From Thermoflexus hugenholtzii JAD2 (GTDB taxonomy: Bacteria > Chloroflexota > Anaerolineae > Thermoflexales > Thermoflexaceae), in NCBI RefSeq assembly GCF_900187885.1, contig NZ_FYEK01000022.1, forward strand, positions 60,001 through 124,000: a DNA stretch of 64,000 nt, written 5' to 3'. Below the pieces are notes generated by a model. That model had not been told where the DNA came from and did no database searches. It saw nothing but the letters and a program-made list of their open reading frames with translations. The translations under genes and the position numbers were made by a program. Shown piece after piece: positions 1-64,000 of this stretch (the stretch's first letter is position 1; the number at the start of each line of letters is the position of its first letter).

Positions 1-1
1 G

Positions 2-196
2 CTGGAGTGGGTGGCCCTGGCCATCGTAATCCTAGCCCTGCTGGGCGCGGTGGCCGCCTATCTCCGCAGTAACCCTGATCTCGTGGGCGGGGCGGTGGCG
101 GAGGCTATCCGCTCGTTCTTCAACCGGCTCTCCGAGACCTTTGGCCCGATCCTCTCGCCCTTCTTCCCGTTCCCCCCGATCCCCCCGACGGCTTGA
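2..196 (+). CDS. C-terminal part (or whole) of a small membrane protein, cut by window edge
   Basis: The reading frame is open to the left edge, so this is either the tail of a larger gene or a 61-aa protein starting at the GTG at 11. It has one hydrophobic segment (Ala/Leu/Val-rich, first ~15 residues from the GTG), then an amphipathic stretch and a Pro/Phe-rich tail ending in PIPPTA. No family is recognisable. The next gene starts 7 bp after the stop, so the two are probably co-transcribed. Function unknown. Confidence 0.45.
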   Translation: MEWVALAIVILALLGAVAAYLRSNPDLVGGAVAEAIRSFFNRLSETFGPILSPFFPFPPIPPTA

Positions 197-203
197 AGGG
201 GCT

Positions 204-686
204 ATGTTGCGAGCCATCCGCTGGGGGCTGGTGATCAGCGGGCTGGGGGCCATCGCCCTGTCCGTCGTCCTCGAGAAGCGGGTCGGGGCCCTGGGGCTGC
301 TTGGGCTGCTGGCCCTTTCTCTGGCCCTGAACCTCTGGCTCCTCCCCCGGGCCCTGGGGCGCGCCTTCGGGAGCTGGCGGCCGCGGCTGCCCCGGCCCGC
401 TCCGCCGCCGGGCCTGGGGGCGACGATCGGGGAGCGGGTGGGGGAAACCGCCCGGACCCTCGTCCGGGCCCTGGAGGGGCCGCCGCCGACGATCGCCTCG
501 GAGGCTCCGGTGGCCTTCCGGTGCCCCACCTGCGGCCGTCGGCTGGCGCGAGGGGAAGCCCGATGCGCCGGGTGTGGTCAGCCGGCCCGGTTCCGGTGCC
601 CTTACTGCGCCCGGGAAGTGGACCCCGGTTGGCGGGGCTGCCCCGCCTGCGGGGCCGCCCTCCCTGCCGCCTGGGAGGGGAGGTGA
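204..686 (+). CDS. Membrane-anchored double zinc-ribbon protein
   Basis: A 160-aa protein. Two hydrophobic segments at about residues 7-22 and 28-48 are followed by a Pro/Arg-rich linker and a C-terminal pair of zinc ribbons: C107/C110 with C121/C124, and C132/C135 with C146/C149. This arrangement is typical of bacterial double zinc-ribbon membrane proteins of unknown function, where the ribbons usually mediate protein contacts. The ATG at 204 follows AAGGGG; an upstream in-frame TTG at 141 would put a basic extension before the membrane segment and overlap the previous gene. Specific role unknown. Confidence 0.7.
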   Translation: MLRAIRWGLVISGLGAIALSVVLEKRVGALGLLGLLALSLALNLWLLPRALGRAFGSWRPRLPRPAPPPGLGATIGERVGETARTLVRALEGPPPTIASEAPVAFRCPTCGRRLARGEARCAGCGQPARFRCPYCAREVDPGWRGCPACGAALPAAWEGR

Positions 687-740
687 TCCGCGGCATCCGA
701 TCGCCGGATTTCGGGCCCAAGGCTCTGTAGGGCGAATGCC

Positions 741-822
741 TCCGGGAGCGGCTTTCGCCGCGACCCTTTGTTCGGATTGAGGGGAAGGGGTTTGGGGCTG
801 AAGGCCCTCCTGCACCGTAGGA
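741..822. repeat. REP-like hairpin repeat (family A)
   Basis: Two imperfect palindromes in tandem: GAGCGGCTTTCGCCGCG and GGGGCTGAAGGCCCTCC. The same motifs recur in intergenic DNA near 12.0, 23.1-23.3, 36.5 and 55.1-55.2 kb. It lies between a stop codon and the ribosome-binding site of the next gene. Confidence 0.6.
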
Positions 823-829
823 GGCCGCC

Positions 830-1879
830 ATGCGACGAGGAGCGCTGTGGATCGCGATCGGATCCATGCTGATCCTCCTGGCTCTGGGCGGCCTCGGCCT
901 GGGGGGATGGTTCGCAGTTCGCGCCGGACGGGCGGGGGATCTGGAGACGGCGCTGATCGGGGGATGTGGAGGAGGGCTGGCGGTCCTCTTCCTGCTGTTC
1001 CTCGGGGTCGGGTTCGTGTCGGAGGGGCTCACCCGCATGGCCGCCACGGTGCATGTCGACGTCGAGCCCCGCGCGGCCCGCCTGGGGGAGACCCTCGCGG
1101 TTCAGATCGCCGTGGAGGCCCATCGCCCCCTGGTCGCCGGCCCCATCCGCCTCCGGCTGATGACGAAGGAATTCATGGCCTTCTGGGTGTGGGACTGGTT
1201 CCGTAAAACCCGCCGGCGGAAGGAGGAGCGGGAGCAGACGCGGGTGGTCCAGGAGATCCGGATCGCCGGCCGTGTCGAGCTCCTCCCCGGGCTTCCCCAG
1301 CGCTACATGGCCGCCCTCACCATCCCGATCGATGGGATGGCCTCGTTCCGGCGGGAGGAGCGAGGCCGCCTCGGCACCGACGTCCACGCCTTCGAATGGT
1401 GGGTGGAGCTGGAGGTCGGGCTGCAGGGGTGGCCGGACGCGTATGAGAAGATCCCGCTCTCCGTCCGGCCCGTCCGGGTATCGCCGGCCCCGGAGGCCCC
1501 GGCGGCGGAGCCTGTTTCGGACCTTCCATCCTCGGACCCTCTGCGGATCACTCTGGCCGCATGGTCTTTCCCGGTAGGCTCCGCCCTGCGGGGATGGGTC
1601 CGCTGGGAGGGCGAGGCGCGGCAGCGGGTGCACGTGGAGGCCGGCTACCGGATCCTCGCCGAGGGGCGGAACTGGACGACCCTCATTGGCCGCGCCGTTT
1701 ATGAGCTTGAGCCCGGCCAGGAGGAAGCGTTCGCCTTTGAGATCCCTTCCGATGGCCCGATCACTTGCTCCGGCGATCTTTATGACATCCGGTGGTTCGT
1801 CCGGGGGATTGCGGACCGTCCCCTTGCCCCGGATCTCTCGGCCGAGGTCGCCGCGCGGGTGGTTCCGGGTTCCATGTAG
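830..1879 (+). CDS. Membrane protein with arrestin-like extracytoplasmic domain
   Basis: A 349-aa protein with two N-terminal membrane segments (about residues 5-30 and 43-66), then a beta-rich region. From about residue 70 the pattern VHVDVEPRAARLGETL resembles the arrestin-like fold of bacterial Spo0M/SpoOM-type proteins. A second beta module begins near residue 240, after a Pro/Ala/Glu-rich linker. The ATG follows AGGAGG with good spacing. A perfect short inverted repeat (GGCAACCGCTTGCGGTTACC) sits directly after the stop. It probably belongs with the flanking envelope genes. The fold assignment is from pattern only; function unknown. Confidence 0.6.
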   Translation: MRRGALWIAIGSMLILLALGGLGLGGWFAVRAGRAGDLETALIGGCGGGLAVLFLLFLGVGFVSEGLTRMAATVHVDVEPRAARLGETLAVQIAVEAHRPLVAGPIRLRLMTKEFMAFWVWDWFRKTRRRKEEREQTRVVQEIRIAGRVELLPGLPQRYMAALTIPIDGMASFRREERGRLGTDVHAFEWWVELEVGLQGWPDAYEKIPLSVRPVRVSPAPEAPAAEPVSDLPSSDPLRITLAAWSFPVGSALRGWVRWEGEARQRVHVEAGYRILAEGRNWTTLIGRAVYELEPGQEEAFAFEIPSDGPITCSGDLYDIRWFVRGIADRPLAPDLSAEVAARVVPGSM

Positions 1880-1920
1880 GGCAACCGCTTGCGGTTACCT
1901 GATCCGATAGGAGGACGTGG

Positions 1921-3132
1921 ATGCGGGGACGCACGGTTCTGATCGGCGGTCTAACGCTGGCCTTCGTCGCCCTGTGCGCCTGCGCCGTTCTGGGCGGCGG
2001 GTTCCTGGCTTACCGGTTCCTGCCGCGCCTGCTCTCGCCTACTCCGACTTCGGAGATCCGAACGCCCACGGCGCGCCCGCCGGCCTCCCCCACTTCCCTC
2101 CCGAGGCCAACGGCCACGGCCACGCTGCCCTCCCCGCCGGATGGGGAGGCCCCTGCCCTGCCGCTCCGGGTGGCCATCCCGGTGGAGGGGGTCGTCGCCA
2201 TCGCCCCGGCCCCCGATGGACGTCTATCGCTGTTTACGGCAAACGGCCAGACCGGGTTTCTGGATCCCCGGACCGGGGAGATTGCGGAGGGGCCCACCGC
2301 CCCGTCGAGGGTGGAGGAGCTGGTCTTCTCCCCGGACGGCGAGGCCTTCGCCCTGCGGACTGCCTCCGAGATCCGCCTGTGGGATATCCCCGGGGCGCGG
2401 ACCCGTTTCACGTTGGCGTTAGAGGAGGAGGTGCGCCGCATCGCCTTCTCCCCCCAGGGCACCCTGTTGCTGGTCGGGGGCACGGACACCTTGAGCGGCT
2501 ACTTCGTGGAGACGGGGCGGCGGGCCTTCGCCTTCGATCTCTATGACGCGGCGGATCAGTTCGTCATGACGCCTGACGAGCGGCTGATCTTCCAGATGAC
2601 CGATCGGGCCTCTGACCTCGAGGTGTGGGACGCTTACACGGGGGAGTGGTGGGGCTCCCTCGAGTTCGAACCCCTCACCGCCATCGCCCTCTCGCCGGAC
2701 GGCCGGCTGCTCGTCGCGGCGGAGAACGAGATGCGCCCGATGGAGGAAGGCTACGAGGCGCCTTTCCCGGCCCGCATCGCCCTCTGGGCGATCACCATCC
2801 GGCCCGAGCAGCAGGAGGTGGAGCTGCGCCTCGCTCAGGAACTCGACTTGGTCCCCGAACTCGAGTATGGGAAGTTCCCCCTCCCCTTGAAAGCGCTGGC
2901 CTTCACCCCGGACGGCCGGCGGATCGTCGGGCTGGCGGACTGGGTGGGGGAGGGGGACACGAACGGCCGGCTCTACGTCTGGGACGCCGGGAGCGGGCGG
3001 ATGATCGGACGGGCGATCCTCCCGCCGCGCCCCTTACGGATCGCCTTAATGGAGGAGGGGCGGTCGATGGCCATCCTCATCGGCTATATGACGGGCGTTG
3101 AGGTTCGCATCTACGAGATCCCGGGGCGTTGA
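1921..3132 (+). CDS. Membrane-anchored WD40/YVTN-type beta-propeller protein
   Basis: A 403-aa protein. A signal anchor (residues ~6-35, containing LCACAVLGGG) is followed by a Thr/Pro-rich linker (TPTPTSEIRTPTARPPASPT) and then repeated blades with the signature SPDG/SPQG/TPDG and L.DIP or VWDA motifs, as in WD40-like propellers. The beta-propeller presumably lies outside the cytoplasmic membrane and acts in protein binding; no enzymatic motif is visible. The start is set by AGGAGG eight bases upstream of the ATG. A 15-bp gap to the next gene suggests one transcript. Confidence 0.7.
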   Translation: MRGRTVLIGGLTLAFVALCACAVLGGGFLAYRFLPRLLSPTPTSEIRTPTARPPASPTSLPRPTATATLPSPPDGEAPALPLRVAIPVEGVVAIAPAPDGRLSLFTANGQTGFLDPRTGEIAEGPTAPSRVEELVFSPDGEAFALRTASEIRLWDIPGARTRFTLALEEEVRRIAFSPQGTLLLVGGTDTLSGYFVETGRRAFAFDLYDAADQFVMTPDERLIFQMTDRASDLEVWDAYTGEWWGSLEFEPLTAIALSPDGRLLVAAENEMRPMEEGYEAPFPARIALWAITIRPEQQEVELRLAQELDLVPELEYGKFPLPLKALAFTPDGRRIVGLADWVGEGDTNGRLYVWDAGSGRMIGRAILPPRPLRIALMEEGRSMAILIGYMTGVEVRIYEIPGR

Positions 3133-3147
3133 TTCGAGGGAGGGAAG

Positions 3148-5019
3148 ATGTGGTCCGCGTGGATGGAGCTGCGCCGGACGGCGGCGGACGCCGTCCGTGT
3201 GTTCATCCTGGGCCCCCAGTGGAGCGGCGTCGGCCTGCTGGCCGACCTCCTCCGCATGGGGACACGGGGGTGGGCCTGGGTCCTGTTGCTGCTCGCCACC
3301 CTGGGGACGGCCTTCGTCTTCACCCTCCCGGGGGCGGCCCCGCAGGCCCGGGAGGGGTTGGCCCATCCGGCCGGGACCGGGCTGCTCACGCTGTGGATGG
3401 CCTTCCTCTGGACCTTGCTGACGGCGACGGCGGGGGATCTGCCGGCGGCCTTCCGGCTGCCAGTCGCGATCTACGGCCTGTTCTACTTCGGCCTGCCGCT
3501 GCTCAGCGCCGCCGCCCCCCATCTGGTGCTTATACCCACGCTGGCCCTTCTGCTGTTCGAGCGGACCCATCCCCGCTCCGCCCTGGCGGGCTGGCCCGGG
3601 CGGCTCCTGTGGGCGCTGGCCCTGGCCCAGTTCCCGCCCCATCCGATCCGCCCCTTCTTGCTCAGTCTGGGGGTCAAGGCGCTGCTGGGGATCGGGCTGA
3701 TGAGCCTTCCCTTCTGGCCCTCGGTGCGGATCTCTCGGATGGCGCGGGGGGGCCTGCTGGCCCTGGGCCTGACGATCCCCTATCTGGCCGCCTGGGGGAG
3801 CGGGCCGGCGGCCACCGGCGAGGGGATCCGGCAGATGCTCGCCGGGGTGTGGGGTCTGAGCGTCCCGGTCTGGCTCTGGCTGGGGGCCAATCTGGTCGAG
3901 GAGGGGGGACGCCTGGGCCATTTCTGGAGCCGCCGGATGGAGCTCCTGCACGCCCGCCCTCGCCTCTTCGGGGCCCTTCCCTTCCTGGCCCTGGCCCTGG
4001 GCGCACTGGCCCTGCCGGCTTTCTGGCCGGAGCTGGGGATGGCGCTGCTGGCACCCCTGGGACCGTGGGGTCCCCTCGCGCTGTATCAAGGGGTCTGGCA
4101 TACCCTTCGAGACTGGCCTCTGGACGCCTATCTGGCGGGCCGGACGGCCGTCGGGGTCCTGTTCGTCCTGGGGCTGGCCGGCCTTGGGATGCGGCGGCGG
4201 ATGGAGCCGGTGGCCTTCGGCCAGCGGTATGTCGCCCTCCTCATCGGCGCGGTGGCCTTTCTCTTCGCCTTCTACCAGGCGTTCTTCGAGGTTGTGGACC
4301 TGGAGCTGCCTCAGCAGTGGTGGCCGCTGCTTCTGGTGATGGTGGCCTGGACATGGGAGCCGTTGAAGGGCCTGCAGGAGCTGCGGGAGGAAGCGGAGGA
4401 TCTGCTGGAGTGGATCCTCGCGGCCGGGCTGCTGTTGCTCACCGCCGTCATGGCCCGGCAGCTCGAGGATCCAGAGGGGCTGGTCCGGAACACCGCCCTG
4501 TGGCCGCTGCTGGGGGCGATGGCCTGGGGCTTCCCCTACCTGCTGTTCACCGCCCTGCAGGCCGCCCGGGGCGTGGAGGGAGAAGGGACTGTCTCCCCGG
4601 TTCGCCCCTTCCTGTTGGGCTATGGCCTGATGCTCCCGTTGGCCTCTCTGCTCCCCCTGGAGGACCGCTATCTGCCCCCGCTGGCCTTCTGGCTGGGGAG
4701 CCTGCTGCTCCCGCCGCCGGAGGGTTCGCGGATCGATCGCTGGATGCACGGGGCGTGGATCGGGTTGGGGGCGGTGGCCTTCCAGGTGGTGCCCTGGATC
4801 CTGCCCCTGCCGGTCCTTCCGTGGGCGGGGGAGTGGCTGGAGCGCCTCTACCACCGGACCCCCCTGGAGTTCCTGAGCGCGGTCTATTTCATCCGGGCGG
4901 CGGGGGCGCTGCTCGCGGCCCTTCCCCTGGCGATCCGAACGGGCCCCGGATGGCGCGGGCGGATCGGCGGGATCCTCGGCGCGCTGCTGTGGGGGCTCTG
5001 GTCCGTCCGTGCGCCCTGA
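3148..5019 (+). CDS. Large polytopic membrane protein of unknown function
   Basis: A 623-aa protein dominated by Leu/Ala/Gly/Trp-rich hydrophobic stretches, with roughly 14-16 potential membrane helices spread over the whole length and short charged loops. I see no transporter signature, no nucleotide-binding motif and no catalytic motif. The ATG follows GAGGGAAG. It comes 15 bp after the beta-propeller gene, so the two may form an envelope complex (inference from position only). A very long open frame on the opposite strand here is a composition artefact. Confidence 0.65.
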   Translation: MWSAWMELRRTAADAVRVFILGPQWSGVGLLADLLRMGTRGWAWVLLLLATLGTAFVFTLPGAAPQAREGLAHPAGTGLLTLWMAFLWTLLTATAGDLPAAFRLPVAIYGLFYFGLPLLSAAAPHLVLIPTLALLLFERTHPRSALAGWPGRLLWALALAQFPPHPIRPFLLSLGVKALLGIGLMSLPFWPSVRISRMARGGLLALGLTIPYLAAWGSGPAATGEGIRQMLAGVWGLSVPVWLWLGANLVEEGGRLGHFWSRRMELLHARPRLFGALPFLALALGALALPAFWPELGMALLAPLGPWGPLALYQGVWHTLRDWPLDAYLAGRTAVGVLFVLGLAGLGMRRRMEPVAFGQRYVALLIGAVAFLFAFYQAFFEVVDLELPQQWWPLLLVMVAWTWEPLKGLQELREEAEDLLEWILAAGLLLLTAVMARQLEDPEGLVRNTALWPLLGAMAWGFPYLLFTALQAARGVEGEGTVSPVRPFLLGYGLMLPLASLLPLEDRYLPPLAFWLGSLLLPPPEGSRIDRWMHGAWIGLGAVAFQVVPWILPLPVLPWAGEWLERLYHRTPLEFLSAVYFIRAAGALLAALPLAIRTGPGWRGRIGGILGALLWGLWSVRAP

Positions 5020-5113
5020 GGCCGCATCCTTCTGTTCACAGCCTGTTCACGGGGGCGGAGGAAGATAAGGCCCGAGGGGCTGGGAGATCCGGATCTCACG
5101 CCGGGAGGCTTCG

Positions 5114-5317
5114 ATGGCTGGGATCGAACCGATGTCGCATCGGCGGCTCGTGCGCGTCTACGTGGTCCAGGTCTTCCAGGATCCCGATGGGGCGATCTAC
5201 GGCCGGGTGACGGAGCCGGCCACCATGCGCCAGTGGGTCTTCCGGGACCTCGCGGATCTGCCGGGCATCCTGGGGCAAGGGGTGGAAGGCCTCTCGGAAA
5301 CGCCTCCGGGGAAGTGA
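5114..5317 (+). CDS. Small conserved-looking protein, function unknown
   Basis: A 67-aa protein starting at an ATG preceded by GGGAGG. The sequence VRVYVVQVFQDPDGAIYGRV followed by a short helix (WVFRDLADLPGIL) resembles a small alpha/beta domain of one beta-hairpin plus a helix. I cannot place it in a family. Its stop overlaps a GTG start of another short basic frame (GTGA at 5314-5317), which suggests translational coupling. It sits beside a decayed hicB antitoxin, so a toxin-antitoxin or defence-remnant context is possible but unproven. Confidence 0.45.
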   Translation: MAGIEPMSHRRLVRVYVVQVFQDPDGAIYGRVTEPATMRQWVFRDLADLPGILGQGVEGLSETPPGK

Positions 5318-5442
5318 CCCAGTGGTGGCTCCGCCGCCGAAGGGAGCTCGCCGATTGGAAGGGGGCCATCGTCCGGGCGGCTCGATGGACGGCGCGCCGC
5401 AAGCGCCGCCGGACGAGGCTCCCGATGCGTTCAGAGCCGTAA
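5314..5442 (+). CDS. Possible 42-aa Arg-rich protein coupled to the preceding gene
   Basis: A short frame opening with GTG at 5314, overlapping the previous stop by four bases (GTGA). The product is very basic and Trp-rich (start TQWWLRRRRELADWKG) and ends before a TAA at 5440. The four-base overlap and the codon pattern support translation, but at this length it may be chance. No recognised family. Confidence 0.25.
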   Translation: MTQWWLRRRRELADWKGAIVRAARWTARRKRRRTRLPMRSEP

Positions 5443-5479
5443 GCCCTTAAGAACTGCCTTTGGGGCAAGCAAGCGCGAG

Positions 5480-5665
5480 AATTTTACGTGGTGATCCGAA
5501 CGGGATGAAGACGGGTATTATGTGGGGGAGGTTCCCCAACTGCGAGCCTGCTATCGCCAGGGGCGAACGCTGGAGGAGCTGTTGGAAAATATTCGAGAAG
5601 TTATTCAGATGTGTCTGGAGGAAGGCAAGGAGCCAAGCACGGAGTTCATCGGTTTACAAGGGTAG
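5480..5665 (+). pseudogene. Degraded hicB-type antitoxin gene
   Basis: Reading from 5495 gives DEDGYYVGEVPQLRACY and then QGRTLEELLENIREVIQM, the core of the HicB antitoxin partial-RNase-H fold, ending at a TAG at 5663. The N-terminal strand is destroyed. The bases before it read TTTACGTGGTGATCCGAACG where an intact gene would need roughly TTT ACG GTG GTG ATC GAA CG. One G is therefore missing and one C extra, leaving a TGA at 5492-5494 in the frame of the conserved core. No start codon precedes it and I find no hicA toxin on either side. This is a relic of a HicAB module. Confidence 0.75.
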
Positions 5666-5783
5666 TCATCGAGGGAAGGGCTTCTGGGTAGGACATAAAC
5701 AACCGGAGGCGACCTTCTGCTTTCGTTGGCCGGCGGAGGGCCGCCTCCGGCGTTCATTCGGGAGAGGAGGGTGTTGCGCCTCC

Positions 5784-6812
5784 TTATCCGGTGCCGGCGG
5801 GACCAACGGCCTGACGCAGCGCTTCCCGCAGGCGCTGGATCTCCGGCTCCCAGCGGGCCTCCCCCAGGGCGATCCGCTGGTGCTTGCGGAAGGCCAGCTC
5901 CGTCGCCAGGGCGTAGATCCACCCCAGCCGTCGGAAGGTATCCATATCCCCTCGCAGCAGCGCCCCCCAGCGCATGCCGATCCGTCCGAGGATCGAGGCG
6001 GATTGCCGGTAGAGGGCCTCCGGCAGCACCCCTGCCTCCACCTCCTCCCGCAGATACTGCCGCAGCCAGCGCCGCTCCCGGGTGAGTCCGTAGAGGGCGA
6101 TGGCGAAGATCAGCAGCGCCCCCGCCCAATCGAAGGGAACCCAGAGCAGGCAGACCAGCGGGGACTGAGTGGCTTCGGTCAGGGTGGCCACGGCGTTGTG
6201 CAGGGCGTGGAAGGCCATGGCCCCGCCCAGGCCCAGGACGGGGGCGGTCAGGCGGACCAGGGCCGAGGTCGACAGCCGGGCGGCGGCGAACCCCAGGCCG
6301 GTGAGGGCGGTGAAGGCCGCGTGGTTCAGGCCGAAGAGGAAGGCCCGAGCGATGAAGTTGCCGAACATCCCCCCCAGCCCGCCCGCAGAGGCCGCGCCCA
6401 GAAAATAGAAGACGTTTTCTGTGGCGGCGAAGCCGAAGCCCACCAGGGAGCCGTAGAGGAAGCCGTCGTAGAGGCTGTCGATCTCCCGGCGGTAGAGCAA
6501 AAAGAGCAAAAAAACGAAAAGCCCCTTGAAGAGCTCCTCCGTGAAGGGCGCGACGAGGATGGCGCTCATGGCGCCTCCCGCGCTCTGCCCCAGCGCGGCC
6601 TGGAAGACGGCGACGGCCGGGACCTGGGCACACAGGGAAAGCAAGACCGTAGGGACGCTGCCCCACAGGAAGGCGGCGGCGATCAGCCAGAGGGGCTCCT
6701 TCTCGAAGCGGTCGAACCACCAGGCGAAGGCCGCATAGAGGATCATCGGCCCGAAGGCCAGCACGGGCGCCAGACACAGGGCGATGAGCGGGAATCCTCC
6801 CTGGCTCTCCAT
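5784..6812 (-). CDS. PrsW-family intramembrane metalloprotease, paralogue 1
   Basis: A 342-aa polytopic protein with the PrsW/YhfN-CAAX-like signatures: FDRFEKEP near residues 33-40, the metal-binding pair E92-E93 (FTEELFKG), DGFLYG at 116-121 followed by FGFAATEN (E132), and His residues at 164, 202 and 205. In the PrsW family these residues form the membrane active site used in site-1-type cleavage of membrane substrates such as anti-sigma factors. The C-terminal ~90 residues are a soluble helical extension shared with the next paralogue. It lies 34 bp downstream of that paralogue on the same strand. The substrate is not evident. Confidence 0.85.
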   Translation of the reverse strand: MESQGGFPLIALCLAPVLAFGPMILYAAFAWWFDRFEKEPLWLIAAAFLWGSVPTVLLSLCAQVPAVAVFQAALGQSAGGAMSAILVAPFTEELFKGLFVFLLFLLYRREIDSLYDGFLYGSLVGFGFAATENVFYFLGAASAGGLGGMFGNFIARAFLFGLNHAAFTALTGLGFAAARLSTSALVRLTAPVLGLGGAMAFHALHNAVATLTEATQSPLVCLLWVPFDWAGALLIFAIALYGLTRERRWLRQYLREEVEAGVLPEALYRQSASILGRIGMRWGALLRGDMDTFRRLGWIYALATELAFRKHQRIALGEARWEPEIQRLREALRQAVGPAGTG

Positions 6813-6846
6813 ATCACTTTCTCCCGGTAAAGGATGAACCGGTCGC

Positions 6847-7815
6847 TTACTCCGTCAGGCGGCGCAGGAGCTCGCGCAGGCGCTGGATCTCGCTTTCCCA
6901 GCGGGCCTCGCCCAGGGCGGCCTGCTGGTGCTTGCGGAAGGCCAGCTCAGCGGCGAGCTGGAGCTGCTGTCCGCGCCGCCGCCAGGCCGCCGTGTCGCCC
7001 CGGAGGAGCGGACCCCACCGATAGGTCAGCCAGCCCCCCGGCGAACGGAGGACCTCATACAGGGCCGTCGGGAGAACGCCCGTGGAGACCTCCTCCGCCA
7101 GGTAGCGGGCGATCCAGGTCCGCTCCCGGCCCATCCCGTAGATCACGATGCCGATCAGCAGCAGGACGCCCAGGGCGTTGATCAGGGCCCGCACACCGGC
7201 CAGACCCGGGTTCCAGAGGGTGGGCACGATGGCCAGCTCCCGCAGGCTGTGGAAGGCGATGGCGGCCACGAGGCCCAGGAGGGGCCATGCCGGCCGCGTC
7301 GGGCTCCGGCTCAGTCGGCCCGCCGCCAGCCCCAGGCCGATCCATCCCGTAAAGAAGGCGTGGGCCAAGCCCAGCACCAGCGTCCGCCCGAAAGCCCCCT
7401 CCAGGCTCCAGCCCCGGGCCGGCGCCCCCACGATAGTGTCCGCAGCGGCGAAGGCGAAGCCGGTCAGGGCCCCGTAGAGGAAGCCGTCGTAGAGGCTGTC
7501 GATCTCCCGGGCATACAGGAGGAAGAACCCGGCCAGGAAGAGGGCTTTGATCACCTCCTCCAGGGCTGGCAACATGAGGGCGTTCCCCCAGGTCCCCGCC
7601 CACAGCGGATCGAACAGGGCCGCGCCCCCGGCGAGGGCCAGCGGCCGCAGCAGGGTCACCGCCATCATGGCCAGACTGCCCCAGAGGGTGGCGGCCCCCA
7701 TCAGGGTTAGCGGCTCCTTCTCATAGCGGTCGAACCACCATAACAGCCCTGCGAACAGGACGGTAGGGATCAGCGCCCCGACCATCGCGATCCCCAGCGC
7801 TGCGATCATCTCCAC
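6847..7815 (-). CDS. PrsW-family protein, paralogue 2 with altered active-site residues
   Basis: A 322-aa membrane protein clearly duplicated from, or with, the preceding PrsW gene: FDRYEKEP, E86-E87 (ALEEVIKA), DGFLYG and H152 are retained. Where paralogue 1 has ATEN, this copy reads AADT (Asp126 in place of Glu), and the HALHN motif becomes HSLRE, losing the second His. The C-terminal soluble tail (AFRKHQQAALGEARWESEIQ) matches paralogue 1. The ATG at 7815 follows GGAGGTGG. It may be a protease with relaxed catalysis or a non-catalytic regulatory partner (inference). Confidence 0.8.
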   Translation of the reverse strand: MEMIAALGIAMVGALIPTVLFAGLLWWFDRYEKEPLTLMGAATLWGSLAMMAVTLLRPLALAGGAALFDPLWAGTWGNALMLPALEEVIKALFLAGFFLLYAREIDSLYDGFLYGALTGFAFAAADTIVGAPARGWSLEGAFGRTLVLGLAHAFFTGWIGLGLAAGRLSRSPTRPAWPLLGLVAAIAFHSLRELAIVPTLWNPGLAGVRALINALGVLLLIGIVIYGMGRERTWIARYLAEEVSTGVLPTALYEVLRSPGGWLTYRWGPLLRGDTAAWRRRGQQLQLAAELAFRKHQQAALGEARWESEIQRLRELLRRLTE

Positions 7816-7892
7816 CTCCTTGATCCCGGCGGATTTGGAAAAAGAGACCCAGAGCTCAGCCCGTCGGATTGAACTTCGCGGGCCCCACGCCC

Positions 7893-8723
7893 TCAGCGCG
7901 CCTGGTAAGTGAACACATACAGGTAGGTATAGTTCCCGCTGTCGACGATGTAGCCGGCGAACTTGAGGGTGCCGTCCTCCCGATACGCCTCGAAGGCCAG
8001 GCTCCCGCTGCTATGGCTGTAGTAGCCGGGCTCGTTCACGATGCCGTCCTGGTCAAAGTCCATGTCGATCAGCGCATACTGGAACGGCGTGTAGATCGGC
8101 TGGGCGCCCTGGGAGGTGACCAGGATCCCCTGGAAACTCTGAACCCCAGGGAAGAAGGGGCACGGGAAGAGGGTGTAACCGGGTTGGTCCACCAGGGAAC
8201 AGTCCCGCTGAACCCGGATGGTTGCGAAGGGGAACTGGATGCCGATGGTCCCATCCCCCAGCGCTTGCACCCGGATCGCAGAGCCTGTTCCGGAGGTGAG
8301 GGGGCGGCACTGGTTGGCGTTCACGTCACAGGTGTATCCGCCGGTCTGAACCAGCGTGAAGCCGCCTCCGGTCGTCCCCCCGGACGGTTCGCCTCCCGAG
8401 GGCATCCCGGTGGTCCCGCCGGGCGCAGGCCCCACTGGCCCCCCGGGGCCTCCCTGGGGTCCGCCTCCGGTCGGGCCTCCTCCCATCGGTCCACCTCCCC
8501 CGGGCCCGCCGCCCGGGATGCCGGGCGTGCCCACCGGACGGACGACGGGGGTAGCTGGCCGAACCGGCTGCTGGCCCTGCCCGCGGCTCAACGCGGCGAC
8601 GCCCAGCGCGCACATGCCCAAGCCGATGAGGGCCAGCCCGAGCAGCAGCAGCCCCGCGCATCCCCCGCCTACCACCAATGGAAGCCGGCTTCCGGAAGAT
8701 CCGGATGGCCCTATGTTCGACAT
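7893..8723 (-). CDS. Membrane-anchored secreted protein with Gly/Pro linker and disulphide-bearing C-terminal domain
   Basis: A 276-aa protein. A short cytoplasmic Ser/Gly stretch, one membrane helix (residues ~16-45), then a very regular Gly/Pro-rich linker (repeats of GGGP and GGP, ~residues 60-120), then a ~150-residue beta-rich domain containing four cysteines that probably form disulphides outside the membrane. The C-terminal domain ends in NYTYLYVFTYQAR. No catalytic motif or family is recognised. The start ATG at 8723 follows GGAGGGCG. It may display a binding domain at the cell surface. Confidence 0.65.
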   Translation of the reverse strand: MSNIGPSGSSGSRLPLVVGGGCAGLLLLGLALIGLGMCALGVAALSRGQGQQPVRPATPVVRPVGTPGIPGGGPGGGGPMGGGPTGGGPQGGPGGPVGPAPGGTTGMPSGGEPSGGTTGGGFTLVQTGGYTCDVNANQCRPLTSGTGSAIRVQALGDGTIGIQFPFATIRVQRDCSLVDQPGYTLFPCPFFPGVQSFQGILVTSQGAQPIYTPFQYALIDMDFDQDGIVNEPGYYSHSSGSLAFEAYREDGTLKFAGYIVDSGNYTYLYVFTYQAR

Positions 8724-8754
8724 CGCGCCCTCCTCTCGGAAAGTCAGTGGGATC

Positions 8755-8787
8755 CCCTCTTACTCGAAGCAAAGAGTAAGCGGGGGT
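8755..8787. other. Stem-loop between two minus-strand genes
   Basis: CTTACTC and GAGTAAG flank an 8-nt loop, extended by CCCC/GGGG: a strong hairpin after the stop of the BTAD regulator and before the anchored secreted protein. No clear U-tract follows on the minus strand, so terminator function is uncertain; it could stabilise or separate transcripts. Confidence 0.4.
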
Positions 8788-8831
8788 TGCGAACAACCTG
8801 TGAACATGGAGCAGGGAAGGCAGACCGGGGC

Positions 8832-11800
8832 TTAAATCGGCTCACCCCGGCGGAGCCGTTCGGCCAGCCAGCGGGTGAGGGGGGAGGGAGGGGCTTGGAG
8901 CTCCCCCCGGAGGGCTTCCACTGCCTCCTCGTAAACGCGGAGGGCGCGGGCCCGCTGCCCCAGGCGGGACCAGGCCCGCATCAGGACCTGATAGCCTTCC
9001 TCCAGCCAGGGGGCCTCTTCGACGGCGCGCTCCGCCCAGCGGAGGGCCTCCGCGGGCTCCTGGAGGACCAGCGCGTCCTCCGCCAGGGCCTGGGCGGCTT
9101 CGGTGCGCAGCGACCGCCAGCGCTCCTGGTGGGGGATCAGCCAGGCATCATACGACACCTCGGGCAGCAACAGAGGCCATTCCTCCAGGCGCGCCGCCAG
9201 CGCCGCCCAGGCCTCTCGATGCATTGGGCGCGCCGCCAAGGCCCGGCGGATCTCGGCTTCCATTTGCTCTACATCTACCCTCACAACGTTGTGGGGATCG
9301 AAGCGCAAAGTCTCCCCTGCGCTGGCGAAATAGCGGAAGGGACCCTTGGAGCGCATGGCCGGCTCCAGGACCTGGTGCAGCCAGGAGAAGAGCCGGCGGA
9401 AGATCTCCTCCGCATTTTCGGGATCCCGCTCGGGCCACAAATCTTCCAGGATGCGCTCCCGGGAGAGCCACTGACGCCGGTGGAGGGCAAAGTATTGCAG
9501 GAGGCGGGCGACAGCGGGCCGGGGCCATACGGATTCCGGAAGAAGTTGTCCGCCCCGCCGGACCTCGAAGCGACCCAGGAGCCGGATCTCCAAGGGGGGC
9601 GGGGGGAGAGATTCGAGGGCCTGCAGCGCCGCGGTCAGGGCTTGATGGACCCGAGGATGGCGCTCCCGGCGGAGGGCGTCTTGCAGGAGGGGCATGGCGG
9701 CCTCCTCCCCGGTGGCGGCCAGGGCTTGGGCTGCGACCCGACGCACGTTCTCGCGGGGATGCCGAAGCAAGGCCCCGAGTTCCACAAGGGGCCTTAGACG
9801 GCCCAGCGCCCGGATGGCCTCCGCCTCGTGGATCCCCTCCTGCAGACAAAGCAGCCAGAAGGCGGTCCCCAGCTCCGGATCCTGGGCGGAGAGCCGGTCC
9901 TCCTGCCGGATCTGACGAAGGGCGGCGTGGAGGTGGCGGCGCCAGCGGGGATCCCCGGCGGCGTAAGCCTGGAGGGCCCGCAGGGCCCGCAGCCGGAGGA
10001 AGGCCGCGCCGGCCCGGGCGGCGATCAGGGCTCCCACGGCCGGGTGGGATTCCGCCCGCCCCAGCGCCCAGGCGGCTAAATCCCGCTCCAGGGCCACCAG
10101 GCCTCGGGCAAGGGGGGCCCCTTCCAGGCGCGGCAGGGCCTGCTCGGCGATCCGGAGGGCTTCCTCCGGCTGGCCCTGCCGGCGGGCCTGCCAGGCCTGC
10201 GCCTGGGCGAGGGCCCCCACCCGCTCGGGATGCCCACGGGCCAGATCCCCGGCCCGGGCGAGGGCCTGCGCGGCGGCGTCCCATCGTTTCTGGCCGATGG
10301 CCCCCATCGCCCGGCACCACCAGAACCAGAAGTCGTTGCTGGCCTGGCCTTCCTCCACCTCGCGGGCCAGGGCCTCGATCTCCCGAAGGATCCCTTCCAG
10401 CTCCGCCCAGGCTCCGGTTTCTACCGCGAGCAGCGCCCAGCCCATCCGATGGGTGATCTGCTGGGCGGGCCGCTCCGCGTAATACGGGGCGTTGGCGGAA
10501 AGCAGCGCCCGGGCCGCCTCGAAGCGCCCCGCAGGGATCTCCACGCCCACCGCCTGATTGTGGCGGAGGAATACCGGGTAGTGGGGATCCCCCAGCGCCT
10601 CTGCCAGGGCCATCGCCTCCTGATAGAGGCGCCGGGCTTCGCGCAGACGGCCCAGGCCGGTGCAGGCGTCGGCGGCGGTTTTGAGCAGCCGCATGCGCAG
10701 GTCCGGGGAGCGCGCCTGCCCCAGCCCCTGCATGCTCCAGGCCAGGCTCTCCCCGAAGCGGCCCTCGATGTAGAGCGCGGAGGCCAGCATCAGCGAGGCC
10801 TGATCCCGCAACGCCGGATCGCCCTGTTGCTCCGCCCAGGCCAGCACCTCCCGGAGGAGGGCGCGGCCTTCCTCCCAGTGGCCGCCCCGATGAAGCTCCT
10901 TGCCCAGGCGGAGCATGAGATCTGGCGCCTCCCGGCGCGCGGGCTCGGGGAGGGCCAGCACCCAGCGCCGGAACGTCCGCCGCCGCCCTCGATCCCAGAT
11001 GAAGGCGTCCGGCAGGGCCCGCAGCAGCCGGACCGCTTCGGCGTCCAGCCCGCCGGCCAGGGCGTGCTCGATGGCCATCTCTATGTCGCCCTGGGCTTCG
11101 AACCAGGCGACGGCGCGGGCGAAAAGGGGCGGGAGCGGCTCCGGGATGTGCCGGAGCAGGAACTCCCGGAACAGCTCGTGGTAGCGCCAGCGATCCGGGG
11201 ATCCGGCGGACTCCAGGAACAGCCGGCGCCGCTGGACCTCCTGCAGCAGGCGGGGCAGCTGGGGCAGGAGATCCGAACGATCTTCCAGGAGGGCGTCGGC
11301 CAGGGCTCCGTTGAACCACAGCGGGATCGCAGTGCGGAACAGGAAGGCGCGCAGCGGCTCGGGGAGGGTTCGGATCAACGAGCGGGCCAGCTCCTCAAAA
11401 AGCCGATCCTGGGCCTCCGGCCACCGCTCCGGGAGAGGGCGGTCGACGTCAGGCTGGGCGAGCAGGGCGATGGCCATGGGCCAGCCCCGGGTCCGGCGGT
11501 GCACCTGGGCGGCCGTCCCGGGGTCCACCCCGAGGGCCGCCGCCACCTCGTCGACGGAGAAGGCCAGCTCTGCCTCCGTCAGCCATGTTTGCGGAAACGG
11601 GCCTCCGCCCAGCGGCTCCGGGATCCACCGCCCGGCAACCACCCAGCGTTCCGGGGTCCGGGCGATGGCCGTTTGCAACACACCCAGCGCCTCCGGGCCG
11701 TCGGCGAGGAGATGGACGTCGTCCAGGAGCCGAATGCGGGCTCCCTGAAGGGGCGCAAGGACTTCCCGGAGGCAATCCGGGTCGATGGCGGATGGCATGA

Positions 11801-11972
11801 GGCCCAGATAGCGGCTGCCGGGGAGATGGAGTTCCAGGGAGCGCAGGAGCGTGCTCTTGCCGTAGCCGGGCGGCGCGGCGATCCACACCGTCCCCTGTTG
11901 CAACCCCTCCTGAACCCGCTGAATGAGCTGCGGGCGGATCCGGAAGATCGCGGGAGCTCTGCCCGCTTCCAT
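8832..11972 (-). CDS. Large STAND-like ATPase with C-terminal BTAD (SARP-type) domain, putative transcriptional regulator
   Basis: A 1046-aa protein. A P-loop lies at residues 33-41 (APPGYGKST) and a Walker B-like RLLDDVHLL near residue 85, followed by a MalT/LuxR-type winged and helical region, then a long TPR-like superhelix (~residues 330-780) with many AEALG/ALARAG-type helices. From about residue 787 there is an OmpR-type DNA-binding module (LEIRLLGRFEV) fused to a bacterial transcriptional activation domain ending near the C-terminus. This architecture is common in Chloroflexota regulators of unknown ligand. The P-loop and TPR layout suggests an ATP-gated, signal-sensing activator. Targets are not evident. 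Confidence 0.85.
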   Translation of the reverse strand: MEAGRAPAIFRIRPQLIQRVQEGLQQGTVWIAAPPGYGKSTLLRSLELHLPGSRYLGLMPSAIDPDCLREVLAPLQGARIRLLDDVHLLADGPEALGVLQTAIARTPERWVVAGRWIPEPLGGGPFPQTWLTEAELAFSVDEVAAALGVDPGTAAQVHRRTRGWPMAIALLAQPDVDRPLPERWPEAQDRLFEELARSLIRTLPEPLRAFLFRTAIPLWFNGALADALLEDRSDLLPQLPRLLQEVQRRRLFLESAGSPDRWRYHELFREFLLRHIPEPLPPLFARAVAWFEAQGDIEMAIEHALAGGLDAEAVRLLRALPDAFIWDRGRRRTFRRWVLALPEPARREAPDLMLRLGKELHRGGHWEEGRALLREVLAWAEQQGDPALRDQASLMLASALYIEGRFGESLAWSMQGLGQARSPDLRMRLLKTAADACTGLGRLREARRLYQEAMALAEALGDPHYPVFLRHNQAVGVEIPAGRFEAARALLSANAPYYAERPAQQITHRMGWALLAVETGAWAELEGILREIEALAREVEEGQASNDFWFWWCRAMGAIGQKRWDAAAQALARAGDLARGHPERVGALAQAQAWQARRQGQPEEALRIAEQALPRLEGAPLARGLVALERDLAAWALGRAESHPAVGALIAARAGAAFLRLRALRALQAYAAGDPRWRRHLHAALRQIRQEDRLSAQDPELGTAFWLLCLQEGIHEAEAIRALGRLRPLVELGALLRHPRENVRRVAAQALAATGEEAAMPLLQDALRRERHPRVHQALTAALQALESLPPPPLEIRLLGRFEVRRGGQLLPESVWPRPAVARLLQYFALHRRQWLSRERILEDLWPERDPENAEEIFRRLFSWLHQVLEPAMRSKGPFRYFASAGETLRFDPHNVVRVDVEQMEAEIRRALAARPMHREAWAALAARLEEWPLLLPEVSYDAWLIPHQERWRSLRTEAAQALAEDALVLQEPAEALRWAERAVEEAPWLEEGYQVLMRAWSRLGQRARALRVYEEAVEALRGELQAPPSPLTRWLAERLRRGEPI

Positions 11973-12000
11973 CCCTGGGCCCCTCCAGGGTCAACGAATT

Positions 12001-12073
12001 GTCGGAGCGGCTTCCGCAGCGAACCTCGCGTCATCGAAGGCCGAGATTTGGGGCGAAAGCCCCTCCTACAAAA
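12001..12073. repeat. REP-like hairpin repeat (family A), in the 5' leader of the BTAD regulator
   Basis: It contains GGAGCGGCTTCCGCAGCG and GGGGCGAAAGCCCC followed by TCCTACAAA, the same pair of hairpins as at 741-822. It lies between the likely promoter and the start codon of the minus-strand regulator gene. Confidence 0.6.
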
Positions 12074-12097
12074 AGACTGATGTTGATGGTTACCTGA

Positions 12098-12103
12098 ATT
12101 ATA
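12098..12103 (-). promoter_or_regulatory. -10 element (TATAAT) upstream of the BTAD regulator
   Basis: A perfect TATAAT on the minus strand in a locally AT-rich patch, about 125 nt before the start at 11972. The matching -35 position reads CTCCGG, which is poor, so this rests on the -10 alone. Confidence 0.4.
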
Positions 12104-12145
12104 CCACCGCCCCAGGGCCGCCGGAGGAAACGCGCCCGCGCATTT

Positions 12146-13186
12146 TCAGTTTCCCGGATTGGGCGCGCCTGGATGATCCCATTCAGAGGCGGAAGGCCAT
12201 GGGAAGGGATGGAAGGGAGTCTGACAGGGCGGTCCGAAGGCGTATTCGACGGTGCGCCCCCGGAGGTCCGCGATCACAGACCAGAGGGTAGAGAACCCGG
12301 GGCGATGCCCGCAGACGGGTGCCTCGTGATCGCTTAAAGCCCTGAGGAGGCGCTCCCGGGGCGGGCCATCCCCGGTTGCGATGTGTTCCGTTAGCCGTTC
12401 CTTCCGCCGCATGGAGAACCGCAGATCCCGACGGCCCTGATAGGGCCGCAGCGCCGGATGCTCATAGTGGTTCGTCACCGTCAGGATCCCGTTCTCTGGG
12501 AGGCGCACCGCCGCGCAGAGCGGATGGATCTCCACAGCGAACCCCTCATAGGGATCGGCGACCAGGAGGTTTAGGGGGAGCATATGAGGGATCCGCAGCG
12601 CGAGCTCGGCGGCCTCCCCGGCCGAGCGGCAGCGCTCGAGCAGGATGCGGGGGATCAGGTGGAAGGGGATCCCGGGCCGGGGAGGCGGCTCGTCGGCCAT
12701 CACGGCGTGCAGGGAGACGAAGAGGCCGGCCTCGTTGACCCCGTCGTAACGGCCACCGGGGACGCTGCCCATCATCCCCAGGGAGGCCAGGCCCCCCTCC
12801 GGGCGCAGCCCCACCAGGTCCCGCCGGCGCTGGATCGGCCGGAAATCGTAATTGCGCCCTACCCACGCGCCCGCAGGCTCCCACACGGCCACGGCGGAGC
12901 AGGCGAAGGGACGGGCGCGCATGGAGGTCCGGCAGACCTGCTGCCAGAGGAGTCGGGGGTCCATCCCCTGGGCGGCGGCGTAACCTTCGTATTCCTCGAT
13001 CAAGGGGGGATGCCAGCGGGCCACCAGCCGGCGGCAGGCCTCGGCCAGCTCGGGATCCGGAGGCGGCGGCCACCAGGGCGGGCGATGAAAAGGCGGATCC
13101 AGGCGGCCCAGCTGCGCGCCGATCTCCCGCGGGGTCCCGGCCAGCATCCGCACCCGGTAAGGCGCCGGGGGGAACAGTTCGGGCAT
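12146..13186 (-). CDS. C45-family Ntn-hydrolase (acyl-transferase/peptidase-like)
   Basis: A 346-aa protein of the acyl-CoA:6-aminopenicillanic-acid acyltransferase (peptidase C45) group. The predicted autocatalytic nucleophile is C96 in PFACSAVAV. It is followed by the conserved VGRNYDFRP and later NEAGLFVSLH and TVTNHYEHP motifs. Enzymes of this family are made as proenzymes that cleave before the Cys and then hydrolyse or transfer acyl groups on amides. The physiological substrate cannot be read from sequence. The start at 13186 is 17 bp from the stop of aroQ, so the two are probably one transcript. Confidence 0.8.
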   Translation of the reverse strand: MPELFPPAPYRVRMLAGTPREIGAQLGRLDPPFHRPPWWPPPPDPELAEACRRLVARWHPPLIEEYEGYAAAQGMDPRLLWQQVCRTSMRARPFACSAVAVWEPAGAWVGRNYDFRPIQRRRDLVGLRPEGGLASLGMMGSVPGGRYDGVNEAGLFVSLHAVMADEPPPRPGIPFHLIPRILLERCRSAGEAAELALRIPHMLPLNLLVADPYEGFAVEIHPLCAAVRLPENGILTVTNHYEHPALRPYQGRRDLRFSMRRKERLTEHIATGDGPPRERLLRALSDHEAPVCGHRPGFSTLWSVIADLRGRTVEYAFGPPCQTPFHPFPWPSASEWDHPGAPNPGN

Positions 13187-13203
13187 CGCGTTCCTCGCTT
13201 CGC

Positions 13204-13659
13204 CTACGCCCGGCCCTGCGCGGCGCGCTCCTGATGGAGGGCGTATAGCGCTTCCAGGCCCAGCAGGTAGCTGCGCCAGCCGAAGCCCTGGATCACCCCC
13301 TTACAGACCGGGGCGATCACCGAGAGCCGGCGCCATTCCTCCCGGGCGTGGACGTTGGAGAGATGAACCTCCACAGCGGGCAGGTTCACGGCGGCCAGGG
13401 CCTCCCGCAAGGCGTAGCCGTAGATGTGCAGAGCGCCGGGGTTGATGAGAATGGCGTCCGCCCAGCCTCGGGCCTGGTGGATGGCGTCGATTAAGACCCC
13501 CTCGTGGTTGGACTGGATGATGCGCAGGGTGACGCCGTGGGCGGCCGCCCATTCCTCCAGCCGGGCGTTGATCTCCTCCAAGGTCATCGTCCCGTAAATG
13601 TGGGGCTCCCGCGTCCCCAGCAGGTTGAGGTTGGGCCCATGCAGCACCAGCACGTTCAT
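13204..13659 (-). CDS. aroQ: 3-dehydroquinate dehydratase, type II
   Basis: A 151-aa protein, the usual type II length. It catalyses dehydration of 3-dehydroquinate to 3-dehydroshikimate in the shikimate pathway as a dodecamer. Visible signatures are GPNLNLLG (8-15), the flexible-loop catalytic Arg17 and Tyr22 (TREPHIYG), N73 in NPGA, and [14 protein letters not shown] (97-110). Odd feature: the substrate-binding motif normally written NPGAxTH is NPGALHIYG here, so the expected His at 79 is Ile and a His sits at 78. Start chosen at the ATG with GGAGG about 10 nt upstream. It is a lone aro gene. Confidence 0.9.
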
Positions 13660-13988
13660 GGGAGAAAGCCTCCTGCGGATCGGATGATGGCCTGACTGCT
13701 CCGGGCGGTGGAAGTTGCCGAACCCGTTCGCTCTGCGTTATCGTTATTTTCCGGTGACCGCCTGCCCGGCGGCGGGCTTTCGCGCTGATGGAAATCGGCC
13801 TTCTCGGGCGCTTCGCACCGGGCGTCGGCGCAGGCCGACCGTCGGCCGAAGGCCTCCCGAGGTCAAATTCATTCGACGCAAAAGGCTTTCGCGCCGATGA
13901 AGGGCCCGGGCGGACAGCCGGAGTCGGCCGGCAGGCCCTATTCTCAGCCGGAATCTGCGAATCGGCCAAATGCGAGGGGAGGTGGCGG
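13660..13988. other. Intergenic region between aroQ and manC (divergent)
   Basis: About 330 bp. The left part (13680-13770) is the shared upstream region and includes an AT-rich patch (TATCGTTATTTTCC). The centre is a family B mosaic repeat, listed separately. The last ~80 bp before manC show no further gene. No well-formed -35/-10 pair could be assigned with confidence. Confidence 0.5.
13775..13900. repeat. Family B mosaic repeat, copy 1
   Basis: A chain of short palindromes: GATGGAAATC, then GGGCGTCGGCGCAGGCCGAC, then CGTCGGCCGAAGGCC, ending CAAATTCATTCGACG. The same order of blocks recurs at 15076, 42822, 58443 and 58640. It is not coding in the manC frame; the in-frame extension through it is rejected as a start. 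Confidence 0.75.
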
Positions 13989-15071
13989 ATGGAGGGGGAG
14001 ATGTTCGCGGTGATCCTGGCGGGGGGCAGCGGCACCCGGCTGTGGCCGCTGAGCCGGCAGAGCCGCCCCAAGCAGATGCTGCGGCTCCTGGGGGAGCGGA
14101 CGATGTTCCAGCTGACGGTCGATCGCCTGCTCCCCATGTTCAAGCCGGAGCAGATCCTCGTGGTGACCGGTCGGGAGCACGTCGAAGAGCTCATGCAGCA
14201 GGCCCCGGAGATCCCCCGGGAGAACTTCCTGGTGGAGCCGGTGGGCCGCAACACCGCCCCGGCCATCGGGCTGGCGGCCCTGCATCTGCGCCGCCGCGAT
14301 CCCCGGGCCCGCATGGCGGTGTTGCCCGCGGATCACTACATCCGGGACGAGGCCCGCTTCCGCGCCGTCCTCCGGGCGGCCTTCCAGGTCGCCGAGAGAG
14401 GGTTCCTGGTCACCCTGGGCATCCGCCCCACCTATCCGGCCACGGGGTTCGGTTACATCGAACGCGGGGAGCTCCTGGGGCGGTTCGGGGGCTTCCTGGC
14501 TTACCGAGTGCGGGCCTTCCGGGAGAAGCCGGACCTGGCCACGGCGGAGCGCTTCGTCGCCGATGGGCACCACTCCTGGAACAGCGGGATGTTCATCTGG
14601 CGCGTGGACCGCATCCTGGAGGAAATCGCACGTCACATGCCGGAGCTGGCCGCCGGGCTGCAGGAGCTGGAGGAGACCCTGGGGACGCCGGAGGAGGCGG
14701 CGGCCCTGGGCCGAATCTGGCCGGGGATGCCCAACACGAGCATCGATTACGGGGTGATGGAGAAGGCTCAGGAGGTCGCCGTCATCCCCGCCGAGTTCGG
14801 CTGGAACGACATCGGCAGCTGGGCCGCCCTGCTCGATATCCTGGCCAGCGACGATCAGAGCAACGTGGTCCTGGGTGCGGAGCACCTGGGGCTGGACACC
14901 TCGGGCTCGCTGATCTTCGGTAACGGCCGCCTGGTGGCCACCCTGGGTGTCCGGGATCTGATCATCGTCGACACCGATGATGTCCTCCTGGTCTGCCATC
15001 GCGAGCGTGCCCAGGATGTGCGCCTCCTGGTGGAGGCGCTGAAGCGCGAGGGGCGCCAGGAGTATCTGTAA
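13989..15071 (+). CDS. manC: Mannose-1-phosphate guanylyltransferase (GDP-mannose pyrophosphorylase)
   Basis: A 360-aa protein converting mannose-1-phosphate and GTP to GDP-mannose, a donor for glycolipids, glycans and compatible solutes. The signature nucleotidyltransferase motif is near the N-terminus (ILAGGSGTRLWPLSR), with RPKQ and then FLVEPVGRNTAPAIG, and FREKPDLATAERF plus NSGMFIW downstream. It is of the short, single-domain ManC type with no fused isomerase domain. Start set at ATG 13989 behind GGGGAGGTGG; ATG 14001 is the only close alternative. An upstream in-frame extension would translate repeat DNA. Confidence 0.92.
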   Translation: MEGEMFAVILAGGSGTRLWPLSRQSRPKQMLRLLGERTMFQLTVDRLLPMFKPEQILVVTGREHVEELMQQAPEIPRENFLVEPVGRNTAPAIGLAALHLRRRDPRARMAVLPADHYIRDEARFRAVLRAAFQVAERGFLVTLGIRPTYPATGFGYIERGELLGRFGGFLAYRVRAFREKPDLATAERFVADGHHSWNSGMFIWRVDRILEEIARHMPELAAGLQELEETLGTPEEAAALGRIWPGMPNTSIDYGVMEKAQEVAVIPAEFGWNDIGSWAALLDILASDDQSNVVLGAEHLGLDTSGSLIFGNGRLVATLGVRDLIIVDTDDVLLVCHRERAQDVRLLVEALKREGRQEYL

Positions 15072-15075
15072 CGGT

Positions 15076-15262
15076 TTCGCGCCGATGGAAATCGGCCTTC
15101 TGAGGCGCTGGCGCGCCGGGCGTCGGCCCTCGCCGACGCAAAGAAGGCTCTCCGGTCGGCGCAGGCCGACCATCGGCCGGAGGCCTTCTCGGGCCGAATT
15201 CATCCGGCCCGCCAGGCCGACCGTCGGCCGAAGGCCTTCGAAGGTCGAATTCATTCGACGGG
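15076..15262. repeat. Family B mosaic repeat, copy 2 (right end duplicated)
   Basis: Starts GCCGATGGAAATCGGCC, continues through CGTCGGCCCTCGCCGACG and GTCGGCGCAGGCCGACC, and carries the terminal block twice (GAATTCATCCGG, then GAATTCATTCGACG). It ends only about 10 bp before the topA start, and the ribosome-binding site GGAGGGAG abuts it. Confidence 0.75.
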
Positions 15263-15273
15263 AGGGAGTCAGG

Positions 15274-17454
15274 ATGGCGGAGAAAGGGACGCGGCTGGTC
15301 ATCGTGGAATCCCCGGCCAAGGCCCGCACCGTGGGCCGCATCCTGGGCCGGGGCTTCACCGTGAAGGCTTCCATCGGGCACGTGCGGGATCTCCTCAAAT
15401 CCCAGCTGGCGGTGGACATCGAGAACAACTTCAAGCCCACCTACCGCGTGCCCAAAGAGAAACAGGCGGTGGTGCGGGAGCTGCGACAGGCGGTCAAAGA
15501 GGCTGAGGAGGTCTACCTGGCCACTGACCCGGACCGGGAAGGGGAGGCCATCGCCTGGCACCTGACCGAGGTGGCGGACATCCCAGCCTCCAAGCTCCGC
15601 CGCGTCGTCTTCCATGAGATCACCGAGCCGGCGATCCGGGAGGCCTTCGCCCATCCCCGCGGCATCGACATGCAGCTGGTCCACGCCCAACAGGCCCGGC
15701 GCATCCTGGACCGGCTGGTGGGCTACAAGCTGAGCCCCCTGCTTTGGGAGAAGGTCCGCGGCCGCCTCTCCGCCGGCCGGGTCCAGTCGGTGGCGCTGCG
15801 GCTGATCGTGGAGCGGGAGCGGGAGATCCAGGCCTTCGTCCCCGAGGAATACTGGACCATCGCCGTGGAGCTCTCCAAACTGGACGACGAGCGCGCTTTC
15901 CGCGCCCGGCTGGTCCGCTATCTGGGTGCCGAGCCCGACCTCAAGAACGAGGAGCAGGTGCGCCCGCTGGTGGCGGAGCTGGAGGACGCCCTTTACGTCG
16001 TGGTCAGCGTCAAGAAGGGGGAGCGGCGGCGGCGGCCGGCGGCGCCCTTCACCACCAGCACGATGCAGCAGGAGGCCTCCCGCCGCCTGGGCTTCACCGC
16101 CCGCCGCACCATGGCCGTGGCCCAGCAGCTCTATGAGGGCCTGCCCCTGGGCGAGGAAGGCTCCGTGGGCCTCATCACCTATATGCGCACGGACTCCACG
16201 AACGTCTCCCCCCTGGCCCAGGAGGAGGCGCGGCGCTTCATCGCCCAGGCCTACGGGGAACACCTGCTGCCGCCGGAGCCTCCGGTCTACAAGACCCGGG
16301 CCCGCATCGCCCAGGAGGCCCACGAGGCCATCCGGCCCACCTCCGTGTTCCGGACACCGGAATCGGTGAAGCCCTACCTGGACCGCGATCAGTATCGCCT
16401 CTACGAGCTGATCTGGAAGCGCTTCATCGCCAGCCAGATGGCCCCCGCCATCCTGGACACGATGACTGTGGAGATCGTGGCCGTGCCCCGCGCCCTGATC
16501 GCCGACGGGGAGATCCCCCTGGAGGCCCTGGAGAACCCCCGCTATCTCTTCCGGGCCACCGGCTCCGCCATCCGCTTCCCCGGCTTCCTGGTGGTCTACG
16601 AGGAGGCCCGGGAGGAGGACGTCAAGCCGGAGGAGGAGGAAGAGGGCGGCGGGCTGTTGCCGCCCCTGGAGCCCAACGAGCGGCTGCGGCTGTGGCGGGT
16701 GCTCCCGGAGCAGCATTTCACCCAGCCGCCGCCCCGCTACACGGAGGCCTCGTTGATCAAGACCCTGGAGGAGCTGGGCATCGGCCGGCCCAGCACCTAT
16801 GCCCCCATCCTCTCCACCCTCTTCCAGCGGGGCTATGTGGAGCGGGTGGACAAGCGCCTGGTCCCCACCCCCCTGGGGATCACCGTCACCGACCTGCTGG
16901 TCCAGCACTTCCCTGACATCATGGACGTCAACTTCACGGCCCGGATGGAGGAGGACCTAGACCGCATCGCTGCCGGGGAGGAGGATTGGGTGGAGGTGTT
17001 GCGGCGCTTCTACGGGCCTTTCGAGCAGCGGCTCCAGGAGGCCCTGGCCAGGATCCAGAAGGTCTCCCTGGACCATGAGGTCCTGGACGAGCAGTGCCCG
17101 GAGTGCGGCGCCCCGCTGCAAATCCGCTACGGACGGTTCGGGAAGTTCGTCGGGTGCACCCGCTTCCCGGAGTGCCGCTACACCCGGCCTTTCTTCAACA
17201 AGCTGGGGGTGCCATGTCCACAGTGCGGCGGGGAACTGCTGGAGAAGAAGAGCAAGCGGGGGCGCACCTTTTACGGCTGCAGCAACTGGCCGACCTGCAA
17301 CTTCACCACCTGGAAGCGCCCCCTGACCGCTCGATGCCCGCATTGCGGCGGCCTCCTGGTCCAGGACGATCGGGAGAACGCCCGCTGCCTCAAATGCGAG
17401 GCCGTCGTGCCGCTGGCGGAGCTGGAGCTGGAGGAAGCCGGGGAAGGCGCGTAG
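15274..17454 (+). CDS. topA: DNA topoisomerase I
   Basis: A 726-aa type IA topoisomerase that relaxes negative supercoils. TOPRIM domain: IVESPAKARTV with E12, and TDPDREG with D85, D87 and E89. The catalytic tyrosine is Y303 in GLITYMRTDSTN. The decatenation and clamp domains follow, then C-terminal Topo_C zinc modules: C-P-E-C...C...C near residues 606-632, C-P-Q-C...C...C near 648-677 and a third C-P-H-C...C...C near 689-709. Start ATG 15274 has GGAGGGAG upstream; an in-frame extension to 15085 would translate repeat DNA and is discarded. Confidence 0.96.
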   Translation: MAEKGTRLVIVESPAKARTVGRILGRGFTVKASIGHVRDLLKSQLAVDIENNFKPTYRVPKEKQAVVRELRQAVKEAEEVYLATDPDREGEAIAWHLTEVADIPASKLRRVVFHEITEPAIREAFAHPRGIDMQLVHAQQARRILDRLVGYKLSPLLWEKVRGRLSAGRVQSVALRLIVEREREIQAFVPEEYWTIAVELSKLDDERAFRARLVRYLGAEPDLKNEEQVRPLVAELEDALYVVVSVKKGERRRRPAAPFTTSTMQQEASRRLGFTARRTMAVAQQLYEGLPLGEEGSVGLITYMRTDSTNVSPLAQEEARRFIAQAYGEHLLPPEPPVYKTRARIAQEAHEAIRPTSVFRTPESVKPYLDRDQYRLYELIWKRFIASQMAPAILDTMTVEIVAVPRALIADGEIPLEALENPRYLFRATGSAIRFPGFLVVYEEAREEDVKPEEEEEGGGLLPPLEPNERLRLWRVLPEQHFTQPPPRYTEASLIKTLEELGIGRPSTYAPILSTLFQRGYVERVDKRLVPTPLGITVTDLLVQHFPDIMDVNFTARMEEDLDRIAAGEEDWVEVLRRFYGPFEQRLQEALARIQKVSLDHEVLDEQCPECGAPLQIRYGRFGKFVGCTRFPECRYTRPFFNKLGVPCPQCGGELLEKKSKRGRTFYGCSNWPTCNFTTWKRPLTARCPHCGGLLVQDDRENARCLKCEAVVPLAELELEEAGEGA

Positions 17455-17488
17455 GGAAGGTCACTTGCGGGCAGGGAAAGGTGGACCA

Positions 17489-18610
17489 ATGCGGATCCGT
17501 GCGGTGACGGTGTTCAGCTGTCCCACGGAGGAAGAGATCCGCCGGGCCGGGGCCCTGGCCCGGGCGGCGCAGGAGGCCCTCGCGGCGGCCGGCTACGAGG
17601 TCCAGACCCTCCGGCTGGCCTTGCCCCCGCCCGAGCCTTCGGAGGCGCCGGAGGCCTTCCTCGCCCGCGCCCGCGCGCAGGAGGCCCTGGCGCAGGAGGC
17701 CGGCTTCGACTACCTCAGCGTGGGCCCTGTAGGGCCGCTGGCCCCGCATATCCCACGCCTCCTCGCGGAGACCCGAAGCGTCTTCGCCGCCCTCGCCCTG
17801 AGCCGGGGGGCGGACGCCCGAGCGGCCGCGCGGGTCATCCGGGAGAACGCGGCCATCCCCCCGGACGGCTTCGCCAACCTCCGGTTCGCCGCCCTGGCCG
17901 GTGTGCCCCCGCTGTGCCCCTTCTTCCCGGCCGCCTACCACGACGGCGGCCCCATGGCCCTCGCCCTGGCCACCGAGGCCGCCGATCTCGCCGTCGAGGC
18001 CGCCCGGGCCGCCCAGGACCCTCCGGCAGCCTGCGCCATGATCCAGGCTCGGGTGGAGGCTATCGGACGGCAGCTCGGCGCCCTGCTCCGGCCGATCGCC
18101 GCCGCCTTCGGCGCCCGCTTCGCCGGCGTCGACTTCTCCCTGGCGCCCTTCCCTGAGCCTGAGCGCAGCATCGGGATGGCCATCGAAGCCCTCAGCGGGG
18201 TTCCCTTCGGGGCGTCCGGCACCCTGGCCGCCGTCGCCGGGCTGGCGGCCGCCCTCCACGCCGCGGACTTCCCCCGAACCGGCTTCTGCGGGGTGATGCT
18301 CCCGGTGCTGGAGGATGCTGTCCTCGCCCGGCGGGCCGCCGAGGGCACCTTCGGCCTTCCCCATCTCTTGCTCTACTCCGCAGTCTGCGGGACGGGGCTG
18401 GACACCGTCCCGCTCCCCGGTTCGACGCCGGAGGGCGCCCTGATCCGGATCCTGGAGGACCTGCGGGCGCTGAGCGAGCGGCTCCGCAAGCCCCTCACCG
18501 CCCGCTTGATGCCCATCCCCGGCCGCGAGCCCGGGGATCCTGTTCGCTTCGATTTCGCCTACCTGGCCCCCTCCGCCGTCCTAACGGTCCCGGATCCGGG
18601 CATGTGTTGA
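17489..18610 (+). CDS. DUF711 (UPF0210-like) family protein
   Basis: A 373-aa soluble protein resembling DUF711 proteins: MRIRAVTVFSCPTEEEI at the start, FDYLSVGPVG around residue 75, and GVDFSLAPFPEPERSIGMAI near residues 213-232, a family hallmark. Biochemical function is not established for this family. Start placed at ATG 17489 after GGGAAAGGTGG rather than the earlier in-frame TTG. It follows topA by 34 bp and precedes the DUF512 gene by 25 bp, so all three may share a transcript. Confidence 0.8.
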   Translation: MRIRAVTVFSCPTEEEIRRAGALARAAQEALAAAGYEVQTLRLALPPPEPSEAPEAFLARARAQEALAQEAGFDYLSVGPVGPLAPHIPRLLAETRSVFAALALSRGADARAAARVIRENAAIPPDGFANLRFAALAGVPPLCPFFPAAYHDGGPMALALATEAADLAVEAARAAQDPPAACAMIQARVEAIGRQLGALLRPIAAAFGARFAGVDFSLAPFPEPERSIGMAIEALSGVPFGASGTLAAVAGLAAALHAADFPRTGFCGVMLPVLEDAVLARRAAEGTFGLPHLLLYSAVCGTGLDTVPLPGSTPEGALIRILEDLRALSERLRKPLTARLMPIPGREPGDPVRFDFAYLAPSAVLTVPDPGMC

Positions 18611-18635
18611 AAGGGATCCTTTCCCGGAGGCATCC

Positions 18636-20051
18636 ATGTCCCGTCCCATTCGTGTCCCGCCGGAGTTCTGCGTCCCCGAACGGCCCCGCCCCCCGGAGAC
18701 CGCGGGGCTCATCCGGTCGGTCGACCCGGATAGCTGGGGCGCGCGGGTGGGGATCCGGCCGGGGGATTTGCTGCTGCGGGTCAACGGGCATCCCGTGGAG
18801 GACATCATCGACGTTCAGTTCTACGCCGCGGAGGATCACGTTGTGATGGAAGTGCGGCGGGACGGGCGGTTACTGCGGCTGGGCGGGCCACGGGAGGAGG
18901 GAGAGCCCCTGGGGCTGGCCTTCGCCCATCCGACCTTCGACATCGACATCCGCCGCTGCAACAACCTGTGCCCCTTCTGTTTCGTCCTCCAGACCCCGAA
19001 GGGCATGCGCCGCACGCTTTACATCAAGGACGACGATTACCGTTACTCCTTCCTGTATGGGCACTTCGTCACCCTGACCAACCTGGCCGAGCGCGACTGG
19101 CGGCGCATCGTCGAGCAGCGCCTTTCCCCGCTTTACATCTCCGTCCACGCCACCGACCCGGAGGTCCGTCGACGGGCGCTGCGCAACCCTCGGGCTCCGG
19201 ACATCATGGCCCAGCTGCGCTGGCTGGCGGAGCACGGCATCGAGATGCACACCCAGATTGTGGTGACGCCCGGGCTGAACGATGGGGAGATCCTGGAGCG
19301 CAGCGTGTTCGACCTGGCGGCCCTGTGGCCTCACGTGCGCTCCGTGAGCGTGGTGCCGGTGGGCGTGACCCGCTTCCAGCGCTACGGGGTGCGGCCGAAC
19401 ACCCGGGAGGAGGCGCGACGGGTGCTGCGGGCGGTCCACGCCTGGCAGCGGGCCTTCCGTCGACAGCTCGGGGTGGGGTTCGTCTACGCCACCGACGAGT
19501 GGTATCTCTCCCTCGGGCGTCCGGTTCCCTCCAAGCGGGCTTACGACGGGTTGCAGCTGCAGGAGAACGGGCTGGGGATGGTCCGGGACTTCCTGGAGGA
19601 TTACCGGCGGGTGAAGCGGCTGCTGGACCGGCGGCGGCCTCGCGATCTGGCCGGGAGGCGGGCGACGCTGGTCACCGCCACCCTCTTCGCGCCGGTTCTG
19701 GAGAAGGTCGTCCGGGATTTCAACCGGCGCGCCGGGACGGCCCTGGAGGTGGTCCCGGTGGTCAACACCCGCCTGGGGGAGACCATCACCGTGGCGGGGC
19801 TGTTGATGGCGGAGGACGTGATCGCCCAGCTGAGGTCGCGCCCGTTAGGGGAGCTGGTGGTGCTCCCTCGGATCATGTTCGACCACCCGGATGGGATCTC
19901 CCTCGACGATCGCACCCCGTGGGACATCGCGAAGGCTCTGGGCCGGCCGGTGGGGCTGGCCCGCACCATGCGGGAGGTTCTGAGGCTGCTCAACGGGCAC
20001 GGCCCGGAGCGCTTCGATCCGGACGCCGAGGGACTCTTCAAGGGCGGATGA
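18636..20051 (+). CDS. DUF512 protein: PDZ domain plus radical-SAM-like iron-sulphur domain
   Basis: A 471-aa protein. The N-terminal PDZ-like module (IRSVDPDSWGARVGIRPGD, residues ~26-44) is followed by a cysteine triad C108, C112, C115 (CNNLCPFCF), matching a CxxxCxxC radical-SAM-type cluster site, and a TIM-barrel-like region with HTQIVVTPGLNDGE. The C-terminal half is the DUF512 domain with VVPVGVTRFQRYG, PSKRAYDGLQ and MFDHPDGISLDD. The family is widespread in Firmicutes, Chloroflexota and cyanobacteria without a proven reaction. Start follows GGAGG. It immediately precedes an orphan cas6 in the same direction. Confidence 0.88.
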   Translation: MSRPIRVPPEFCVPERPRPPETAGLIRSVDPDSWGARVGIRPGDLLLRVNGHPVEDIIDVQFYAAEDHVVMEVRRDGRLLRLGGPREEGEPLGLAFAHPTFDIDIRRCNNLCPFCFVLQTPKGMRRTLYIKDDDYRYSFLYGHFVTLTNLAERDWRRIVEQRLSPLYISVHATDPEVRRRALRNPRAPDIMAQLRWLAEHGIEMHTQIVVTPGLNDGEILERSVFDLAALWPHVRSVSVVPVGVTRFQRYGVRPNTREEARRVLRAVHAWQRAFRRQLGVGFVYATDEWYLSLGRPVPSKRAYDGLQLQENGLGMVRDFLEDYRRVKRLLDRRRPRDLAGRRATLVTATLFAPVLEKVVRDFNRRAGTALEVVPVVNTRLGETITVAGLLMAEDVIAQLRSRPLGELVVLPRIMFDHPDGISLDDRTPWDIAKALGRPVGLARTMREVLRLLNGHGPERFDPDAEGLFKGG

Positions 20052-20103
20052 GAGGATCCCCGAGCGGGCGCCCGCGAGCGCCGGCGGGGGTCAGGACGGA
20101 GGC

Positions 20104-20964
20104 ATGAAGATGCGGGGGAGAAGCGCGATGGATCTGATCAGCGTCGTGTGGGAGGTGCGGCCGGAGCGGGCCGCCTCGTTGCCCCGCTGGCTGGGATACG
20201 CCGTGTATGGGGCAGTGCTGCGGCGGCTGGCGGAACGGGATGCAGCGCGGGCCGCGGAAGTGCATGAGGCGGAGGGGCCGTCGGGCCTCACCTGCTCCAC
20301 CCTGATGGGGCCCCGGGAGGGGGAGGCGGTGGACCCGGGGCGGGTGTATCGCCTGCGGGTGACGGCCTATCGGCCGGAGCTGGCCCCGCTCATCGATCCG
20401 GAGGGAGGCGTCCTGTGGGGGGAGGGGGAGCGGATCGAGCTGGAGGGCGTGCCCTTCCGGGTGGAGCGGGTGATCCGGGAGGGGGATCCGTGGGCGGGGT
20501 GGACGACGTATGAGGAGCTGATCGCGCGGCATGGGCGGGGGCCGCGGGCGTGGCCCCGGGAGGTGACCTTGCAGTTCACCTCGCCGACGGCTTTTCGGGA
20601 CGGGGAGCGGTGGAACCCGCTGCCGGTTCCGGAGGCGGTGTTCGGGCATTTGATGGAGAAGTGGAACCGGTTTGCGCCGGCGGTGCTGCCGGAGGTTCTG
20701 CGGGAGATGGTGGCGGCGCGGGTGGGGGTGGCCCGGTTCGATCTGTCGAGCCGGGCGGTGCGGGTGAAGGAGGGGGTGCGCATCGGGTGCGTCGGGCAGG
20801 TGAGATATCGGGTGCTGGGGGAGGATCGGTATCTGCAGGCCATGCTGCATATGCTGGCGGAGTTCGCCCGGTATGCGGGGGTGGGGATCCTGACCGGGAT
20901 GGGGATGGGCCAGGCGCGGGCCCTGCGGGAGGAAGAGCGCCCCGGGCCGGATGCTGGAGCCTGA
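20104..20964 (+). CDS. cas6: Cas6-type CRISPR RNA endonuclease, orphan
   Basis: A 286-aa protein matching Cas6: a beta-alpha-beta N-terminal half (LISVVWEVRPERAASLPRWL), the sequence EVTLQFTSPTAFRDG at ~residues 156-170, and the diagnostic C-terminal Gly-rich loop FARYAGVGILTGMGMGQAR. Cas6 cuts the repeat RNA of type I and type III systems to make crRNA. No other cas gene and no repeat-spacer array lies in the window. Start at ATG 20104 has GGAGG directly upstream. Either it serves an array elsewhere in the genome in trans, or it has been recruited for another RNA. Confidence 0.85.
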   Translation: MKMRGRSAMDLISVVWEVRPERAASLPRWLGYAVYGAVLRRLAERDAARAAEVHEAEGPSGLTCSTLMGPREGEAVDPGRVYRLRVTAYRPELAPLIDPEGGVLWGEGERIELEGVPFRVERVIREGDPWAGWTTYEELIARHGRGPRAWPREVTLQFTSPTAFRDGERWNPLPVPEAVFGHLMEKWNRFAPAVLPEVLREMVAARVGVARFDLSSRAVRVKEGVRIGCVGQVRYRVLGEDRYLQAMLHMLAEFARYAGVGILTGMGMGQARALREEERPGPDAGA

Positions 20965-21043
20965 ATTCCAATTCTTACTGCTCAAAAACCTTCTGCGGAT
21001 CTCCGTGGTGAGGGAGCAGGAACGCCGTGATGGCATTGAAACC

Positions 21044-22003
21044 TTATCCCACCGTCACCGTCAGCGACCACTCCGCCTCCTGCAGCGGGGGGAGCAGGCC
21101 AAAGGCCCCCCATTCCTTCACGGCCGTCGCCAGGTCATCCGGCGCCCCGATCCCGGGCTCCAGCGCCAGATTGCGATACGGCGGCGTCCCTGCTCCCGAC
21201 CAGCCCCCCGCGTTGATCCATAACCCCAGATGGGTCACCGGACCCCGCCAGCGCACCTCCCACCACGCCCCATCCGGTCGCGCCAGACGCGCCCACGCCG
21301 CCGCCGGCCGCAGAAACACCTTCACGGCCCAACCCCCCGCCGGGTCCGGCTCCTGCAGGTCCACCCCGCCCCCCGTCGTCGGCAACCGTGGCCACTCAAA
21401 GGTCGTGGCCACCGGCGAAAGGCCCACCGCCGCCGCCACCCGCCCTGCCGCCGGCCCCGGCAGCAGCAGCCGCATCCCCCGCTCCAGGGGGAACAAAGGA
21501 TGTGCCGCCCACAGGAAATACAGGGTGTGCTCCGAGCGGTTCTCCACCCGATAGCGCAAATGCACCGAAGGGCGATCCGCCTCCAGCGTCAGGAGGCGTT
21601 CGAAGCGATACGGCAGGAGGCGCCCTTCGACGCGCCCGCGGACGAAGAGCCGCTCCCCTTCGATCCGTGCCTCCACCACCCAGGGCTGGGACCACAGCTC
21701 CCCGTGATCGGGAAGGGGCGTCCCCTCCCACGGCTCCGCCGGATAAACCCCCGGGGCCACGGAGGGGAAACACTCGTCCCATCCCCCCAGGTCGAAGGCC
21801 GCCACATACGAGGCCCCGGGGTCCGGCCGGCGCCACGGCAGATACGGGTTGCGCCACAGCCAGGAGACCCCCCGCCGCCGGTCCTCCCACGCGGCGATCT
21901 TGCCCCCCAGCTCCGGCACCACAACCAGCGTCAGAGGCCCGTTCGTCACCCGCAGCGCCCGGAGTCCCCCTTCCTCCCCTTCCTCGATCCGCAGCGCGCT
22001 CAT
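21044..22003 (-). CDS. Galactose-mutarotase-like fold protein (aldose 1-epimerase-like)
   Basis: A 319-aa beta-rich protein. VTNGPLTLVVVPELGGKIAA and WLWRNPYLPW, then FDLGGWDECFPSV and YFLWAAHPLFP, resemble the galactose mutarotase-like/DUF5107 beta-sandwich. The mutarotase active-site His may correspond to the HPLF region, but I cannot confirm catalytic residues. Start placed at ATG 22003; a further-upstream GTG at 22108 would read through the relic described next. It lies downstream of the murI homologue on the same strand. Confidence 0.6.
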   Translation of the reverse strand: MSALRIEEGEEGGLRALRVTNGPLTLVVVPELGGKIAAWEDRRRGVSWLWRNPYLPWRRPDPGASYVAAFDLGGWDECFPSVAPGVYPAEPWEGTPLPDHGELWSQPWVVEARIEGERLFVRGRVEGRLLPYRFERLLTLEADRPSVHLRYRVENRSEHTLYFLWAAHPLFPLERGMRLLLPGPAAGRVAAAVGLSPVATTFEWPRLPTTGGGVDLQEPDPAGGWAVKVFLRPAAAWARLARPDGAWWEVRWRGPVTHLGLWINAGGWSGAGTPPYRNLALEPGIGAPDDLATAVKEWGAFGLLPPLQEAEWSLTVTVG

Positions 22004-22209
22004 GGCCGGCGGAGGCCCCGCACCTCCAAGACAGGGAGCACGAAGAGGAATCCGGTCTCCGGATCCTCGAAGCGGCCGATCACCCGCTCCGTCTCCCGGA
22101 TCGGTCACTCCTAGCCGAAACCCCGTGCGATCACGCCGCCCTCCTCGCCTCGAAGCGCCTCGTGCAGCCTCTCGGATGCGCCCAGATGTTGCGCTCCCCC
22201 AGCTCCTTG
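22000..22209 (-). pseudogene. Decayed gene fragment, possibly a PII-like signalling protein
   Basis: One minus-strand frame between murI and the epimerase-like gene reads ASERLHEALRGEEGGVIARG, then a TAG and a TGA two codons apart, then RETERVIGRFEDPETGFLFV and LPVLEVRGLRRP before a TGA that overlaps the next start (ATGA). The C-terminal pattern, FxDPxTGxLFVLPVxxVxGL, resembles what I recall of the end of PII-like proteins in Chloroflexota. The two stops and lack of a start indicate a relic. The family assignment is tentative. Confidence 0.35.
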
Positions 22210-22235
22210 TCAGGAGGATACCCCTTCGCTTGCCC

Positions 22236-23069
22236 TCACTCCTCCAATGAGAGGGACCGCTTTGGGAAGTCCCAGTGGAGGTGTTCCACGCGTCCCTCCC
22301 AGCCGATCAGCCGGTGCAGCTGCTCCTGAAAGCGCAGCGGATCCCCAGTGGTGAAGAAGCGGGCCGTCGGCTCGGAGGACTGGGACAGCTCGCCTGCCTG
22401 CACGCGCCACACCTCCAGGGCCCGTCGGGCCACCGCCGGCGCGGGGTCGATCAGGAGGACCTCCGGGCCGCTCAGGCGCTGGATCAGCGGGGCGAGGAAG
22501 GCGTAGTGGGTGCAGGCCAGCACCAGGACGTCGGCGCCTGCCTGGAGGACCGGATCCAGATGGATGCGGACGCGGGCCTCCGCCTCCGGGCCCTCCAGGA
22601 GCCCGGCCTCCACCTGCTCCACCCACCCGGTGCAGACCCGGGGGACCACCCGGACGTCCCGGGCGAACCGCTCCACCACCCGGGCCATCAGCGGGCCGTT
22701 GAGCGTGCCGAAGGTCCCCAGCACTCCGATCACCCCGCTTCGGGTGCGGGCGGCGGCCGGCTTCACCGCCGGCTCGATGCCGACGAAGGGGATCTCGGGG
22801 AAGGCTTCCCGCAGCGGCCAGAGGGCGGCCGCCGAGGTGGTGTGGCTGGCCAGGACGATGACCCGTGCGCCATGGTCCCGGAGGAAGCGCGTGATGGCCT
22901 CGGCGAACCGCCGGATCTCCTCCGGCGGCCGCGGGCCGTAGGGGACGTGGGCCTGGTCGGCCACATAAAGGGTAGGGATCTGCGGGGCCAGCCGAACGAG
23001 CTCCCGCCACACCGAGAGCCCTCCGACCCCCGAATCGAAGATCCCCACCGCCGGCACAGGGGCTTTCAC
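22236..23069 (-). CDS. murI: Glutamate racemase homologue lacking the first catalytic cysteine
   Basis: A 277-aa Asp/Glu racemase-superfamily protein of normal MurI length. FDSGVGGLSVWREL (11-24) and YVADQAHVPYGPRP match MurI, as does the second active-site motif VLACTHYAFL with C186 and H188. In canonical MurI the first base is Cys in V-ACNT-S; here the motif reads VLASHTTSA, so Ser75 replaces Cys and His replaces Asn. Two-base racemisation should be impaired. It could be a slow racemase, a one-Cys decarboxylase-like enzyme or an inactive relative. Checked in DNA: the codon is AGC. The gene symbol describes homology only. Confidence 0.8.
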   Translation of the reverse strand: MKAPVPAVGIFDSGVGGLSVWRELVRLAPQIPTLYVADQAHVPYGPRPPEEIRRFAEAITRFLRDHGARVIVLASHTTSAAALWPLREAFPEIPFVGIEPAVKPAAARTRSGVIGVLGTFGTLNGPLMARVVERFARDVRVVPRVCTGWVEQVEAGLLEGPEAEARVRIHLDPVLQAGADVLVLACTHYAFLAPLIQRLSGPEVLLIDPAPAVARRALEVWRVQAGELSQSSEPTARFFTTGDPLRFQEQLHRLIGWEGRVEHLHWDFPKRSLSLEE

Positions 23070-23089
23070 GGTTCCGCTCCTGCGCAGGA

Positions 23090-23320
23090 GAGGTTTTTCG
23101 CTCCGAACCTTATGTCTTCGATGGCGCAGGGTTCGCGGCTGAAGCCGCTCCTACAAACATTTTGGCGGGGATTTCACCCCGAACCCTCGGTCTTTGATCT
23201 ACCCCACTCTCATCTTAGGTAGGAATAGATGCCCGAATGAATTTCGGCCTACTGTGAGGAGGGGCTTTCGTCCCAAACCTTCACCTTCGATCCCCCCAGC
23301 GGAAGCTGCTCCTGCTCAAA
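23090..23320. repeat. REP-like hairpin repeats (family A), cluster
   Basis: Contains GGTTCGCGGCTGAAGCCGC followed by TCCTACAAA, GGCGGGGATTTCACCCCGAA, GAGGGGCTTTCGTCCC, and the linker words CTTCGATC/CTTTGATC seen in the other family A loci. This is the most extended family A cluster with that at 55.1 kb. Confidence 0.6.
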
Positions 23321-23567
23321 CGCTCACGTCCCATCCATGGGCGGTCTCTCCGCGCTCGCCCTCGGGATGCGCTCGAACTTCGGACGCCGACGTCAGGAAC
23401 AAGCATGGATCTTCCCAGTCCCTCGCCGGGCTCCATCCGGGGGACCATCTACGAATCCACGGATTCGATCCCTGGAGTCCCTGTGCACACACCCATTCGT
23501 GCATTCGTGTTTGCATTCGTGGACAGCCCCTCCTTGTCCCACTCGTGCGAACAGCCAGACCCTTTAT

Positions 23568-23573
23568 TATAAT
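23568..23573 (+). promoter_or_regulatory. -10 element (TATAAT) for the amidohydrolase pseudogene
   Basis: A perfect TATAAT about 30 nt upstream of the ATG at 23604; the expected -35 position has only weak resemblance to TTGACA. It implies that the decayed gene was transcribed from its own promoter. Confidence 0.45.
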
Positions 23574-23603
23574 GCCCTGTGACTTCGATTCGCGGGGGGT
23601 GTG

Positions 23604-24930
23604 ATGCGCCTGCTGATCCGCCAGGTTGCCGCGATCCCGCTGGATGGCGTGCATGACCTTCTCCCCGAGGTGGATATCGCCATCGAGCATGGGCGGATCC
23701 GTGCCATCGGGGCAGTCCCGCCGGATTTCACCCCGGATCAGATCATCGATGGCCGGGAATATGTGGCCCTTCCGGCCTTTTTCAACGCCCACACCCATGC
23801 GGCGATGACCCTGGAGCGGGGATAGGCGGAGGATCTGCCCTTCGACCGCTGGCTCAACGAGAAGATCTGGGTCGCCGAATCCGCGCTGGAAGAGGAGGAC
23901 GTCTACTGGGGCGCGGCGCTGGCGTGTTGCGAGATGATCCGCTGCGGCATCGTTGGGTTCGCAGACCATTACTTCTGGATGCATCAGGTGGCCCGCGTGG
24001 TGGCGGAGGCCGGGATGAAGGCCCTCCTGGCCTGGTGCCAGTTCGGCCTCGGCGCGGAGCAAGAGGTGGGCGGCGCGGGGCTGGAGGACACCGTCGCCTT
24101 CATCCGGGAGTGGAACGGCGCCGCCGATGGCCGCATCCGGTGCGCGCTGGGCCCCCACTCTCCTTAACATGTGTCCGCCGGATTTCCTGCGCCGCGTCGT
24201 GCGGGAGGCGGAGCGGCTCGGCGTGGGCATCCACCTCCATGTGTCGGAGTCGGAGGAGCAGGTGCGCAACTCCCTGCGAGCCTACGGTCGGACGCCGGTG
24301 GCCCACCTGGCGGAGCTGGGCGTCTTCGAGCATCCCACCCTCGCCGCCCACTGCATCGTGGTCACCGATGAGGACCTGGCCATCTTGGCGGAGAAGGGGG
24401 TCTATGTCGCCCACACCCCGAAGACCTATATGAAGCTGGCCATGGGGATGGCCCCTCTGGATCGCTTCCTGAACGCGGGGGTGCGGGTGGCCCTGGGGAC
24501 GGATGGCCCGGCCTCGAACAACGATCTGAACATGCTGGAGGTGTTGCGCATCACCGGGCTGGTGCACAAGAACCGGGTCGGTGACCCGGCGGCCTTCCCG
24601 CATCATCTGCTTCTGCGGCTGGCGACGCAGGAAGCCGCGCGCGCCCTCGGGTTCGTTGAGAGCGGCGTCCTGAAACCCGGCGCCCCCGCCGACCTGATCC
24701 TGCTGGACACGCGAGACGTCCACTCGTTCCCACGCCACAGTCTGGCTGCGAACATCGTCTATGCCAGCCATCCATCAGATGTCCGCTATGTCTTCTGCGA
24801 TGGCCGTCCCCTCTTGTGGGATGGCCAGCTAATGACCCTGGATGAGGAGCGCATCCGCTACGAGGCGGAACGGCGGGCCTTCCGAATGGTCGGCGCCCCG
24901 ATGCGGCTAATGCGGCGATATGTGGGATGA
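23604..24930 (+). pseudogene. Disrupted amidohydrolase (MtaD/SAH-deaminase-like)
   Basis: The three segments together encode a ~440-aa metal-dependent deaminase of the 5-methylthioadenosine/S-adenosylhomocysteine deaminase type: FNAHTHAAMTL (metal site HxH), then GPHSP, then HVSESEEQVR, LAAHCIV, VAHTPKTYMKLAMG and LGTDGPASNNDLNML. Two lesions break it. TAG at 23823-23825 replaces the Tyr of the usual RGYADDL motif, and a frameshift near 24165-24168 follows GPHSP. All catalytic motifs are otherwise well preserved, so the inactivation looks recent, or reflects base-call errors. Start ATG 23604 follows GGGGGG. Confidence 0.85.
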
Positions 24931-25320
24931 GGGCGTCCGCGAAGTGCAGCCCTTGCGGGCCCTAAACTCCTGCACCCGCAGACGGTTTCCCCACTCCCCT
25001 TCGCATCCCCCATGCGCCGACAGGTCCTCGAGGCAGATGCGCTTTGCTGCCCTGCTGGATGATCGTTTCTCTTGCGCTCCCACAACGGGTCGCTCATGCG
25101 GCGTGTCCGACTTCGGCGCTCGGGGCTTTTCGGAAACGCGAACTTGATGTATAATCTCGGAAACCAACGGGCCGATGGGATGGTTGAGGCATGGCGCGGA
25201 TGGTTGTGGGTGACGATCTGATGGGCACCGCTCAGCCAACCCTTCAGGTGAATCCGCGCGGGATGAACATGCTCTCAAGAAAGCCCGATCTTCACCTCAG
25301 AGCTCCCGGGGCATGCGACC
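24931..25320. other. 390-bp region upstream of the mrp operon
   Basis: No supportable gene. It contains a -10 element (separate entry) about 165 nt before mnhA, which implies a long 5' leader. I looked for a riboswitch signature in the leader and recognised none. Confidence 0.5.
25150..25155 (+). promoter_or_regulatory. -10 element (TATAAT) upstream of the mrp operon
   Basis: Sequence TTGATGTATAATC in a locally AT-rich patch. The -35 position 17 nt upstream reads TTTTCG, weak. It is the best promoter candidate for the seven-gene antiporter operon. Confidence 0.45.
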
Positions 25321-27624
25321 ATGATCGCAGCGGTCCTTTCTGGATTTGCGCTGGCCATTGCCGCGCCGGGGATCGTCCGGCTGTCGCGCGGGGCCTCCGG
25401 CTGGCTTCTTGCGCTCCTCCCCGCTGGGCTCGCCCTGTATTTCGCCCGCTTTCTTGGATCGATCGCCGCGGGGCGAACGGTGGTCGTCTCTTATCCGTGG
25501 GTCCCTGATCTGGGGGTTTCCCTTTCCTTCTATCTGGATGGGCTGAGCCTTCTCTTCGCGCTCCTCATCTGTGGCATCGGTGCCCTGGTCACGATATATG
25601 CTGGTCGTTACCTGAACGGACATCCACATCTGGATCGCTTCTACATCTACCTCTTGTTTTTCGAGACCTCTATGTTGGGTTTGGTCCTTGCGGATAACCT
25701 GTTTCTGATGTTTGTTTTTTGGGAGCTGACCAGCTTGGCCTCTTTTCTGCTGATTGGCTTCGAGCATGAGCGGGAGGCCGCGCGCTCGGCGGCGCTCCAA
25801 GCGCTCCTGGTGACCGGAATGGGGGGGCTGGCTTTGCTGGCCGCGCTCGTGCTGCTGGCCCAGGTGGGGGGAAGCTCGGAGCTCTCCACGCTGATCCGCA
25901 GCGGGCGGACGATTGAGGGGCATCCGCTCTATCTCCCGATCTTAGTGCTGATTCTGATCGGGGCCTTCGCCAAGTCGGCCCAGTTCCCCTTCCACTTCTG
26001 GCTGCCCAATGCCATGGAAGCCCCCACGCCGGTCAGCGCCTATCTGCACTCCGCCACCATGGTCAAGGCGGGCGTGTATCTTCTGGCTCGCCTTGCCCCG
26101 GTTCTGGGCGGAAGCGAGGCCTGGCGCTCCCTGGTCACCGGGGCCGGGATGATCACCATGCTTTTGGGTGCCCTGATGGCGCTCTGGCAGCGGGATCTGA
26201 AGCGGATCCTGGCCTACTCTACCATCAGCGCCCTCGGCACGCTGATCCTGCTGCTAGGGCTGGACACCCTCGCCTCTGTCAAGGCTGCCATGCTTTTCCT
26301 GTTGACCCACGCGCTTTACAAGGGCGCGCTCTTCCTGGTCGCCGGAGCGGTGGACCACGAGACGGGCACCCGGGATGTGACGCAGTTGGGCCGCCTGGCT
26401 CGGGCGATGCCTGCCACCGCGGTCGCCGCCGGTCTGGCCGGGCTCTCCATGGCTGGGCTTCCGCCGACCCTGGGTTTCATCAGCAAGGAGGTGCTTTATG
26501 AAGCTCATCTTCATGCGCCTCCCCCGGGGGTTCTGGCGCTGATCGCCGGGGTTCTAGCGAACGGGTTCCTGGTGGCGGTGGCGGGGATCGTGGCGATAGG
26601 TCCCTTCCTCGGGCGCCGTGCCGCCTTGTCGAAGAAGCCGCACGAGGTCTCGTTCGGTATGCTCATTGGTCCGTTGCTGCTGGCGGCGGCCGGCCTCGTT
26701 GGGGGCGTTTTCCCCAAAGCCCTCCTCGAGCCGCTTCTGTCCGCCTCCGTCCGTGCCATACGGCCCGAAGCGACCGCGCTAGAGCTGAAGCTGTGGCCTG
26801 GAATCAGCCCTGTTCTCGCGCTAAGTGGGCTGACCCTCGGCGTCGGCGCCTTTGCCTATGCCGCGCGGGGATTCTGGCACCGGACGAGCTGGCTGGGGGA
26901 GGCCATCGATCGATGGGGTCCGCAGGGCGGATATGGCCTGCTCTTGGCAGGCCTGAACGGAGTCGCCCGGCTTCAGACACGGTTGCTTCAGAACGGCTAC
27001 CTGCGGTTCTACCTGATGGTCCTCATCGCCACCACCGTTGGGCTGGTGGGATCCACCCTGCTCCTGCGGGGTGGGGAGATCGAAGTGCTGGGCCAGCTTC
27101 GGAATGTCCGACCCCACGAATGGATCATCGCTGTCACCATCCTGGCCGCCGCGCTGATGACCACGGTGACCTCTTCGCGGCTGGCCGCGGCGGCGGCCCT
27201 GGGCACCATCGGCTACGGTGTGGCCCTTTTCTATGTCCTCTTCAGCGCGCCGGACCTGGCGATGACCCAGTTTGCTGTGGAAACCCTGACGGTGATTCTG
27301 TTTGTCCTGATAGTCTACCGGTTGCCGCGCTTTGCCCCGCTGTCCACCCGGAAGGCGCGCGTCCGGGATGCCCTGATCGCCCTTCTGGCCGGCGGCATGA
27401 TGACCGTCCTCGTGCTGACTGCGCTGGCCATCCCTCGCGAGTCCCAATTGGCCGCTTATTTCATGGAGAATAGCTGGACGCAGGCGCACGGTCGCAATGT
27501 GGTCAACGTCATCCTGGTGGATTTCCGCGGGCTGGACACTTTAGGGGAGATCACAGTGCTCGCGGTGGCCGCCATCGGCATTTACGCACTGCTCCGGCTC
27601 CGGCTGGAGAAAACGCAGAAATGA
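25321..27624 (+). CDS. mnhA: Mrp cation/proton antiporter subunit A
   Basis: A 767-aa, ~20-helix membrane protein homologous to NuoL plus a C-terminal MnhB/DUF4040-like part. Conserved proton-channel motifs are visible: [19 protein letters not shown] with the key Lys around residue 240, and [17 protein letters not shown]. The C-terminal region includes [19 protein letters not shown], typical of MrpA. It exports Na+ (or K+) in exchange for H+ as part of the seven-subunit Mrp complex. It opens an operon mnhA-B-C-D-E-F-G on the + strand. Confidence 0.95.
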
Positions 27625-27670
27625 GGCGCCGTCCACAGGGGGGAGATCACCGGCTGGAGGAGGACGCCGG

Positions 27671-28078
27671 ATGTTCTCGCTGATCCTATCCACGGCGGTT
27701 CGATATCTTTTCCCGCTGATGTTGCTCTTTTCCCTCTTCATCCTGTTGCGAGGTCACAACGAGCCAGGCGGTGGTTTCGCGGGAGGGCTGATTGTCGCGG
27801 CGGCTTTTTCTTTTTATGCCATTGCCTACGGTGTGCTGGCGGCCCGCCGGACTCTGGGCCTGGATCCCCGTGTCCTCATCGGCCTGGGCCTGATGGTCGC
27901 CGTCGGCAGCGGACTCTGGTCTGTGTTCCATGGACGACCCTTCATGACCGGGATGTGGCTGGAAACGCCGGTGCCGGTGTTAGGGAAATTCGGCACCCCG
28001 TTCTTGTTCGATGTGGGCGTCTATCTGGTGGTGATCGGAGTCATGTTGACCATCATCTTCTCTTTGGCGGAGGAGTGA
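27671..28078 (+). CDS. mnhB: Mrp antiporter subunit B
   Basis: A 135-aa protein with four membrane helices; family motifs [18 protein letters not shown] (residues ~21-38) and GLDPR are present. The ATG at 27671 follows GGAGGAGG. Together with the C-terminal part of MnhA it forms the part of the Mrp complex unrelated to NuoL. It is separated from mnhA by 46 bp and from mnhC by one base. Confidence 0.93.
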
Positions 28079-28079
28079 G

Positions 28080-28433
28080 ATGGAGACCCTCCTGGCCTTT
28101 GTCATCGGCGGGCTTTATGCCGCTGGCCTCTACATGCTCATGCGGCGAAGCATCGTCAAGCTGATCATCGGGTTGGCCTTGCTGAGCCAGGCGGCCAACC
28201 TGCTCGTCTTCACCCTGGGGCGCGTAGTCCGGGGCCGCCCGCCCTTGATTCCAGCGGACGCGGATATCCTGATCGGACCCTTCGCCGATCCCGTCCCGCA
28301 GGCCCTGATCCTGACGGCCATCGTCATCGGCTTCGGCGTGCACGCCTTCACCATCGTCCTGGTCAAGCGGGCCTATCAGACGGTAGGCACCGATGACCTA
28401 GACGATATGCGGAACACGGACCTCAATCCGTAG
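28080..28433 (+). CDS. mnhC: Mrp antiporter subunit C
   Basis: A 117-aa, three-helix protein homologous to Nuo[21 protein letters not shown], and [20 protein letters not shown], which includes the conserved PQALxLTAIVI signature. It starts one base after mnhB ends. In the complex it sits beside the NuoL- and NuoN-like subunits and takes part in the proton path. Confidence 0.94.
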
Positions 28434-28443
28434 CGCGGCGGCC

Positions 28444-29898
28444 ATGGGCCTCTGGCTGATCCTCCCCATCCTGATCCCCTTTCTGAGCGCCGTCGCGACC
28501 CTCCTGGCGTGGGGCCAGCGGCCTTTCCAGCGGGCGATGGGCGTTCTGGGCACCGCGGGCCTGCTGGGGGCGGGAGTAATGCTGCTGGATTCGGTGTGGC
28601 GGGACGGCGTTCAAACCCTGCAGGTGGGGAACTGGCCCGCCCCCTTCGGCATCACCCTCTATGCGGATCTATTCAGCGCCGCGATGGTGATCCTGGCGGG
28701 GCTGATCGGCCTGGCGGTTGCCGTCTATTCCCTTGGGAGCATGGATCCTGATCGCGAGCAGTTCGGATACTATGCGATTTTCCATATCCTCCTGATGGGC
28801 GTGTGCGGGGCCTTCCTCACCGGCGACATCTTCAACCTGTACGTCTGGTTTGAGGTGATGCTGATCGCCTCGTTCGTGCTGATGGTGCTGGGCGGAGAAC
28901 GGGCTCAGCTGGAAGGGGGCATCAAATACGTCACCCTGAACCTGATGGCCTCGGCCCTCTTCCTGGCGGCGGTGGGGATCCTCTATGGGGTGACCGGCAC
29001 GCTGAACATGGCGGATCTGGCCCATCGGCTGGGGCGGGTGAGCTCGCCGGGCCTGATGACCGCCCTGGCGTTGATGTTCCTGGTCGCTTTCGGCATCAAG
29101 GCTGCTGTCTTTCCCCTCTTCTTCTGGCTCCCGGCCTCCTATCACACCCCGCCCGTAGCCGTCTCCGCCCTCTTTTCCGGCCTGCTCACCAAAGTGGGGG
29201 TCTACGCGCTGATCCGGGTCTTCACCCGATTGTTCGTGCAGGACGTGGGGTATACCCACACCCTCATTCTGATCATCGCTGGGCTGACGATGGTCACGGG
29301 CGTGCTGGGCGCGGTGGCTCAGATGGAGGTCCGCCGCATTCTCTCCTTTCATATCATCAGCCAGATTGGGTACATGGTGATGGGGTTGGGGATGCTCACC
29401 CCTCTGGCCCTAGGTGGTGCAATCTTCTATATCATTCACCACATCATCGTCAAGACCAACCTCTTCCTCATCAGTGGCATGGTTTTGCATCTCCGGGGCA
29501 CTCATCAATTGAAAAATCTTGGGGGGCTATACCGCGCCCATCCGGGAGTGTCTTTCTTGTTCTTGATCCCCGCTCTCTCCCTGGCGGGGCTTCCACCCCT
29601 CTCAGGATTCTTCGCCAAGCTGGCGCTGGTCCGGGCCGGGCTGGAAGCCGGGCAGTTCGCCATTGTGGCGGTCGCCCTAGGGGTTAGCCTGCTCACCCTC
29701 TTCTCCATGATGAAGATCTGGAACGAGGCCTTCTGGAAACCGTCGGGGGAAGACGATCCCCCGCCCACTCGCTCTGTGCCCACAGCCCTCTGGCTACCCA
29801 CCGCAGGACTGGCGCTCCTGACGATCCTCATCGGCTTGGCCGCTGGCCCGTTGCTGGTCTTCAGCATGCGGGCTGCCGAGCAGTTGCTGGGGATGTAG
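28444..29898 (+). CDS. mnhD: Mrp antiporter subunit D
   Basis: A 484-aa, ~14-helix NuoN/NuoL-like channel subunit. Visible motifs are [59 protein letters not shown] (conserved Lys) and [20 protein letters not shown]. Length and order match MnhD. Ten bases separate it from mnhC. Confidence 0.95.
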
Positions 29899-29919
29899 AG
29901 ATGTAGAGGGGAGGCCTGC

Positions 29920-30405
29920 ATGAAAACGCTGGCAATGAACCTGCTGTTGGCGCTGGCATGGGTCGTGCTCACCCGGCAGTTTAACGTAGCCAACTTCGCG
30001 CTGGGCTTCGCGATTGGCTTCGGTACCCTATGGCTGGCCCAGTGGGTGCTGGAGCCATCTTTATACTTCAAGAAGGCGATTCAGGCGATATTTTTTGTGC
30101 TATTTTTTATATTTGAGGTGATAAAAGCCAACATTCAAATAGCTTATATCGTTATAAATCCCTGGTATCAGTTGCGTCCTGGCATTATTGCCATCCCGTT
30201 GGATGCGCGGACTGATGCGGAGATCACCTTGTTGGCCAATCTGATCACGCTGACTCCGGGCACGCTGAGCATCGATGTGTCAGCGGATCGAAAAGTGCTG
30301 TATATCCATGTGGTGGAGCTCGGAGAGCAGCCGGATCAGGTCCGTCATAAAATCAAAGAAAGGCTTGAACGTCGGCTTCTTGAGGTCATGCGATGGTCGG
30401 GATGA
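29920..30405 (+). CDS. mnhE: Mrp antiporter subunit E
   Basis: A 161-aa protein with N-terminal membrane helices, then the cytoplasmic domain with the family core LLANLITLTPGTLSIDVSAD and LYIHVVE. ATG 29920 follows GGGGAGG. The stretch 30070-30175 is noticeably AT-rich compared with the rest of the operon and encodes the central hydrophobic IFEVIKANIQIAYIVINPWY. The stop overlaps the ATG of mnhF (ATGA). Confidence 0.93.
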   Translation: MKTLAMNLLLALAWVVLTRQFNVANFALGFAIGFGTLWLAQWVLEPSLYFKKAIQAIFFVLFFIFEVIKANIQIAYIVINPWYQLRPGIIAIPLDARTDAEITLLANLITLTPGTLSIDVSADRKVLYIHVVELGEQPDQVRHKIKERLERRLLEVMRWSG

Positions 30406-30665
30406 CCCAAATAGCATGGATCGCGCTGCTGGTGATGAGCTTGGCTATGGTCCTGGCCTTCGTCCGCTTGGCCTACGGCCCCACCCTCTCGGATCGGGTC
30501 ATCGCGCTGGACCTGATCGGAACGCTGGCGATCGGGATCATCGCGGTCTATGCCATGGTCTGGGGCCTGCCTGTCCTGCTGGATGTGGCCATCGTCTTGG
30601 CCCTGATCGGGTTCCTGGGAACCATCGCCTTTGCCTCCTATCTGGAGCGGAGGGCGGGGCCATGA
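30402..30665 (+). CDS. mnhF: Mrp antiporter subunit F
   Basis: An 87-aa protein with three membrane helices; VRLAYGPTLSDRVIALDLIG is the MnhF signature. Start chosen at ATG 30402, which overlaps the mnhE stop as ATGA; ATG 30393 (three residues earlier) is an alternative. The stop overlaps the mnhG start, also as ATGA, so E, F and G are translationally coupled. Confidence 0.92.
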   Translation: MTQIAWIALLVMSLAMVLAFVRLAYGPTLSDRVIALDLIGTLAIGIIAVYAMVWGLPVLLDVAIVLALIGFLGTIAFASYLERRAGP

Positions 30666-31264
30666 GGGAGATCCTCAGCGGCACCCTGATCATGATCGGA
30701 GCAGCCTTCATGTTGCTGGGTGGGATCGGCATCCTGCGGATGCCGGATCTCTATACCCGAATGTCTGCCACCACAAAGGTCGCCACCCTGGGCATCGGAT
30801 CCATCATGCTGGGGGTGGCGATCCACTTCGGCGAACTGGAGGTGCTCACCCGCGCCCTGGCTGTCATCGCCCTGGTTCTTCTGACCACGCCCGTTGCCGC
30901 TCACATGATCGGACGCGCCTCGTATTTCGCTGGAGTCCCACTATGCAAAGAAACGGTGGTGAACGAATTGCAGGGCCACTACGACCTTCGCACTCATGAG
31001 CTGGAGTCTCTCGCTCTCCCTGAGCTAGAGCCGCAACTCCTGCTCATGCGAGCGCAGATCTCCCACCGGTCCGCCTTCGCAGGGAAGACGCTGGCGGAAA
31101 CCGGGCTGCGTCGACATTACAGGGCAACCGTGCTGGCGATCCGCAGGGGATCCTACGTTATCCCAAATCCGGATGGGGATGTCCGACTTCTTCCCGGAGA
31201 TGAGCTGATCCTGATCGGGACACCGGAGCAGCTGCGCGAAGCGGCCAAAGCTATAGGGGGATGA
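30662..31264 (+). CDS. mnhG: Mrp antiporter subunit G fused to a C-terminal RCK_C (TrkA-C) domain
   Basis: A 200-aa protein. Residues 1-~100 are a standard MnhG (GAAFMLLGGIGILRMPDLYT, TKVATLGI, TTPVAAHMIGRASY). A ~100-residue soluble extension follows, ending in an RCK_C fold: FAGKTLAETGLRRHYRATVL, then a loop with RRGSYVIPNPDGDVRLLPGD, then ELILIGTPEQLREAAKAIGG. RCK_C domains bind small ligands (cyclic di-AMP, ions) in potassium channels and transporters. The fusion therefore suggests direct ligand gating of the Mrp antiporter (inference). MnhG proteins are usually ~110 aa. Coupled to mnhF by ATGA. Confidence 0.9.
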   Translation: MREILSGTLIMIGAAFMLLGGIGILRMPDLYTRMSATTKVATLGIGSIMLGVAIHFGELEVLTRALAVIALVLLTTPVAAHMIGRASYFAGVPLCKETVVNELQGHYDLRTHELESLALPELEPQLLLMRAQISHRSAFAGKTLAETGLRRHYRATVLAIRRGSYVIPNPDGDVRLLPGDELILIGTPEQLREAAKAIGG

Positions 31265-31349
31265 TTCGGAAAGCGATCGTCCCAGCGCTTCGGCGCTTCC
31301 CTTAGAGGAATCTGAGCAAGAGGCCTGCAGACAGGGGGAGGACGGCCGA

Positions 31350-32147
31350 TCAGCCTCCTCCCTCGTTTTCTTCCTCCTCATGTGTGCTGTCCCCCAAGGC
31401 CTGGCGGATGGCCCAGACGGTCTCCAAGAAGGCGGTGTGGGACCAGCGGTCGGCGCCCCGGGGCCGCGGGAGGGAGATCGGGATCTCCGCCACGATCGCC
31501 CCGGGGCGCGGCCGCATCACCAGCACCCGGTCCGCCAGCCGGGCGGCCTCGTGCACATCGTGGGTGACCATCAACACGGTTTTGCGCTGCCGCTCCCAGA
31601 GGGAAAGGAGGAGCTCGTTTAAGCGCTCCCGGGTCAGGGCGTCCAGGGTGGCGAAGGGCTCATCGAGGAGGAGGATCTCCGGGTCGGCGGCCAGGGCGCG
31701 GGCCAGGGCCACCCGATGCTGCATCCCACCGGAGAGCTCCCGGGGGTAAGCGTCCTCGAAGCCCTCCAGCCCCACCTGCCGGAGCCACGCCCGCGCCCGC
31801 TGCTCCGCCTCCGGCCCGCTCTGCCCGCTCAGCTCCAGCGGCAACCGCACGTTCTCAAACGCCGTCCGCCACGGCAACAGCGAGTCCTTTTGGAACACGA
31901 TCCCGATCCGCCGATCCGGTCCCCGGAGGGGCTGGCCCATCAACCAAACTTCCCCCTGCGTCGGGCGCAGCAGGCCCGCCAGGATGCGCAGCAGGGTGGT
32001 CTTCCCGCATCCGGAGGGCCCTACCAGGCAGACGAACTCTCCGGGCCGCAGCGCGAGGGAGACCTCCCGCAGGGCCCACACCTCCCCCCGGTCGGTCCGG
32101 TAACAGTGCGCGATCCCGCGCCCGATCAAGATCGGCCCCTCGGTCAT
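31350..32147 (-). CDS. ABC transporter ATPase, riboflavin-type system
   Basis: A 265-aa ATPase. Walker A GPSGCGKTT (43-51), Q-loop FQKDSLLP, signature LSGGMQHRVALARAL, Walker B EILLLDEPFATLD and a switch His in MVTHDVHEA are all present, typical of the nitrate/taurine/thiamine-precursor (NitT/TauT) class. Start ATG 32147 overlaps the upstream gene stop (ATGA), giving strict coupling to the binding protein and permease. The FMN riboswitch at the head of the transcript identifies the cargo as riboflavin or a precursor. The acidic tail EEEENEGGG is unusual but harmless. Confidence 0.9.
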   Translation of the reverse strand: MTEGPILIGRGIAHCYRTDRGEVWALREVSLALRPGEFVCLVGPSGCGKTTLLRILAGLLRPTQGEVWLMGQPLRGPDRRIGIVFQKDSLLPWRTAFENVRLPLELSGQSGPEAEQRARAWLRQVGLEGFEDAYPRELSGGMQHRVALARALAADPEILLLDEPFATLDALTRERLNELLLSLWERQRKTVLMVTHDVHEAARLADRVLVMRPRPGAIVAEIPISLPRPRGADRWSHTAFLETVWAIRQALGDSTHEEEENEGGG

Positions 32148-33154
32148 CGCCCGCGCTCCACCAGAGGCCAGAGCTCCTCCACAAAGGCGTTGGTGTAAGC
32201 CGCATGGATGTCCCCGGGCTCCTTCAGCTGGCCCATCCGGACCAGAACCTGCGTCATCACCTCCCAGGCCCGGGGGTCGAAGCGGCCGGGCACTTCCGCT
32301 TGCCACAGCGGCAGCGTGGCCTGCAACACCTCCCACTGGGCCGCCTCGTTCTCCCCGCTCAGCCCCTCCACATACTTCTTGCTGATCTCAAAGGCCTCCT
32401 TCGGGTTCCGCAGGGTATCCCGCAGCCCGCGCAGGAACGCCCGCAGGAACCGCCGCACCAGGTCCGGCTGGTCCCGGATCGTCCGCTCGTTGGTCAGGAT
32501 GCCGTTGCCCACCAGGTCGGCGTGATCCGCCACGTCGATGACGGTCACATCCAGGCCGGCCCGCCGCAGCACCAGGGGCTCGTTGTTGATGTAGCCTACC
32601 GCGGCATCTACCTTCCCCTCCCGGACCGCCGCCACCTGGGTGAAGCCGCCCAGGTCCACCGCCCGCACCTCCTCCTCGGGGATCCCCGTAGCGTAGAGGA
32701 GAGCTTTGAAGCCCACATATGAGGCCCCAAAGAAGCCGGGCAGCCCCACGGTCTTCCCCCGCAGGTCCTGTGGGGCACGGATGCCTTTCTCCGCCCGGGC
32801 GAAGACGGCGATGGGGTAGCGCTGATACCACTGAGCGATCATCACCACGGGCAGCCCCTGGGCTCGGGCCAGAGGCACCTGTTCGCCGCTCACCAGGGCG
32901 AAGGGGAGCTGTCCGGCCCCCACCAGCTGCACCCCGTTGGTCTCGAAGCTGTAATCGAAGGAGAGCTGGATCCCCTCCTGGGCGAAGTAGCCCTTCTCCA
33001 CTGCCACGTAGAAGGGAGCGAACTGGACGTTGGCGATGTAGCCCATGGGCAGCCGGATGGGGGTTGGTGTGGCTGGGCCGGGCGGGCCCGCCAGGGCCTG
33101 ACACGCGGTCAGGGCCAGGATGCCGCCGACGAGGAACAGGCGTCGTTGGGACAT
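32144..33154 (-). CDS. ribY: Riboflavin-type ABC transporter substrate-binding lipoprotein
   Basis: A 336-aa NMT1/THI5-like binding protein. A signal peptide with lipobox ALTAC (Cys18) would anchor it to the cytoplasmic membrane. GYIANVQFAPFYVAVEKGYF and GEQVPLARAQGLPVVMIAQW are typical of the family. RibY proteins with this fold are known from Chloroflexus-type systems under FMN riboswitches. The gene is second in a riboswitch-led operon. A thiamine-precursor (ThiY-like) role is the sequence-level alternative, but the FMN aptamer argues for flavin. Confidence 0.88.
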   Translation of the reverse strand: MSQRRLFLVGGILALTACQALAGPPGPATPTPIRLPMGYIANVQFAPFYVAVEKGYFAQEGIQLSFDYSFETNGVQLVGAGQLPFALVSGEQVPLARAQGLPVVMIAQWYQRYPIAVFARAEKGIRAPQDLRGKTVGLPGFFGASYVGFKALLYATGIPEEEVRAVDLGGFTQVAAVREGKVDAAVGYINNEPLVLRRAGLDVTVIDVADHADLVGNGILTNERTIRDQPDLVRRFLRAFLRGLRDTLRNPKEAFEISKKYVEGLSGENEAAQWEVLQATLPLWQAEVPGRFDPRAWEVMTQVLVRMGQLKEPGDIHAAYTNAFVEELWPLVERGR

Positions 33155-33185
33155 CGGGATACCTCCGGTAAGGTGGGATGATGGA

Positions 33186-33206
33186 TGATCCGCCCCGCGG
33201 GCGGAT
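33186..33206 (-). other. Intercistronic stem-loop between permease and binding-protein genes
   Basis: ATCCGCC and GGGCGGAT flank a short CG-rich loop directly after the permease stop (TAA, 33206-33208 on the complementary strand). No U-tract follows, so it may protect the permease mRNA end or tune relative expression rather than terminate. Confidence 0.4.
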
Positions 33207-33982
33207 TATCGGCGCAGGCAGCGATGCTCCAGCCCGGTGAGCAGGCCGTAGAGCAGCAGAGCCTGGGAGGCCAGCAGCAGGATCCCTCCGAACACCAGGG
33301 GGGTGTCGTAGAGCCCCTGGCCCTGCTTGATCAGGAAGCCGATCCCCCGGTCGGCGCTGATCAGCTCCCCCACGAAGGCGCCGATCACCGAGAGGGTGGC
33401 CCCGATCTTCAGCCCCCCGAAGATCACCGGCAGGGCCGCCGGCCACTCCAGCTTCCGGAAAGTCTGCCAGCGGGTGGCCTGCAGGCTGCGGAACAGCTCC
33501 CGCCACTCCGGCGGGACCTGGCGGAAGCCGGCGATGGCGGAGATCAGCACCGGGAAGAAGGCGATGAGGGCGCTGACCAGGACCCGGGCCAGCAACCCCG
33601 GCCCGAACCAGATGATGAGCAACGGCGCGACGGCGACGATGGGGACGGCCTGGGAGGCCACCAGATACGGTGCCACCAGCCGCTCGAAGAGCCGCCAGTG
33701 GGCCAGGGGATAAGCCAGCAGGAGGCCCACGGTCACCCCCAGGCCCAGCCCCAGGCTGACCTCAAGGGCCGTGGCCGCCCAGTGCCGCCAGAGGGTCCCC
33801 TCAACGGCCAGCGCCCACAGCCGGGCGGCCACCCGCTCCGGCCCGGGGAGGATGAAGGGCGGGTAATCCCCCAGGCGGACGATGAGGCTCCACAGGATCA
33901 GGAAAAGGGCCGCCGCGCCCGCCCGGGGCAGCCAGATGGAACCTCGCGCGCCGAGGCGAACTCCGATCTCTTTCAGGCTCAT
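33206..33982 (-). CDS. ribX: Riboflavin-type ABC transporter permease
   Basis: A 258-aa permease with about six membrane helices of the NitT/TauT (SsuC-like) class. The cytoplasmic EAA loop reads FRSLQATRWQTFRKLEWPAA and is followed by LPVIFGGLKIGATLSVIGAF. Start is ATG 33982 (MSLKEIGVRLG) with GAGGTCCGGG upstream; the longer frame runs back into the riboswitch leader and is rejected. It is first gene after the FMN riboswitch and three terminators. Confidence 0.88.
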   Translation of the reverse strand: MSLKEIGVRLGARGSIWLPRAGAAALFLILWSLIVRLGDYPPFILPGPERVAARLWALAVEGTLWRHWAATALEVSLGLGLGVTVGLLLAYPLAHWRLFERLVAPYLVASQAVPIVAVAPLLIIWFGPGLLARVLVSALIAFFPVLISAIAGFRQVPPEWRELFRSLQATRWQTFRKLEWPAALPVIFGGLKIGATLSVIGAFVGELISADRGIGFLIKQGQGLYDTPLVFGGILLLASQALLLYGLLTGLEHRCLRR

Positions 33983-34044
33983 CCCCGGACCTCCTCGCCG
34001 GATAGAAGATCGCCCTGGAACCATGCGCTCGATCCTGGGCGATG

Positions 34045-34082
34045 GAAAACAAAACGCCCCGAAGGCGGAAGACCTTCGGGGC
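34045..34082 (-). terminator. Intrinsic terminator 3 in the FMN riboswitch leader
   Basis: On the minus strand GCCCCGAAGG, loop TCTTCCG, CCTTCGGGGC, then GTTTTGTTTTCC: a GC stem followed by a U-rich tract. It is the last of three similar hairpins before the permease gene. Confidence 0.8.
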
Positions 34083-34145
34083 AGGGAAATCCCACGCACC
34101 CGGGGGATACTAACATCCCCGGGCCGGGTTGCTCCCACCGGCGGA

Positions 34146-34180
34146 ACAAAAACCCCCGAAGGCGATAGACCTTCGGGGGC
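34146..34180 (-). terminator. Intrinsic terminator 2 in the FMN riboswitch leader
   Basis: On the minus strand CCCCCGAAGG, loop TCTATCG, CCTTCGGGGG, then TTTTTGTTCC. Stem arms are nearly identical to terminator 3. Confidence 0.82.
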
Positions 34181-34212
34181 AGGGCAGAACCTCCGCCGCG
34201 CATGGTCGTAGA

Positions 34213-34252
34213 ACGAAAACCCCGAAGGCGTGGGAGGAATGCCTTCAGGGCA
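34213..34252 (-). terminator. Intrinsic terminator 1 in the FMN riboswitch leader
   Basis: On the minus strand CCCTGAAGGC, a loop of about ten bases, GCCTTCGGGG, then TTTTCG. It is closest to the aptamer and therefore the likely primary expression platform; its stem has one G-U/A mismatch, making it weaker than the other two. Confidence 0.78.
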
Positions 34253-34285
34253 GGCCACACCCATGCGCGGCGCGCCGTGGGAACG

Positions 34286-34455
34286 CCACCTGCTCCCATC
34301 CCGACTATACGGTCGGCCCCGGACTTTCACCGGTGTCCTGCCTCGGCCGGAGGGCCTCGGCTCGCGGGCTGAGGAGGCGAGCGGATGCTCCCTCCATCAC
34401 CGCCGGTCGGGAATTGGCCGCCCGAAAGCGGCCTCACCCTGCCCCGCAGGTCGTG
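34286..34455 (-). ncRNA. FMN riboswitch (RFN element)
   Basis: All RFN landmarks are present on the minus strand in order: GGGGCAGGGTGA, AATTCCCGACCGGCGGTGAT, a variable GC hairpin, CCGGTGAAAGTCCGGGGCC and GACCGTATAGTCGGGATGGG. The P1 stem closes as ACCTGC (34451-34446) with GCAGGT (34293-34288). FMN binding would favour downstream terminators and shut off the transporter when flavin is plentiful. A promoter lies just upstream and three terminators just downstream. Confidence 0.97.
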
Positions 34456-34478
34456 CCGATTCGGTTGGATCTGTGGAT

Positions 34479-34508
34479 AGTATAGGACGGAGGCTCCCGC
34501 GCCGTCAA
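34479..34508 (-). promoter_or_regulatory. Sigma-70-type promoter for the riboswitch and transporter
   Basis: On the minus strand TTGACG (34508-34503), an 18-bp spacer, and TATACT (34484-34479), about 25 nt before the RFN 5' stem. This is the best-formed promoter in the window. Confidence 0.8.
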
Positions 34509-34593
34509 ACTCTCCCTCCCGCCGATCTGCCCGTCGCCGCTCGAACCTGCCGGCAGTGGGTCAGCGAAGGCCCGGGCCGCTTCCGGATATCTG

Positions 34594-34664
34594 GCGTGAC
34601 CTGCATCCGGTTGGGATTTGGTCGTTGGTCGGGCTGGGGGTATGATAGGGCGTGGAGGTGTTCG
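34594..34664 (+). promoter_or_regulatory. Promoter/operator repeat of the coiled-coil/PIN module, copy 1
   Basis: A ~70-bp segment repeated before module copy 2 (35494-35567) and, decayed, after it (36392-36463). It carries a TTGGTC-type -35 word and a TATGAT -10 element at 34641-34646 with about 17 bp between them, then GTGGAGGTGTTCG leading into the ATG. Confidence 0.6.
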
Positions 34665-34977
34665 ATGCGGGAAGTGGAGCGGGAGCTGTTGGAGCTGAGG
34701 GTTCGGTTGGAGCGGTTGGAGCGGCGGGTGCGGCAGCTGGCGGGGGAGGAGCCGGAGGTTCCTCCGCCGACGCCTGGTGTGCTGCCGGATCCCCGGCATC
34801 TGATCGCCTGGCTGCGGGCCCAGGGGCTGATTCGGGAGCCGACGCCGGAGGAGCGGCAGCTGGCCGCCGAATGGGAGGCGCTGCCGTGAAGAAGAGAAGG
34901 AGGCGATCCGACGGGAGCTGGACCACTTGCCTCCGGGGCCGATGGCCAGTGACATCATCATCGAAAACCGTCGTTGA
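34665..34977 (+). pseudogene. Putative antitoxin gene, copy 1, frameshifted
   Basis: Encodes the same small protein as 35568-35879: an N-terminal coiled coil (ERELLELRVRLERLERRVRQ), a Pro-rich linker (EVPPPTPGVLPDP), then LIAWLRAQGLIREPTPEE. An extra T at about 34887 creates a TGA at 34887-34889 and removes the C-terminal ~30 residues. Skipping it restores an in-frame tail ending ASDIIIENRR and a TGA at 34975, three bases before the PIN toxin start. The lost tail is the probable toxin-binding part. Confidence 0.7.
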
Positions 34978-34979
34978 GG

Positions 34980-35502
34980 ATGGCCCTTTATTACCTGGAT
35001 GCCAGCGCGCTGGTGAAATACTACATCCGAGAGCCCGGCAGCGCCTGGGTGAGGGGCCTGATAAACGCCCGGTTGCCCGACAGCGGCGCGCAAGCCCATC
35101 CGATCTGGATCTCCGAAGCCAGCATCGTGGAATGCGCGGCAGCCTTTGCTGTCCTTCACCGGAGAGGGCGGATTTCTCTCAAGGCGCGCGATGGGGCTTT
35201 TCGGGCTTTTATGCGGGATATCGCCAGCGAGGTTTTCTATCCCCTTCCGGTGCGGACTTCGGACTTTCAGTTCGCCGCCCACCTCACCCAGCGCCACCCC
35301 TTGAAGGCTTACGATGCTGTTCAGCTGGCTGTCGCCTTGCGATACGCTCGCATTCTGGCGGCTTTCGGGCTTCCCCTTGATTTTCGTCAGCGGGGACGCG
35401 GCGCTTCTGGCTGCTGCTCGAGCGGAAGGCCTCCCCACCGATAACCCCTTTGACCACGTCGCCCCGGAGGACATCCCGGACCCTTCCGGAAGTCCAGCAT
35501 GA
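34980..35502 (+). pseudogene. PIN-domain (VapC-like) toxin gene, copy 1, frameshifted
   Basis: Start ATG 34980 gives MALYYLDASALVKYYIREPG, the PIN N-terminus with its first acidic residue (D7), and HPLKAYDAVQLAVALRYARI. At about 35377 one extra T (TTCCCCTTGA versus TTCCCCTGA in copy 2) shifts the frame. The true C-terminus (IFVSGDAALLAAARAEGLPT) continues in another frame to TGA 35500-35502. Without that end the fourth acidic strand is lost, so the toxin is probably inactive. Paired with the frameshifted antitoxin just upstream. Confidence 0.78.
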
Positions 35503-35567
35503 CCCGCATCGGGTCGGAGTTTGGTCTTTGGTCGGACTGAGGGTATGATAGAGGGTGGAGGCATCTG
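35494..35567 (+). promoter_or_regulatory. Promoter/operator repeat of the coiled-coil/PIN module, copy 2
   Basis: Contains TTGGTC, a 17-bp spacer and TATGAT (35544-35549), then GGTGGAGGCATCTG before the ATG. It matches the segment before copy 1. If the small protein autoregulates, this is the probable operator. Confidence 0.65.
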
Positions 35568-35879
35568 ATGGGGAAAGTTGAGCTGGAGCTTTTGGAGCTG
35601 CGGGCCCGGTTAGAGCGGTTGGAGCGGCGGGTGCGGCAGTTGGCGGGGGAGGAGCCGGAGGTCCCCCCGCCGACGCCGGGTGTGCTGCCCGACCCCCAGC
35701 ATCTCATCGCCTGGCTGCGGTCCCAGGGGCTGATCCGGGAGCCGACGCCGGAGGAGCGGCGGCTGGCCGCCGAGTGGGAGGCGTTGCCGGAAGAAGAGAA
35801 GGAGGCCCACATTCGCCTGATGCATCGCTTGGTCCTGGACCCACCCCTCAGCCGGATCATCATGGAGAGCCGCCGGTAA
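35568..35879 (+). CDS. Putative coiled-coil antitoxin of a PIN toxin, intact copy
   Basis: A 103-aa protein. Residues 1-30 form a strongly charged coiled coil (LELLELRARLERLERRVRQL), followed by a Pro-rich linker (34-45), a helix (HLIAWLRSQGLIREPTPEE) and a conserved helical tail (ALPEEEKEAHIRLMHRLVLD) ending SRIIMESRR. I see no AbrB, RHH, Phd or HTH DNA-binding fold, unlike standard VapB. It precedes the PIN toxin gene by three bases with its own promoter, the normal antitoxin position. Antitoxin function is inferred from gene order; the family may be undescribed. Confidence 0.65.
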   Translation: MGKVELELLELRARLERLERRVRQLAGEEPEVPPPTPGVLPDPQHLIAWLRSQGLIREPTPEERRLAAEWEALPEEEKEAHIRLMHRLVLDPPLSRIIMESRR

Positions 35880-35882
35880 AGC

Positions 35883-36401
35883 ATGGCCTTTTACTATTTT
35901 GATGCCAGCGCGCTCGTCAAATATTATGTGACAGAGCCGGGAAGCACTTGGGTTCGTTATCTTGTGGAAGCCCGAGATCCCGAGACCGCCCAATGGGTTC
36001 ACACCGTTTTCGTTGCCGAAATCACTCGTGTGGAAGTTGCAGCAGGGCTGGCGGTGATCGAACGCACCGGACGGATCCGGAGAGCCCAGCGGGACCGAGA
36101 ATATCGGCGTTTTGTGAGCCAGTTTGTCTCCAGATATGCGGTTCTACCATTGGCTACCGCTGACCTGGAATATGCTGCGGATTTGACCCAGCAATACCCC
36201 CTTAAAGCCTATGATGCTGTTCAGCTGGCTGTCGCCTTGCGATATGCCCGCATTCTGGCGGCTTTCGAGCTTCCCCTGATTTTTGTCAGCGGGGACGCGG
36301 TGCTTCTGGCTGCTGCTCGAGCGGAGGGCCTCCCCACCGATAACCCCTTCGACCACGTCGCCCCGGAGGACATCCCGGGCCCTTCTGGAAGCCCAGCATG
36401 A
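35883..36401 (+). CDS. PIN-domain ribonuclease toxin (VapC-like), intact copy
   Basis: A 172-aa PIN-domain protein. Start MAFYYFDASALVKYYVTEPG (D7, first metal ligand); a central acidic Glu in ITRVEVAAGLAVIE; KAYDAVQLAVALRYA (Asp); and IFVSGDAVLLAAARAEGLPT (Asp). These make the usual Mg2+ site of VapC-type RNases, which cut tRNA or rRNA. The gene follows its putative antitoxin by three bases. Its 3' half is almost identical to copy 1, whereas the 5' half has diverged strongly. Confidence 0.88.
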   Translation: MAFYYFDASALVKYYVTEPGSTWVRYLVEARDPETAQWVHTVFVAEITRVEVAAGLAVIERTGRIRRAQRDREYRRFVSQFVSRYAVLPLATADLEYAADLTQQYPLKAYDAVQLAVALRYARILAAFELPLIFVSGDAVLLAAARAEGLPTDNPFDHVAPEDIPGPSGSPA

Positions 36402-36470
36402 CCCGCATTCGGTTGGGGCTTTGCCTTTGGTCCGATGGGATGGATCGAGCGCGAAGGTGCCCGATGAGGT
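36392..36470 (+). repeat. Third, decayed copy of the module promoter/start segment
   Basis: After the intact toxin, the segment AGCATGACCCGCATTCGG and its continuation to CCGATGAGG repeats the promoter/operator sequence seen before both antitoxin copies. TATGAT has become GGATGGATC-like, so no -10 remains. An ATG at 36464 corresponds to the antitoxin start but is not followed by a gene. It ends in family A repeat DNA. Confidence 0.55.
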
Positions 36471-36494
36471 GGGAAGGGGAGATCAAGACGGAGG

Positions 36495-36580
36495 TTTGGG
36501 GCTGAAGCCCCTCCTACAGGAGGATCGATGTTGGGTGGGAGCGGCTTTCGCCGTGACCTTTTTGGGGCGCCGGGCATGGC
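36495..36580. repeat. REP-like hairpin repeat (family A), overlapping a gene 3' end
   Basis: GGGGCTGAAGCCCC followed by TCCTACAGGA, then GGGAGCGGCTTTCGCCGTGA. The stop codon of the minus-strand lipoprotein gene lies inside this element, so its last ~15 residues are repeat-derived. Confidence 0.65.
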
Positions 36581-37569
36581 GTCGGCTGCAAAGTGCGCTC
36601 CCGCAGGGCCTGCTGAAGCTCCCGGGGGGCTCGATGGAAGAAGACCGGGCTCCCCCGCCAAGCGATCCCGCCCGCTTGCCACCCCAGGGTCTGGTGGATC
36701 CCGAAGGGGAGCTCCCCCCGCCGGCCCTGCCGCAGCGTCCGCCGCACGACCTCATCGACCGCCGGGGTGACGGAGCCGAGCAGGGCCTCCATCGCCGGGG
36801 AGCGCATGGCCGCATACCGGTCATACCAGTCCGCGCCGACGCCGATGGCATACCGCCGCAGGGCGCCCGCCGCCTCGAAGAGGCCGGCGCTGCTCCCCCC
36901 GGCCAGCCCCGCCGCGATGGGGACCCCCTGCGCATACAGGCGCAGGGCCGCCTCGAAGCCGACCAGGGGATCCCGATCTGAGGCCACGATCTCGATCCGC
37001 AGGGCCTCCGGCGGCGCCCCGGCCGTCTGCGCGCCGCACGCGTAGCCCTCCCATAGTGCCTCCGCCCCCGGGCCGATCAGCGCGCCGATGGGCTGGCGCG
37101 TCCGCGCCGGATCCACCCACCGGCCGGCGATGTAGCCGGCCACCCAGCCCATCTCCCACTCATCGAAGGAGATCGCCAGGACGTTGGGCGGGATGGCTTC
37201 CTCCGGCGGCAGGCCGAGGAGGACGAATCGCTTCCCCGGAAAGATCCGCGCCATCTCCAGGCCCAAGCGGGCGGGTCCCTCCATGCCGATGAGGAAGAAG
37301 CGGTAGTTCGGGTCCCGTGCAGCCTCCCGGATCATCCGCTCCCAGGCGAGGGGATCATATCCCATGGCGATCAGGGGGACTTTCACGCCCTCGCTGCGCT
37401 GGAAGGCGCCCACGCCGGCGGCGGCGAAGTCGAAGGGCCCGCGATCTCCTACCACCCCCTCCATCAGGACGATCACGGAGGTCAGCGAGGGCGGCGAGGT
37501 CGCAGGGCGAGGCAGGCAGCCTCCCATCAGGGTCAACCCGATGGCGGCGATCCGGATCCACGTCCTCAT
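36514..37569 (-). CDS. BMP/Med-type lipoprotein (basic membrane protein family), possible solute-binding protein
   Basis: A 351-aa protein. Signal peptide with a GGC lipobox (Cys18) and a BMP/PnrA-like pattern: VIVLMEGVVGDRGPFDFAAA, IGMEGPARLGLEMARIFPGK, ISFDEWEMGWVAGYIAGRWV, GADWYDRYAAMRSPAMEALL. BMP proteins bind purine nucleosides for ABC uptake, but no ABC genes are adjacent; the Bacillus Med-like regulators are another possibility. The start overlaps the stop of the response regulator (ATGA). The C-terminal ~15 residues are encoded by a REP-like repeat, so the original end may be lost. Confidence 0.75.
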   Translation of the reverse strand: MRTWIRIAAIGLTLMGGCLPRPATSPPSLTSVIVLMEGVVGDRGPFDFAAAGVGAFQRSEGVKVPLIAMGYDPLAWERMIREAARDPNYRFFLIGMEGPARLGLEMARIFPGKRFVLLGLPPEEAIPPNVLAISFDEWEMGWVAGYIAGRWVDPARTRQPIGALIGPGAEALWEGYACGAQTAGAPPEALRIEIVASDRDPLVGFEAALRLYAQGVPIAAGLAGGSSAGLFEAAGALRRYAIGVGADWYDRYAAMRSPAMEALLGSVTPAVDEVVRRTLRQGRRGELPFGIHQTLGWQAGGIAWRGSPVFFHRAPRELQQALRERTLQPTPCPAPQKGHGESRSHPTSILL

Positions 37570-38573
37570 CCCGCCTCTTCCAACTCCCCCCCAAGATCCG
37601 GGATCAGGCCGCGAGCCCGGGCTTCCTCATAGGTCAGGAGCTCTCCCGTCCCGGCCTCCTCGGTCTCCCACGCTTCCTCCAGCGGGAGCGGGAAGGATTC
37701 GGGTGCGGGGACCGGGGATGCTTCTCCGAGACCGGTTTCCGAAGCGGGCGAGGCGGGGGGTTCGGTGGAGGATTCGGGGGCCTCCACGACCAGCCCCTGC
37801 AGCCGGGCCCGGGCTTCCCGGAGCTCCAGGGCGACCAGGCCGGGCTTGATGGACCGGGGGACCAGGACGAGGAGGTGGAAACCGGGAGCTGGGCGGCTGC
37901 CGTAAAGGGCCCAGCGCTCCCCCTCCCAGGCCTGACCGGTCCATCCCGGCTCCCCGAGGAGCGGGATCAGGCGATCCAGGGCTTCTTCGATCTGCCCCAC
38001 CGCGCGGGCCATCTCCTGAGCGGCTTCCTCCGGGAGCCGGCCGTGGGCGGCCAGCAGAGATCCTCCTGGGCCGATCAGCACGGCGAGCTCTGCCCCGAGG
38101 CGGGCCTGTAAGTCCCGCAGGGCCTCCGCCGCGCGGGCGCGCTGGTCCGGTGGGAGGACAGCCGGGGGAGGGGCGCTCTCCACCGAGGGGCGCTCAGGCC
38201 CGGCCTTCCGGCGGGCGAGGACCCGGGCGACCGTCTCCGTGACCTCTCCGACCGTGAAGGGCTTGGTGATGAAATCCGCAACCCCCTCCCGGAAGGCCTG
38301 AATGACCGTCCCCACGTCGGCGAAGCCGCTTAAGGCGATCACCGGGATCTCGGGGAAGGATTCCCGAAGACGACGGATCAGGGCCATCCCGCCCATCCCC
38401 CCCATTCGGAGGTCGGTGATCACCAGATCCACCTCCGTGCCCTCCAAGATCTGCAGGGCGCGCTCGGCGCTGGGGGCGGTGCGCACCGTGTAGCCGGCCA
38501 CCGCCAGGATGTCGCTCAGGGTCTGGAGGGCGTCAATTGAATCGTCCACCACCAGCACGCAGGGCGCTCGCAT
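37566..38573 (-). CDS. Response regulator with C-terminal roadblock-like domain
   Basis: A 335-aa protein. Residues 1-120 are a complete receiver domain: D10/D11, phospho-acceptor D54 (ITDLRMGG), S82 and K104. A linker then leads to a ~110-residue region (LRDLQARLGAELAVLIGPGG, LVLVPRSIKPGLVALELREA) resembling a roadblock/LC7 domain. The tail is acidic and Pro-rich. No DNA-binding output is present, so it probably signals by protein-protein contact. No histidine kinase lies nearby; it is coupled to the BMP lipoprotein (ATGA). Confidence 0.85.
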   Translation of the reverse strand: MRAPCVLVVDDSIDALQTLSDILAVAGYTVRTAPSAERALQILEGTEVDLVITDLRMGGMGGMALIRRLRESFPEIPVIALSGFADVGTVIQAFREGVADFITKPFTVGEVTETVARVLARRKAGPERPSVESAPPPAVLPPDQRARAAEALRDLQARLGAELAVLIGPGGSLLAAHGRLPEEAAQEMARAVGQIEEALDRLIPLLGEPGWTGQAWEGERWALYGSRPAPGFHLLVLVPRSIKPGLVALELREARARLQGLVVEAPESSTEPPASPASETGLGEASPVPAPESFPLPLEEAWETEEAGTGELLTYEEARARGLIPDLGGELEEAG

Positions 38574-38582
38574 CGACCAGCC

Positions 38583-38954
38583 TCACCTCCCGGTGGCGAT
38601 GGCTCGCAGCGTCAGGCCGACCATGATGGCCAGCACGATGCTGTAGATCAGCTGTTCCCGTCGCCCGTCGCGGCCGCGGGTGTAAGCATACACCAGGGGG
38701 AGGGCGAGGGCCATCACCACGCCATACAAGAAGTGTATGCCACCCCGGGCCGGCCACAAGCGCATCAGGATCATCCCCAGGCCCAGCAATCCCTGGACGA
38801 GGATCACGCCTTCCAGAATCAGCAGCGCCCCCCAGAAGTCCCCACGCACCCCTTCCCCTCGCAGATAACGCCAGAAGCCCCAAAGAGCGCAGATCAGGAC
38901 AAAGAAGAGGATGGTCTGGCTGAGCCGGTCATGCAGCAGGATCAGGGTCCCCAT
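38583..38954 (-). CDS. Small membrane protein, four predicted helices
   Basis: A 123-aa protein with four hydrophobic segments (about residues 12-30, 40-60, 70-90 and 103-120) and several conserved-looking His/Arg residues at helix ends (LLHDRLSQ, GIHFLYG). It might resemble haem- or quinone-associated membrane subunits, but I cannot name a family. It lies in the cytochrome maturation block, 25 bp after the TlpA-like gene and 10 bp before the response regulator. Confidence 0.7.
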   Translation of the reverse strand: MGTLILLHDRLSQTILFFVLICALWGFWRYLRGEGVRGDFWGALLILEGVILVQGLLGLGMILMRLWPARGGIHFLYGVVMALALPLVYAYTRGRDGRREQLIYSIVLAIMVGLTLRAIATGR

Positions 38955-38979
38955 TCCTTACGCTCCGGCGAAGAGGTCG

Positions 38980-39525
38980 TCAGCGCAGCCCCAGAAGGGG
39001 ACGGATGGTCTGCTCCACGTCCTCCCGCCCTTTCAGGATGCCCACCTTCACGCGGTGGACAATCCCCTCGCGGGTGATGAACACGGTGGTGGGCACTCCG
39101 AAGATGCGGTAATCCCGCTCCGCCCGCCCGTTGGGATCCAGGAGGATGGGGAAGGGCGGGTCGAATTCCTCCACGAACTTCCGCACCTCGCCGAAGTCGT
39201 CCTGGGAGGTCAGGTTAATCCCCAGGATCTCTAGGCCTTGCGCGTGATAATCCCGGTAGATCGATGCCAACAGGGGCATCTCCTCCCGGCACGGGACGCA
39301 CCAGCTGGCCCAGAAGTTGAGCAGCACCACCTTCCCCTGCAGATCCCGCAGGCGCACCGTCCCCCCATCCAGGCGCTCCAGCTCGAACTCCGGCGCCGGG
39401 ATCCCGGTGGTCAGCCCCATAGTGATCGGGGTGGCCATGGTTGGCCCTGTCGGGTTCGCGGTGCCCCGTTGACAGGCCATCAGGAGGAACAACCCCAGGG
39501 TGAGGACCGTCCCAGCCTTACGCAT
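38980..39525 (-). CDS. TlpA/ResA-type thioredoxin lipoprotein
   Basis: A 181-aa protein. Lipobox LLMAC with Cys18, then a thioredoxin fold with FWASWCVPCREEMP (C76, C79), INLTSQDD, PFPILLDPNG and the cis-Pro GVPTTVFI. It would reduce apocytochrome CXXCH cysteines or other extracytoplasmic thiols using electrons from CcdA, whose gene stop overlaps its start by eight bases. It is a second ResA/CcmG-like protein in this cluster (see 45018-45557). Confidence 0.9.
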   Translation of the reverse strand: MRKAGTVLTLGLFLLMACQRGTANPTGPTMATPITMGLTTGIPAPEFELERLDGGTVRLRDLQGKVVLLNFWASWCVPCREEMPLLASIYRDYHAQGLEILGINLTSQDDFGEVRKFVEEFDPPFPILLDPNGRAERDYRIFGVPTTVFITREGIVHRVKVGILKGREDVEQTIRPLLGLR

Positions 39526-40324
39526 AGGTTCCTCCCAGGGCGCGGCCGCTGAGGTAGCCCAGATAGGCGGGGACCAGGGGGAACACGCAGGGCGAGAAGA
39601 AGGAAAGGAGCCCGGCCAGGAAGGCCACTGGATACCCCAGCCCCACCCCGGGCCCCACATCCAGGAACAGGCCCATCCGGAAGGTCCACACCCGCAGGTG
39701 GGTGAAGGTTGGGACCCAGGGAGGGGCCTCGAAGCCCGGGAAGAAGAACCGCAGCGCGTCCAGCAGCACCATCGCGCCGACGAAGACCAGGAAGACGCCG
39801 CTGATGGCCTGGAGGGCCGGCAGGAACCGGCGCATTCGGCGCATCCCGGCCAGGGCCCGATCCAGCAGGAGGGCGATGGCCAGGAAGGGGATCCCCAGGC
39901 CGGCGGCATAGGCGGCCAGCAACCCCAGGGCCTGTCCGACGGTCTCCTGCTGGAAGGTGAGGGTGAGGATCGCCCCCAGGGTGGGGCCGACGCAGGGGGT
40001 CCACCCGGCAGCGAAGAAGACGCCCATCAGGGCGGAGGTAAGATAGCCCATGGGCCGCAGCTCCACGTGGGGCCGCCATTCGGAGAGGATCAGGGCGGAG
40101 ATCCCGGGGATGGGGACCCCCAGGATGGCCAGCCCCATCAGGATCACCAGGGTTCCGCCGAGGGCGGCCAGGAGATCGCGCCCGCCGAAGAAGAGCTGGC
40201 CCAGGAGGGTGGCCGCCCCGCCCCAGGCGAAGACGAACACGACGGAGAACCCCAGCACGAAGGCGAGGGCGTGGGAGAAGACGCGCCACCGGAGGGAGAA
40301 GGGGATCGCCTCACCGGCCTGCAT
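39518..40324 (-). CDS. ccdA: CcdA-type thiol-disulphide transporter with permuted order
   Basis: A 268-aa polytopic protein carrying electrons from cytoplasmic thioredoxin to extracytoplasmic ResA/CcmG. Both cysteine motifs of the CcdA/DsbD-beta family are present, but in unusual order. GWTPCVGPTLG is at ~108-118 (C111), whereas the motif that is normally at the N-terminus (SFFSPCVFPLVPAYLGYLSG, C246) is at the extreme C-terminus. The N-terminus instead starts with the family's second helix (FSHALAFVLGFSVVF). With six helices between, membrane orientation of both Cys helices would be preserved. It appears to be a circular permutant. Confidence 0.88.
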   Translation of the reverse strand: MQAGEAIPFSLRWRVFSHALAFVLGFSVVFVFAWGGAATLLGQLFFGGRDLLAALGGTLVILMGLAILGVPIPGISALILSEWRPHVELRPMGYLTSALMGVFFAAGWTPCVGPTLGAILTLTFQQETVGQALGLLAAYAAGLGIPFLAIALLLDRALAGMRRMRRFLPALQAISGVFLVFVGAMVLLDALRFFFPGFEAPPWVPTFTHLRVWTFRMGLFLDVGPGVGLGYPVAFLAGLLSFFSPCVFPLVPAYLGYLSGRALGGTYA

Positions 40325-40469
40325 GGGGCTCCTCCTCGCGCTCCGGGTTCATCCGCGCCCGCAGGCGGGCCAGCCGCTCCTCCAGGGCCCGCTGCCGGCG
40401 CAGCAGGGAAAGCACGTAGAGAAACGTCACACCCCAGAACACCAGATACGCCGCGATAAGATAGCCCAT
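40311..40469 (-). CDS. ccmD: Haem exporter accessory protein CcmD
   Basis: A short 52-aa frame between ccdA and ccmC: an N-terminal helix MGYLIAAYLVFWGVTFLYVL, then a basic amphipathic helix RRQRALEERLARLRARM and an acidic end. Length, single helix and RRQ..LE pattern match CcmD, which releases CcmE from the CcmABC complex. It begins 25 bp after ccmC and overlaps the ccdA start by 14 bp. Confidence 0.85.
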   Translation of the reverse strand: MGYLIAAYLVFWGVTFLYVLSLLRRQRALEERLARLRARMNPEREEEPHAGR

Positions 40470-40493
40470 CCTCCGACCCCCGGGGGATGTTCC

Positions 40494-41225
40494 TCAATCT
40501 TCTATAGATGCTTCCAGCGCCTCCAGGGTTTCCTGGGCACGCTGGATCCGGTAGCGCAGCATCAGCAGGACGCTGAACAGTAGCGTCCAGGCGGCCAGGC
40601 TGATGAGCATCGTGTGCACCATCCGCGGGGTGAGGCCGAACTGGCCCTGGGCCTCTGCGGAGACGCTGGGGCCCAACACGATGGGATGGATGGTGCGGAG
40701 CAGGCGGGCGGAGAGATAAGTAATGGGCACGGTGATGAAGGCTACGATGGCGTAGACCGCCGCGAACCGCGCCCGGGTCTCCGGATTCTCCACGGCTCCT
40801 CGCAGGAGCAGGTAGGCCAGATACACTACCCAGGTGATCGTCGTCGTGGTCAGCCGCGGGTCCCAGGTCCACCAGGTGTTCCAGACCGGCCGGGCCCAGA
40901 GGGAGCCCGTGACGATGGCCATGGTCAGCAGCACCAGGCCGACCTCCACCGCGGCGTGGCTCAGCGCATCCCAGCGCGCCCCCCGGGTCCGCAGGTAGGC
41001 AACGGCGCCGGCCAGGGCCACGGCGAAAGCCAGGAAGCCGGACCACGCCGTGCTTATGTGGAAGTAAAAGATCCGCTGCACGTCGCCCATCTTCGCTTCC
41101 CGGGGCGCGTAGACGAAGACCGCCAGGGTGGCCAGGATCATCATCGCGACCGTGACGCCGATCCAGATTCGCTCTGCAGCCTTCATCGGGTCCTTCTCCG
41201 GATATCCGATTCGGAAGGGGCTCAT
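40494..41225 (-). CDS. ccmC: Haem delivery protein CcmC
   Basis: A 243-aa protein with six membrane helices. The tryptophan-rich haem-handling motif is WNTWWTWDPRLTTT (~residues 114-127), with flanking axial His candidates in YFHISTAW and MVHTM. It presents haem to CcmE at the outer face of the membrane. The start overlaps the stop of ccmAB by four bases. Confidence 0.95.
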   Translation of the reverse strand: MSPFRIGYPEKDPMKAAERIWIGVTVAMMILATLAVFVYAPREAKMGDVQRIFYFHISTAWSGFLAFAVALAGAVAYLRTRGARWDALSHAAVEVGLVLLTMAIVTGSLWARPVWNTWWTWDPRLTTTTITWVVYLAYLLLRGAVENPETRARFAAVYAIVAFITVPITYLSARLLRTIHPIVLGPSVSAEAQGQFGLTPRMVHTMLISLAAWTLLFSVLLMLRYRIQRAQETLEALEASIED

Positions 41226-42763
41226 GCCCCCACAGCCTCCTCGAAGATCAACCCGCCTACGGTCAGCAGGATGATATCATACGCCAGCATCATCTGCATC
41301 CATGTCCCCCATCCCTCGGGGTCCCCCTCCAGGGCTGCCCGGGTGCCCTGGATCCCGGCGATGAGCAACGGGGCAGCGACCGGGAACAGCAGGATGGGCA
41401 GCAGCAGCTCCCGGGCGCGGGCCGCCATGGCCATCGCAGATAGAAGGGTGGTCACCCCGGCCAGCCCGGCCGTCCCCAGGACCAGCAGCAGCAGGATCCG
41501 GGGCTCCCAAAGGGAGAGGTTGAAGAAGACCGCGGCGGCCAGCAGGGAGAGGCCGATCACCAGCGCGAGCAGCAGCCCGTGGACGAGGGCCTTGCCGGCG
41601 AACAAGGCGCTGCGATCCACCGGGGCCATGAGCAGCCCCTCCCATGTCCCCCGGTCCATCTCCGCCGCCATCATCCGTCCCACCCCCAGGCTGCTGGCGA
41701 AAAGCAGCAGCATCCAGAGGAAGGCCGGCACCACGGCGCGGGCCAGATCCGGGCGCAGCTCGAAGGCGGCCCCGAACAGGAACAGGCTCAGCCCGGCCAG
41801 GGTCAGGGTCGGCGTCAGGGCCTCCCGGGCCCGTCCTTCCACGCGCAGATCCTTCCCGAGCAACGCCCGGAGCACGCGCAGCTCCCCGTGTCCGCCGGTT
41901 GGAACCCCCGGTGAGGCGCGCGGAGGGGTCCCGACGCTCCCCTCCGGTCGCACCCGGTTGGGCGCCGGCTCCCTCGCCTGGGGCGGACGAAGGGCCTGTC
42001 GGCCCTCGGCGGGCCGGAGGGCGGACGCATAGATCTCCCGCAGGGCCTCCGCGGGGAGATCCTGCGGAGCGCCTTCGGCGACGCAGCGTCCGCCGGCCAG
42101 CACCACCACCCGATGGGCCAGGGAGGCGGCCGCCGGCTCATGCAGGGCGATCAATAGGGCACGCCCCTGATCGGCCAGCATCCGGAGGGCCTCCTGCGCC
42201 CGGTCCATCCCCACCACGTCCAGCCCGGTGAAGGGTTCGTCCAAGAGCAGCACCGGGGCCGGCGAGAGCAGCACCCGGGCCAGGGCGAGCCGTTGCAGCA
42301 TCCCTCGGGAGAACGTCCGAACCGGATCCCGGGCCCGGTCCGCCAAGCCCATCCGCTCCAGGGCCGCGCGCAGCGCCTCGGGATCCTCCGGCCAGCCGTA
42401 GAGGCGCTGGGCGAAGCGCAGGTTCTCCTCCGCGGTGAGGTCCGGGTAGAGCCAGGGCTGATGGCCCAGCAAGGTGACCTGTGCCCGCACGCCCACGCCA
42501 TCCGGCGGCCAGCGCCGATCCCCCACATAGACGACGCCGGCGGTGGGGCGGAGGAGGGTGGCCAGCACCCGGAGCAGGGTGCTCTTGCCGGCGCCGTTTG
42601 GCCCCATCAGGGCCACGATCTCCCCCGGGCGCACGCTCAGGGAGATCCCGCGCAGCGCCCACCGGGGCCCGAAGGCCTTCGTCACCCCATCCGCGCGCAG
42701 GATCGGGGGCGCGCTCCACGCGGTTCCCGCCTCATCCTCGTGAGCGTGTGTTCGGATATCCAC
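41222..42763 (-). CDS. ccmAB: Fused CcmA-CcmB haem-release ABC protein
   Basis: A 513-aa fusion. Residues ~20-235 are CcmA: Walker A GPNGAGKST (54-62), a signature written FSRGMLQRLALARVLL rather than LSGGQ, Walker B PVLLLDEPFTGLD and a switch His in LIALHEP. A Pro/Arg/Gly-rich linker (~250-290) joins it to CcmB, six helices beginning LRVLRALLGKDLRVE with MDRGTWEGLLMAPVDRSAL. The CcmABCD complex uses ATP to free haem-loaded CcmE. The fusion fixes a 1:1 stoichiometry. Confidence 0.93.
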   Translation of the reverse strand: MDIRTHAHEDEAGTAWSAPPILRADGVTKAFGPRWALRGISLSVRPGEIVALMGPNGAGKSTLLRVLATLLRPTAGVVYVGDRRWPPDGVGVRAQVTLLGHQPWLYPDLTAEENLRFAQRLYGWPEDPEALRAALERMGLADRARDPVRTFSRGMLQRLALARVLLSPAPVLLLDEPFTGLDVVGMDRAQEALRMLADQGRALLIALHEPAAASLAHRVVVLAGGRCVAEGAPQDLPAEALREIYASALRPAEGRQALRPPQAREPAPNRVRPEGSVGTPPRASPGVPTGGHGELRVLRALLGKDLRVEGRAREALTPTLTLAGLSLFLFGAAFELRPDLARAVVPAFLWMLLLFASSLGVGRMMAAEMDRGTWEGLLMAPVDRSALFAGKALVHGLLLALVIGLSLLAAAVFFNLSLWEPRILLLLVLGTAGLAGVTTLLSAMAMAARARELLLPILLFPVAAPLLIAGIQGTRAALEGDPEGWGTWMQMMLAYDIILLTVGGLIFEEAVGA

Positions 42764-42821
42764 GGACGGTGCCGATCTCCTTTAGAATCGGATTTCGGTC
42801 GACTCTGGCCGCTGGCCGAAG

Positions 42822-42957
42822 GCCTTCGCGCCGATTGAAATCGGCCTTCTAAGGCGCTGCGCGCCGGGCGTCGGCCTTCGCCGACGCAAGGGATGCCTTT
42901 TCGGTCGGCGCAGGCCGACCGTCGGCCGAAGGCCTCCCCAGGCCGAATTCATTCGGC
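42822..42957. repeat. Family B mosaic repeat, copy 3
   Basis: GCCGATTGAAATCGGCC, GGGCGTCGGCCTTCGCCGACG, GTCGGCGCAGGCCGACCG, CGTCGGCCGAAGGCC and GAATTCATTCGGC in the same order as the other copies. The TGA of the minus-strand cytochrome gene (42949-42951) is part of the terminal GAATTCATTC block. Confidence 0.75.
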
Positions 42958-44661
42958 ACCCATCCGCCGCATGGCGCGGGCCTTCAGGGCGGCCCGCCGT
43001 CGGCGGTAGGTCGCTTCGTCCACCTCCCCTGCCGCATAGGCCTCGTCCAGCCGGGCGAGCTCCTCAATGGGATCCACCGGCCGGCCCCAACGGATCCACA
43101 CGATCCCGGCCGCCAGCCCTGCGCTGAGGATCAGCAGGACCGGGACCAGCCAGCCGGGAGCCGCCGAGCGCGGCCGCAGGGCGAGGGTCACCGCCTGCCC
43201 CGGAGCCGGAGGGCGGACCTCATAGAGACGATACACGGTTGACCCCAAAGTGCGCACGCCCAGATCCCGGATCCCGGGGCCGGTCGCTTCCATTGCATCG
43301 CCCGCGATCAGCAGGTTCCACTGAGCGACCGGATACAGGGAGCGCAGGGTCAGCGTCCGCGCCCGGGCCAGGGGGAGCTCATATCCAAACGCCGTCTGAT
43401 AGCCCATCCCGGGCGGGACCGCCGCGGTGTCGATCAAGCGTTCTCCTTCCTGCCGGTAACGGACGCCCAGCTCGCCCTCCGCGATCTGGAGGTTGGACGC
43501 GCCCGGAGGAAGAAAGAAGATCATCCCCGGGCTCCCGGCGCCTCCGTAGGCGGCCGGTCCCCGGTTCGAGTAGATCCAGATCTCGGTCACCAGCAGGCGA
43601 TCCGCCAGCGGCTGCAGGATCCAGTGGGCCTGATCGATGTGGATCCCTCCCGGGTCTGCTGTCCGGTCGAAGACCATCAGCGTCACCGTGAGCGCCTGCC
43701 CGGCGGTCAGGGTGAGCGGATGGGCCGCCGGGTAAGCGATCTCCTGCCACTCCGCCATCGGGAGGTAATCGGCCTCCGGATACACCGGTACCTCAGGGAA
43801 GCGGAAGCTCCCATCGGCCGCCGTGCGGGTCGTCTGCGAGAAGATCGGGGAGGACCCGATCAGGGCGTAGAGGGTGACGGTGACGCCGGCCGCGGGCGCC
43901 TCGGTCGCGCCGTGGAGGACCTGGCCGCTCACCTCGGCGCTCCCGGTCGGGCGAGGTGGATCCCGAACCTCTCGATCCGCGACGGCGAAGGCCAGATCCG
44001 GGAGATAAGCGACGAGGGCCTGCCGGATCTCCGGGGCGAGCTCGGGCAGACCGGCGTGGGCGGGGACCCGTTCCGGCCGCAGCGCTTCGATCCATGCGGC
44101 GGGGGCCGCCCGGAGCACCCGCTCTGGATCGGCGAGGGGAGCCATCTCCGCGTGTCCATCTGTGCCGTGGCATGTCGCGCACGCCTCCCGGTAGCGCTGT
44201 GGGGCGCTGGCCCGGGCTTCGGACGGCACGGCCAGAGACCAGGCGTAGAAAACGACGGCCCAGCGCTCCGCCTCGCTGAGGGCGTTCGCCCAGGGCGGCA
44301 TGCCCCGCTCCGGTCGCCCCTCACTGACCACTCGGAACCAGTCCCACAGGGAAGCGGTGCGGGCGGCGAAGTCCTGCGTCAGGTCCAGGCGGGCGTCCGG
44401 GAAGCGGGCGCGGAGGGCGGCCGCCTGAGGGCCGTCGCCGCGCCCCAGCGCGCCGTGGCACGCGGCGCAGCGTTCCCGGAAGATCGTCTGACCGGTCTTG
44501 AGGGAGAGGGAGGCCGGGGGAAGCGCCGGCGTGGGGGTAGGCACGGGCTGCGTCCGGAAGGGGACATCCCCCGCGGGCGGAGGGGCGGCCAGGGTCAGGG
44601 AGCAGCCGGTGAGGAGGATCCCGGCGAGCAGAAGAAGCGCACGGGGAGGGTTTGGGATCAT
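42949..44661 (-). CDS. Dihaem cytochrome c lipoprotein with beta domains and C-terminal short helix domain
   Basis: A 570-aa protein. Lipobox LTGC (Cys20) gives a membrane anchor; two c-type haem sites follow, CAACH (65-69) and CATCH (161-165), with Met in PERGMPPW as a possible axial ligand. Residues ~235-470 are beta-rich, opening with a carboxypeptidase-regulatory-like segment (SGQVLHGATEAPAAGVTVTL). A membrane helix near 505 is followed by a SHOCT-like end (LARLDEAYAAGEVDEATYRR). It sits inside the ccm operon and is a probable client and electron carrier. Its stop codon comes from a family B repeat. Confidence 0.85.
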   Translation of the reverse strand: MIPNPPRALLLLAGILLTGCSLTLAAPPPAGDVPFRTQPVPTPTPALPPASLSLKTGQTIFRERCAACHGALGRGDGPQAAALRARFPDARLDLTQDFAARTASLWDWFRVVSEGRPERGMPPWANALSEAERWAVVFYAWSLAVPSEARASAPQRYREACATCHGTDGHAEMAPLADPERVLRAAPAAWIEALRPERVPAHAGLPELAPEIRQALVAYLPDLAFAVADREVRDPPRPTGSAEVSGQVLHGATEAPAAGVTVTLYALIGSSPIFSQTTRTAADGSFRFPEVPVYPEADYLPMAEWQEIAYPAAHPLTLTAGQALTVTLMVFDRTADPGGIHIDQAHWILQPLADRLLVTEIWIYSNRGPAAYGGAGSPGMIFFLPPGASNLQIAEGELGVRYRQEGERLIDTAAVPPGMGYQTAFGYELPLARARTLTLRSLYPVAQWNLLIAGDAMEATGPGIRDLGVRTLGSTVYRLYEVRPPAPGQAVTLALRPRSAAPGWLVPVLLILSAGLAAGIVWIRWGRPVDPIEELARLDEAYAAGEVDEATYRRRRAALKARAMRRMGAE

Positions 44662-45008
44662 CGCGACTCCCTCCGGAGCTGGGCGCGGCGGGCTCGGACC
44701 GCCGCCTCGATTTGCGCCTCAAGATCCGGGATCTCGCCTTCTCCTTGCAAGGCCCCTCCCACCGCAACGCCCTCCTGCAGGTAGCGCTGGCGCAGGGACC
44801 GGTAATCCTCCTCCGGGATCTTCCCCATCCGCCAATCCGTCTCCAGATCCCACAGGGCCCTCAGGATCCGCTCATACTGCGCCCGGAGGGCCTCCCGATC
44901 TTGCGGCGGATGGAGCGGTTCTTTCCCCCGGAGCGGGCTCAGGACGTAGAGCAGGGTGAGCAGGGTGATCCCGAAGCCGAGCAGCAGAGCCACGAGGGTC
45001 TCTCCCAT
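44658..45008 (-). CDS. CcmI-like small membrane protein
   Basis: A 116-aa protein: one N-terminal helix (LVALLLGFGITLLTLLYVL), then a charged helical part with YERILRALWDLETDWRMGKI and EEDYRSLRQRYLQEG. This one-helix-plus-coiled-coil pattern resembles the N-terminal part of CcmI, which chaperones apocytochrome, without the TPR domain. Start overlaps the cytochrome gene direction by four bases at its stop (ATGA). Naming is by position and pattern only. Confidence 0.7.
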   Translation of the reverse strand: MGETLVALLLGFGITLLTLLYVLSPLRGKEPLHPPQDREALRAQYERILRALWDLETDWRMGKIPEEDYRSLRQRYLQEGVAVGGALQGEGEIPDLEAQIEAAVRARRAQLRRESR

Positions 45009-45017
45009 CCCGCGCTC

Positions 45018-45557
45018 CTATTTCACCAGCGGATCGAGAACGGCCTCCAGCTCCCCGGGCCGGATCGGCGCCGCCTTATAGAAAACCACCTGGCCCTCCG
45101 GGTCCACCACGAAGGTCTCGGGGACGCCGGTGATGCGATACAGGCGGGAGATCCGCGTGCCCAGATCCGGGCCGTTGGGGTAGGTGATCTCGAACCGCCG
45201 CAGGTAATCCAGGGCGGCGGAGGGGACGTCCAGGTAATCCACGCCCACGAAGATCACGCCGCGCTCCCGGTATTTCCGCCACAGGGCTTCCAGCAGGGGA
45301 GCTTCCTCCTCGCACGGCTTACACCAGGAGGCCCAGAAGTTGATCACCACGGGATGCCCGCGCCACTCCCGCAGCCGGAATTCCCGGATCCCCAACCCGC
45401 CGTCGTAGTCCTCATAAAGTGAGAGGGTGAAATCCGGCGCCGGCCCGGCGGTCGGTGCGGTCCGCCCCCGTTCGATGAAGGCCCAGCCGAGCAGGGCGAG
45501 GAAGATCAGGGCGACCGTGATGGGTACCCCCCAGCTCCATCGTCCCATCCGGGGCAT
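45018..45557 (-). CDS. ccmG: Thiol-disulphide oxidoreductase CcmG/ResA-like
   Basis: A 179-aa protein anchored by an N-terminal helix (PITVALIFLALLGWAFIE). Thioredoxin fold with NFWASWCKPCEEEAPLLEAL (C79, C82), VDYLDVPSAALDYLRRFEI and cis-Pro GVPETFVVDPEGQV, typical of CcmG. It reduces apocytochrome cysteines before haem ligation. Position between ccmH and the ccmI-like gene fits. Confidence 0.93.
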   Translation of the reverse strand: MPRMGRWSWGVPITVALIFLALLGWAFIERGRTAPTAGPAPDFTLSLYEDYDGGLGIREFRLREWRGHPVVINFWASWCKPCEEEAPLLEALWRKYRERGVIFVGVDYLDVPSAALDYLRRFEITYPNGPDLGTRISRLYRITGVPETFVVDPEGQVVFYKAAPIRPGELEAVLDPLVK

Positions 45558-45566
45558 ACGGTCCTC

Positions 45567-46073
45567 CTACCAGTTCTCCCGCACCCATTGATCCAGGGCG
45601 CGGGCGGCTTCATCGGAGCCGGCTTCCGGGGGCACCTCCGGCGCGGGCGCCGGGCGGCGCCAGCGGGCGAGGCGGGAGGCCAGCCACAGTCCGGCGGCAG
45701 GCAGCCCGAGGGCCGGGATCAGCCACACTCCCAGACCGATCCCCCGGGGGGGCGGGACGGCCAGCACGCGCATCCCGTAGCGGGAGACGAAGAAATCCAC
45801 GATCTCCGTCTCGCTCCGGCCGGTCGCGAGCATGGAGCGGATCTCCTCCTTCCACTGGATGCACGTGGGCGTGTCGCAGACGTCCAGCGGCACGTTCTCG
45901 CACACCGGGCAATACAGCTGCCGGGCCACCCGGTTGACCTCGTCGTCGGGCACCGGGGGGACCGGGGTCTGGGCCCCGGCGGGCCGGGCTACCGCCAGGG
46001 CCCAAGCCAGGCAAGCAACGCCGAGTGCAAAGCCGAGAAGGCGGGGTCCTCGAATGCGCGCCCACTTCAACAT
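45567..46073 (-). CDS. ccmH: Cytochrome c maturation protein CcmH
   Basis: A 168-aa protein with an N-terminal helix, the active-site motif LYCPVCENVPLDVCDTPTC (C55, C58, C66, C71), EEIRSMLATGRSETEIVDFF and FVSRYGMRVL, then a C-terminal membrane helix (LGVWLIPALGLPAAGLWL). The canonical motif LRCxxC is slightly altered (LYCPVC) and two extra cysteines are present. It takes part in thiol handling of apocytochrome before haem attachment. Confidence 0.93.
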   Translation of the reverse strand: MLKWARIRGPRLLGFALGVACLAWALAVARPAGAQTPVPPVPDDEVNRVARQLYCPVCENVPLDVCDTPTCIQWKEEIRSMLATGRSETEIVDFFVSRYGMRVLAVPPPRGIGLGVWLIPALGLPAAGLWLASRLARWRRPAPAPEVPPEAGSDEAARALDQWVRENW

Positions 46074-46082
46074 GGCTTTCCC

Positions 46083-48089
46083 TCACGAGACAATCGATGG
46101 CTCCTCCTGAAGCCGGGGACGGATCATCTGGGGAGCCGGCGCCGGCGTGGGCCGAGGCCACAGGGCCACCAGCGTCCCCAGGATCAGGACGATCCCTCCG
46201 ATCCAGATCCAGGAGACCAGCGGGTTGATGAAGATCTTGAAGGTTGCCCGGTTCCCGCCCTCCACCCATCCGCTCAGCAGGATGTAGAGATCCTCCTTGA
46301 GCGTGGCCCGCAGGGCCGGGGGCGTCAGGCTCTCTCCGCTGTCGTATTGCAGCACGTAGGGATAGAGATCGGCGAGGAGATTCCCCCGGGCGTCGAAGGC
46401 TCGCACCCAGGCCTGTGTGACCACCACGTCCGGCTCCGTCGCCGGGGTGTATTGTCGGATCCCTTGATACACCAGCCGGTAGCCGCCGAGGGAGAGCGCC
46501 TCCCCCAGCTGCAGGGTGCGCTGGGTCTCCTGCGGGTAGGCCTGGGAGCCGATCACCCCGATCCCGATCAGCACCACGCCGAGGTGGACGAGGTAACCCC
46601 CGTAACGGCGGGGGCTGCGGGCCAGCAGCCGGGCCAGGGCGGTCGGCCAGGGCTCCCCCGTGGCGCGGCGCCGCGCCCGCACCCCCAGCCCATAATCCAG
46701 CAGGGTCCCCCACCCGGCGAAGGCGCACAGGCCGAACCCCACCAGGGCCCAGGGCATCGACACCCCCAGGGCCCGGGCGAGGGCCATCGCCCCCAGCCCG
46801 GCCATAGCCGAGGAGCCCACCGCCAGCCTCAGGGAAGCCCCCGGCGTCCGTCGCCAGCGGAGGAAGGGGATCACCCCCATCAGCAAGTAGAGGCCCGCGA
46901 ACAGCGGCCCGGTCACCTGATTGTAATATGGGGGACCTACCGTAAGCTTCTCGTTAAACAGCAGCTCAGAGAACATCGGATAGAACGTGCCCCAGAAGAC
47001 CGCGAAGGCGATCCCCAGGAAGAGCCAGTTGTTGAGCAGGAAGAACGTCTCCCGGGAGAGCCAGGCCTCGATGCGGTTCTCCGCCCGCAGGAGCTCCCAG
47101 CGGGCGGTCAGCAGGGCCAGGGAGCCCACCAGCACCAGCCCCACGTAGATCAAGAAAGGCCCCCCGATGGCCGAGCGGGCGAAGGCATGCACCGAGGCGA
47201 TCACCCCCGTGCGCGTGATGAACGTCCCCAGGATCACCAGCGCATAGGTGAGGATGATCAGCAGCGCCGTCCACACCTTCAGCATGCCCCGGCGCTCCTG
47301 CACCATCACCGAGTGCAGGAAGGCGGTCCCGGTCAGCCAGGGGAGCAAGGCCGCGTTCTCCACCGGATCCCATCCCCAGTAGCCGCCCCAGCCCAGCACG
47401 TCGTAGGCCCAGCGGGCCCCCACCAGCAGGCCCAGGCTCAGGAACAGCCAGGCCACCAGGGCCCACCGCCGCAGCAGCGGGATCCATTCATCATCCCGCC
47501 GGCCGGCCAGCAGGGCGGCGATGACGATGGCGTAGGGGACGGTGAAGCCGACGAAGCCGAGATAGAGCAGCGGGGGATGGGCGATCATCCCCGGATGGCG
47601 CAACAGGGGGTTCAACCCCCGTCCATCCGCCGGCGGGACGGGGAAGGTCTCGAAGGGGTTGGCGAAGAACCGGTTGAGCAGCAGGAAGAACGTCTGGGTC
47701 AGCAGCAGGACGCCGGCGATGAAGGGCCGGAGGTCCCGGGGGAAGCGATCGGCGCGGGCCATGGCCGCGAAGAGGAAGAGGCTCATCAGCCAGGACCAGA
47801 AGAGCAGGGAGCCGTTCTGGCCGCCCCACAGGGCGGTGATCTTGAGGAAGAGCGGCTGGGTCTGCCGGGAGACCTGGGCGACGTAGATCAGGCGGAAGTC
47901 ATCCGCGAGGAGGGCGGACTCCAGCAGGAGCACGGCCAGGGTGAGCAGCGGGGCCATCACCAGGCCGATGCGTCGGGCCACCTCCCCCCATCGCGCCTCC
48001 CGACGCCACCCCGCATAAAAGGCTAAGGCCGTCCCCGCCAGGCCCAGCCCCCACGCCAGATCCAGCACCAGCTCCCCCAGCAGGCTCAT
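46083..48089 (-). CDS. ccmF: Cytochrome c haem lyase CcmF
   Basis: A 668-aa protein with ~15 helices. The WWD-type haem motif reads WGGYWGWDPVENAALLPWL (~residues 235-253). Flanking conserved parts include MIAHPPLLYLGFVGF with a haem-ligand His and TFITRTGVIASVHAFARSA. It joins haem from CcmE to the cysteines of apocytochrome with CcmH. A very long plus-strand open frame over the same DNA is a composition shadow. Confidence 0.96.
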   Translation of the reverse strand: MSLLGELVLDLAWGLGLAGTALAFYAGWRREARWGEVARRIGLVMAPLLTLAVLLLESALLADDFRLIYVAQVSRQTQPLFLKITALWGGQNGSLLFWSWLMSLFLFAAMARADRFPRDLRPFIAGVLLLTQTFFLLLNRFFANPFETFPVPPADGRGLNPLLRHPGMIAHPPLLYLGFVGFTVPYAIVIAALLAGRRDDEWIPLLRRWALVAWLFLSLGLLVGARWAYDVLGWGGYWGWDPVENAALLPWLTGTAFLHSVMVQERRGMLKVWTALLIILTYALVILGTFITRTGVIASVHAFARSAIGGPFLIYVGLVLVGSLALLTARWELLRAENRIEAWLSRETFFLLNNWLFLGIAFAVFWGTFYPMFSELLFNEKLTVGPPYYNQVTGPLFAGLYLLMGVIPFLRWRRTPGASLRLAVGSSAMAGLGAMALARALGVSMPWALVGFGLCAFAGWGTLLDYGLGVRARRRATGEPWPTALARLLARSPRRYGGYLVHLGVVLIGIGVIGSQAYPQETQRTLQLGEALSLGGYRLVYQGIRQYTPATEPDVVVTQAWVRAFDARGNLLADLYPYVLQYDSGESLTPPALRATLKEDLYILLSGWVEGGNRATFKIFINPLVSWIWIGGIVLILGTLVALWPRPTPAPAPQMIRPRLQEEPSIVS

Positions 48090-48113
48090 CCCGCGACCTC
48101 CGGGTTCGGATCC

Positions 48114-48497
48114 TCACGAGCCAAGCGAAGCCAGCGTTCCCGATGGGGATTCATAGAGCACCACCCCCTTCGCCAGCACTTCCTCGCGGAAGAAGGGACG
48201 GTTCTGGATCTCCTCGAACTCCTCAGGGGTGTAAACCAAGAGATCCATGCCCACGCGGGGACGGAAGCGCTCCAGCATCTCCCCGATGCGCTCCAGGAAC
48301 GGACGCGAGGAGGGCATCACCACGACCAGATCCAGATCCGAGTCCGGATAGAGTCGGCCCTCCGTCAGGGAGCCGAACAGGATCACCTGTTGAGGCGCGT
48401 AATGGGTTCGCAGGAACTCCAGGAAGTGGGCCCGCTCGGCCTCCAGGGCGGCCCGCCGCTGCGGGAGCTTCTCCGGGAGAGGGGCATCCCGGACCAT
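48114..48497 (-). CDS. MNT-type minimal nucleotidyltransferase
   Basis: A 127-aa protein with the pol-beta nucleotidyltransferase core: LFGSLTEGRLYPDSDLDLVV (GS...G and DxD). Proteins of this kind are often antitoxins paired with a HEPN protein, but no HEPN gene is adjacent. Start ATG 48497 is set by TAGGAGGGCTT upstream; a longer frame to 48590 runs into ccmE and is rejected. Its place between ccmE and ccmF, inside the operon, is unusual. Confidence 0.85.
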   Translation of the reverse strand: MVRDAPLPEKLPQRRAALEAERAHFLEFLRTHYAPQQVILFGSLTEGRLYPDSDLDLVVVMPSSRPFLERIGEMLERFRPRVGMDLLVYTPEEFEEIQNRPFFREEVLAKGVVLYESPSGTLASLGS

Positions 48498-48507
48498 CCA
48501 AGCCCTC

Positions 48508-48927
48508 CTATCGGGAGGATCCCGTGGCGGCCTCCTCTTCATAGCGCGTCGGGCATTTGAGGAGGAGGGTTCGGGCGTAGAACACCCCATCCGGCCCCAG
48601 GGTGCCCTCCACGATCGCCTGGGCCTCGTTCTGGAGGAGGTCCGGCTTCACCCCCTGGTAGACCACCTTGAGCGGCGGGACCTTCCCGATGTCGGCCACC
48701 CGGTCCACCAGGCCGAACTCGATATGGAGCGTCTCCGGATCGTAGCGGATCGTCCCGCCGTCGACGATCCCGGAGAGGCGGATGGGGCGGCCCTGCAGGC
48801 TCGCCGCCCGCGCCTTCAGTTCGGAGACGGTGAGGTAATACTGGGACGCGCTGCGCAACCCGTTGACGATCAGCAACCCCAGGGCGGCTGCGAGCAAGCC
48901 GCCTCCCACCCAGAAGCGAGCGCGCAT
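48508..48927 (-). CDS. ccmE: Haem chaperone CcmE, CXXXY variant
   Basis: A 139-aa protein. N-terminal anchor (FWVGGGLLAAALGLLIVNGL), OB-fold with RLSGIVDGGTIRYDPETLHI and VPPLKVVYQGVKPDLLQNEA. The haem-binding motif, His-x-x-x-Tyr in E. coli, is C125-P-T-R-Y129 here. Cys-type CcmE is known from archaea and Desulfovibrio System I*. There CcmH is missing, whereas here ccmH and ccmG are both present. It heads the cytochrome maturation transcript. Confidence 0.92.
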   Translation of the reverse strand: MRARFWVGGGLLAAALGLLIVNGLRSASQYYLTVSELKARAASLQGRPIRLSGIVDGGTIRYDPETLHIEFGLVDRVADIGKVPPLKVVYQGVKPDLLQNEAQAIVEGTLGPDGVFYARTLLLKCPTRYEEEAATGSSR

Positions 48928-49146
48928 CCGAGGCCTCCAGGTCCGTGTTCTGCTTTGAGTCTAACACGTGGAGCGCGCTTCTTCCATCCCGTGCCAGGGA
49001 ATCGGGAGCCCGCCCTCCACAATCCAGCGAGGAAAGTGTCCCGGCGAGGGCCGAAGGGGAAGCCTGCCTTCGTCCATCGGAGGGGATGCGTGGGGCCAAC
49101 CGGTCCCCGGCGTGTCCGCGCCCGCGAGGGCGATCGCTGTGGGCGC

Positions 49147-49533
49147 TCAACGGCGGGCCTGGCGGGCTCTTCGAGACGGAGGCTCCTCCAGCCGGATCCA
49201 GACCACCGGCCCTCGGGGGCGGGAGATGGGGATCGGCTCGGGGAAGGCTTGAGGGTCGGTCAACACCCAGATGTAAAGCGGACGCCCCCGGGCGTAAGCC
49301 TCCAGGAACTCGGGATCCGCCCGGTGCCGGGAGCGCTGATGTCGCAGGGCCTCCACCGAGACCGGCCCTCGCACTTCCGCCAGCACCGCCGTCCCGATCC
49401 ATCCCCGCGGGCTGACGATCCCGATGCGCCCCCGGATGTGCGTCGGATACCGGCGGATCTCCCAGGTCTTCTTCCCCAACACGATGTATGTGGCGTAAGG
49501 CTCCTGCACGATCAACCCCAGCTCCGGGCGCAT
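49147..49533 (-). CDS. ASCH-domain protein
   Basis: A 128-aa protein with the ASCH fold: LIVQEPYATYIVLGKKTWEI (the GxKxxExR-type motif written GKKTWEIRR), IRGRIGIVSPRG and WVLTDPQAFPEP. ASCH proteins bind RNA or act as amidohydrolases on modified nucleosides; the role here is unknown. Start at ATG 49533 has AGGAGGGAAAG upstream. The DNA just upstream holds the antitoxin relic described next. Confidence 0.85.
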   Translation of the reverse strand: MRPELGLIVQEPYATYIVLGKKTWEIRRYPTHIRGRIGIVSPRGWIGTAVLAEVRGPVSVEALRHQRSRHRADPEFLEAYARGRPLYIWVLTDPQAFPEPIPISRPRGPVVWIRLEEPPSRRARQARR

Positions 49534-50155
49534 CGCTTTCCCTCCTGACTTGCTATATAACGGCGCGACCCCTGATCTTGAAGCAACCGAACAGGCTTTA
49601 TCCATCAGGAAGAGATCATCTCTCCCGGCGTGCCTGGTCGATCTCTTCGGCCGACGGCGCCGACCCCAGATCCGCGCACAGGCCCCACAACGATTTCCGC
49701 GGGGCAGACCTCATCGACATGAACTCGCGCTAGATGTCCGAAGCGATCTGCTCGATTCAACGCACTTTGTTCAACAACGAGAGCGGCTTGATCAGGTCCA
49801 TCGCTTCCTCAAGGGTCGCCGTCTTCTCCACCGCTTACCTCCGCCAGCCTTGGCCCCCCACCGAGCCCGACATCGTCCGGCATCCCGCCGGGGCGGAGCG
49901 GTGCAGGGAGAAAGCCTTCGGTCGGGGGCCCGCTCCTCGCTCGGTTCCTCTTTAGGCCGAACCGGAAGCGGTCGAGTTGTTCCTCCCCCCGCGAGCCCAG
50001 ATTCATTCACTGCTCCTCCCCTCTACAGGCCGGGGAACCCTTGCGATCTATCCCCACCCTGTGCGCCGCGCCTTCCCTGTTTCGCTGTATATTTTACCGA
50101 TGGACCATGTATCGCCTGAGAGCCAGGCGGATTCCGTCTTCTGGGAGCCTCACGG
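49534..50155. other. 622-bp region between the ASCH gene and the NAD(P)H-hydrate repair gene
   Basis: It contains a decayed antitoxin (separate entry). The remaining 49840-50155 has no supportable gene and no well-formed promoter, only an AT-rich patch (GTATATTTTACC near 50090) that may serve the plus-strand gene starting at 50156. Confidence 0.5.
49605..49831 (-). pseudogene. Dead VapB-like antitoxin gene
   Basis: From a GTG at 49831 with GGAGG eight bases upstream, one frame reads VEKTATLEEAMDLIKPLSLL NKVR, TGA, IEQIASDI, TAG, REFMSMRSAPRKSLWGLCAD, then LGSAPSAEEIDQARREMISS and TGA. The C-terminal KSLWGL.ADLG.APSAEEIDQARREM pattern is that of antitoxins paired with PIN toxins. Two in-frame stops (replacing a Leu and a Glu codon) inactivate it. 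The expected toxin after 49605 is missing; only a few possible codons remain before the ASCH gene. Confidence 0.75.
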
Positions 50156-51841
50156 ATGAAAGCGCTCACCGTCGCGCAGATGCGCCAGGCGGAGGCCGCG
50201 GCGGACGCCGCTGGCCACACCTACGCGCGGATGATGGAACGGGCCGGCCAGGCGGTGGCCGCCGAGATCATGCGACGGATGCCCGTCCAGGGCCGGCGGA
50301 TCCTGGTGCTGGTCGGCCCCGGCAACAACGGGGGGGACGGCCTGACGGCGGCCCGCCTGCTGAAAGAGGCCGGGGCGGAGGTGGCCTGTTACCTCCTCAA
50401 ACCCCGGGAGGAGACCGATCCCGTCTTCCAGGCGGCGAAGGCGGCCGGCTGCTTCATCGCCCAGGCCGGCGACGACCGCACGTGGCGGGTGCTCCGCCTC
50501 TGGGTCCGTAGCGCCGCGGTCATTGTCGACGCCCTGCTGGGGACCGGGACCACGCGCCCGCTGGAGGGGGACCTGTTGCGGATGCTCCAGATCGTGCGCG
50601 CCGAGGTGAGCGATCGGCGGCCGTGGCCGGTCTCCTTCTTCGCCCCGGGCACCCCGCTAACTCCGGCAGCCTGGATCTCCCGGGTGCCCCCTGAGCCTTG
50701 GCTGGTGGCCGTGGATGGGCCCACCGGGATGAACTACGACACCGGGGAGCTGGACCCCAACGCCTTCCACGCCGATCTCACCGTGACCTTTGCGCATCCG
50801 AAGGTCGGTCACTTCCGGTTCCCGGCCGCGCACGCCGTGGGCGAGCTGGTGGTGGCGGACATCGGGATCGATCCGAAGTGGGTCCCGGAAGGTGCCTTCG
50901 AGGTGATGGACGCGGCGATGGCGCGGACCTGGCGTCCCCCACGCCCGGCGGACGCCCACAAGAACACGTTCGGGAAGGTCGCGGTGGTGGCGGGTTCCAC
51001 GAACTACCCGGGCGCGCCCGGGCTGGCCGCCCACGCGGCGGCGCGCGTCGGCGCCGGATGGGTCACCCTGGCGATCCCTCGAACGATCTACCCGGTCCTG
51101 GCGGCGCGGACGGCGGAGATCACCTACATCCTGCTGCCCGACGAGCTCGGCGTCCTGATCCCCGATGCGGTGGAGGTGCTGGCGAAGGCCGTTGAGGGCT
51201 ACGCCGCCATGGTCCTCGGGCCGGGCCTCACCCAGGAGAAGGAAGCGGTGGCCTTTGTCCATCGGATGTTCGGAATGGAAAGGGCCCTGAAGCGGGGACG
51301 CCTGGGCTTCCAGATTGAGACGGAGGCCGCGGAGGCCCCATCGCCCGCCTTCTCCTGGCCGCCTCTGATCGTGGACGCCGACGGCCTCAACGCCATCGCC
51401 CAGGCCCGGGAGTGGGCGGCCCGGCTCCCCGGACCCGCCATCCTCACCCCGCATCCCGGCGAGATGGCCCGGCTGACCGGGCTGGAGAAAGGGGCCATCG
51501 AGGCGGATCGCCTGGGGATCGCCCGGCAGTTCGCCCAGGCCTGGGGCCATGTGGTGGTGCTGAAGGGCGCCTTCACGGTGGTAGCGGCCCCCGATGGCCG
51601 GGTCTTGGTGATGCCCTTCGCCAACCCGGCGATGGCCACCGCCGGGACGGGGGATGTGCTGGCAGGAGCCATCGCGGGCCTGCGGGCCCAGGGCCTGGGG
51701 CCCTTCGAGGCGGCCGCCCTGGGCGCCTACCTGCACGGCCTGGCCGGTGAGCGCGCCCGCGCGGAGATCGGGGAGGCCGGCGTGACCGCCGGGGACCTGA
51801 TCCCCCGCCTCCCCATGGCCCTCCGGGCTCTGGGCGGATGA
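50156..51841 (+). CDS. nnr: Bifunctional NAD(P)H-hydrate epimerase and dehydratase
   Basis: A 561-aa repair enzyme. The N-terminal YjeF_N epimerase shows VGPGNNGGDGLTAARLL and DALLGTGTTRPLEG. The C-terminal carbohydrate-kinase-like dehydratase shows KVAVVAGSTNYPGAPGLAAH, LGPGLTQ, LTPHPGEMARLTG and NPAMATAGTGDVLAG. It repairs damaged NADHX/NADPHX, important at high temperature. A Pro/Phe-rich insertion lies near residues 140-175. The stop overlaps the next start (ATGA). Confidence 0.95.
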   Translation: MKALTVAQMRQAEAAADAAGHTYARMMERAGQAVAAEIMRRMPVQGRRILVLVGPGNNGGDGLTAARLLKEAGAEVACYLLKPREETDPVFQAAKAAGCFIAQAGDDRTWRVLRLWVRSAAVIVDALLGTGTTRPLEGDLLRMLQIVRAEVSDRRPWPVSFFAPGTPLTPAAWISRVPPEPWLVAVDGPTGMNYDTGELDPNAFHADLTVTFAHPKVGHFRFPAAHAVGELVVADIGIDPKWVPEGAFEVMDAAMARTWRPPRPADAHKNTFGKVAVVAGSTNYPGAPGLAAHAAARVGAGWVTLAIPRTIYPVLAARTAEITYILLPDELGVLIPDAVEVLAKAVEGYAAMVLGPGLTQEKEAVAFVHRMFGMERALKRGRLGFQIETEAAEAPSPAFSWPPLIVDADGLNAIAQAREWAARLPGPAILTPHPGEMARLTGLEKGAIEADRLGIARQFAQAWGHVVVLKGAFTVVAAPDGRVLVMPFANPAMATAGTGDVLAGAIAGLRAQGLGPFEAAALGAYLHGLAGERARAEIGEAGVTAGDLIPRLPMALRALGG

Positions 51842-52602
51842 GCGAGGCAGCCCTCTACAGGAGCCCGCCCATGGACCCCGAGCAGGAGGATCGGAGGTTC
51901 CCGATCCCGGACCTAAACACGCTTTTGCGGGAGCTGGACCCTCGGGGGCCGCCTCAATGGCGCTGGGTGCATCGGGCAACGCCCGGGGCCCGGCGCATCG
52001 GCGTTCTCCCCGCCTCCTTCAATCCGCCCACCCGCGCCCACGTGGCCCTGGTGGAGGCCGCCCAGGCGGCCTTCGCGCTGGAGGAGGGCGTGTTCCTGCT
52101 GACGCTCCTCCACGTGGAGAAGCCGCTGGTCGGGTTCGGGATGCCGGAGCGGCTGCGCATGCTCCTGGCCATCGCCCGGGCGCGGCCGGCCTGCAGTGTG
52201 GCCCTCTGCAACCGCCCCCGCTTCTTCGAGATGGCGCGGGCCCTCCGGGAGGCAGTGGGGGAGGGGCCCGAGCTCTTCTTCCTGATGGGCGGCGACACCC
52301 TGATCCGCCTGTTCGATCCCCGTTACTATCCGGATATGGCGATCGAAGCGGCCCTGGAGGCCCTGTTCACCACCGCCCATCTGGTCATCGCGCCCCGTCC
52401 CCCATGGGACCTCCCCGCCCTGGAGGCCTTCCTGAACCATCCCGCCCGCGCCCCCTATCGGGAGCGCATCGCGTTCCTCGCGCTCCTCTCCGATCTCGCC
52501 GGGATCTCCTCCACGGAGGTCCGCCAGCGCCTGGCCCGCGGGGAGCCCGTCGACGATCAGGTGCCCCCGGAGATCCTGCCCGATCTCGCCGGCATCCGAT
52601 AG
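51838..52602 (+). CDS. Nicotinamide/nicotinate mononucleotide adenylyltransferase-like protein
   Basis: A 254-aa protein. The nucleotidyltransferase start motif is GVLPASFNPPTRAHVALVEA (the H of GSFNPxHxGH is shifted or written as TRAH), with FLMGGDTLIRLFDPRYY and the C-terminal ISSTEVRQRLARGEPVDD, as in NadD. It probably makes NaAD/NAD, fitting translational coupling to the NAD(P)H-hydrate repair gene. The longer N-terminus (~45 residues before the motif) is unusual for NadD. Confidence 0.8.
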   Translation: MSEAALYRSPPMDPEQEDRRFPIPDLNTLLRELDPRGPPQWRWVHRATPGARRIGVLPASFNPPTRAHVALVEAAQAAFALEEGVFLLTLLHVEKPLVGFGMPERLRMLLAIARARPACSVALCNRPRFFEMARALREAVGEGPELFFLMGGDTLIRLFDPRYYPDMAIEAALEALFTTAHLVIAPRPPWDLPALEAFLNHPARAPYRERIAFLALLSDLAGISSTEVRQRLARGEPVDDQVPPEILPDLAGIR

Positions 52603-52722
52603 CCCGCTCCCCCCCGGACCTTTGTCCCTCCTCGGCGTTTCATACGCTTTTGTAAAATCGGTTTGAAAATGGAGAAACGTGGAGTTTCGGGATCCCTACG
52701 ACGGGGGCGGGGAGGGCCTCGG

Positions 52723-53994
52723 ATGGATAGGCGCCGGAGGATGGGCGGGCGTGGGGGGCGTGGGCAGGCCCTGGTGTTGCTCGGGCTGGCCTTCGCGGGG
52801 TTTCTGGCGCTGGTGGCGCTGGCCATCGACGGCGGCAACGCGTTCGTCCAGCGGCGGCGGGCCCAGAACGCCGCCGACGCCGCCGCCCTCTCCGGCACCC
52901 GACGCCTGTGGGAGATCCGACGCCAGGGCGGGAGCGAGGCGGACCTCCTCGCCGCCTTGCGGGAGGCCATCGACACCCACGGCGTCTTCAACGTGGACGG
53001 CGCCCCCAACGCCTTCGAGGCTTACTATGTGGATGAGAACGGCAACCTCTTGGCGCCCCTCCCATCCGGGACCATCCCGGCGGACGCCCGGGGGGTTCAG
53101 GTCACGGTCATCAACCGGTTCGATGCCTTCTTCGCCGGGGTCTTCGGCTTCGACCCCCTGGAGGTGCGGGCCCTGGCCGTGGCCATTTACCGACCGAGCC
53201 CCGCCTGCGCCCACGCCCTCTTCGCGGAGAACGATCTGCGTGCCCAGTTCGCCTCGCTGGACGTCACCGGCAGCGTCCATGCGGGGACGCGCCTCACTCT
53301 TCAATGGAGCGGCACAATCCGCGGGGTATGTGAATATGGAACCACTGCGGACATCGGATTCGGGGTGCAGTGCCAGGACGGGCGGGTCCAGGTCCCCTTC
53401 CAGCCTCTTCCCGCCCTTTACGCCCCGGAGGACTTCGCCCCCGGCGGCCCGCTGTGGAACGCCTATGGGGGGAACCGTTACTGTATCCGCCCCCAGAACC
53501 CGGGTCAGCCGATCCTCCTCGACGCGCATCCGGCAGGGGCCGCGCATCCGATTCCCAATCAATGCATTACGGCCCAGCGCGTCCGCCTGCAAGATGGCCT
53601 GTATTACCTGGAGGGGGACGCACGGGTTGCTCGAACCCAGGGGATGGGTCCGATCAAGGCCACGGTCACCTTGGCAGCGGTCGGATCCCTCTTCTTGGAC
53701 GACCTGGGCAACCGTTATGAGCTGCGCAATGCCTTGAACGATCCCCAGCGCGGGGCGCCCCTCTTGGTCGCCGGCCGGGCCATCACGATGACGACGATGA
53801 ACCCCTCCGGGTTCACCTGGGTCGGATTGATCTACGCCGCCGGGGGCCCGGTGACCCTGCAAGCCCCGCAAGCGGAGTCCGACCGCGGGGCGATTTATGG
53901 GAAGAACCTTTCCCTGGGATGGGGGACCTTCCGTCTGGTCTTTGATCCCACCGTGTGCCCGGCGGGGGTGACCCGGGTGGAGTTGCGGCGATGA
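52723..53994 (+). CDS. TadG-like secreted/pilus-associated protein
   Basis: A 423-aa protein. After a basic start, GQALVLLGLAFAGFLALVAL is a type IV pilin/TadE-like helix, then ALAIDGGNAFVQRRRAQNAA DAAALSGTR, the typical TadG motif. A large extracytoplasmic region follows with several cysteines. Start placed at ATG 52723 (GGGGAGGG upstream); ATG 52669 is an alternative. It probably works with the following TadC-like gene in a pilus or secretion apparatus. The stop overlaps the next start (ATGA). Confidence 0.82.
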   Translation: MDRRRRMGGRGGRGQALVLLGLAFAGFLALVALAIDGGNAFVQRRRAQNAADAAALSGTRRLWEIRRQGGSEADLLAALREAIDTHGVFNVDGAPNAFEAYYVDENGNLLAPLPSGTIPADARGVQVTVINRFDAFFAGVFGFDPLEVRALAVAIYRPSPACAHALFAENDLRAQFASLDVTGSVHAGTRLTLQWSGTIRGVCEYGTTADIGFGVQCQDGRVQVPFQPLPALYAPEDFAPGGPLWNAYGGNRYCIRPQNPGQPILLDAHPAGAAHPIPNQCITAQRVRLQDGLYYLEGDARVARTQGMGPIKATVTLAAVGSLFLDDLGNRYELRNALNDPQRGAPLLVAGRAITMTTMNPSGFTWVGLIYAAGGPVTLQAPQAESDRGAIYGKNLSLGWGTFRLVFDPTVCPAGVTRVELRR

Positions 53995-54917
53995 GCGGGG
54001 CGATCCTCCTGGGCAGCCTTCTCCTGCTCCTCCTCGGCGCGCTGCTTTATCTCTGGATGGGGGATGAAGAAGAAGAGGAAGCGGAGGATCCGGAGCGCCT
54101 GTCGGCGCGGGAGCGGCTCGCCCGCTGGCTGTCGGAGTGGTGGGCAAGGGCCAGGGAGTGGCATCGCCGGGGGGAGCGGGCCCTCCGCCGGCGCCTGGCC
54201 GAGGCGGATCTCCCCTGGCGCCCGGTCGAGTTCCTCGGGCTGATCCTGGGGACGACGGCCCTGGGGGCGTGGATCGGCCTGGCGATCTACCGGCTGCCCG
54301 GGCTGGTCCTCCTGAGCGCGGCCGCGGGAGCGGCCCTCCCGCTCCTGTTCCTCCGCCACCGCCGGGAGGCCCGACGCCACCGTCTGGAGGGCCAGCTGGC
54401 GGACGCCCTCTTCCTCATCGCCGGGATCCTGCGGACGGGCGGGAGCCTGTATCGGGCCCTCGAGGAGGCCGCCGGGAAGCTCCCTCCGCCCCTCGCCGAC
54501 GAGTTCCGCCGGGTCCTGATCGAGGTCCGGCTGGGTTTCTCCCTCTCGGAGGCCTTGGAGCACATGCGGACGCGGGTGCCCAGCGAGGAGCTCGCCCTGG
54601 CCCTCACCGCCATCCAGATCAACCAGCAGGTGGGCGGGAACCTCGCCGAGTTCCTGGAGCGGGTGGCGATGCGGATCCAGGAGCGGGTTTATCTCCAGAA
54701 CGAGATCCGGACCCTCACCGCGGCCTATCGGCTCAGCGCCCAGATCCTCGCGGCGCTCCCGCTGGTCCTCTGGCTGATCCTCTTCCCCCTCAACCGCCGG
54801 TATATGATGCGTTTCTTCACCAGCGGGGTCGCCGGCTACGCCCTGCTGGGCCTGATGCTCCTTCTGGTCTTGCTGGGCTTTCTGGTCATCCGCCGCATGA
54901 CCCGGCTCTCCGTGTGA
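53991..54917 (+). CDS. TadC-like type II secretion F-domain protein
   Basis: A 308-aa membrane protein. N-terminal helix, acidic patch (EEEEEAEDPERL), a pair of helices, then the T2SF domain with LEGQLADALFLIAGILRTGG, GFSLSEALEHMRTRV and IQINQQVGGNLAEFLERVA, ending in a helix pair. TadC/TadB proteins form the inner-membrane platform of Flp/Tad pili. The usual ATPase (TadA) and a second platform gene are not within the window. Start overlaps tadG-like stop (ATGA). Confidence 0.88.
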   Translation: MSGAILLGSLLLLLLGALLYLWMGDEEEEEAEDPERLSARERLARWLSEWWARAREWHRRGERALRRRLAEADLPWRPVEFLGLILGTTALGAWIGLAIYRLPGLVLLSAAAGAALPLLFLRHRREARRHRLEGQLADALFLIAGILRTGGSLYRALEEAAGKLPPPLADEFRRVLIEVRLGFSLSEALEHMRTRVPSEELALALTAIQINQQVGGNLAEFLERVAMRIQERVYLQNEIRTLTAAYRLSAQILAALPLVLWLILFPLNRRYMMRFFTSGVAGYALLGLMLLLVLLGFLVIRRMTRLSV

Positions 54918-55342
54918 TGGGTCGGGGCGGTGGGTGGCAGAAAGGGCTTCCGCTCAAGCGCCCTGTCGGCGGTCCACGCATCCACCCCGCGGGATCTCCG
55001 TGCGCCCTCATTTGGGTATCTGTGCCTCCGCTCGTGGGCGGTTCCTCCCCCTCGCCATAACCGATCGCAGCGGAAGAAAAGGTCGCGGTGGAAGCCGCTC
55101 CTACGGCATGGAGGCCGAAATGAATTTCGGTTTTACGTGGGAGGGGCTTCAGCCCCGAACCCTTCATCTTTGATCCCGCAAGGGGTCGCGGCTCCTACAA
55201 ACATCGGTCTTTGTCGGGAGGGCTTTCGCCCGGACCCCATGCGTGAGCCCTGCGAAATGTTGCCTGCGGTCCGGGCCTCCCTATAATCCGGGGGAGGGGG
55301 GCCGAAGGGCCCCACGAAACCCGAAAGGGGGTGTTGTCGGCG
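54918..55342. other. 425-bp intergenic region with family A repeats
   Basis: Outside the REP-like hairpins (separate entry) nothing coding is supportable. The last ~60 bp contain GGGGGAGGGGGGCCGAAGGGCC, a short GC hairpin just before the ribosome-binding site of the glycosidase gene; it might be a promoter-proximal structure. No -10/-35 pair is assigned. Confidence 0.45.
55060..55245. repeat. REP-like hairpin repeats (family A), cluster
   Basis: Four hairpin units in a row: GCGGTGGAAGCCGCTCCTAC, GGGGCTTCAGCCCCGAACCC, GGGGTCGCGGCTCCTACAAA and GGGAGGGCTTTCGCCCGGACC, linked by CTTCATCTTTGATC-type spacers. Confidence 0.6.
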
Positions 55343-57142
55343 ATGGCGTTCCCGATGGGCTGGGAGGAGCCCAGGAGTCCGTTCTGCCGGCTGCTGAAGG
55401 ATCGGATCGATCTCCATCACGTGCCCTTCAGCGAACGGTCCTCGCGTATGATGGTGTTCGCCGAGGACCTGCGCCCGGGGGTGCCGGGATTGTTCATCAA
55501 GCTGGCGGAGCGGTGGGAGAAGCAGCAGGAGAAGTTCGGCGACTACCGCCAGCGCCGTCCCATCGTGGAGCGCATGGTCTTCATCGGCCCCGATGGCGAG
55601 CCGTTGCCCGCCTCCTTCACCGCCTACCCCCACGCCGTGTTCTTCCACACCCCCCGCGGGACCATCGGGATGACCTTCAACGATCCGGAGGCCCTCTACT
55701 TCTCGCTTCCTCCAGAGCCCATCGGCTTCCAGTTCGTCGCCCAGGCAGAGACCGCCCGCGCCGATCGCCGGGGCGGGATCCTGCGAGGGGTGCGCAACCT
55801 CGCCTATACGACGAACGCCCGCCTGCGCCTCAATCAAATCGAGTCCGCCGGCCCCGGCCTCTTCCGGGTCACGTTCCTGGTCGAGCCCACCCCGGACGCT
55901 GCCGTCCTGCTGAACATCACCCCTCGCCTCGGATTCAACCGCAGCCTGCGGCCGGCCCTCCCCGTTTTTCAGGAGGCCGAGGCCCGCTGGCACGAGTGGT
56001 TCGCCGCCGCCCCGCCGGTCCACGAAGCCCTGGCCCCCCAGTATTACTACGCCTGGTGGGTGATGCGGGCCGGGCTGATCTCCCCCCGCTTCTACATGAC
56101 CCGCGAGGGGATGACCCCCAGCAAGATCCACTACGTGGGCGTCTGGCAGTGGGACGCCTGCTTCCACGCCCTGGCTTATCGCTATGTGGACCTCAAGCTG
56201 GCGGAGGATCAGATCCGCCTGATCCTGGATCACCAGCGGGAGGACGGGATGATCCCCGATGCGGTGCACGATGAAGGCCGGGTCACCCATCTTCCGCTGC
56301 CGGTGGACGCGGATGTGACCAAGCCGCCGATCACCGCCTGGGCGGCCTGGAAGCTCTACGAGATGGGGGGCGATCGGGATTTCCTGGACGAGATCTACGA
56401 GCCCCTGGTGCGTTGGAATCAGTGGTGGTTCGAACGGAACGATGACGACCGGGACGGCCTGTGTCAGTATAACCACCCTTATTCCTCAGGCTGGGACGAT
56501 TCCCCGGTGTGGGATGAGGGGATGCCGGTGGAGTCGCCGGACCTGAACACCTATTTGGTGATCCAGATGGAGCATCTGGCCTGCATCGCCGAGGTGATCG
56601 GGGAGACGGAGGACGCGGCGCGCTGGCGGGCCGAGGCGGAGGCCCTCACCCGACGCATGATCGCGGCGATGTGGGATGGGGAGGCCGGCCTGTTCTGGCC
56701 GTTGCGGCGGGAGCAGCCGGTGCGCATCAAGACCCCCCTCAGCCTCTACCCACTGCTCACCGGACGCCTCCCCCGGCCCATCGTGGAGCGGCTGGTGGCC
56801 CATCTGCAGGATCCGCACGCCTTCTGGCCGCGCTATCCCATCCCCACCGTGGCCCTGGACGATCCGCACTATAATCCGGAGCAGATGTGGCGCGGCCCCA
56901 CCTGGCTGAACATCAATCGCCTCTTCATCGAGGGGCTGCTCCGGTGTGGATACCCGGAGCTGGCCCGAGAGCTGCGGCGGCGCACCCTCCGGCTGGCCAT
57001 GGGCCATCGCGATCTCTACGAGTATTACCATCCGGAGACCGGGGGACGGCCGCCCCGCGCCGCTCCCATCTTCGGCTGGACCTCGGCGGTGTTCATCGAG
57101 CTGGCCATCGAGGCCAGCCGGGAGCCCGACCTGGAACTTTGA
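55343..57142 (+). CDS. GH63-like (alpha/alpha)6 glycoside hydrolase
   Basis: A 599-aa protein. The catalytic barrel shows GVWQWDACFHALAYRYVDL (Asp as general acid), HQREDGMIPDAVHDEG, RWNQWWFERNDDDRDGLCQY, SGWDDSPVW and, near the end, MWRGPTWLNINRLFIEGLLR with FGWTSAVFIELAIE. This is the trehalase/glucosidase-I/mannosylglycerate hydrolase type. A plausible substrate in a thermophile is glucosyl- or mannosylglycerate. Start placed at ATG 55343 with GAAAGGGGG upstream; GTG 55331 is possible. Confidence 0.85.
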   Translation: MAFPMGWEEPRSPFCRLLKDRIDLHHVPFSERSSRMMVFAEDLRPGVPGLFIKLAERWEKQQEKFGDYRQRRPIVERMVFIGPDGEPLPASFTAYPHAVFFHTPRGTIGMTFNDPEALYFSLPPEPIGFQFVAQAETARADRRGGILRGVRNLAYTTNARLRLNQIESAGPGLFRVTFLVEPTPDAAVLLNITPRLGFNRSLRPALPVFQEAEARWHEWFAAAPPVHEALAPQYYYAWWVMRAGLISPRFYMTREGMTPSKIHYVGVWQWDACFHALAYRYVDLKLAEDQIRLILDHQREDGMIPDAVHDEGRVTHLPLPVDADVTKPPITAWAAWKLYEMGGDRDFLDEIYEPLVRWNQWWFERNDDDRDGLCQYNHPYSSGWDDSPVWDEGMPVESPDLNTYLVIQMEHLACIAEVIGETEDAARWRAEAEALTRRMIAAMWDGEAGLFWPLRREQPVRIKTPLSLYPLLTGRLPRPIVERLVAHLQDPHAFWPRYPIPTVALDDPHYNPEQMWRGPTWLNINRLFIEGLLRCGYPELARELRRRTLRLAMGHRDLYEYYHPETGGRPPRAAPIFGWTSAVFIELAIEASREPDLEL

Positions 57143-57210
57143 TCCCCGCGATTCCGGGAACAGCGCCATGCGGGGGCGGAGGGATCGCACCTACGGCGGG
57201 GAACCTGGGG

Positions 57211-58437
57211 ATGACGCGGATCCAGTTGACCCTGGAACAGATCGCCCACGGCGGCGAGGCCATCGGCCGCCATGAGGGCAAGGTGATCTTCGTCCCCTTC
57301 GGGATCCCCGGGGAGCAGGTGGAGATCGAGGTGGCCGAGGACCACCGCTCGTATGCCCGGGGACGGATCCTCCGGGTGCTCCGCCCGGCGCCGGAGCGGG
57401 TCGATCCGCCGTGCCCCCATTTCGGGACCTGCGGGGGATGCCATTTTCAGCACATCGCCTATGAGGCCCAGCTGCGCCTCAAAGAGGCCGTCGTCCGGGA
57501 TGCCTTGCGCCGCATCGGGAAGATCGAGGACCCGCCGGTGCGTCCGATGATCCCCAGCCCTGATCCCTTCGGCTACCGGAACCAGGTCCAGTTCTCCGTC
57601 TCCGCAGATGGCCACCTGGGCTTCCAGGCCATGCGCTCCCACCGGGTGATCCCGATCACCCGATGCTGGATCGCCCATCCGATGCTCCAGGAGCTCTACG
57701 AGGCCCTGGAGATCGAGGGGCTGCCCCTGCGCCGCCTCACCCTTCGTTGCGGCGTCCGCACCGGGGACCGCATGGTGATCTTCGAGACGGAAGGGGACGA
57801 ACCCCCTCTCCTGGAGACCGATCTGCGGGTCTCCCTCGTCCTGCTCACGCAGGAGGAGAAGGCTGTCCCGCTCATCGGCCTGGATTACCTTACGGAGGAG
57901 GTGGACGGGTTCCGTTTCCGCATCTCCGCGCCCAGTTTCTTCCAGACGAACACCGCGGTGGCGGAAGCCCTCGTTCGCCGGGTTCGGGAGTGGGCGGACC
58001 TGCACGGGACGGAGGCCGTCTTGGATGCCTATGGCGGGGTCGGGCTGTTCGCGGCGCATCTGGCGCCCTTCGCCCGGCGGGTGGTGCTGATCGAGGCGCA
58101 CCCCGCGGCCGCCGCCGACGCCCTTCATAATCTCTCGAGCTTCCCCCACGTGGAGATCCGGATGGGGACGGTGGAGGAGGTGGCGCCCGGGCTGGAGGGC
58201 CCTTTCGATGTGGTCGTGGTGGACCCGCCCCGGACCGGGTGTTCGCCGGAGGCCCTGGAGGCGCTGCGGGCCCTGCGCCCCGCTCGCTGGATTTACGTCT
58301 CCTGCGACCCGGCCACCCTGGCCCGGGACGCCCGGCGCCTGATCGATGCCGGGTATCGCCTGGTGGAGGTCCAGCCGTTCGATATGTTCCCGCAGACCTA
58401 TCACATCGAGACGGTCTCGCTGTTCGTGCGGTCGTAG
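57211..58437 (+). CDS. RlmD/RumA-family RNA (uracil-C5) methyltransferase
   Basis: A 408-aa protein. An N-terminal TRAM domain (LEQIAHGGEAIGRHEGKVIF), an iron-sulphur motif with C68, C74 and C77 (PCPHFGTCGGCHFQH) and a later Cys (ITRCW), then a Rossmann MTase with VLDAYGGVGLFAAHLAPFAR, DVVVVDPPRTG and catalytic Cys in YVSCDPATLARD. It methylates a uridine in 23S rRNA (U1939-type) or tRNA. Start ATG 57211 avoids overlapping the previous gene. Its TAG is followed six bases later by a family B repeat. Confidence 0.93.
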   Translation: MTRIQLTLEQIAHGGEAIGRHEGKVIFVPFGIPGEQVEIEVAEDHRSYARGRILRVLRPAPERVDPPCPHFGTCGGCHFQHIAYEAQLRLKEAVVRDALRRIGKIEDPPVRPMIPSPDPFGYRNQVQFSVSADGHLGFQAMRSHRVIPITRCWIAHPMLQELYEALEIEGLPLRRLTLRCGVRTGDRMVIFETEGDEPPLLETDLRVSLVLLTQEEKAVPLIGLDYLTEEVDGFRFRISAPSFFQTNTAVAEALVRRVREWADLHGTEAVLDAYGGVGLFAAHLAPFARRVVLIEAHPAAAADALHNLSSFPHVEIRMGTVEEVAPGLEGPFDVVVVDPPRTGCSPEALEALRALRPARWIYVSCDPATLARDARRLIDAGYRLVEVQPFDMFPQTYHIETVSLFVRS

Positions 58438-58442
58438 CGACG

Positions 58443-58618
58443 CTGAATGAATTCGGCCTCGGAGGGCCTGTGGCCGACGGTCGGCCTTGAGCGTCGAATG
58501 AATTCGGCCTCGGAGGGCCTTCGGCCGACGGTCGGCCTGCGCCGACCGATACCGTTGCGTCGGCGAAGGCCGACGCTTGGCGCGCAGCGCCTGGGGAGGC
58601 CGATTTCAATCGGCGTGA
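58443..58618. repeat. Family B mosaic repeat, copy 4 (left block doubled)
   Basis: GAATGAATTCGGCCTCGGAG appears twice within 60 bp, then GACGGTCGGCCTGCGCCGACCG, CGTCGGCGAAGGCCGACG, GGCGCGCAGCGCC and GGCCGATTTCAATCGGC. Orientation is inverted relative to copies 1-3. Confidence 0.78.
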
Positions 58619-58639
58619 GAGCGATGGTCGGCCTGGGCG

Positions 58640-58770
58640 CCGAATGAATTCGGCCTCGGAGGGCCTGTGGCCGACGGTCGGCCTGCGCCGACCGATACCG
58701 TTGCGTCGGCGGAGGCCGACGCCCGGCGCGGAGCGCCTGGGGAGGCTGATTTCAATCAGCGTGAAAAGGA
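58640..58770. repeat. Family B mosaic repeat, copy 5
   Basis: GAATGAATTCGGCCTCGGAG through GTCGGCCTGCGCCGACCG, GTCGGCGGAGGCCGAC, GGCGCGGAGCGCC, to GCTGATTTCAATCAGC. Compensating changes in the last hairpin (C-G to T-A on both arms) keep the stem paired. It ends a few bases before the ribosome-binding site AAAGGAGG of the next gene. Confidence 0.78.
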
Positions 58771-58776
58771 GGTTTC

Positions 58777-59403
58777 ATGCCGTTCCTGCGACTGGATGCG
58801 GGTTACCTGCTGGCCCTGGCGGTGATCTTCCTGTTCGCCCTGCCGTTCCACGAGCTCGCCCACGCCTGGGTGGCGGAGCGCCTGGGGGATCCCACCCCCC
58901 GGCGCGCCGGTCGGGTCACCCTCAATCCCATGGCCCATCTGGATCCCATCGGCGCCCTGATGCTGGTGCTGGCCGGGTTCGGGTGGGCCCGTCCGGTGCC
59001 GGTGAACTCCTTCTATCTCCGGTATGGGCCGCGGGTTGGGATGGCCCTGGTGGGCGGCGCGGGGCCGGCGGCCAACCTCCTCCTGGCCGGCCTGGGGATC
59101 CTGGTCTATCGGGCGGCTCCGGAGCCCCTGCTGGCGGGCCCTCTGGCCTTCGCCTTCTTGCGGGCCTGGATCTTCATCAACGTCGGGCTCGCGGTGTTCA
59201 ACATGCTGCCGCTGCCGCCCTTGGACGGCTTCCGCGTGCTACAGGGGTTGCTGCCTCCTGATATGGCCTACGCTTACGCTCGGCTGGAGGCCTACGGCCC
59301 GCTCCCCCTCCTCCTCTTCCTCATCCTGGAGCGCCAGCTGGGACTCCTTTCCTCCATTCTTCAGCCGGTGTATCGCTTGGTCCTCCTGCTGATGTATTTC
59401 TGA
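58777..59403 (+). CDS. M50-family site-2 protease
   Basis: A 208-aa protein with about six membrane segments. The zinc site is HELAH (H25, E26, H29) and the third ligand is D150 in FNMLPLPPLDGF. This short form without PDZ domain is a common prokaryotic rhomboid-unrelated S2P type that cleaves membrane-embedded helices. Start ATG 58777 follows AAAGGAGG. Substrate not evident. Confidence 0.93.
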   Translation: MPFLRLDAGYLLALAVIFLFALPFHELAHAWVAERLGDPTPRRAGRVTLNPMAHLDPIGALMLVLAGFGWARPVPVNSFYLRYGPRVGMALVGGAGPAANLLLAGLGILVYRAAPEPLLAGPLAFAFLRAWIFINVGLAVFNMLPLPPLDGFRVLQGLLPPDMAYAYARLEAYGPLPLLLFLILERQLGLLSSILQPVYRLVLLLMYF

Positions 59404-59427
59404 GGGGAGCCCCCACAGCGGTCGTTT

Positions 59428-60126
59428 CTACCCCAGGCGCATGCGCCGGAAGGCCTCGGCGTAACGCAGGCCGACGGCGCGCCCCTCCTCGGCCGCCCAG
59501 GCCTGCAACATGGGGCCGGGGTCCCAATCCCCGATCTGGGAGCGGTGGCAGCGCAGGGCTTCAATCTTGATCTCCAAGGTCTCCTCGATGTCGATCCACA
59601 GGTTGGGCTGGGCGGCCCCGTAGATGTAGACCTCCTGCACCCGATGGGGCGGCAGGCCCAGCTCGGGGAAGACCAGCGGCATCCCGGCGGCCGGGAAGAC
59701 CGCCTCCAAGGCCGCCTGCGCCGCGGCGCGGTGATCCGGATGGTTGATGTAGTCCTCTCCGTAGAAATAAACCGAAGGATCTCCGCAGACCAGAACCTGG
59801 GGGCGGAAGCGGCGGATCTCTCGCACCAGCTCCCGCCGCAGCTCCAGCGTCGGCTGCAGCAGGCCATCCGGGTGACGAAGGAAGATCACCTCCTCCAGGC
59901 CCAGGACGCGGGCCGCTGCTCGTTGTTCCTCCTCCCGGATGCGCGCCACCTCCTCCCGGGAGCGGCCCGCTTCCTCCGTCCCGGCGTCGCCGCTGGTGCA
60001 CAGCACCAGGGCGATCCGACATCCCCGACGGGCCCACTTGGCCAGCGTGCCCGCGCAGGTGAACTCCACATCATCGGGATGCGCCGCCACCACCAGCGCA
60101 CGCTCCGGCGTCGCCGGCTCCTCCAT
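59428..60126 (-). CDS. PIG-L/LmbE-type deacetylase
   Basis: A 232-aa protein. The metal-binding motif is AAHPDDVEF (H16, D18, D19) near the N-terminus, with the third ligand in NHPDHRAAA. LVLCTSGDAGTEEAGRSREE and VFPAAGMPLVFPEL are family patterns. PIG-L enzymes remove N-acetyl groups from glucosaminyl substrates such as those in mycothiol or bacillithiol synthesis. Start ATG 60126 with CAGGAGGGATCT upstream; a longer frame to 60210 is rejected. Confidence 0.9.
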   Translation of the reverse strand: MEEPATPERALVVAAHPDDVEFTCAGTLAKWARRGCRIALVLCTSGDAGTEEAGRSREEVARIREEEQRAAARVLGLEEVIFLRHPDGLLQPTLELRRELVREIRRFRPQVLVCGDPSVYFYGEDYINHPDHRAAAQAALEAVFPAAGMPLVFPELGLPPHRVQEVYIYGAAQPNLWIDIEETLEIKIEALRCHRSQIGDWDPGPMLQAWAAEEGRAVGLRYAEAFRRMRLG

Positions 60127-60274
60127 AGATCCCTCCTGAAGACCACGGGTTCGAGCGAGCCTGAAGGCGCCCGCTTCCTTCAAGAGCCCGACTATACCCC
60201 GTTCCTCCACGCGGCGAAAGACCCCTCTCCGGCGATCTCCCTCGATCTACCCAAGATCTATTCATTGACGACTA

Positions 60275-60286
60275 TCGATTTATCGA
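60275..60286. promoter_or_regulatory. AT-rich palindrome upstream of the aminomutase gene
   Basis: TCGATTTATCGA is a perfect inverted repeat within the only strongly AT-rich stretch of the right-hand part of the window, between the divergent PIG-L and aminomutase genes. It could be an operator for either gene. Confidence 0.35.
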
Positions 60287-60333
60287 AATTCGTAGATGAA
60301 TAATGTTCACCGAAATCTCACGGAACCTACACG

Positions 60334-60371
60334 TTTTCTTAACGCATGGGAGGGCAGGTATAGAGTAAAAT
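60334..60371 (+). promoter_or_regulatory. Possible promoter of the aminomutase/ATP-grasp operon
   Basis: TTTTCTTAACG followed about 15-19 bp later by TATAGAGTAAAAT; -10 candidates are TATAGA (60359-60364) or TAAAAT (60366-60371). Spacing is not ideal for any single pair, so the exact elements are uncertain. Confidence 0.35.
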
Positions 60372-60434
60372 CCCGCTCGTGGGAGGGCTGGTCTGGCCTT
60401 TCCCGGATCATCCTGTATCCGGAGGCGGGAGGAG

Positions 60435-61802
60435 ATGGAGGAGCGGAAGCGCCTGGAGGAGGAGCCCCCTGGTGGGAAGCGGCGCAGCCCGCGGGCGCCG
60501 ATCTGGCGGGATGTGCCCGATGCGCTCTGGGATGACTGGCGCTGGCAGCTCACTCATCGCTTGAACTCGGTAGAACAGCTCAAGCAGATCATCCGGCTCA
60601 CCCCGGAAGAGGAGGCCGGTGCGGCGGCCACCCACCGGTTCCGCATGGACATCACTCCCTATTTCGCCTCCCTGATCGACCCGGAGGACCCGAACTGCCC
60701 CATCCGGCGTCAGGTGATCCCCACAGCCAGGGAGCTGGAGCCGACGCCGGGCCTGATGGCCGACTCCCTCGCCGAGGACCAGCACTCCCCAGTCCCCGGG
60801 CTGGTCCATCGTTATCCCGACCGGGTCCTGATGTTGGTGACCACCCAGTGCGCCAGCTACTGCCGGTTCTGCACCCGCAGCCGCATCGTGGGCGATCCCC
60901 ATGCCAACTTCGGGCGGCGGGATTACGACCGGCAGATCGAATACATCGCCCGCACGCCCCAGATCCGGGACGTGCTGCTCTCCGGGGGCGACCCGCTGAT
61001 CCTCCCCCAGCCGATCCTGGAGGACCTGTTGCGCCGGCTGCGGGAGATCCCCCATGTGGAGATCATCCGCATCGGGACGCGGGTGCCCATCTTCCTGCCG
61101 CAGCGGATCACCGATGAGCTGGTGGCCATGCTGCGCAAATATCATCCGCTCTGGATGAACATCCACGTCAACCATCCCAAGGAGCTCACCCCGGAGGTCA
61201 CCGAGGCCCTGGCGAAGCTGGCTGACGCGGGCATCCCCCTGGGCAGCCAGACGGTGCTCCTGGCCGGGGTCAACGACTGCCCTCACATCATCCGCGCCCT
61301 GGTCCACGAGCTGGTCAAACGCCGGGTCCGGCCCTATTACCTCTATCAATGCGATCTGGTGGAGGGGGCCGGGCACTTCCGCACGCCGGTCTCGAAGGGG
61401 CTGGAGATCATGGAGGCCCTGCGGGGCCACACCAGCGGCTACGCCATCCCCACGTATGTGATCGACCTGCCGGGCGGGGGCGGCAAGGTGCCGGTGATGC
61501 CTAACTACCTGCTGGCCATGAACGAGCGCCGGGTGGTGCTGCGCAACTTCGAGGGCTTCATCAGCACCTACGAGCAGCCCACGGATTACACGCCCCACGA
61601 CCCGAGCCGGTGCGAGTACTGCCGGAACCAGCGCCCGGAGCCCGGCCAGCGCGGGATCTTCGGGCTGCTCCAGGGCGACGCCATGACCATCGCCCCAGAG
61701 GGCTTCCAGGCGGTGCACCGGCGGCTCCAGACGGGAGGCACCGAAACCATGCCCCTGATCATCGGGGAGCCCCTCCCGGTCGTCAACGGGGAGGTGCTGT
61801 GA
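60435..61802 (+). CDS. kamA: Lysine 2,3-aminomutase-like radical-SAM enzyme
   Basis: A 455-aa protein. The radical-SAM cluster is C139, C143, C146 (CASYCRFC), after QVIPTARELEP. The core includes LLSGGDPL, RIGTRVPIFLPQRIT, YYLYQCDLVEGAGHFRTPVS, RGHTSGYAIPTYVIDLPGGG and GGKVPVMPNY with the PLP Lys. Both Asp residues that bind the substrate amino groups in lysine aminomutases (YQCDL and VIDLPGG) are kept; glutamate aminomutases have Lys and Asn there. It should make beta-lysine, or a related beta-amino acid. The stop overlaps the next start (TGATG). Confidence 0.9.
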   Translation: MEERKRLEEEPPGGKRRSPRAPIWRDVPDALWDDWRWQLTHRLNSVEQLKQIIRLTPEEEAGAAATHRFRMDITPYFASLIDPEDPNCPIRRQVIPTARELEPTPGLMADSLAEDQHSPVPGLVHRYPDRVLMLVTTQCASYCRFCTRSRIVGDPHANFGRRDYDRQIEYIARTPQIRDVLLSGGDPLILPQPILEDLLRRLREIPHVEIIRIGTRVPIFLPQRITDELVAMLRKYHPLWMNIHVNHPKELTPEVTEALAKLADAGIPLGSQTVLLAGVNDCPHIIRALVHELVKRRVRPYYLYQCDLVEGAGHFRTPVSKGLEIMEALRGHTSGYAIPTYVIDLPGGGGKVPVMPNYLLAMNERRVVLRNFEGFISTYEQPTDYTPHDPSRCEYCRNQRPEPGQRGIFGLLQGDAMTIAPEGFQAVHRRLQTGGTETMPLIIGEPLPVVNGEVL

Positions 61803-62905
61803 TGCGCGTGGCGGTCCTGGCCAACCTCAAGCGGAACGCCCCGAAGGGGCCGGACGATCCGCCGGACGCCTGGGCGGAGCTGGACTCGGAGGAGACGGTG
61901 GAGGGGATCGCCCGGGCCCTGGAGGCCGCGGGCCACACCACGGCCATCTTCGAGGGCAACCTGGAGCTCCCGGAGGCCCTCCGTCGGTTCCGGCCGGACA
62001 TCTGCTTTAACATCTGCGAGGGCTACTGGGGGGATTCCCGGGAGGCCCACATCCCGGCCATGCTGGAGATGATGCGCATCCCCTACACGGGCTCCCGGGT
62101 CCTGGCCCTGGCCATCTCCCTGGACAAGGCGATGACCAAGCGGGTGTGGGCTGCGGAGGGCCTGCCCACGCCGCCCTTCCAGGTCTTCCGTCGCCCCGAT
62201 GAGCCCCTGGATCCCCGCCTCTCCTTCCCGCTCTTCGTCAAGCCGAACCGGGAGGGGAGCGGGATGGGGATCTCGGCGAAGTCGGTGGTGACGACCGAGG
62301 CGGAGTTGCGGGAGCAGGTGGCCTACATCCTGCGGACCTACCGGCAGGAGGCCCTGGTGGAGGCCTTCATTGACGGCCCGGAGCTCACCGTAGGCCTCAT
62401 CGGGAACGTGGAGGGGGATGCGGCGTGGCTCCGGCCTCCGGGAGGATGGGCCACCGAGGAGGGACTGGACCTGGGGGGCGTTCACGTCTTCCCGCCGATG
62501 ATGGTGGATCTCAGCGTATGCCCTCCGGATCAGCGGGGGCTTTACACGTCGTACATCAAATCCGAGATGCCCCTGGGACCCCGCTATCTTTGCCCGGCGC
62601 CGCTGGACCGGGCGCTGCTACGTGAGGCCCAGCGGCTGGCTTTCGAGGCCTTCCGGGCCATCGGGGCCTGCGACATGAGTCGGGTGGACATGCGGATCGA
62701 CGCGGCCACGGGGCGGATCTATTTGCTGGAGATCAACACGCTGCCCGGGCTGAACCCGCATTACAGCGACATGGTGCTCAACGCCCGGGCCGATGGGATG
62801 TCTTACGAGCTCCTGATCCTTCGGATCCTGGAGGCGGCCTGCCGTCGCTACGGCCTGTCCCCGAAGCCGGTGGTCCCCACGGCCGTGGCGGCGGGCGCGG
62901 CGTGA
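61802..62905 (+). CDS. ATP-grasp ligase of the D-Ala-D-Ala ligase type, 1
   Basis: A 367-aa protein. FRPDICFNICEGYWGDSREA and RIPYTGSRVLALAISLDKAM are D-Ala-D-Ala ligase-like; FVKPNREGSGMGI is the ATP-binding Lys loop; MSRVDMRIDAATGRIYLLEI and NTLPGLNP are the Mg2+ ligands. It ligates a carboxylate to an amine with ATP. Translational coupling to the lysine aminomutase suggests that beta-lysine, not D-Ala, is substrate or product (inference). A peptidoglycan Ddl is the alternative but would normally be with mur genes. Confidence 0.85.
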   Translation: MRVAVLANLKRNAPKGPDDPPDAWAELDSEETVEGIARALEAAGHTTAIFEGNLELPEALRRFRPDICFNICEGYWGDSREAHIPAMLEMMRIPYTGSRVLALAISLDKAMTKRVWAAEGLPTPPFQVFRRPDEPLDPRLSFPLFVKPNREGSGMGISAKSVVTTEAELREQVAYILRTYRQEALVEAFIDGPELTVGLIGNVEGDAAWLRPPGGWATEEGLDLGGVHVFPPMMVDLSVCPPDQRGLYTSYIKSEMPLGPRYLCPAPLDRALLREAQRLAFEAFRAIGACDMSRVDMRIDAATGRIYLLEINTLPGLNPHYSDMVLNARADGMSYELLILRILEAACRRYGLSPKPVVPTAVAAGAA

Positions 62906-62929
62906 ATCCGCCGGTTAAGGGAGCGACCA

Positions 62930-64000
62930 ATGCGCCGTCGTTCGACCATGCCGGGTCGCGTGCTGATCCTGTATAGCGTGGTGGAGCGGCTCCCGCGGGG
63001 GGAGCCTCGCGATGGGATCGCGGACGAGGAGGTGCTTTGGACGGCGCAGGCGATGGCGGAGGCCCTCGCCGAGCGCGGATGGCCCGTGGAGGCGCGGGGG
63101 ATCCGGGACCTGGAGTCCCTTCACCGGGCGCTGGATTCCTTCGATCCCCGGGAAACCCTGGTGATCAACCTGTGCGAGACCCTGGAAGGCCGCCCCCAGG
63201 GGGAGGCGGCCGTGCCGGTGGCCCTGGAGGCCCGGGGTTTCGTTTACACCGGATCCTCAGGGGCGACGCTTTCCCTCTGTCTGGACAAGGCGCGGGCGAA
63301 GGCCCGCCTGCGGGCGGCCGGCCTGCCGACGCCCCCGGCTCAGGTGTTCCACACCCCCGACGAGCCCCTCCGGATCCCCCTCCCGGCCATCGTGAAGCCC
63401 CTGATGGAGGACGCCAGCCACGGGATCGATCGGGAGGCGGTGGTGACGGAGGAGGGGACCTTGCGGGCGCGGGTGGCGTACGTCCTGGGGGTCTACCGCC
63501 AGCCTGCCCTGGTGGAAACCTTCATCGACGGGCGGGAGTTCAACGTGGCCCTGTGGGGCGGGCGGAACCTCGAGGTCCTCCCCCTGGCGGAGGTGGATTA
63601 CTCCCGCATCCCCAACCCCCTTTGGCGGGTGTGCACCTATGCCGCCAAGTGGCTGCCGGGCTCGGAGGAATACGAGCTGACCCCCGTGCGCTGTCCGGCG
63701 GAGCTGGAGGAGGAACGGGCGGCCCGGGTGCGGGAGGCGGCCCTGCGGGCCTTCCGGGCGGTCCGCTGTCGGGATTACGCCCGGGTGGACATCCGGCTGC
63801 AGGGGGAGACGCCGTATGTGCTGGAGGTCAACCCGAACCCCAGCCTGGCGCCGAACAGCGGCTTCGTGAACGCCGCGCGGGCGGCGGGCTACTCCTACGG
63901 CATGCTGGCCGAGCGGTTGATCCGCCTGGCGTGGGAGCGGCGCGCCCGCCGACGGGAGGCGCCGCAACTTCATCCTGTCCCGATGGGAGCGATCGATGTC
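62930..64000 (+). CDS. ATP-grasp ligase of the D-Ala-D-Ala ligase type, 2 (cut by window edge)
   Basis: At least 357 residues from ATG 62930 (GGGAG upstream), still open at the edge. ETLVINLCETLEGRPQGEAA, FVYTGSSGATLSLCLDKARA, AIVKPLMEDASHGIDREAVV, LVETFIDGREFNVALWGG and VDIRLQGETPYVLEVNPNPS match the same ligase fold as the preceding gene, but the two are distant paralogues. The ATP loop reads MEDASHGI instead of REGSGMGI. Two such ligases in tandem suggest two sequential ligations. Confidence 0.85.
   Translation, partial: MRRRSTMPGRVLILYSVVERLPRGEPRDGIADEEVLWTAQAMAEALAERGWPVEARGIRDLESLHRALDSFDPRETLVINLCETLEGRPQGEAAVPVALEARGFVYTGSSGATLSLCLDKARAKARLRAAGLPTPPAQVFHTPDEPLRIPLPAIVKPLMEDASHGIDREAVVTEEGTLRARVAYVLGVYRQPALVETFIDGREFNVALWGGRNLEVLPLAEVDYSRIPNPLWRVCTYAAKWLPGSEEYELTPVRCPAELEEERAARVREAALRAFRAVRCRDYARVDIRLQGETPYVLEVNPNPSLAPNSGFVNAARAAGYSYGMLAERLIRLAWERRARRREAPQLHPVPMGAIDV

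Follow-up and report, generated by a model that had tools for sequence, protein, structure and literature searches.

Glutamate racemase (MurI), a target for antibacterials, is the textbook case of an enzyme with two bases that are both thiols. Arylmalonate decarboxylase (AMDase) has a single cysteine (Cys188, on the second side), a glycine on the first side, and a different substrate pocket. The genus Thermoflexus, which lives in hot springs and grows at high temperature, was reportedly described by Dodsworth in 2014.

According to the passages cited here, the N-domain cysteine of MurI acts on D-Glu and the C-domain cysteine on L-Glu, and a Cys-to-Ser exchange in the L. fermenti enzyme causes a 10^3-fold loss of activity without abolishing it (PMC6927343). 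Cys-to-Ser mutants of HisR show greatly reduced activity with both isomers (in the portion of PMC11602996 cited). Several enzymes naturally lack the first thiol: EcL-DER (Thr83/Cys197) is described as converting L-Asp to D-Asp irreversibly (PMC8142540, in part) and as inactive on D-Asp and D-Glu, while RacX (Ala79/Cys193) is described as working in both directions (both PMC12838360, in part). Because the RacX with Ala79 is an active racemase, the first position can even be without a proton donor. A natural Ser93/Cys236 pair, serving both directions, is described for a hydroxyproline epimerase (PMC4113996, in part). Replacement of the first cysteine is known in the aspartate-racemase branch; for MurI, we recognized no report of a natural Ser/Cys enzyme, or of a Thermoflexus MurI, in the literature searched, whose coverage left out most subscription journals.

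A MurI Homolog With Serine at the First Catalytic Position

The window (the whole stretch of DNA analyzed, 64,000 nucleotides) encodes a MurI homolog of 277 aa with a GTG start at positions 22236..23069 on the minus strand, including the motifs VLASHTTSA and LACTHYA. In the first motif, codon 75 (22845..22847, minus strand; coordinates calculated from the codon number) is AGC, which places serine where the cysteine of the N-terminal domain, the D-Glu-side base, is expected. In the second, codon 186 (22512..22514, minus strand) is TGC, and the second catalytic cysteine, the L-Glu-side base, is intact. Both features had been reported in the initial annotation, which named no strand, and are confirmed here, the serine in all nine genomes of the genus. 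The protein has only two cysteines, Cys146 and Cys186; since position 146 also holds Cys in most of the aligned relatives (42 of 49), no new thiol replaces the first catalytic cysteine. The catalytic pair is Ser75/Cys186 in place of the two cysteines by which glutamate racemase is defined, and the window protein is a MurI homolog, but not a canonical two-Cys MurI.

The residues D12, S13, P43, Y44, T119, T122, E154, C186, and H188 are invariant in the 49-row MurI alignment. The set that we take to form the Glu pocket (DSG, PYG, T119/T122, E154, and T187-H188) is invariant or nearly so; part of this assignment follows the cited passages of PMC6927343. The statement that all remaining motifs are normal holds for these residues, but not for the second loop, where the window protein has Ala185 (Gly in 41 of 49 rows, Ala common to eight) and Ala190 (Pro in 45 of 49). 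Residue 190 is Ala or Thr in Thermoflexus and is more genus-specific than His76 (codon CAC, 22842..22844, minus strand). The latter, which stands where most relatives have Asn, had been listed as an additional oddity. It was rejected as an anomaly, given that His adjoins the catalytic cysteine (AC-H) in many MurIs (L079, L080, L212, and all 11 of L189-L199).

The window protein exceeds the cut-offs of the NCBIfam glutamate racemase model TIGR00067 (170.5 bits, cut-off 146.65), as does the MurI of all nine Thermoflexus genomes, and of the Pfam family Asp_Glu_race, PF01177 (71.9 bits, cut-off 31); TIGR00035 (asp_race) is absent from its NCBIfam matches at E 0.001. The AlphaFold model, built on the 49-row alignment, has a pLDDT of 95.4 and predicts Ser75 directly before a helix (76-89) and Cys186 directly before another (187-200). 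When this predicted model was used as the query, the first 31 of the 50 solved-structure matches listed were glutamate racemases (Z 35.9 to 25.7), the closest among the matches listed being 3hfr from Listeria (Z 35.9, rmsd 1.9 over 264, 34% identity). EcL-DER (5ell) comes after the glutamate racemases (Z 14.7, 13% identity), and AMDase is absent among the 50 matches listed, which excludes nothing. As judged from the alignment and the predicted model, the protein matches true glutamate racemases in its Glu-binding residues and in its fold.

Conservation of Serine Within Thermoflexus and Its Distribution Outside the Genus

Nine genomes of Thermoflexus (Chloroflexota) were compared, including that of the window (G000, with MurI L001; 3.2 Mb, 97.7% complete). 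The motif ASHT with an AGC-coded Ser75 occurs in all nine, the second cysteine is kept in all nine, and murI is full length and stop-free in each. Across the genus alignment, neither Cys186, His188, nor any of the Glu-pocket residues varies. The dN/dS of murI is 0.055-0.27 by YN00 (23 of the 36 genus pairs giving values) and higher by NG86, up to 0.43. Because the same AGC codon recurs in nine of nine genomes, Ser75 is neither chance nor a sequencing error, and dN/dS values well under 1 indicate that murI with its serine is kept by purifying selection.

The comparison with relatives suggested in the initial annotation finds serine conserved throughout the genus and, among the relatives read outside it, cysteine with one exception (L048); the refuting observation named there, Cys in relatives, is made only outside Thermoflexus. 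Two public records titled Thermoflexus sp., for which the title alone gives the genus (L036 and L077; 61 and 51% identity), both have Cys, as do 18 of 18 further class members read; in the class search 98 genomes matched, and loci were taken from the best 30 of 98. The MurI tree was built from 96 rows (86 Cys, 10 Ser) out of 110 loci. The 14 left out comprise copies of genus genomes (L031-L035, L084), loci judged duplicates or near-duplicates (L038, L041, L075, L082), loci cut at contig ends (L012, L022, L029), and one more removed by a 230-aa filter; among the 13 named, the six genus copies have Ser, L029 does not cover the site, and the rest have Cys. In this tree the nine sequences of the genus cluster together (SH-aLRT 99), and to this cluster L079 (Cys, ACHA) is nearest (support 85), and the tenth Ser row, L048 (ASNTTSA, LGCTHYP), is placed away from them, such that the distribution of Ser needs two changes. 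Given the starred branches, the same sequences may reflect a single origin of Ser in the genus and L048.

The exceptional locus lies at 5001-5786 in G041, a genome titled 'bacterium isolate RS_7_18', where it is the sole PF01177 member; Mur ligases and a MurD-like sequence (L208) are present. The identity of L048 is 51% to L039, a Chloroflexi MurI, and 31-36% to the MurIs of G041 relatives (12 of 39 searched genomes matched, G041 included). All 11 relatives whose MurI was read have Cys, and L048 is the only Ser-bearing relative outside the genus among those read. As L048 is distant from the MurIs of the G041 relatives, the gene may have been acquired; judging by these sequences, transfer or a binning error is possible.

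Demand for D-Glutamate and Its Possible Sources

The window's genome encodes MurC, MurD, MurE, MurF, MraY, and MurG above curated cut-offs, along with a transpeptidase-like penicillin-binding protein below the cut-offs of its models; one more open reading frame of the mur cluster has no model match. Five Mur-ligase-domain matches occur in each of the nine Thermoflexus genomes. The Glu-site stretches of Thermoflexus MurD resemble those of class relatives with Cys MurI, and the counterpart of E. coli Lys348 is likewise Lys. At the four positions described for the MurD2-type Glu site (Glu197, Arg358, Pro433, and Phe435; PMC8788868, in part), Thermoflexus MurD has Asn, Lys, Thr, and Phe, for the most part as in class relatives with Cys MurI; three of the four are not MurD2-like, and the single MurD2-like residue (Phe) is common to class relatives. 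A change at the E. coli Lys319 position, which lets MurD take L-Glu, was considered and rejected: Thermoflexus has Ile there, as do seven of seven class relatives compared, and since five of these have Cys MurI, the residue is not Thermoflexus-specific. From this gene set, we infer that D-Glu is present in Thermoflexus wall precursors. PMC8129789 gives the Glu/Asp ABC transporter (GltIKJL) as not found, and its main text makes no mention of peptidoglycan, murein, racemase, or cell wall.

Another D-Glu source had been proposed as one possibility. In none of the nine genus genomes is there a second MurI or other Asp/Glu racemase in the form of a further PF01177 member above the cut-off; in six there is a second match, but with 17.9-20.6 bits it falls short of the required 31. 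The weak match in the window's genome (L175) was rejected, the surrounding stretch being without a Pfam match. The same genome has two aminotransferase-IV (PF01063) genes, AT1 and AT2, both of the branched-chain (IlvE) type: they score 426.0 and 339.7 bits against TIGR01122 (ilvE_I; cut-off 245.55), and 148.0 and 132.2 bits against the D-amino-acid transaminase model TIGR01121 (cut-off 277.45). Model scoring covered the window's genome, and the genes of the other genus genomes were compared with these two. Most Thermoflexus genomes have two IlvE paralogs; one (G006) has a third PF01063 match, weak and different. G014, a genome with Cys in its MurI match, also has orthologs of both AT1 and AT2, and the two genes are therefore not a replacement specific to Thermoflexus.

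In favor of another source are relatives in the class that have no proper MurI. TIGR00067 has no match in nine of 41 relatives, and G010 and G026 have matches far below the cut-off only; the 11 class genomes concerned are G010, G015, G018, G019, G024-G027, and G031-G033. At least two of these, G010 and G015, still have MurD, and each has one IlvE-like aminotransferase. The presence of MurD in the absence of a proper MurI suggests that the class may own another source, and a further D-Glu route in the class may exist on this sequence evidence. Another PF01177 member above the cut-off occurs in eight of the 11 (none in G018, G024, and G027); the eight include G010 and G015, which in this respect are unlike Thermoflexus, and this qualifies their case.

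Genomic Neighborhood

The neighbors of murI (aldose-epimerase-like, Cas6, DUF512/radical SAM, DUF711, and topoisomerase I genes) are only partly conserved across the genus and form no wall operon, and therefore the context gives no functional clue. The Cas6 endoribonuclease (PF10040, 67.3 bits; 20104-20964, plus strand) lies between the DUF512/radical SAM and aldose-epimerase-like genes. Upstream of murI, an amidohydrolase gene (23601-24930, plus strand) is broken by an N-terminal in-frame stop and a frame change before the 24127-24930 open reading frame; its Pfam match runs from profile position 131 onward only, and in L031 the last third alone is matched. The window also encodes an acyl-CoA:6-aminopenicillanic acid acyltransferase family protein (PF03417, 105.8 bits; 12146-13186, minus strand).

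Proposed Activity and Alternative Explanations

We consider it probable, at roughly 0.6, that this descendant of an ordinary MurI, with its Ser/Cys pair, still supplies the D-Glu of peptidoglycan, slowly and with a bias from L to D; the proposal draws on sequence and on analogy. In the mechanism we infer, the Cys186 thiolate would abstract the alpha proton of L-Glu, the carbanion would be protonated on the opposite face by the Ser75 hydroxyl or by a water held by Ser75, and the D-Glu released would then be drawn off by MurD. In the reverse direction, Ser75 would have to act as the base on D-Glu, which it would do poorly, and for this reason the enzyme would be slow and biased toward D-Glu. This reading is favored by the kept L-side base and by the parallels in EcL-DER, RacX, and the epimerase, together with the fixation of Ser75 under selection, the single PF01177 member and the Mur-ligase matches of each genus genome, the IlvE type of both aminotransferases in the window's genome, the structure matches, and the second Ser form that is the sole family member in G041. 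Several points count against it. The 10^3-fold loss seen in the L. fermenti mutant may, by analogy, be too large, although the heat at which Thermoflexus grows may make up for some of it, and the HisR mutants were much impaired with both isomers. Class relatives without a proper MurI point to a possible other D-Glu source, NG86 dN/dS reaches 0.43, and the two records titled Thermoflexus sp. (L036 and L077) have Cys. Furthermore, MurI changes faster than MurD within the genus (77 and 74% identity between G000 and G001 or G007, compared with 86 and 85% for MurD). The broader proposal, that the whole genus makes its wall D-Glu with a one-Cys, one-way (L-to-D) MurI, that the two-Cys rule is not absolute, and that L048 in G041 is perhaps an independent case, is tentative, and we lean slightly against it.

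The initial annotation, whose observation is confirmed and whose interpretation is partly supported, had suggested other chemistry or a new function, for example that of a decarboxylase. The corresponding alternative is a one-base enzyme acting in another reaction or on another substrate (decarboxylase-like, an elimination, or racemization of another acidic amino acid), and if Thermoflexus MurI had such a job, the genus would require an unrecognized D-Glu source, such as a side activity of an IlvE-type enzyme or MurL. The single catalytic cysteine, the second-loop changes (Ala185, Ala/Thr190), the two IlvE paralogs of most genus genomes, and the case of G010 and G015 are compatible with this, but we found no positive support for a decarboxylase, and the kept Glu pocket, the structure matches, the D-Glu ligase set, the racemase cut-off exceeded in all nine genomes, the AT1/AT2 orthologs beside a Cys MurI in G014, and the lack of any other PF01177 member above the cut-off in the nine genomes make it unlikely, and less likely than D-Glu supply. 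In the opposite direction, Ser75 could be a full second base, activated by the helix N-terminus or by His76, in a near-normal two-way glutamate racemase. The position of Ser75 directly before helix 76-89 in the predicted model would suit such a role, and the Ser/Cys hydroxyproline epimerase (PMC4113996, in part) and the RacX with Ala (PMC12838360, in part) are described as working both ways; set against these, the inactivity of EcL-DER, with its Thr, on D isomers (PMC12838360, in part) and the loss in the L. fermenti mutant (PMC6927343, in part) render this improbable.

Two further explanations deny the protein its catalysis or the gene its integrity. Some MurIs are credited with DNA gyrase binding, and a catalytically dead MurI might be kept for a non-enzymatic role of this kind, having lost one catalytic residue and kept its fold; the invariance of Cys186, His188, and the Glu pocket in the genus, and the failure to find another D-Glu source, leave this very improbable. 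Nothing was found in support of a sequencing error or decaying gene, which is refuted by the shared codon in nine genomes, the full-length stop-free frames, and the dN/dS well under 1, and carries negligible weight. If the slow, L-to-D-biased glutamate racemase is the correct reading, a natural Ser/Cys MurI that is apparently the sole family member in wall-making bacteria would show how little of the catalytic pair one-way flux needs. It would also connect MurI with one-way enzymes such as EcL-DER, and reagents directed against the first cysteine would be expected to leave it unaffected.

Comparison With Known Systems

The Thermoflexus protein has in common with MurI/RacE (TIGR00067; 3hfr from Listeria, 1zuw from B. 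subtilis) its length, fold, DSG, PYG, E154, and C186-T-H, and differs from it in the change of the first Cys to Ser and of the second-loop Gly and Pro to Ala185 and Ala/Thr190. The RacX of Halocola (Ala79/Cys193) is similar in that the first cysteine is missing and the second kept in what is described as still a racemase (PMC12838360, in part), but it is a broad-specificity enzyme of the YgeA branch. The 4-hydroxyproline 2-epimerase Avi_0518 (B9JQV3) offers a natural, cofactor-free Ser/Cys acid-base pair (PMC4113996, in part), but in the proline racemase superfamily. EcL-DER (YgeA, the E. coli L-Asp/Glu-specific racemase, 5ell) shares the superfamily fold, a hydroxyl residue first, and a cysteine second, whereas it belongs to the aspartate-racemase branch, has Thr instead of Ser, and is apparently no wall-supply enzyme. 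By analogy, the non-Cys first residue and the kept second Cys would support the view that Thermoflexus MurI works like EcL-DER, as distinct from being a member of the YgeA branch.
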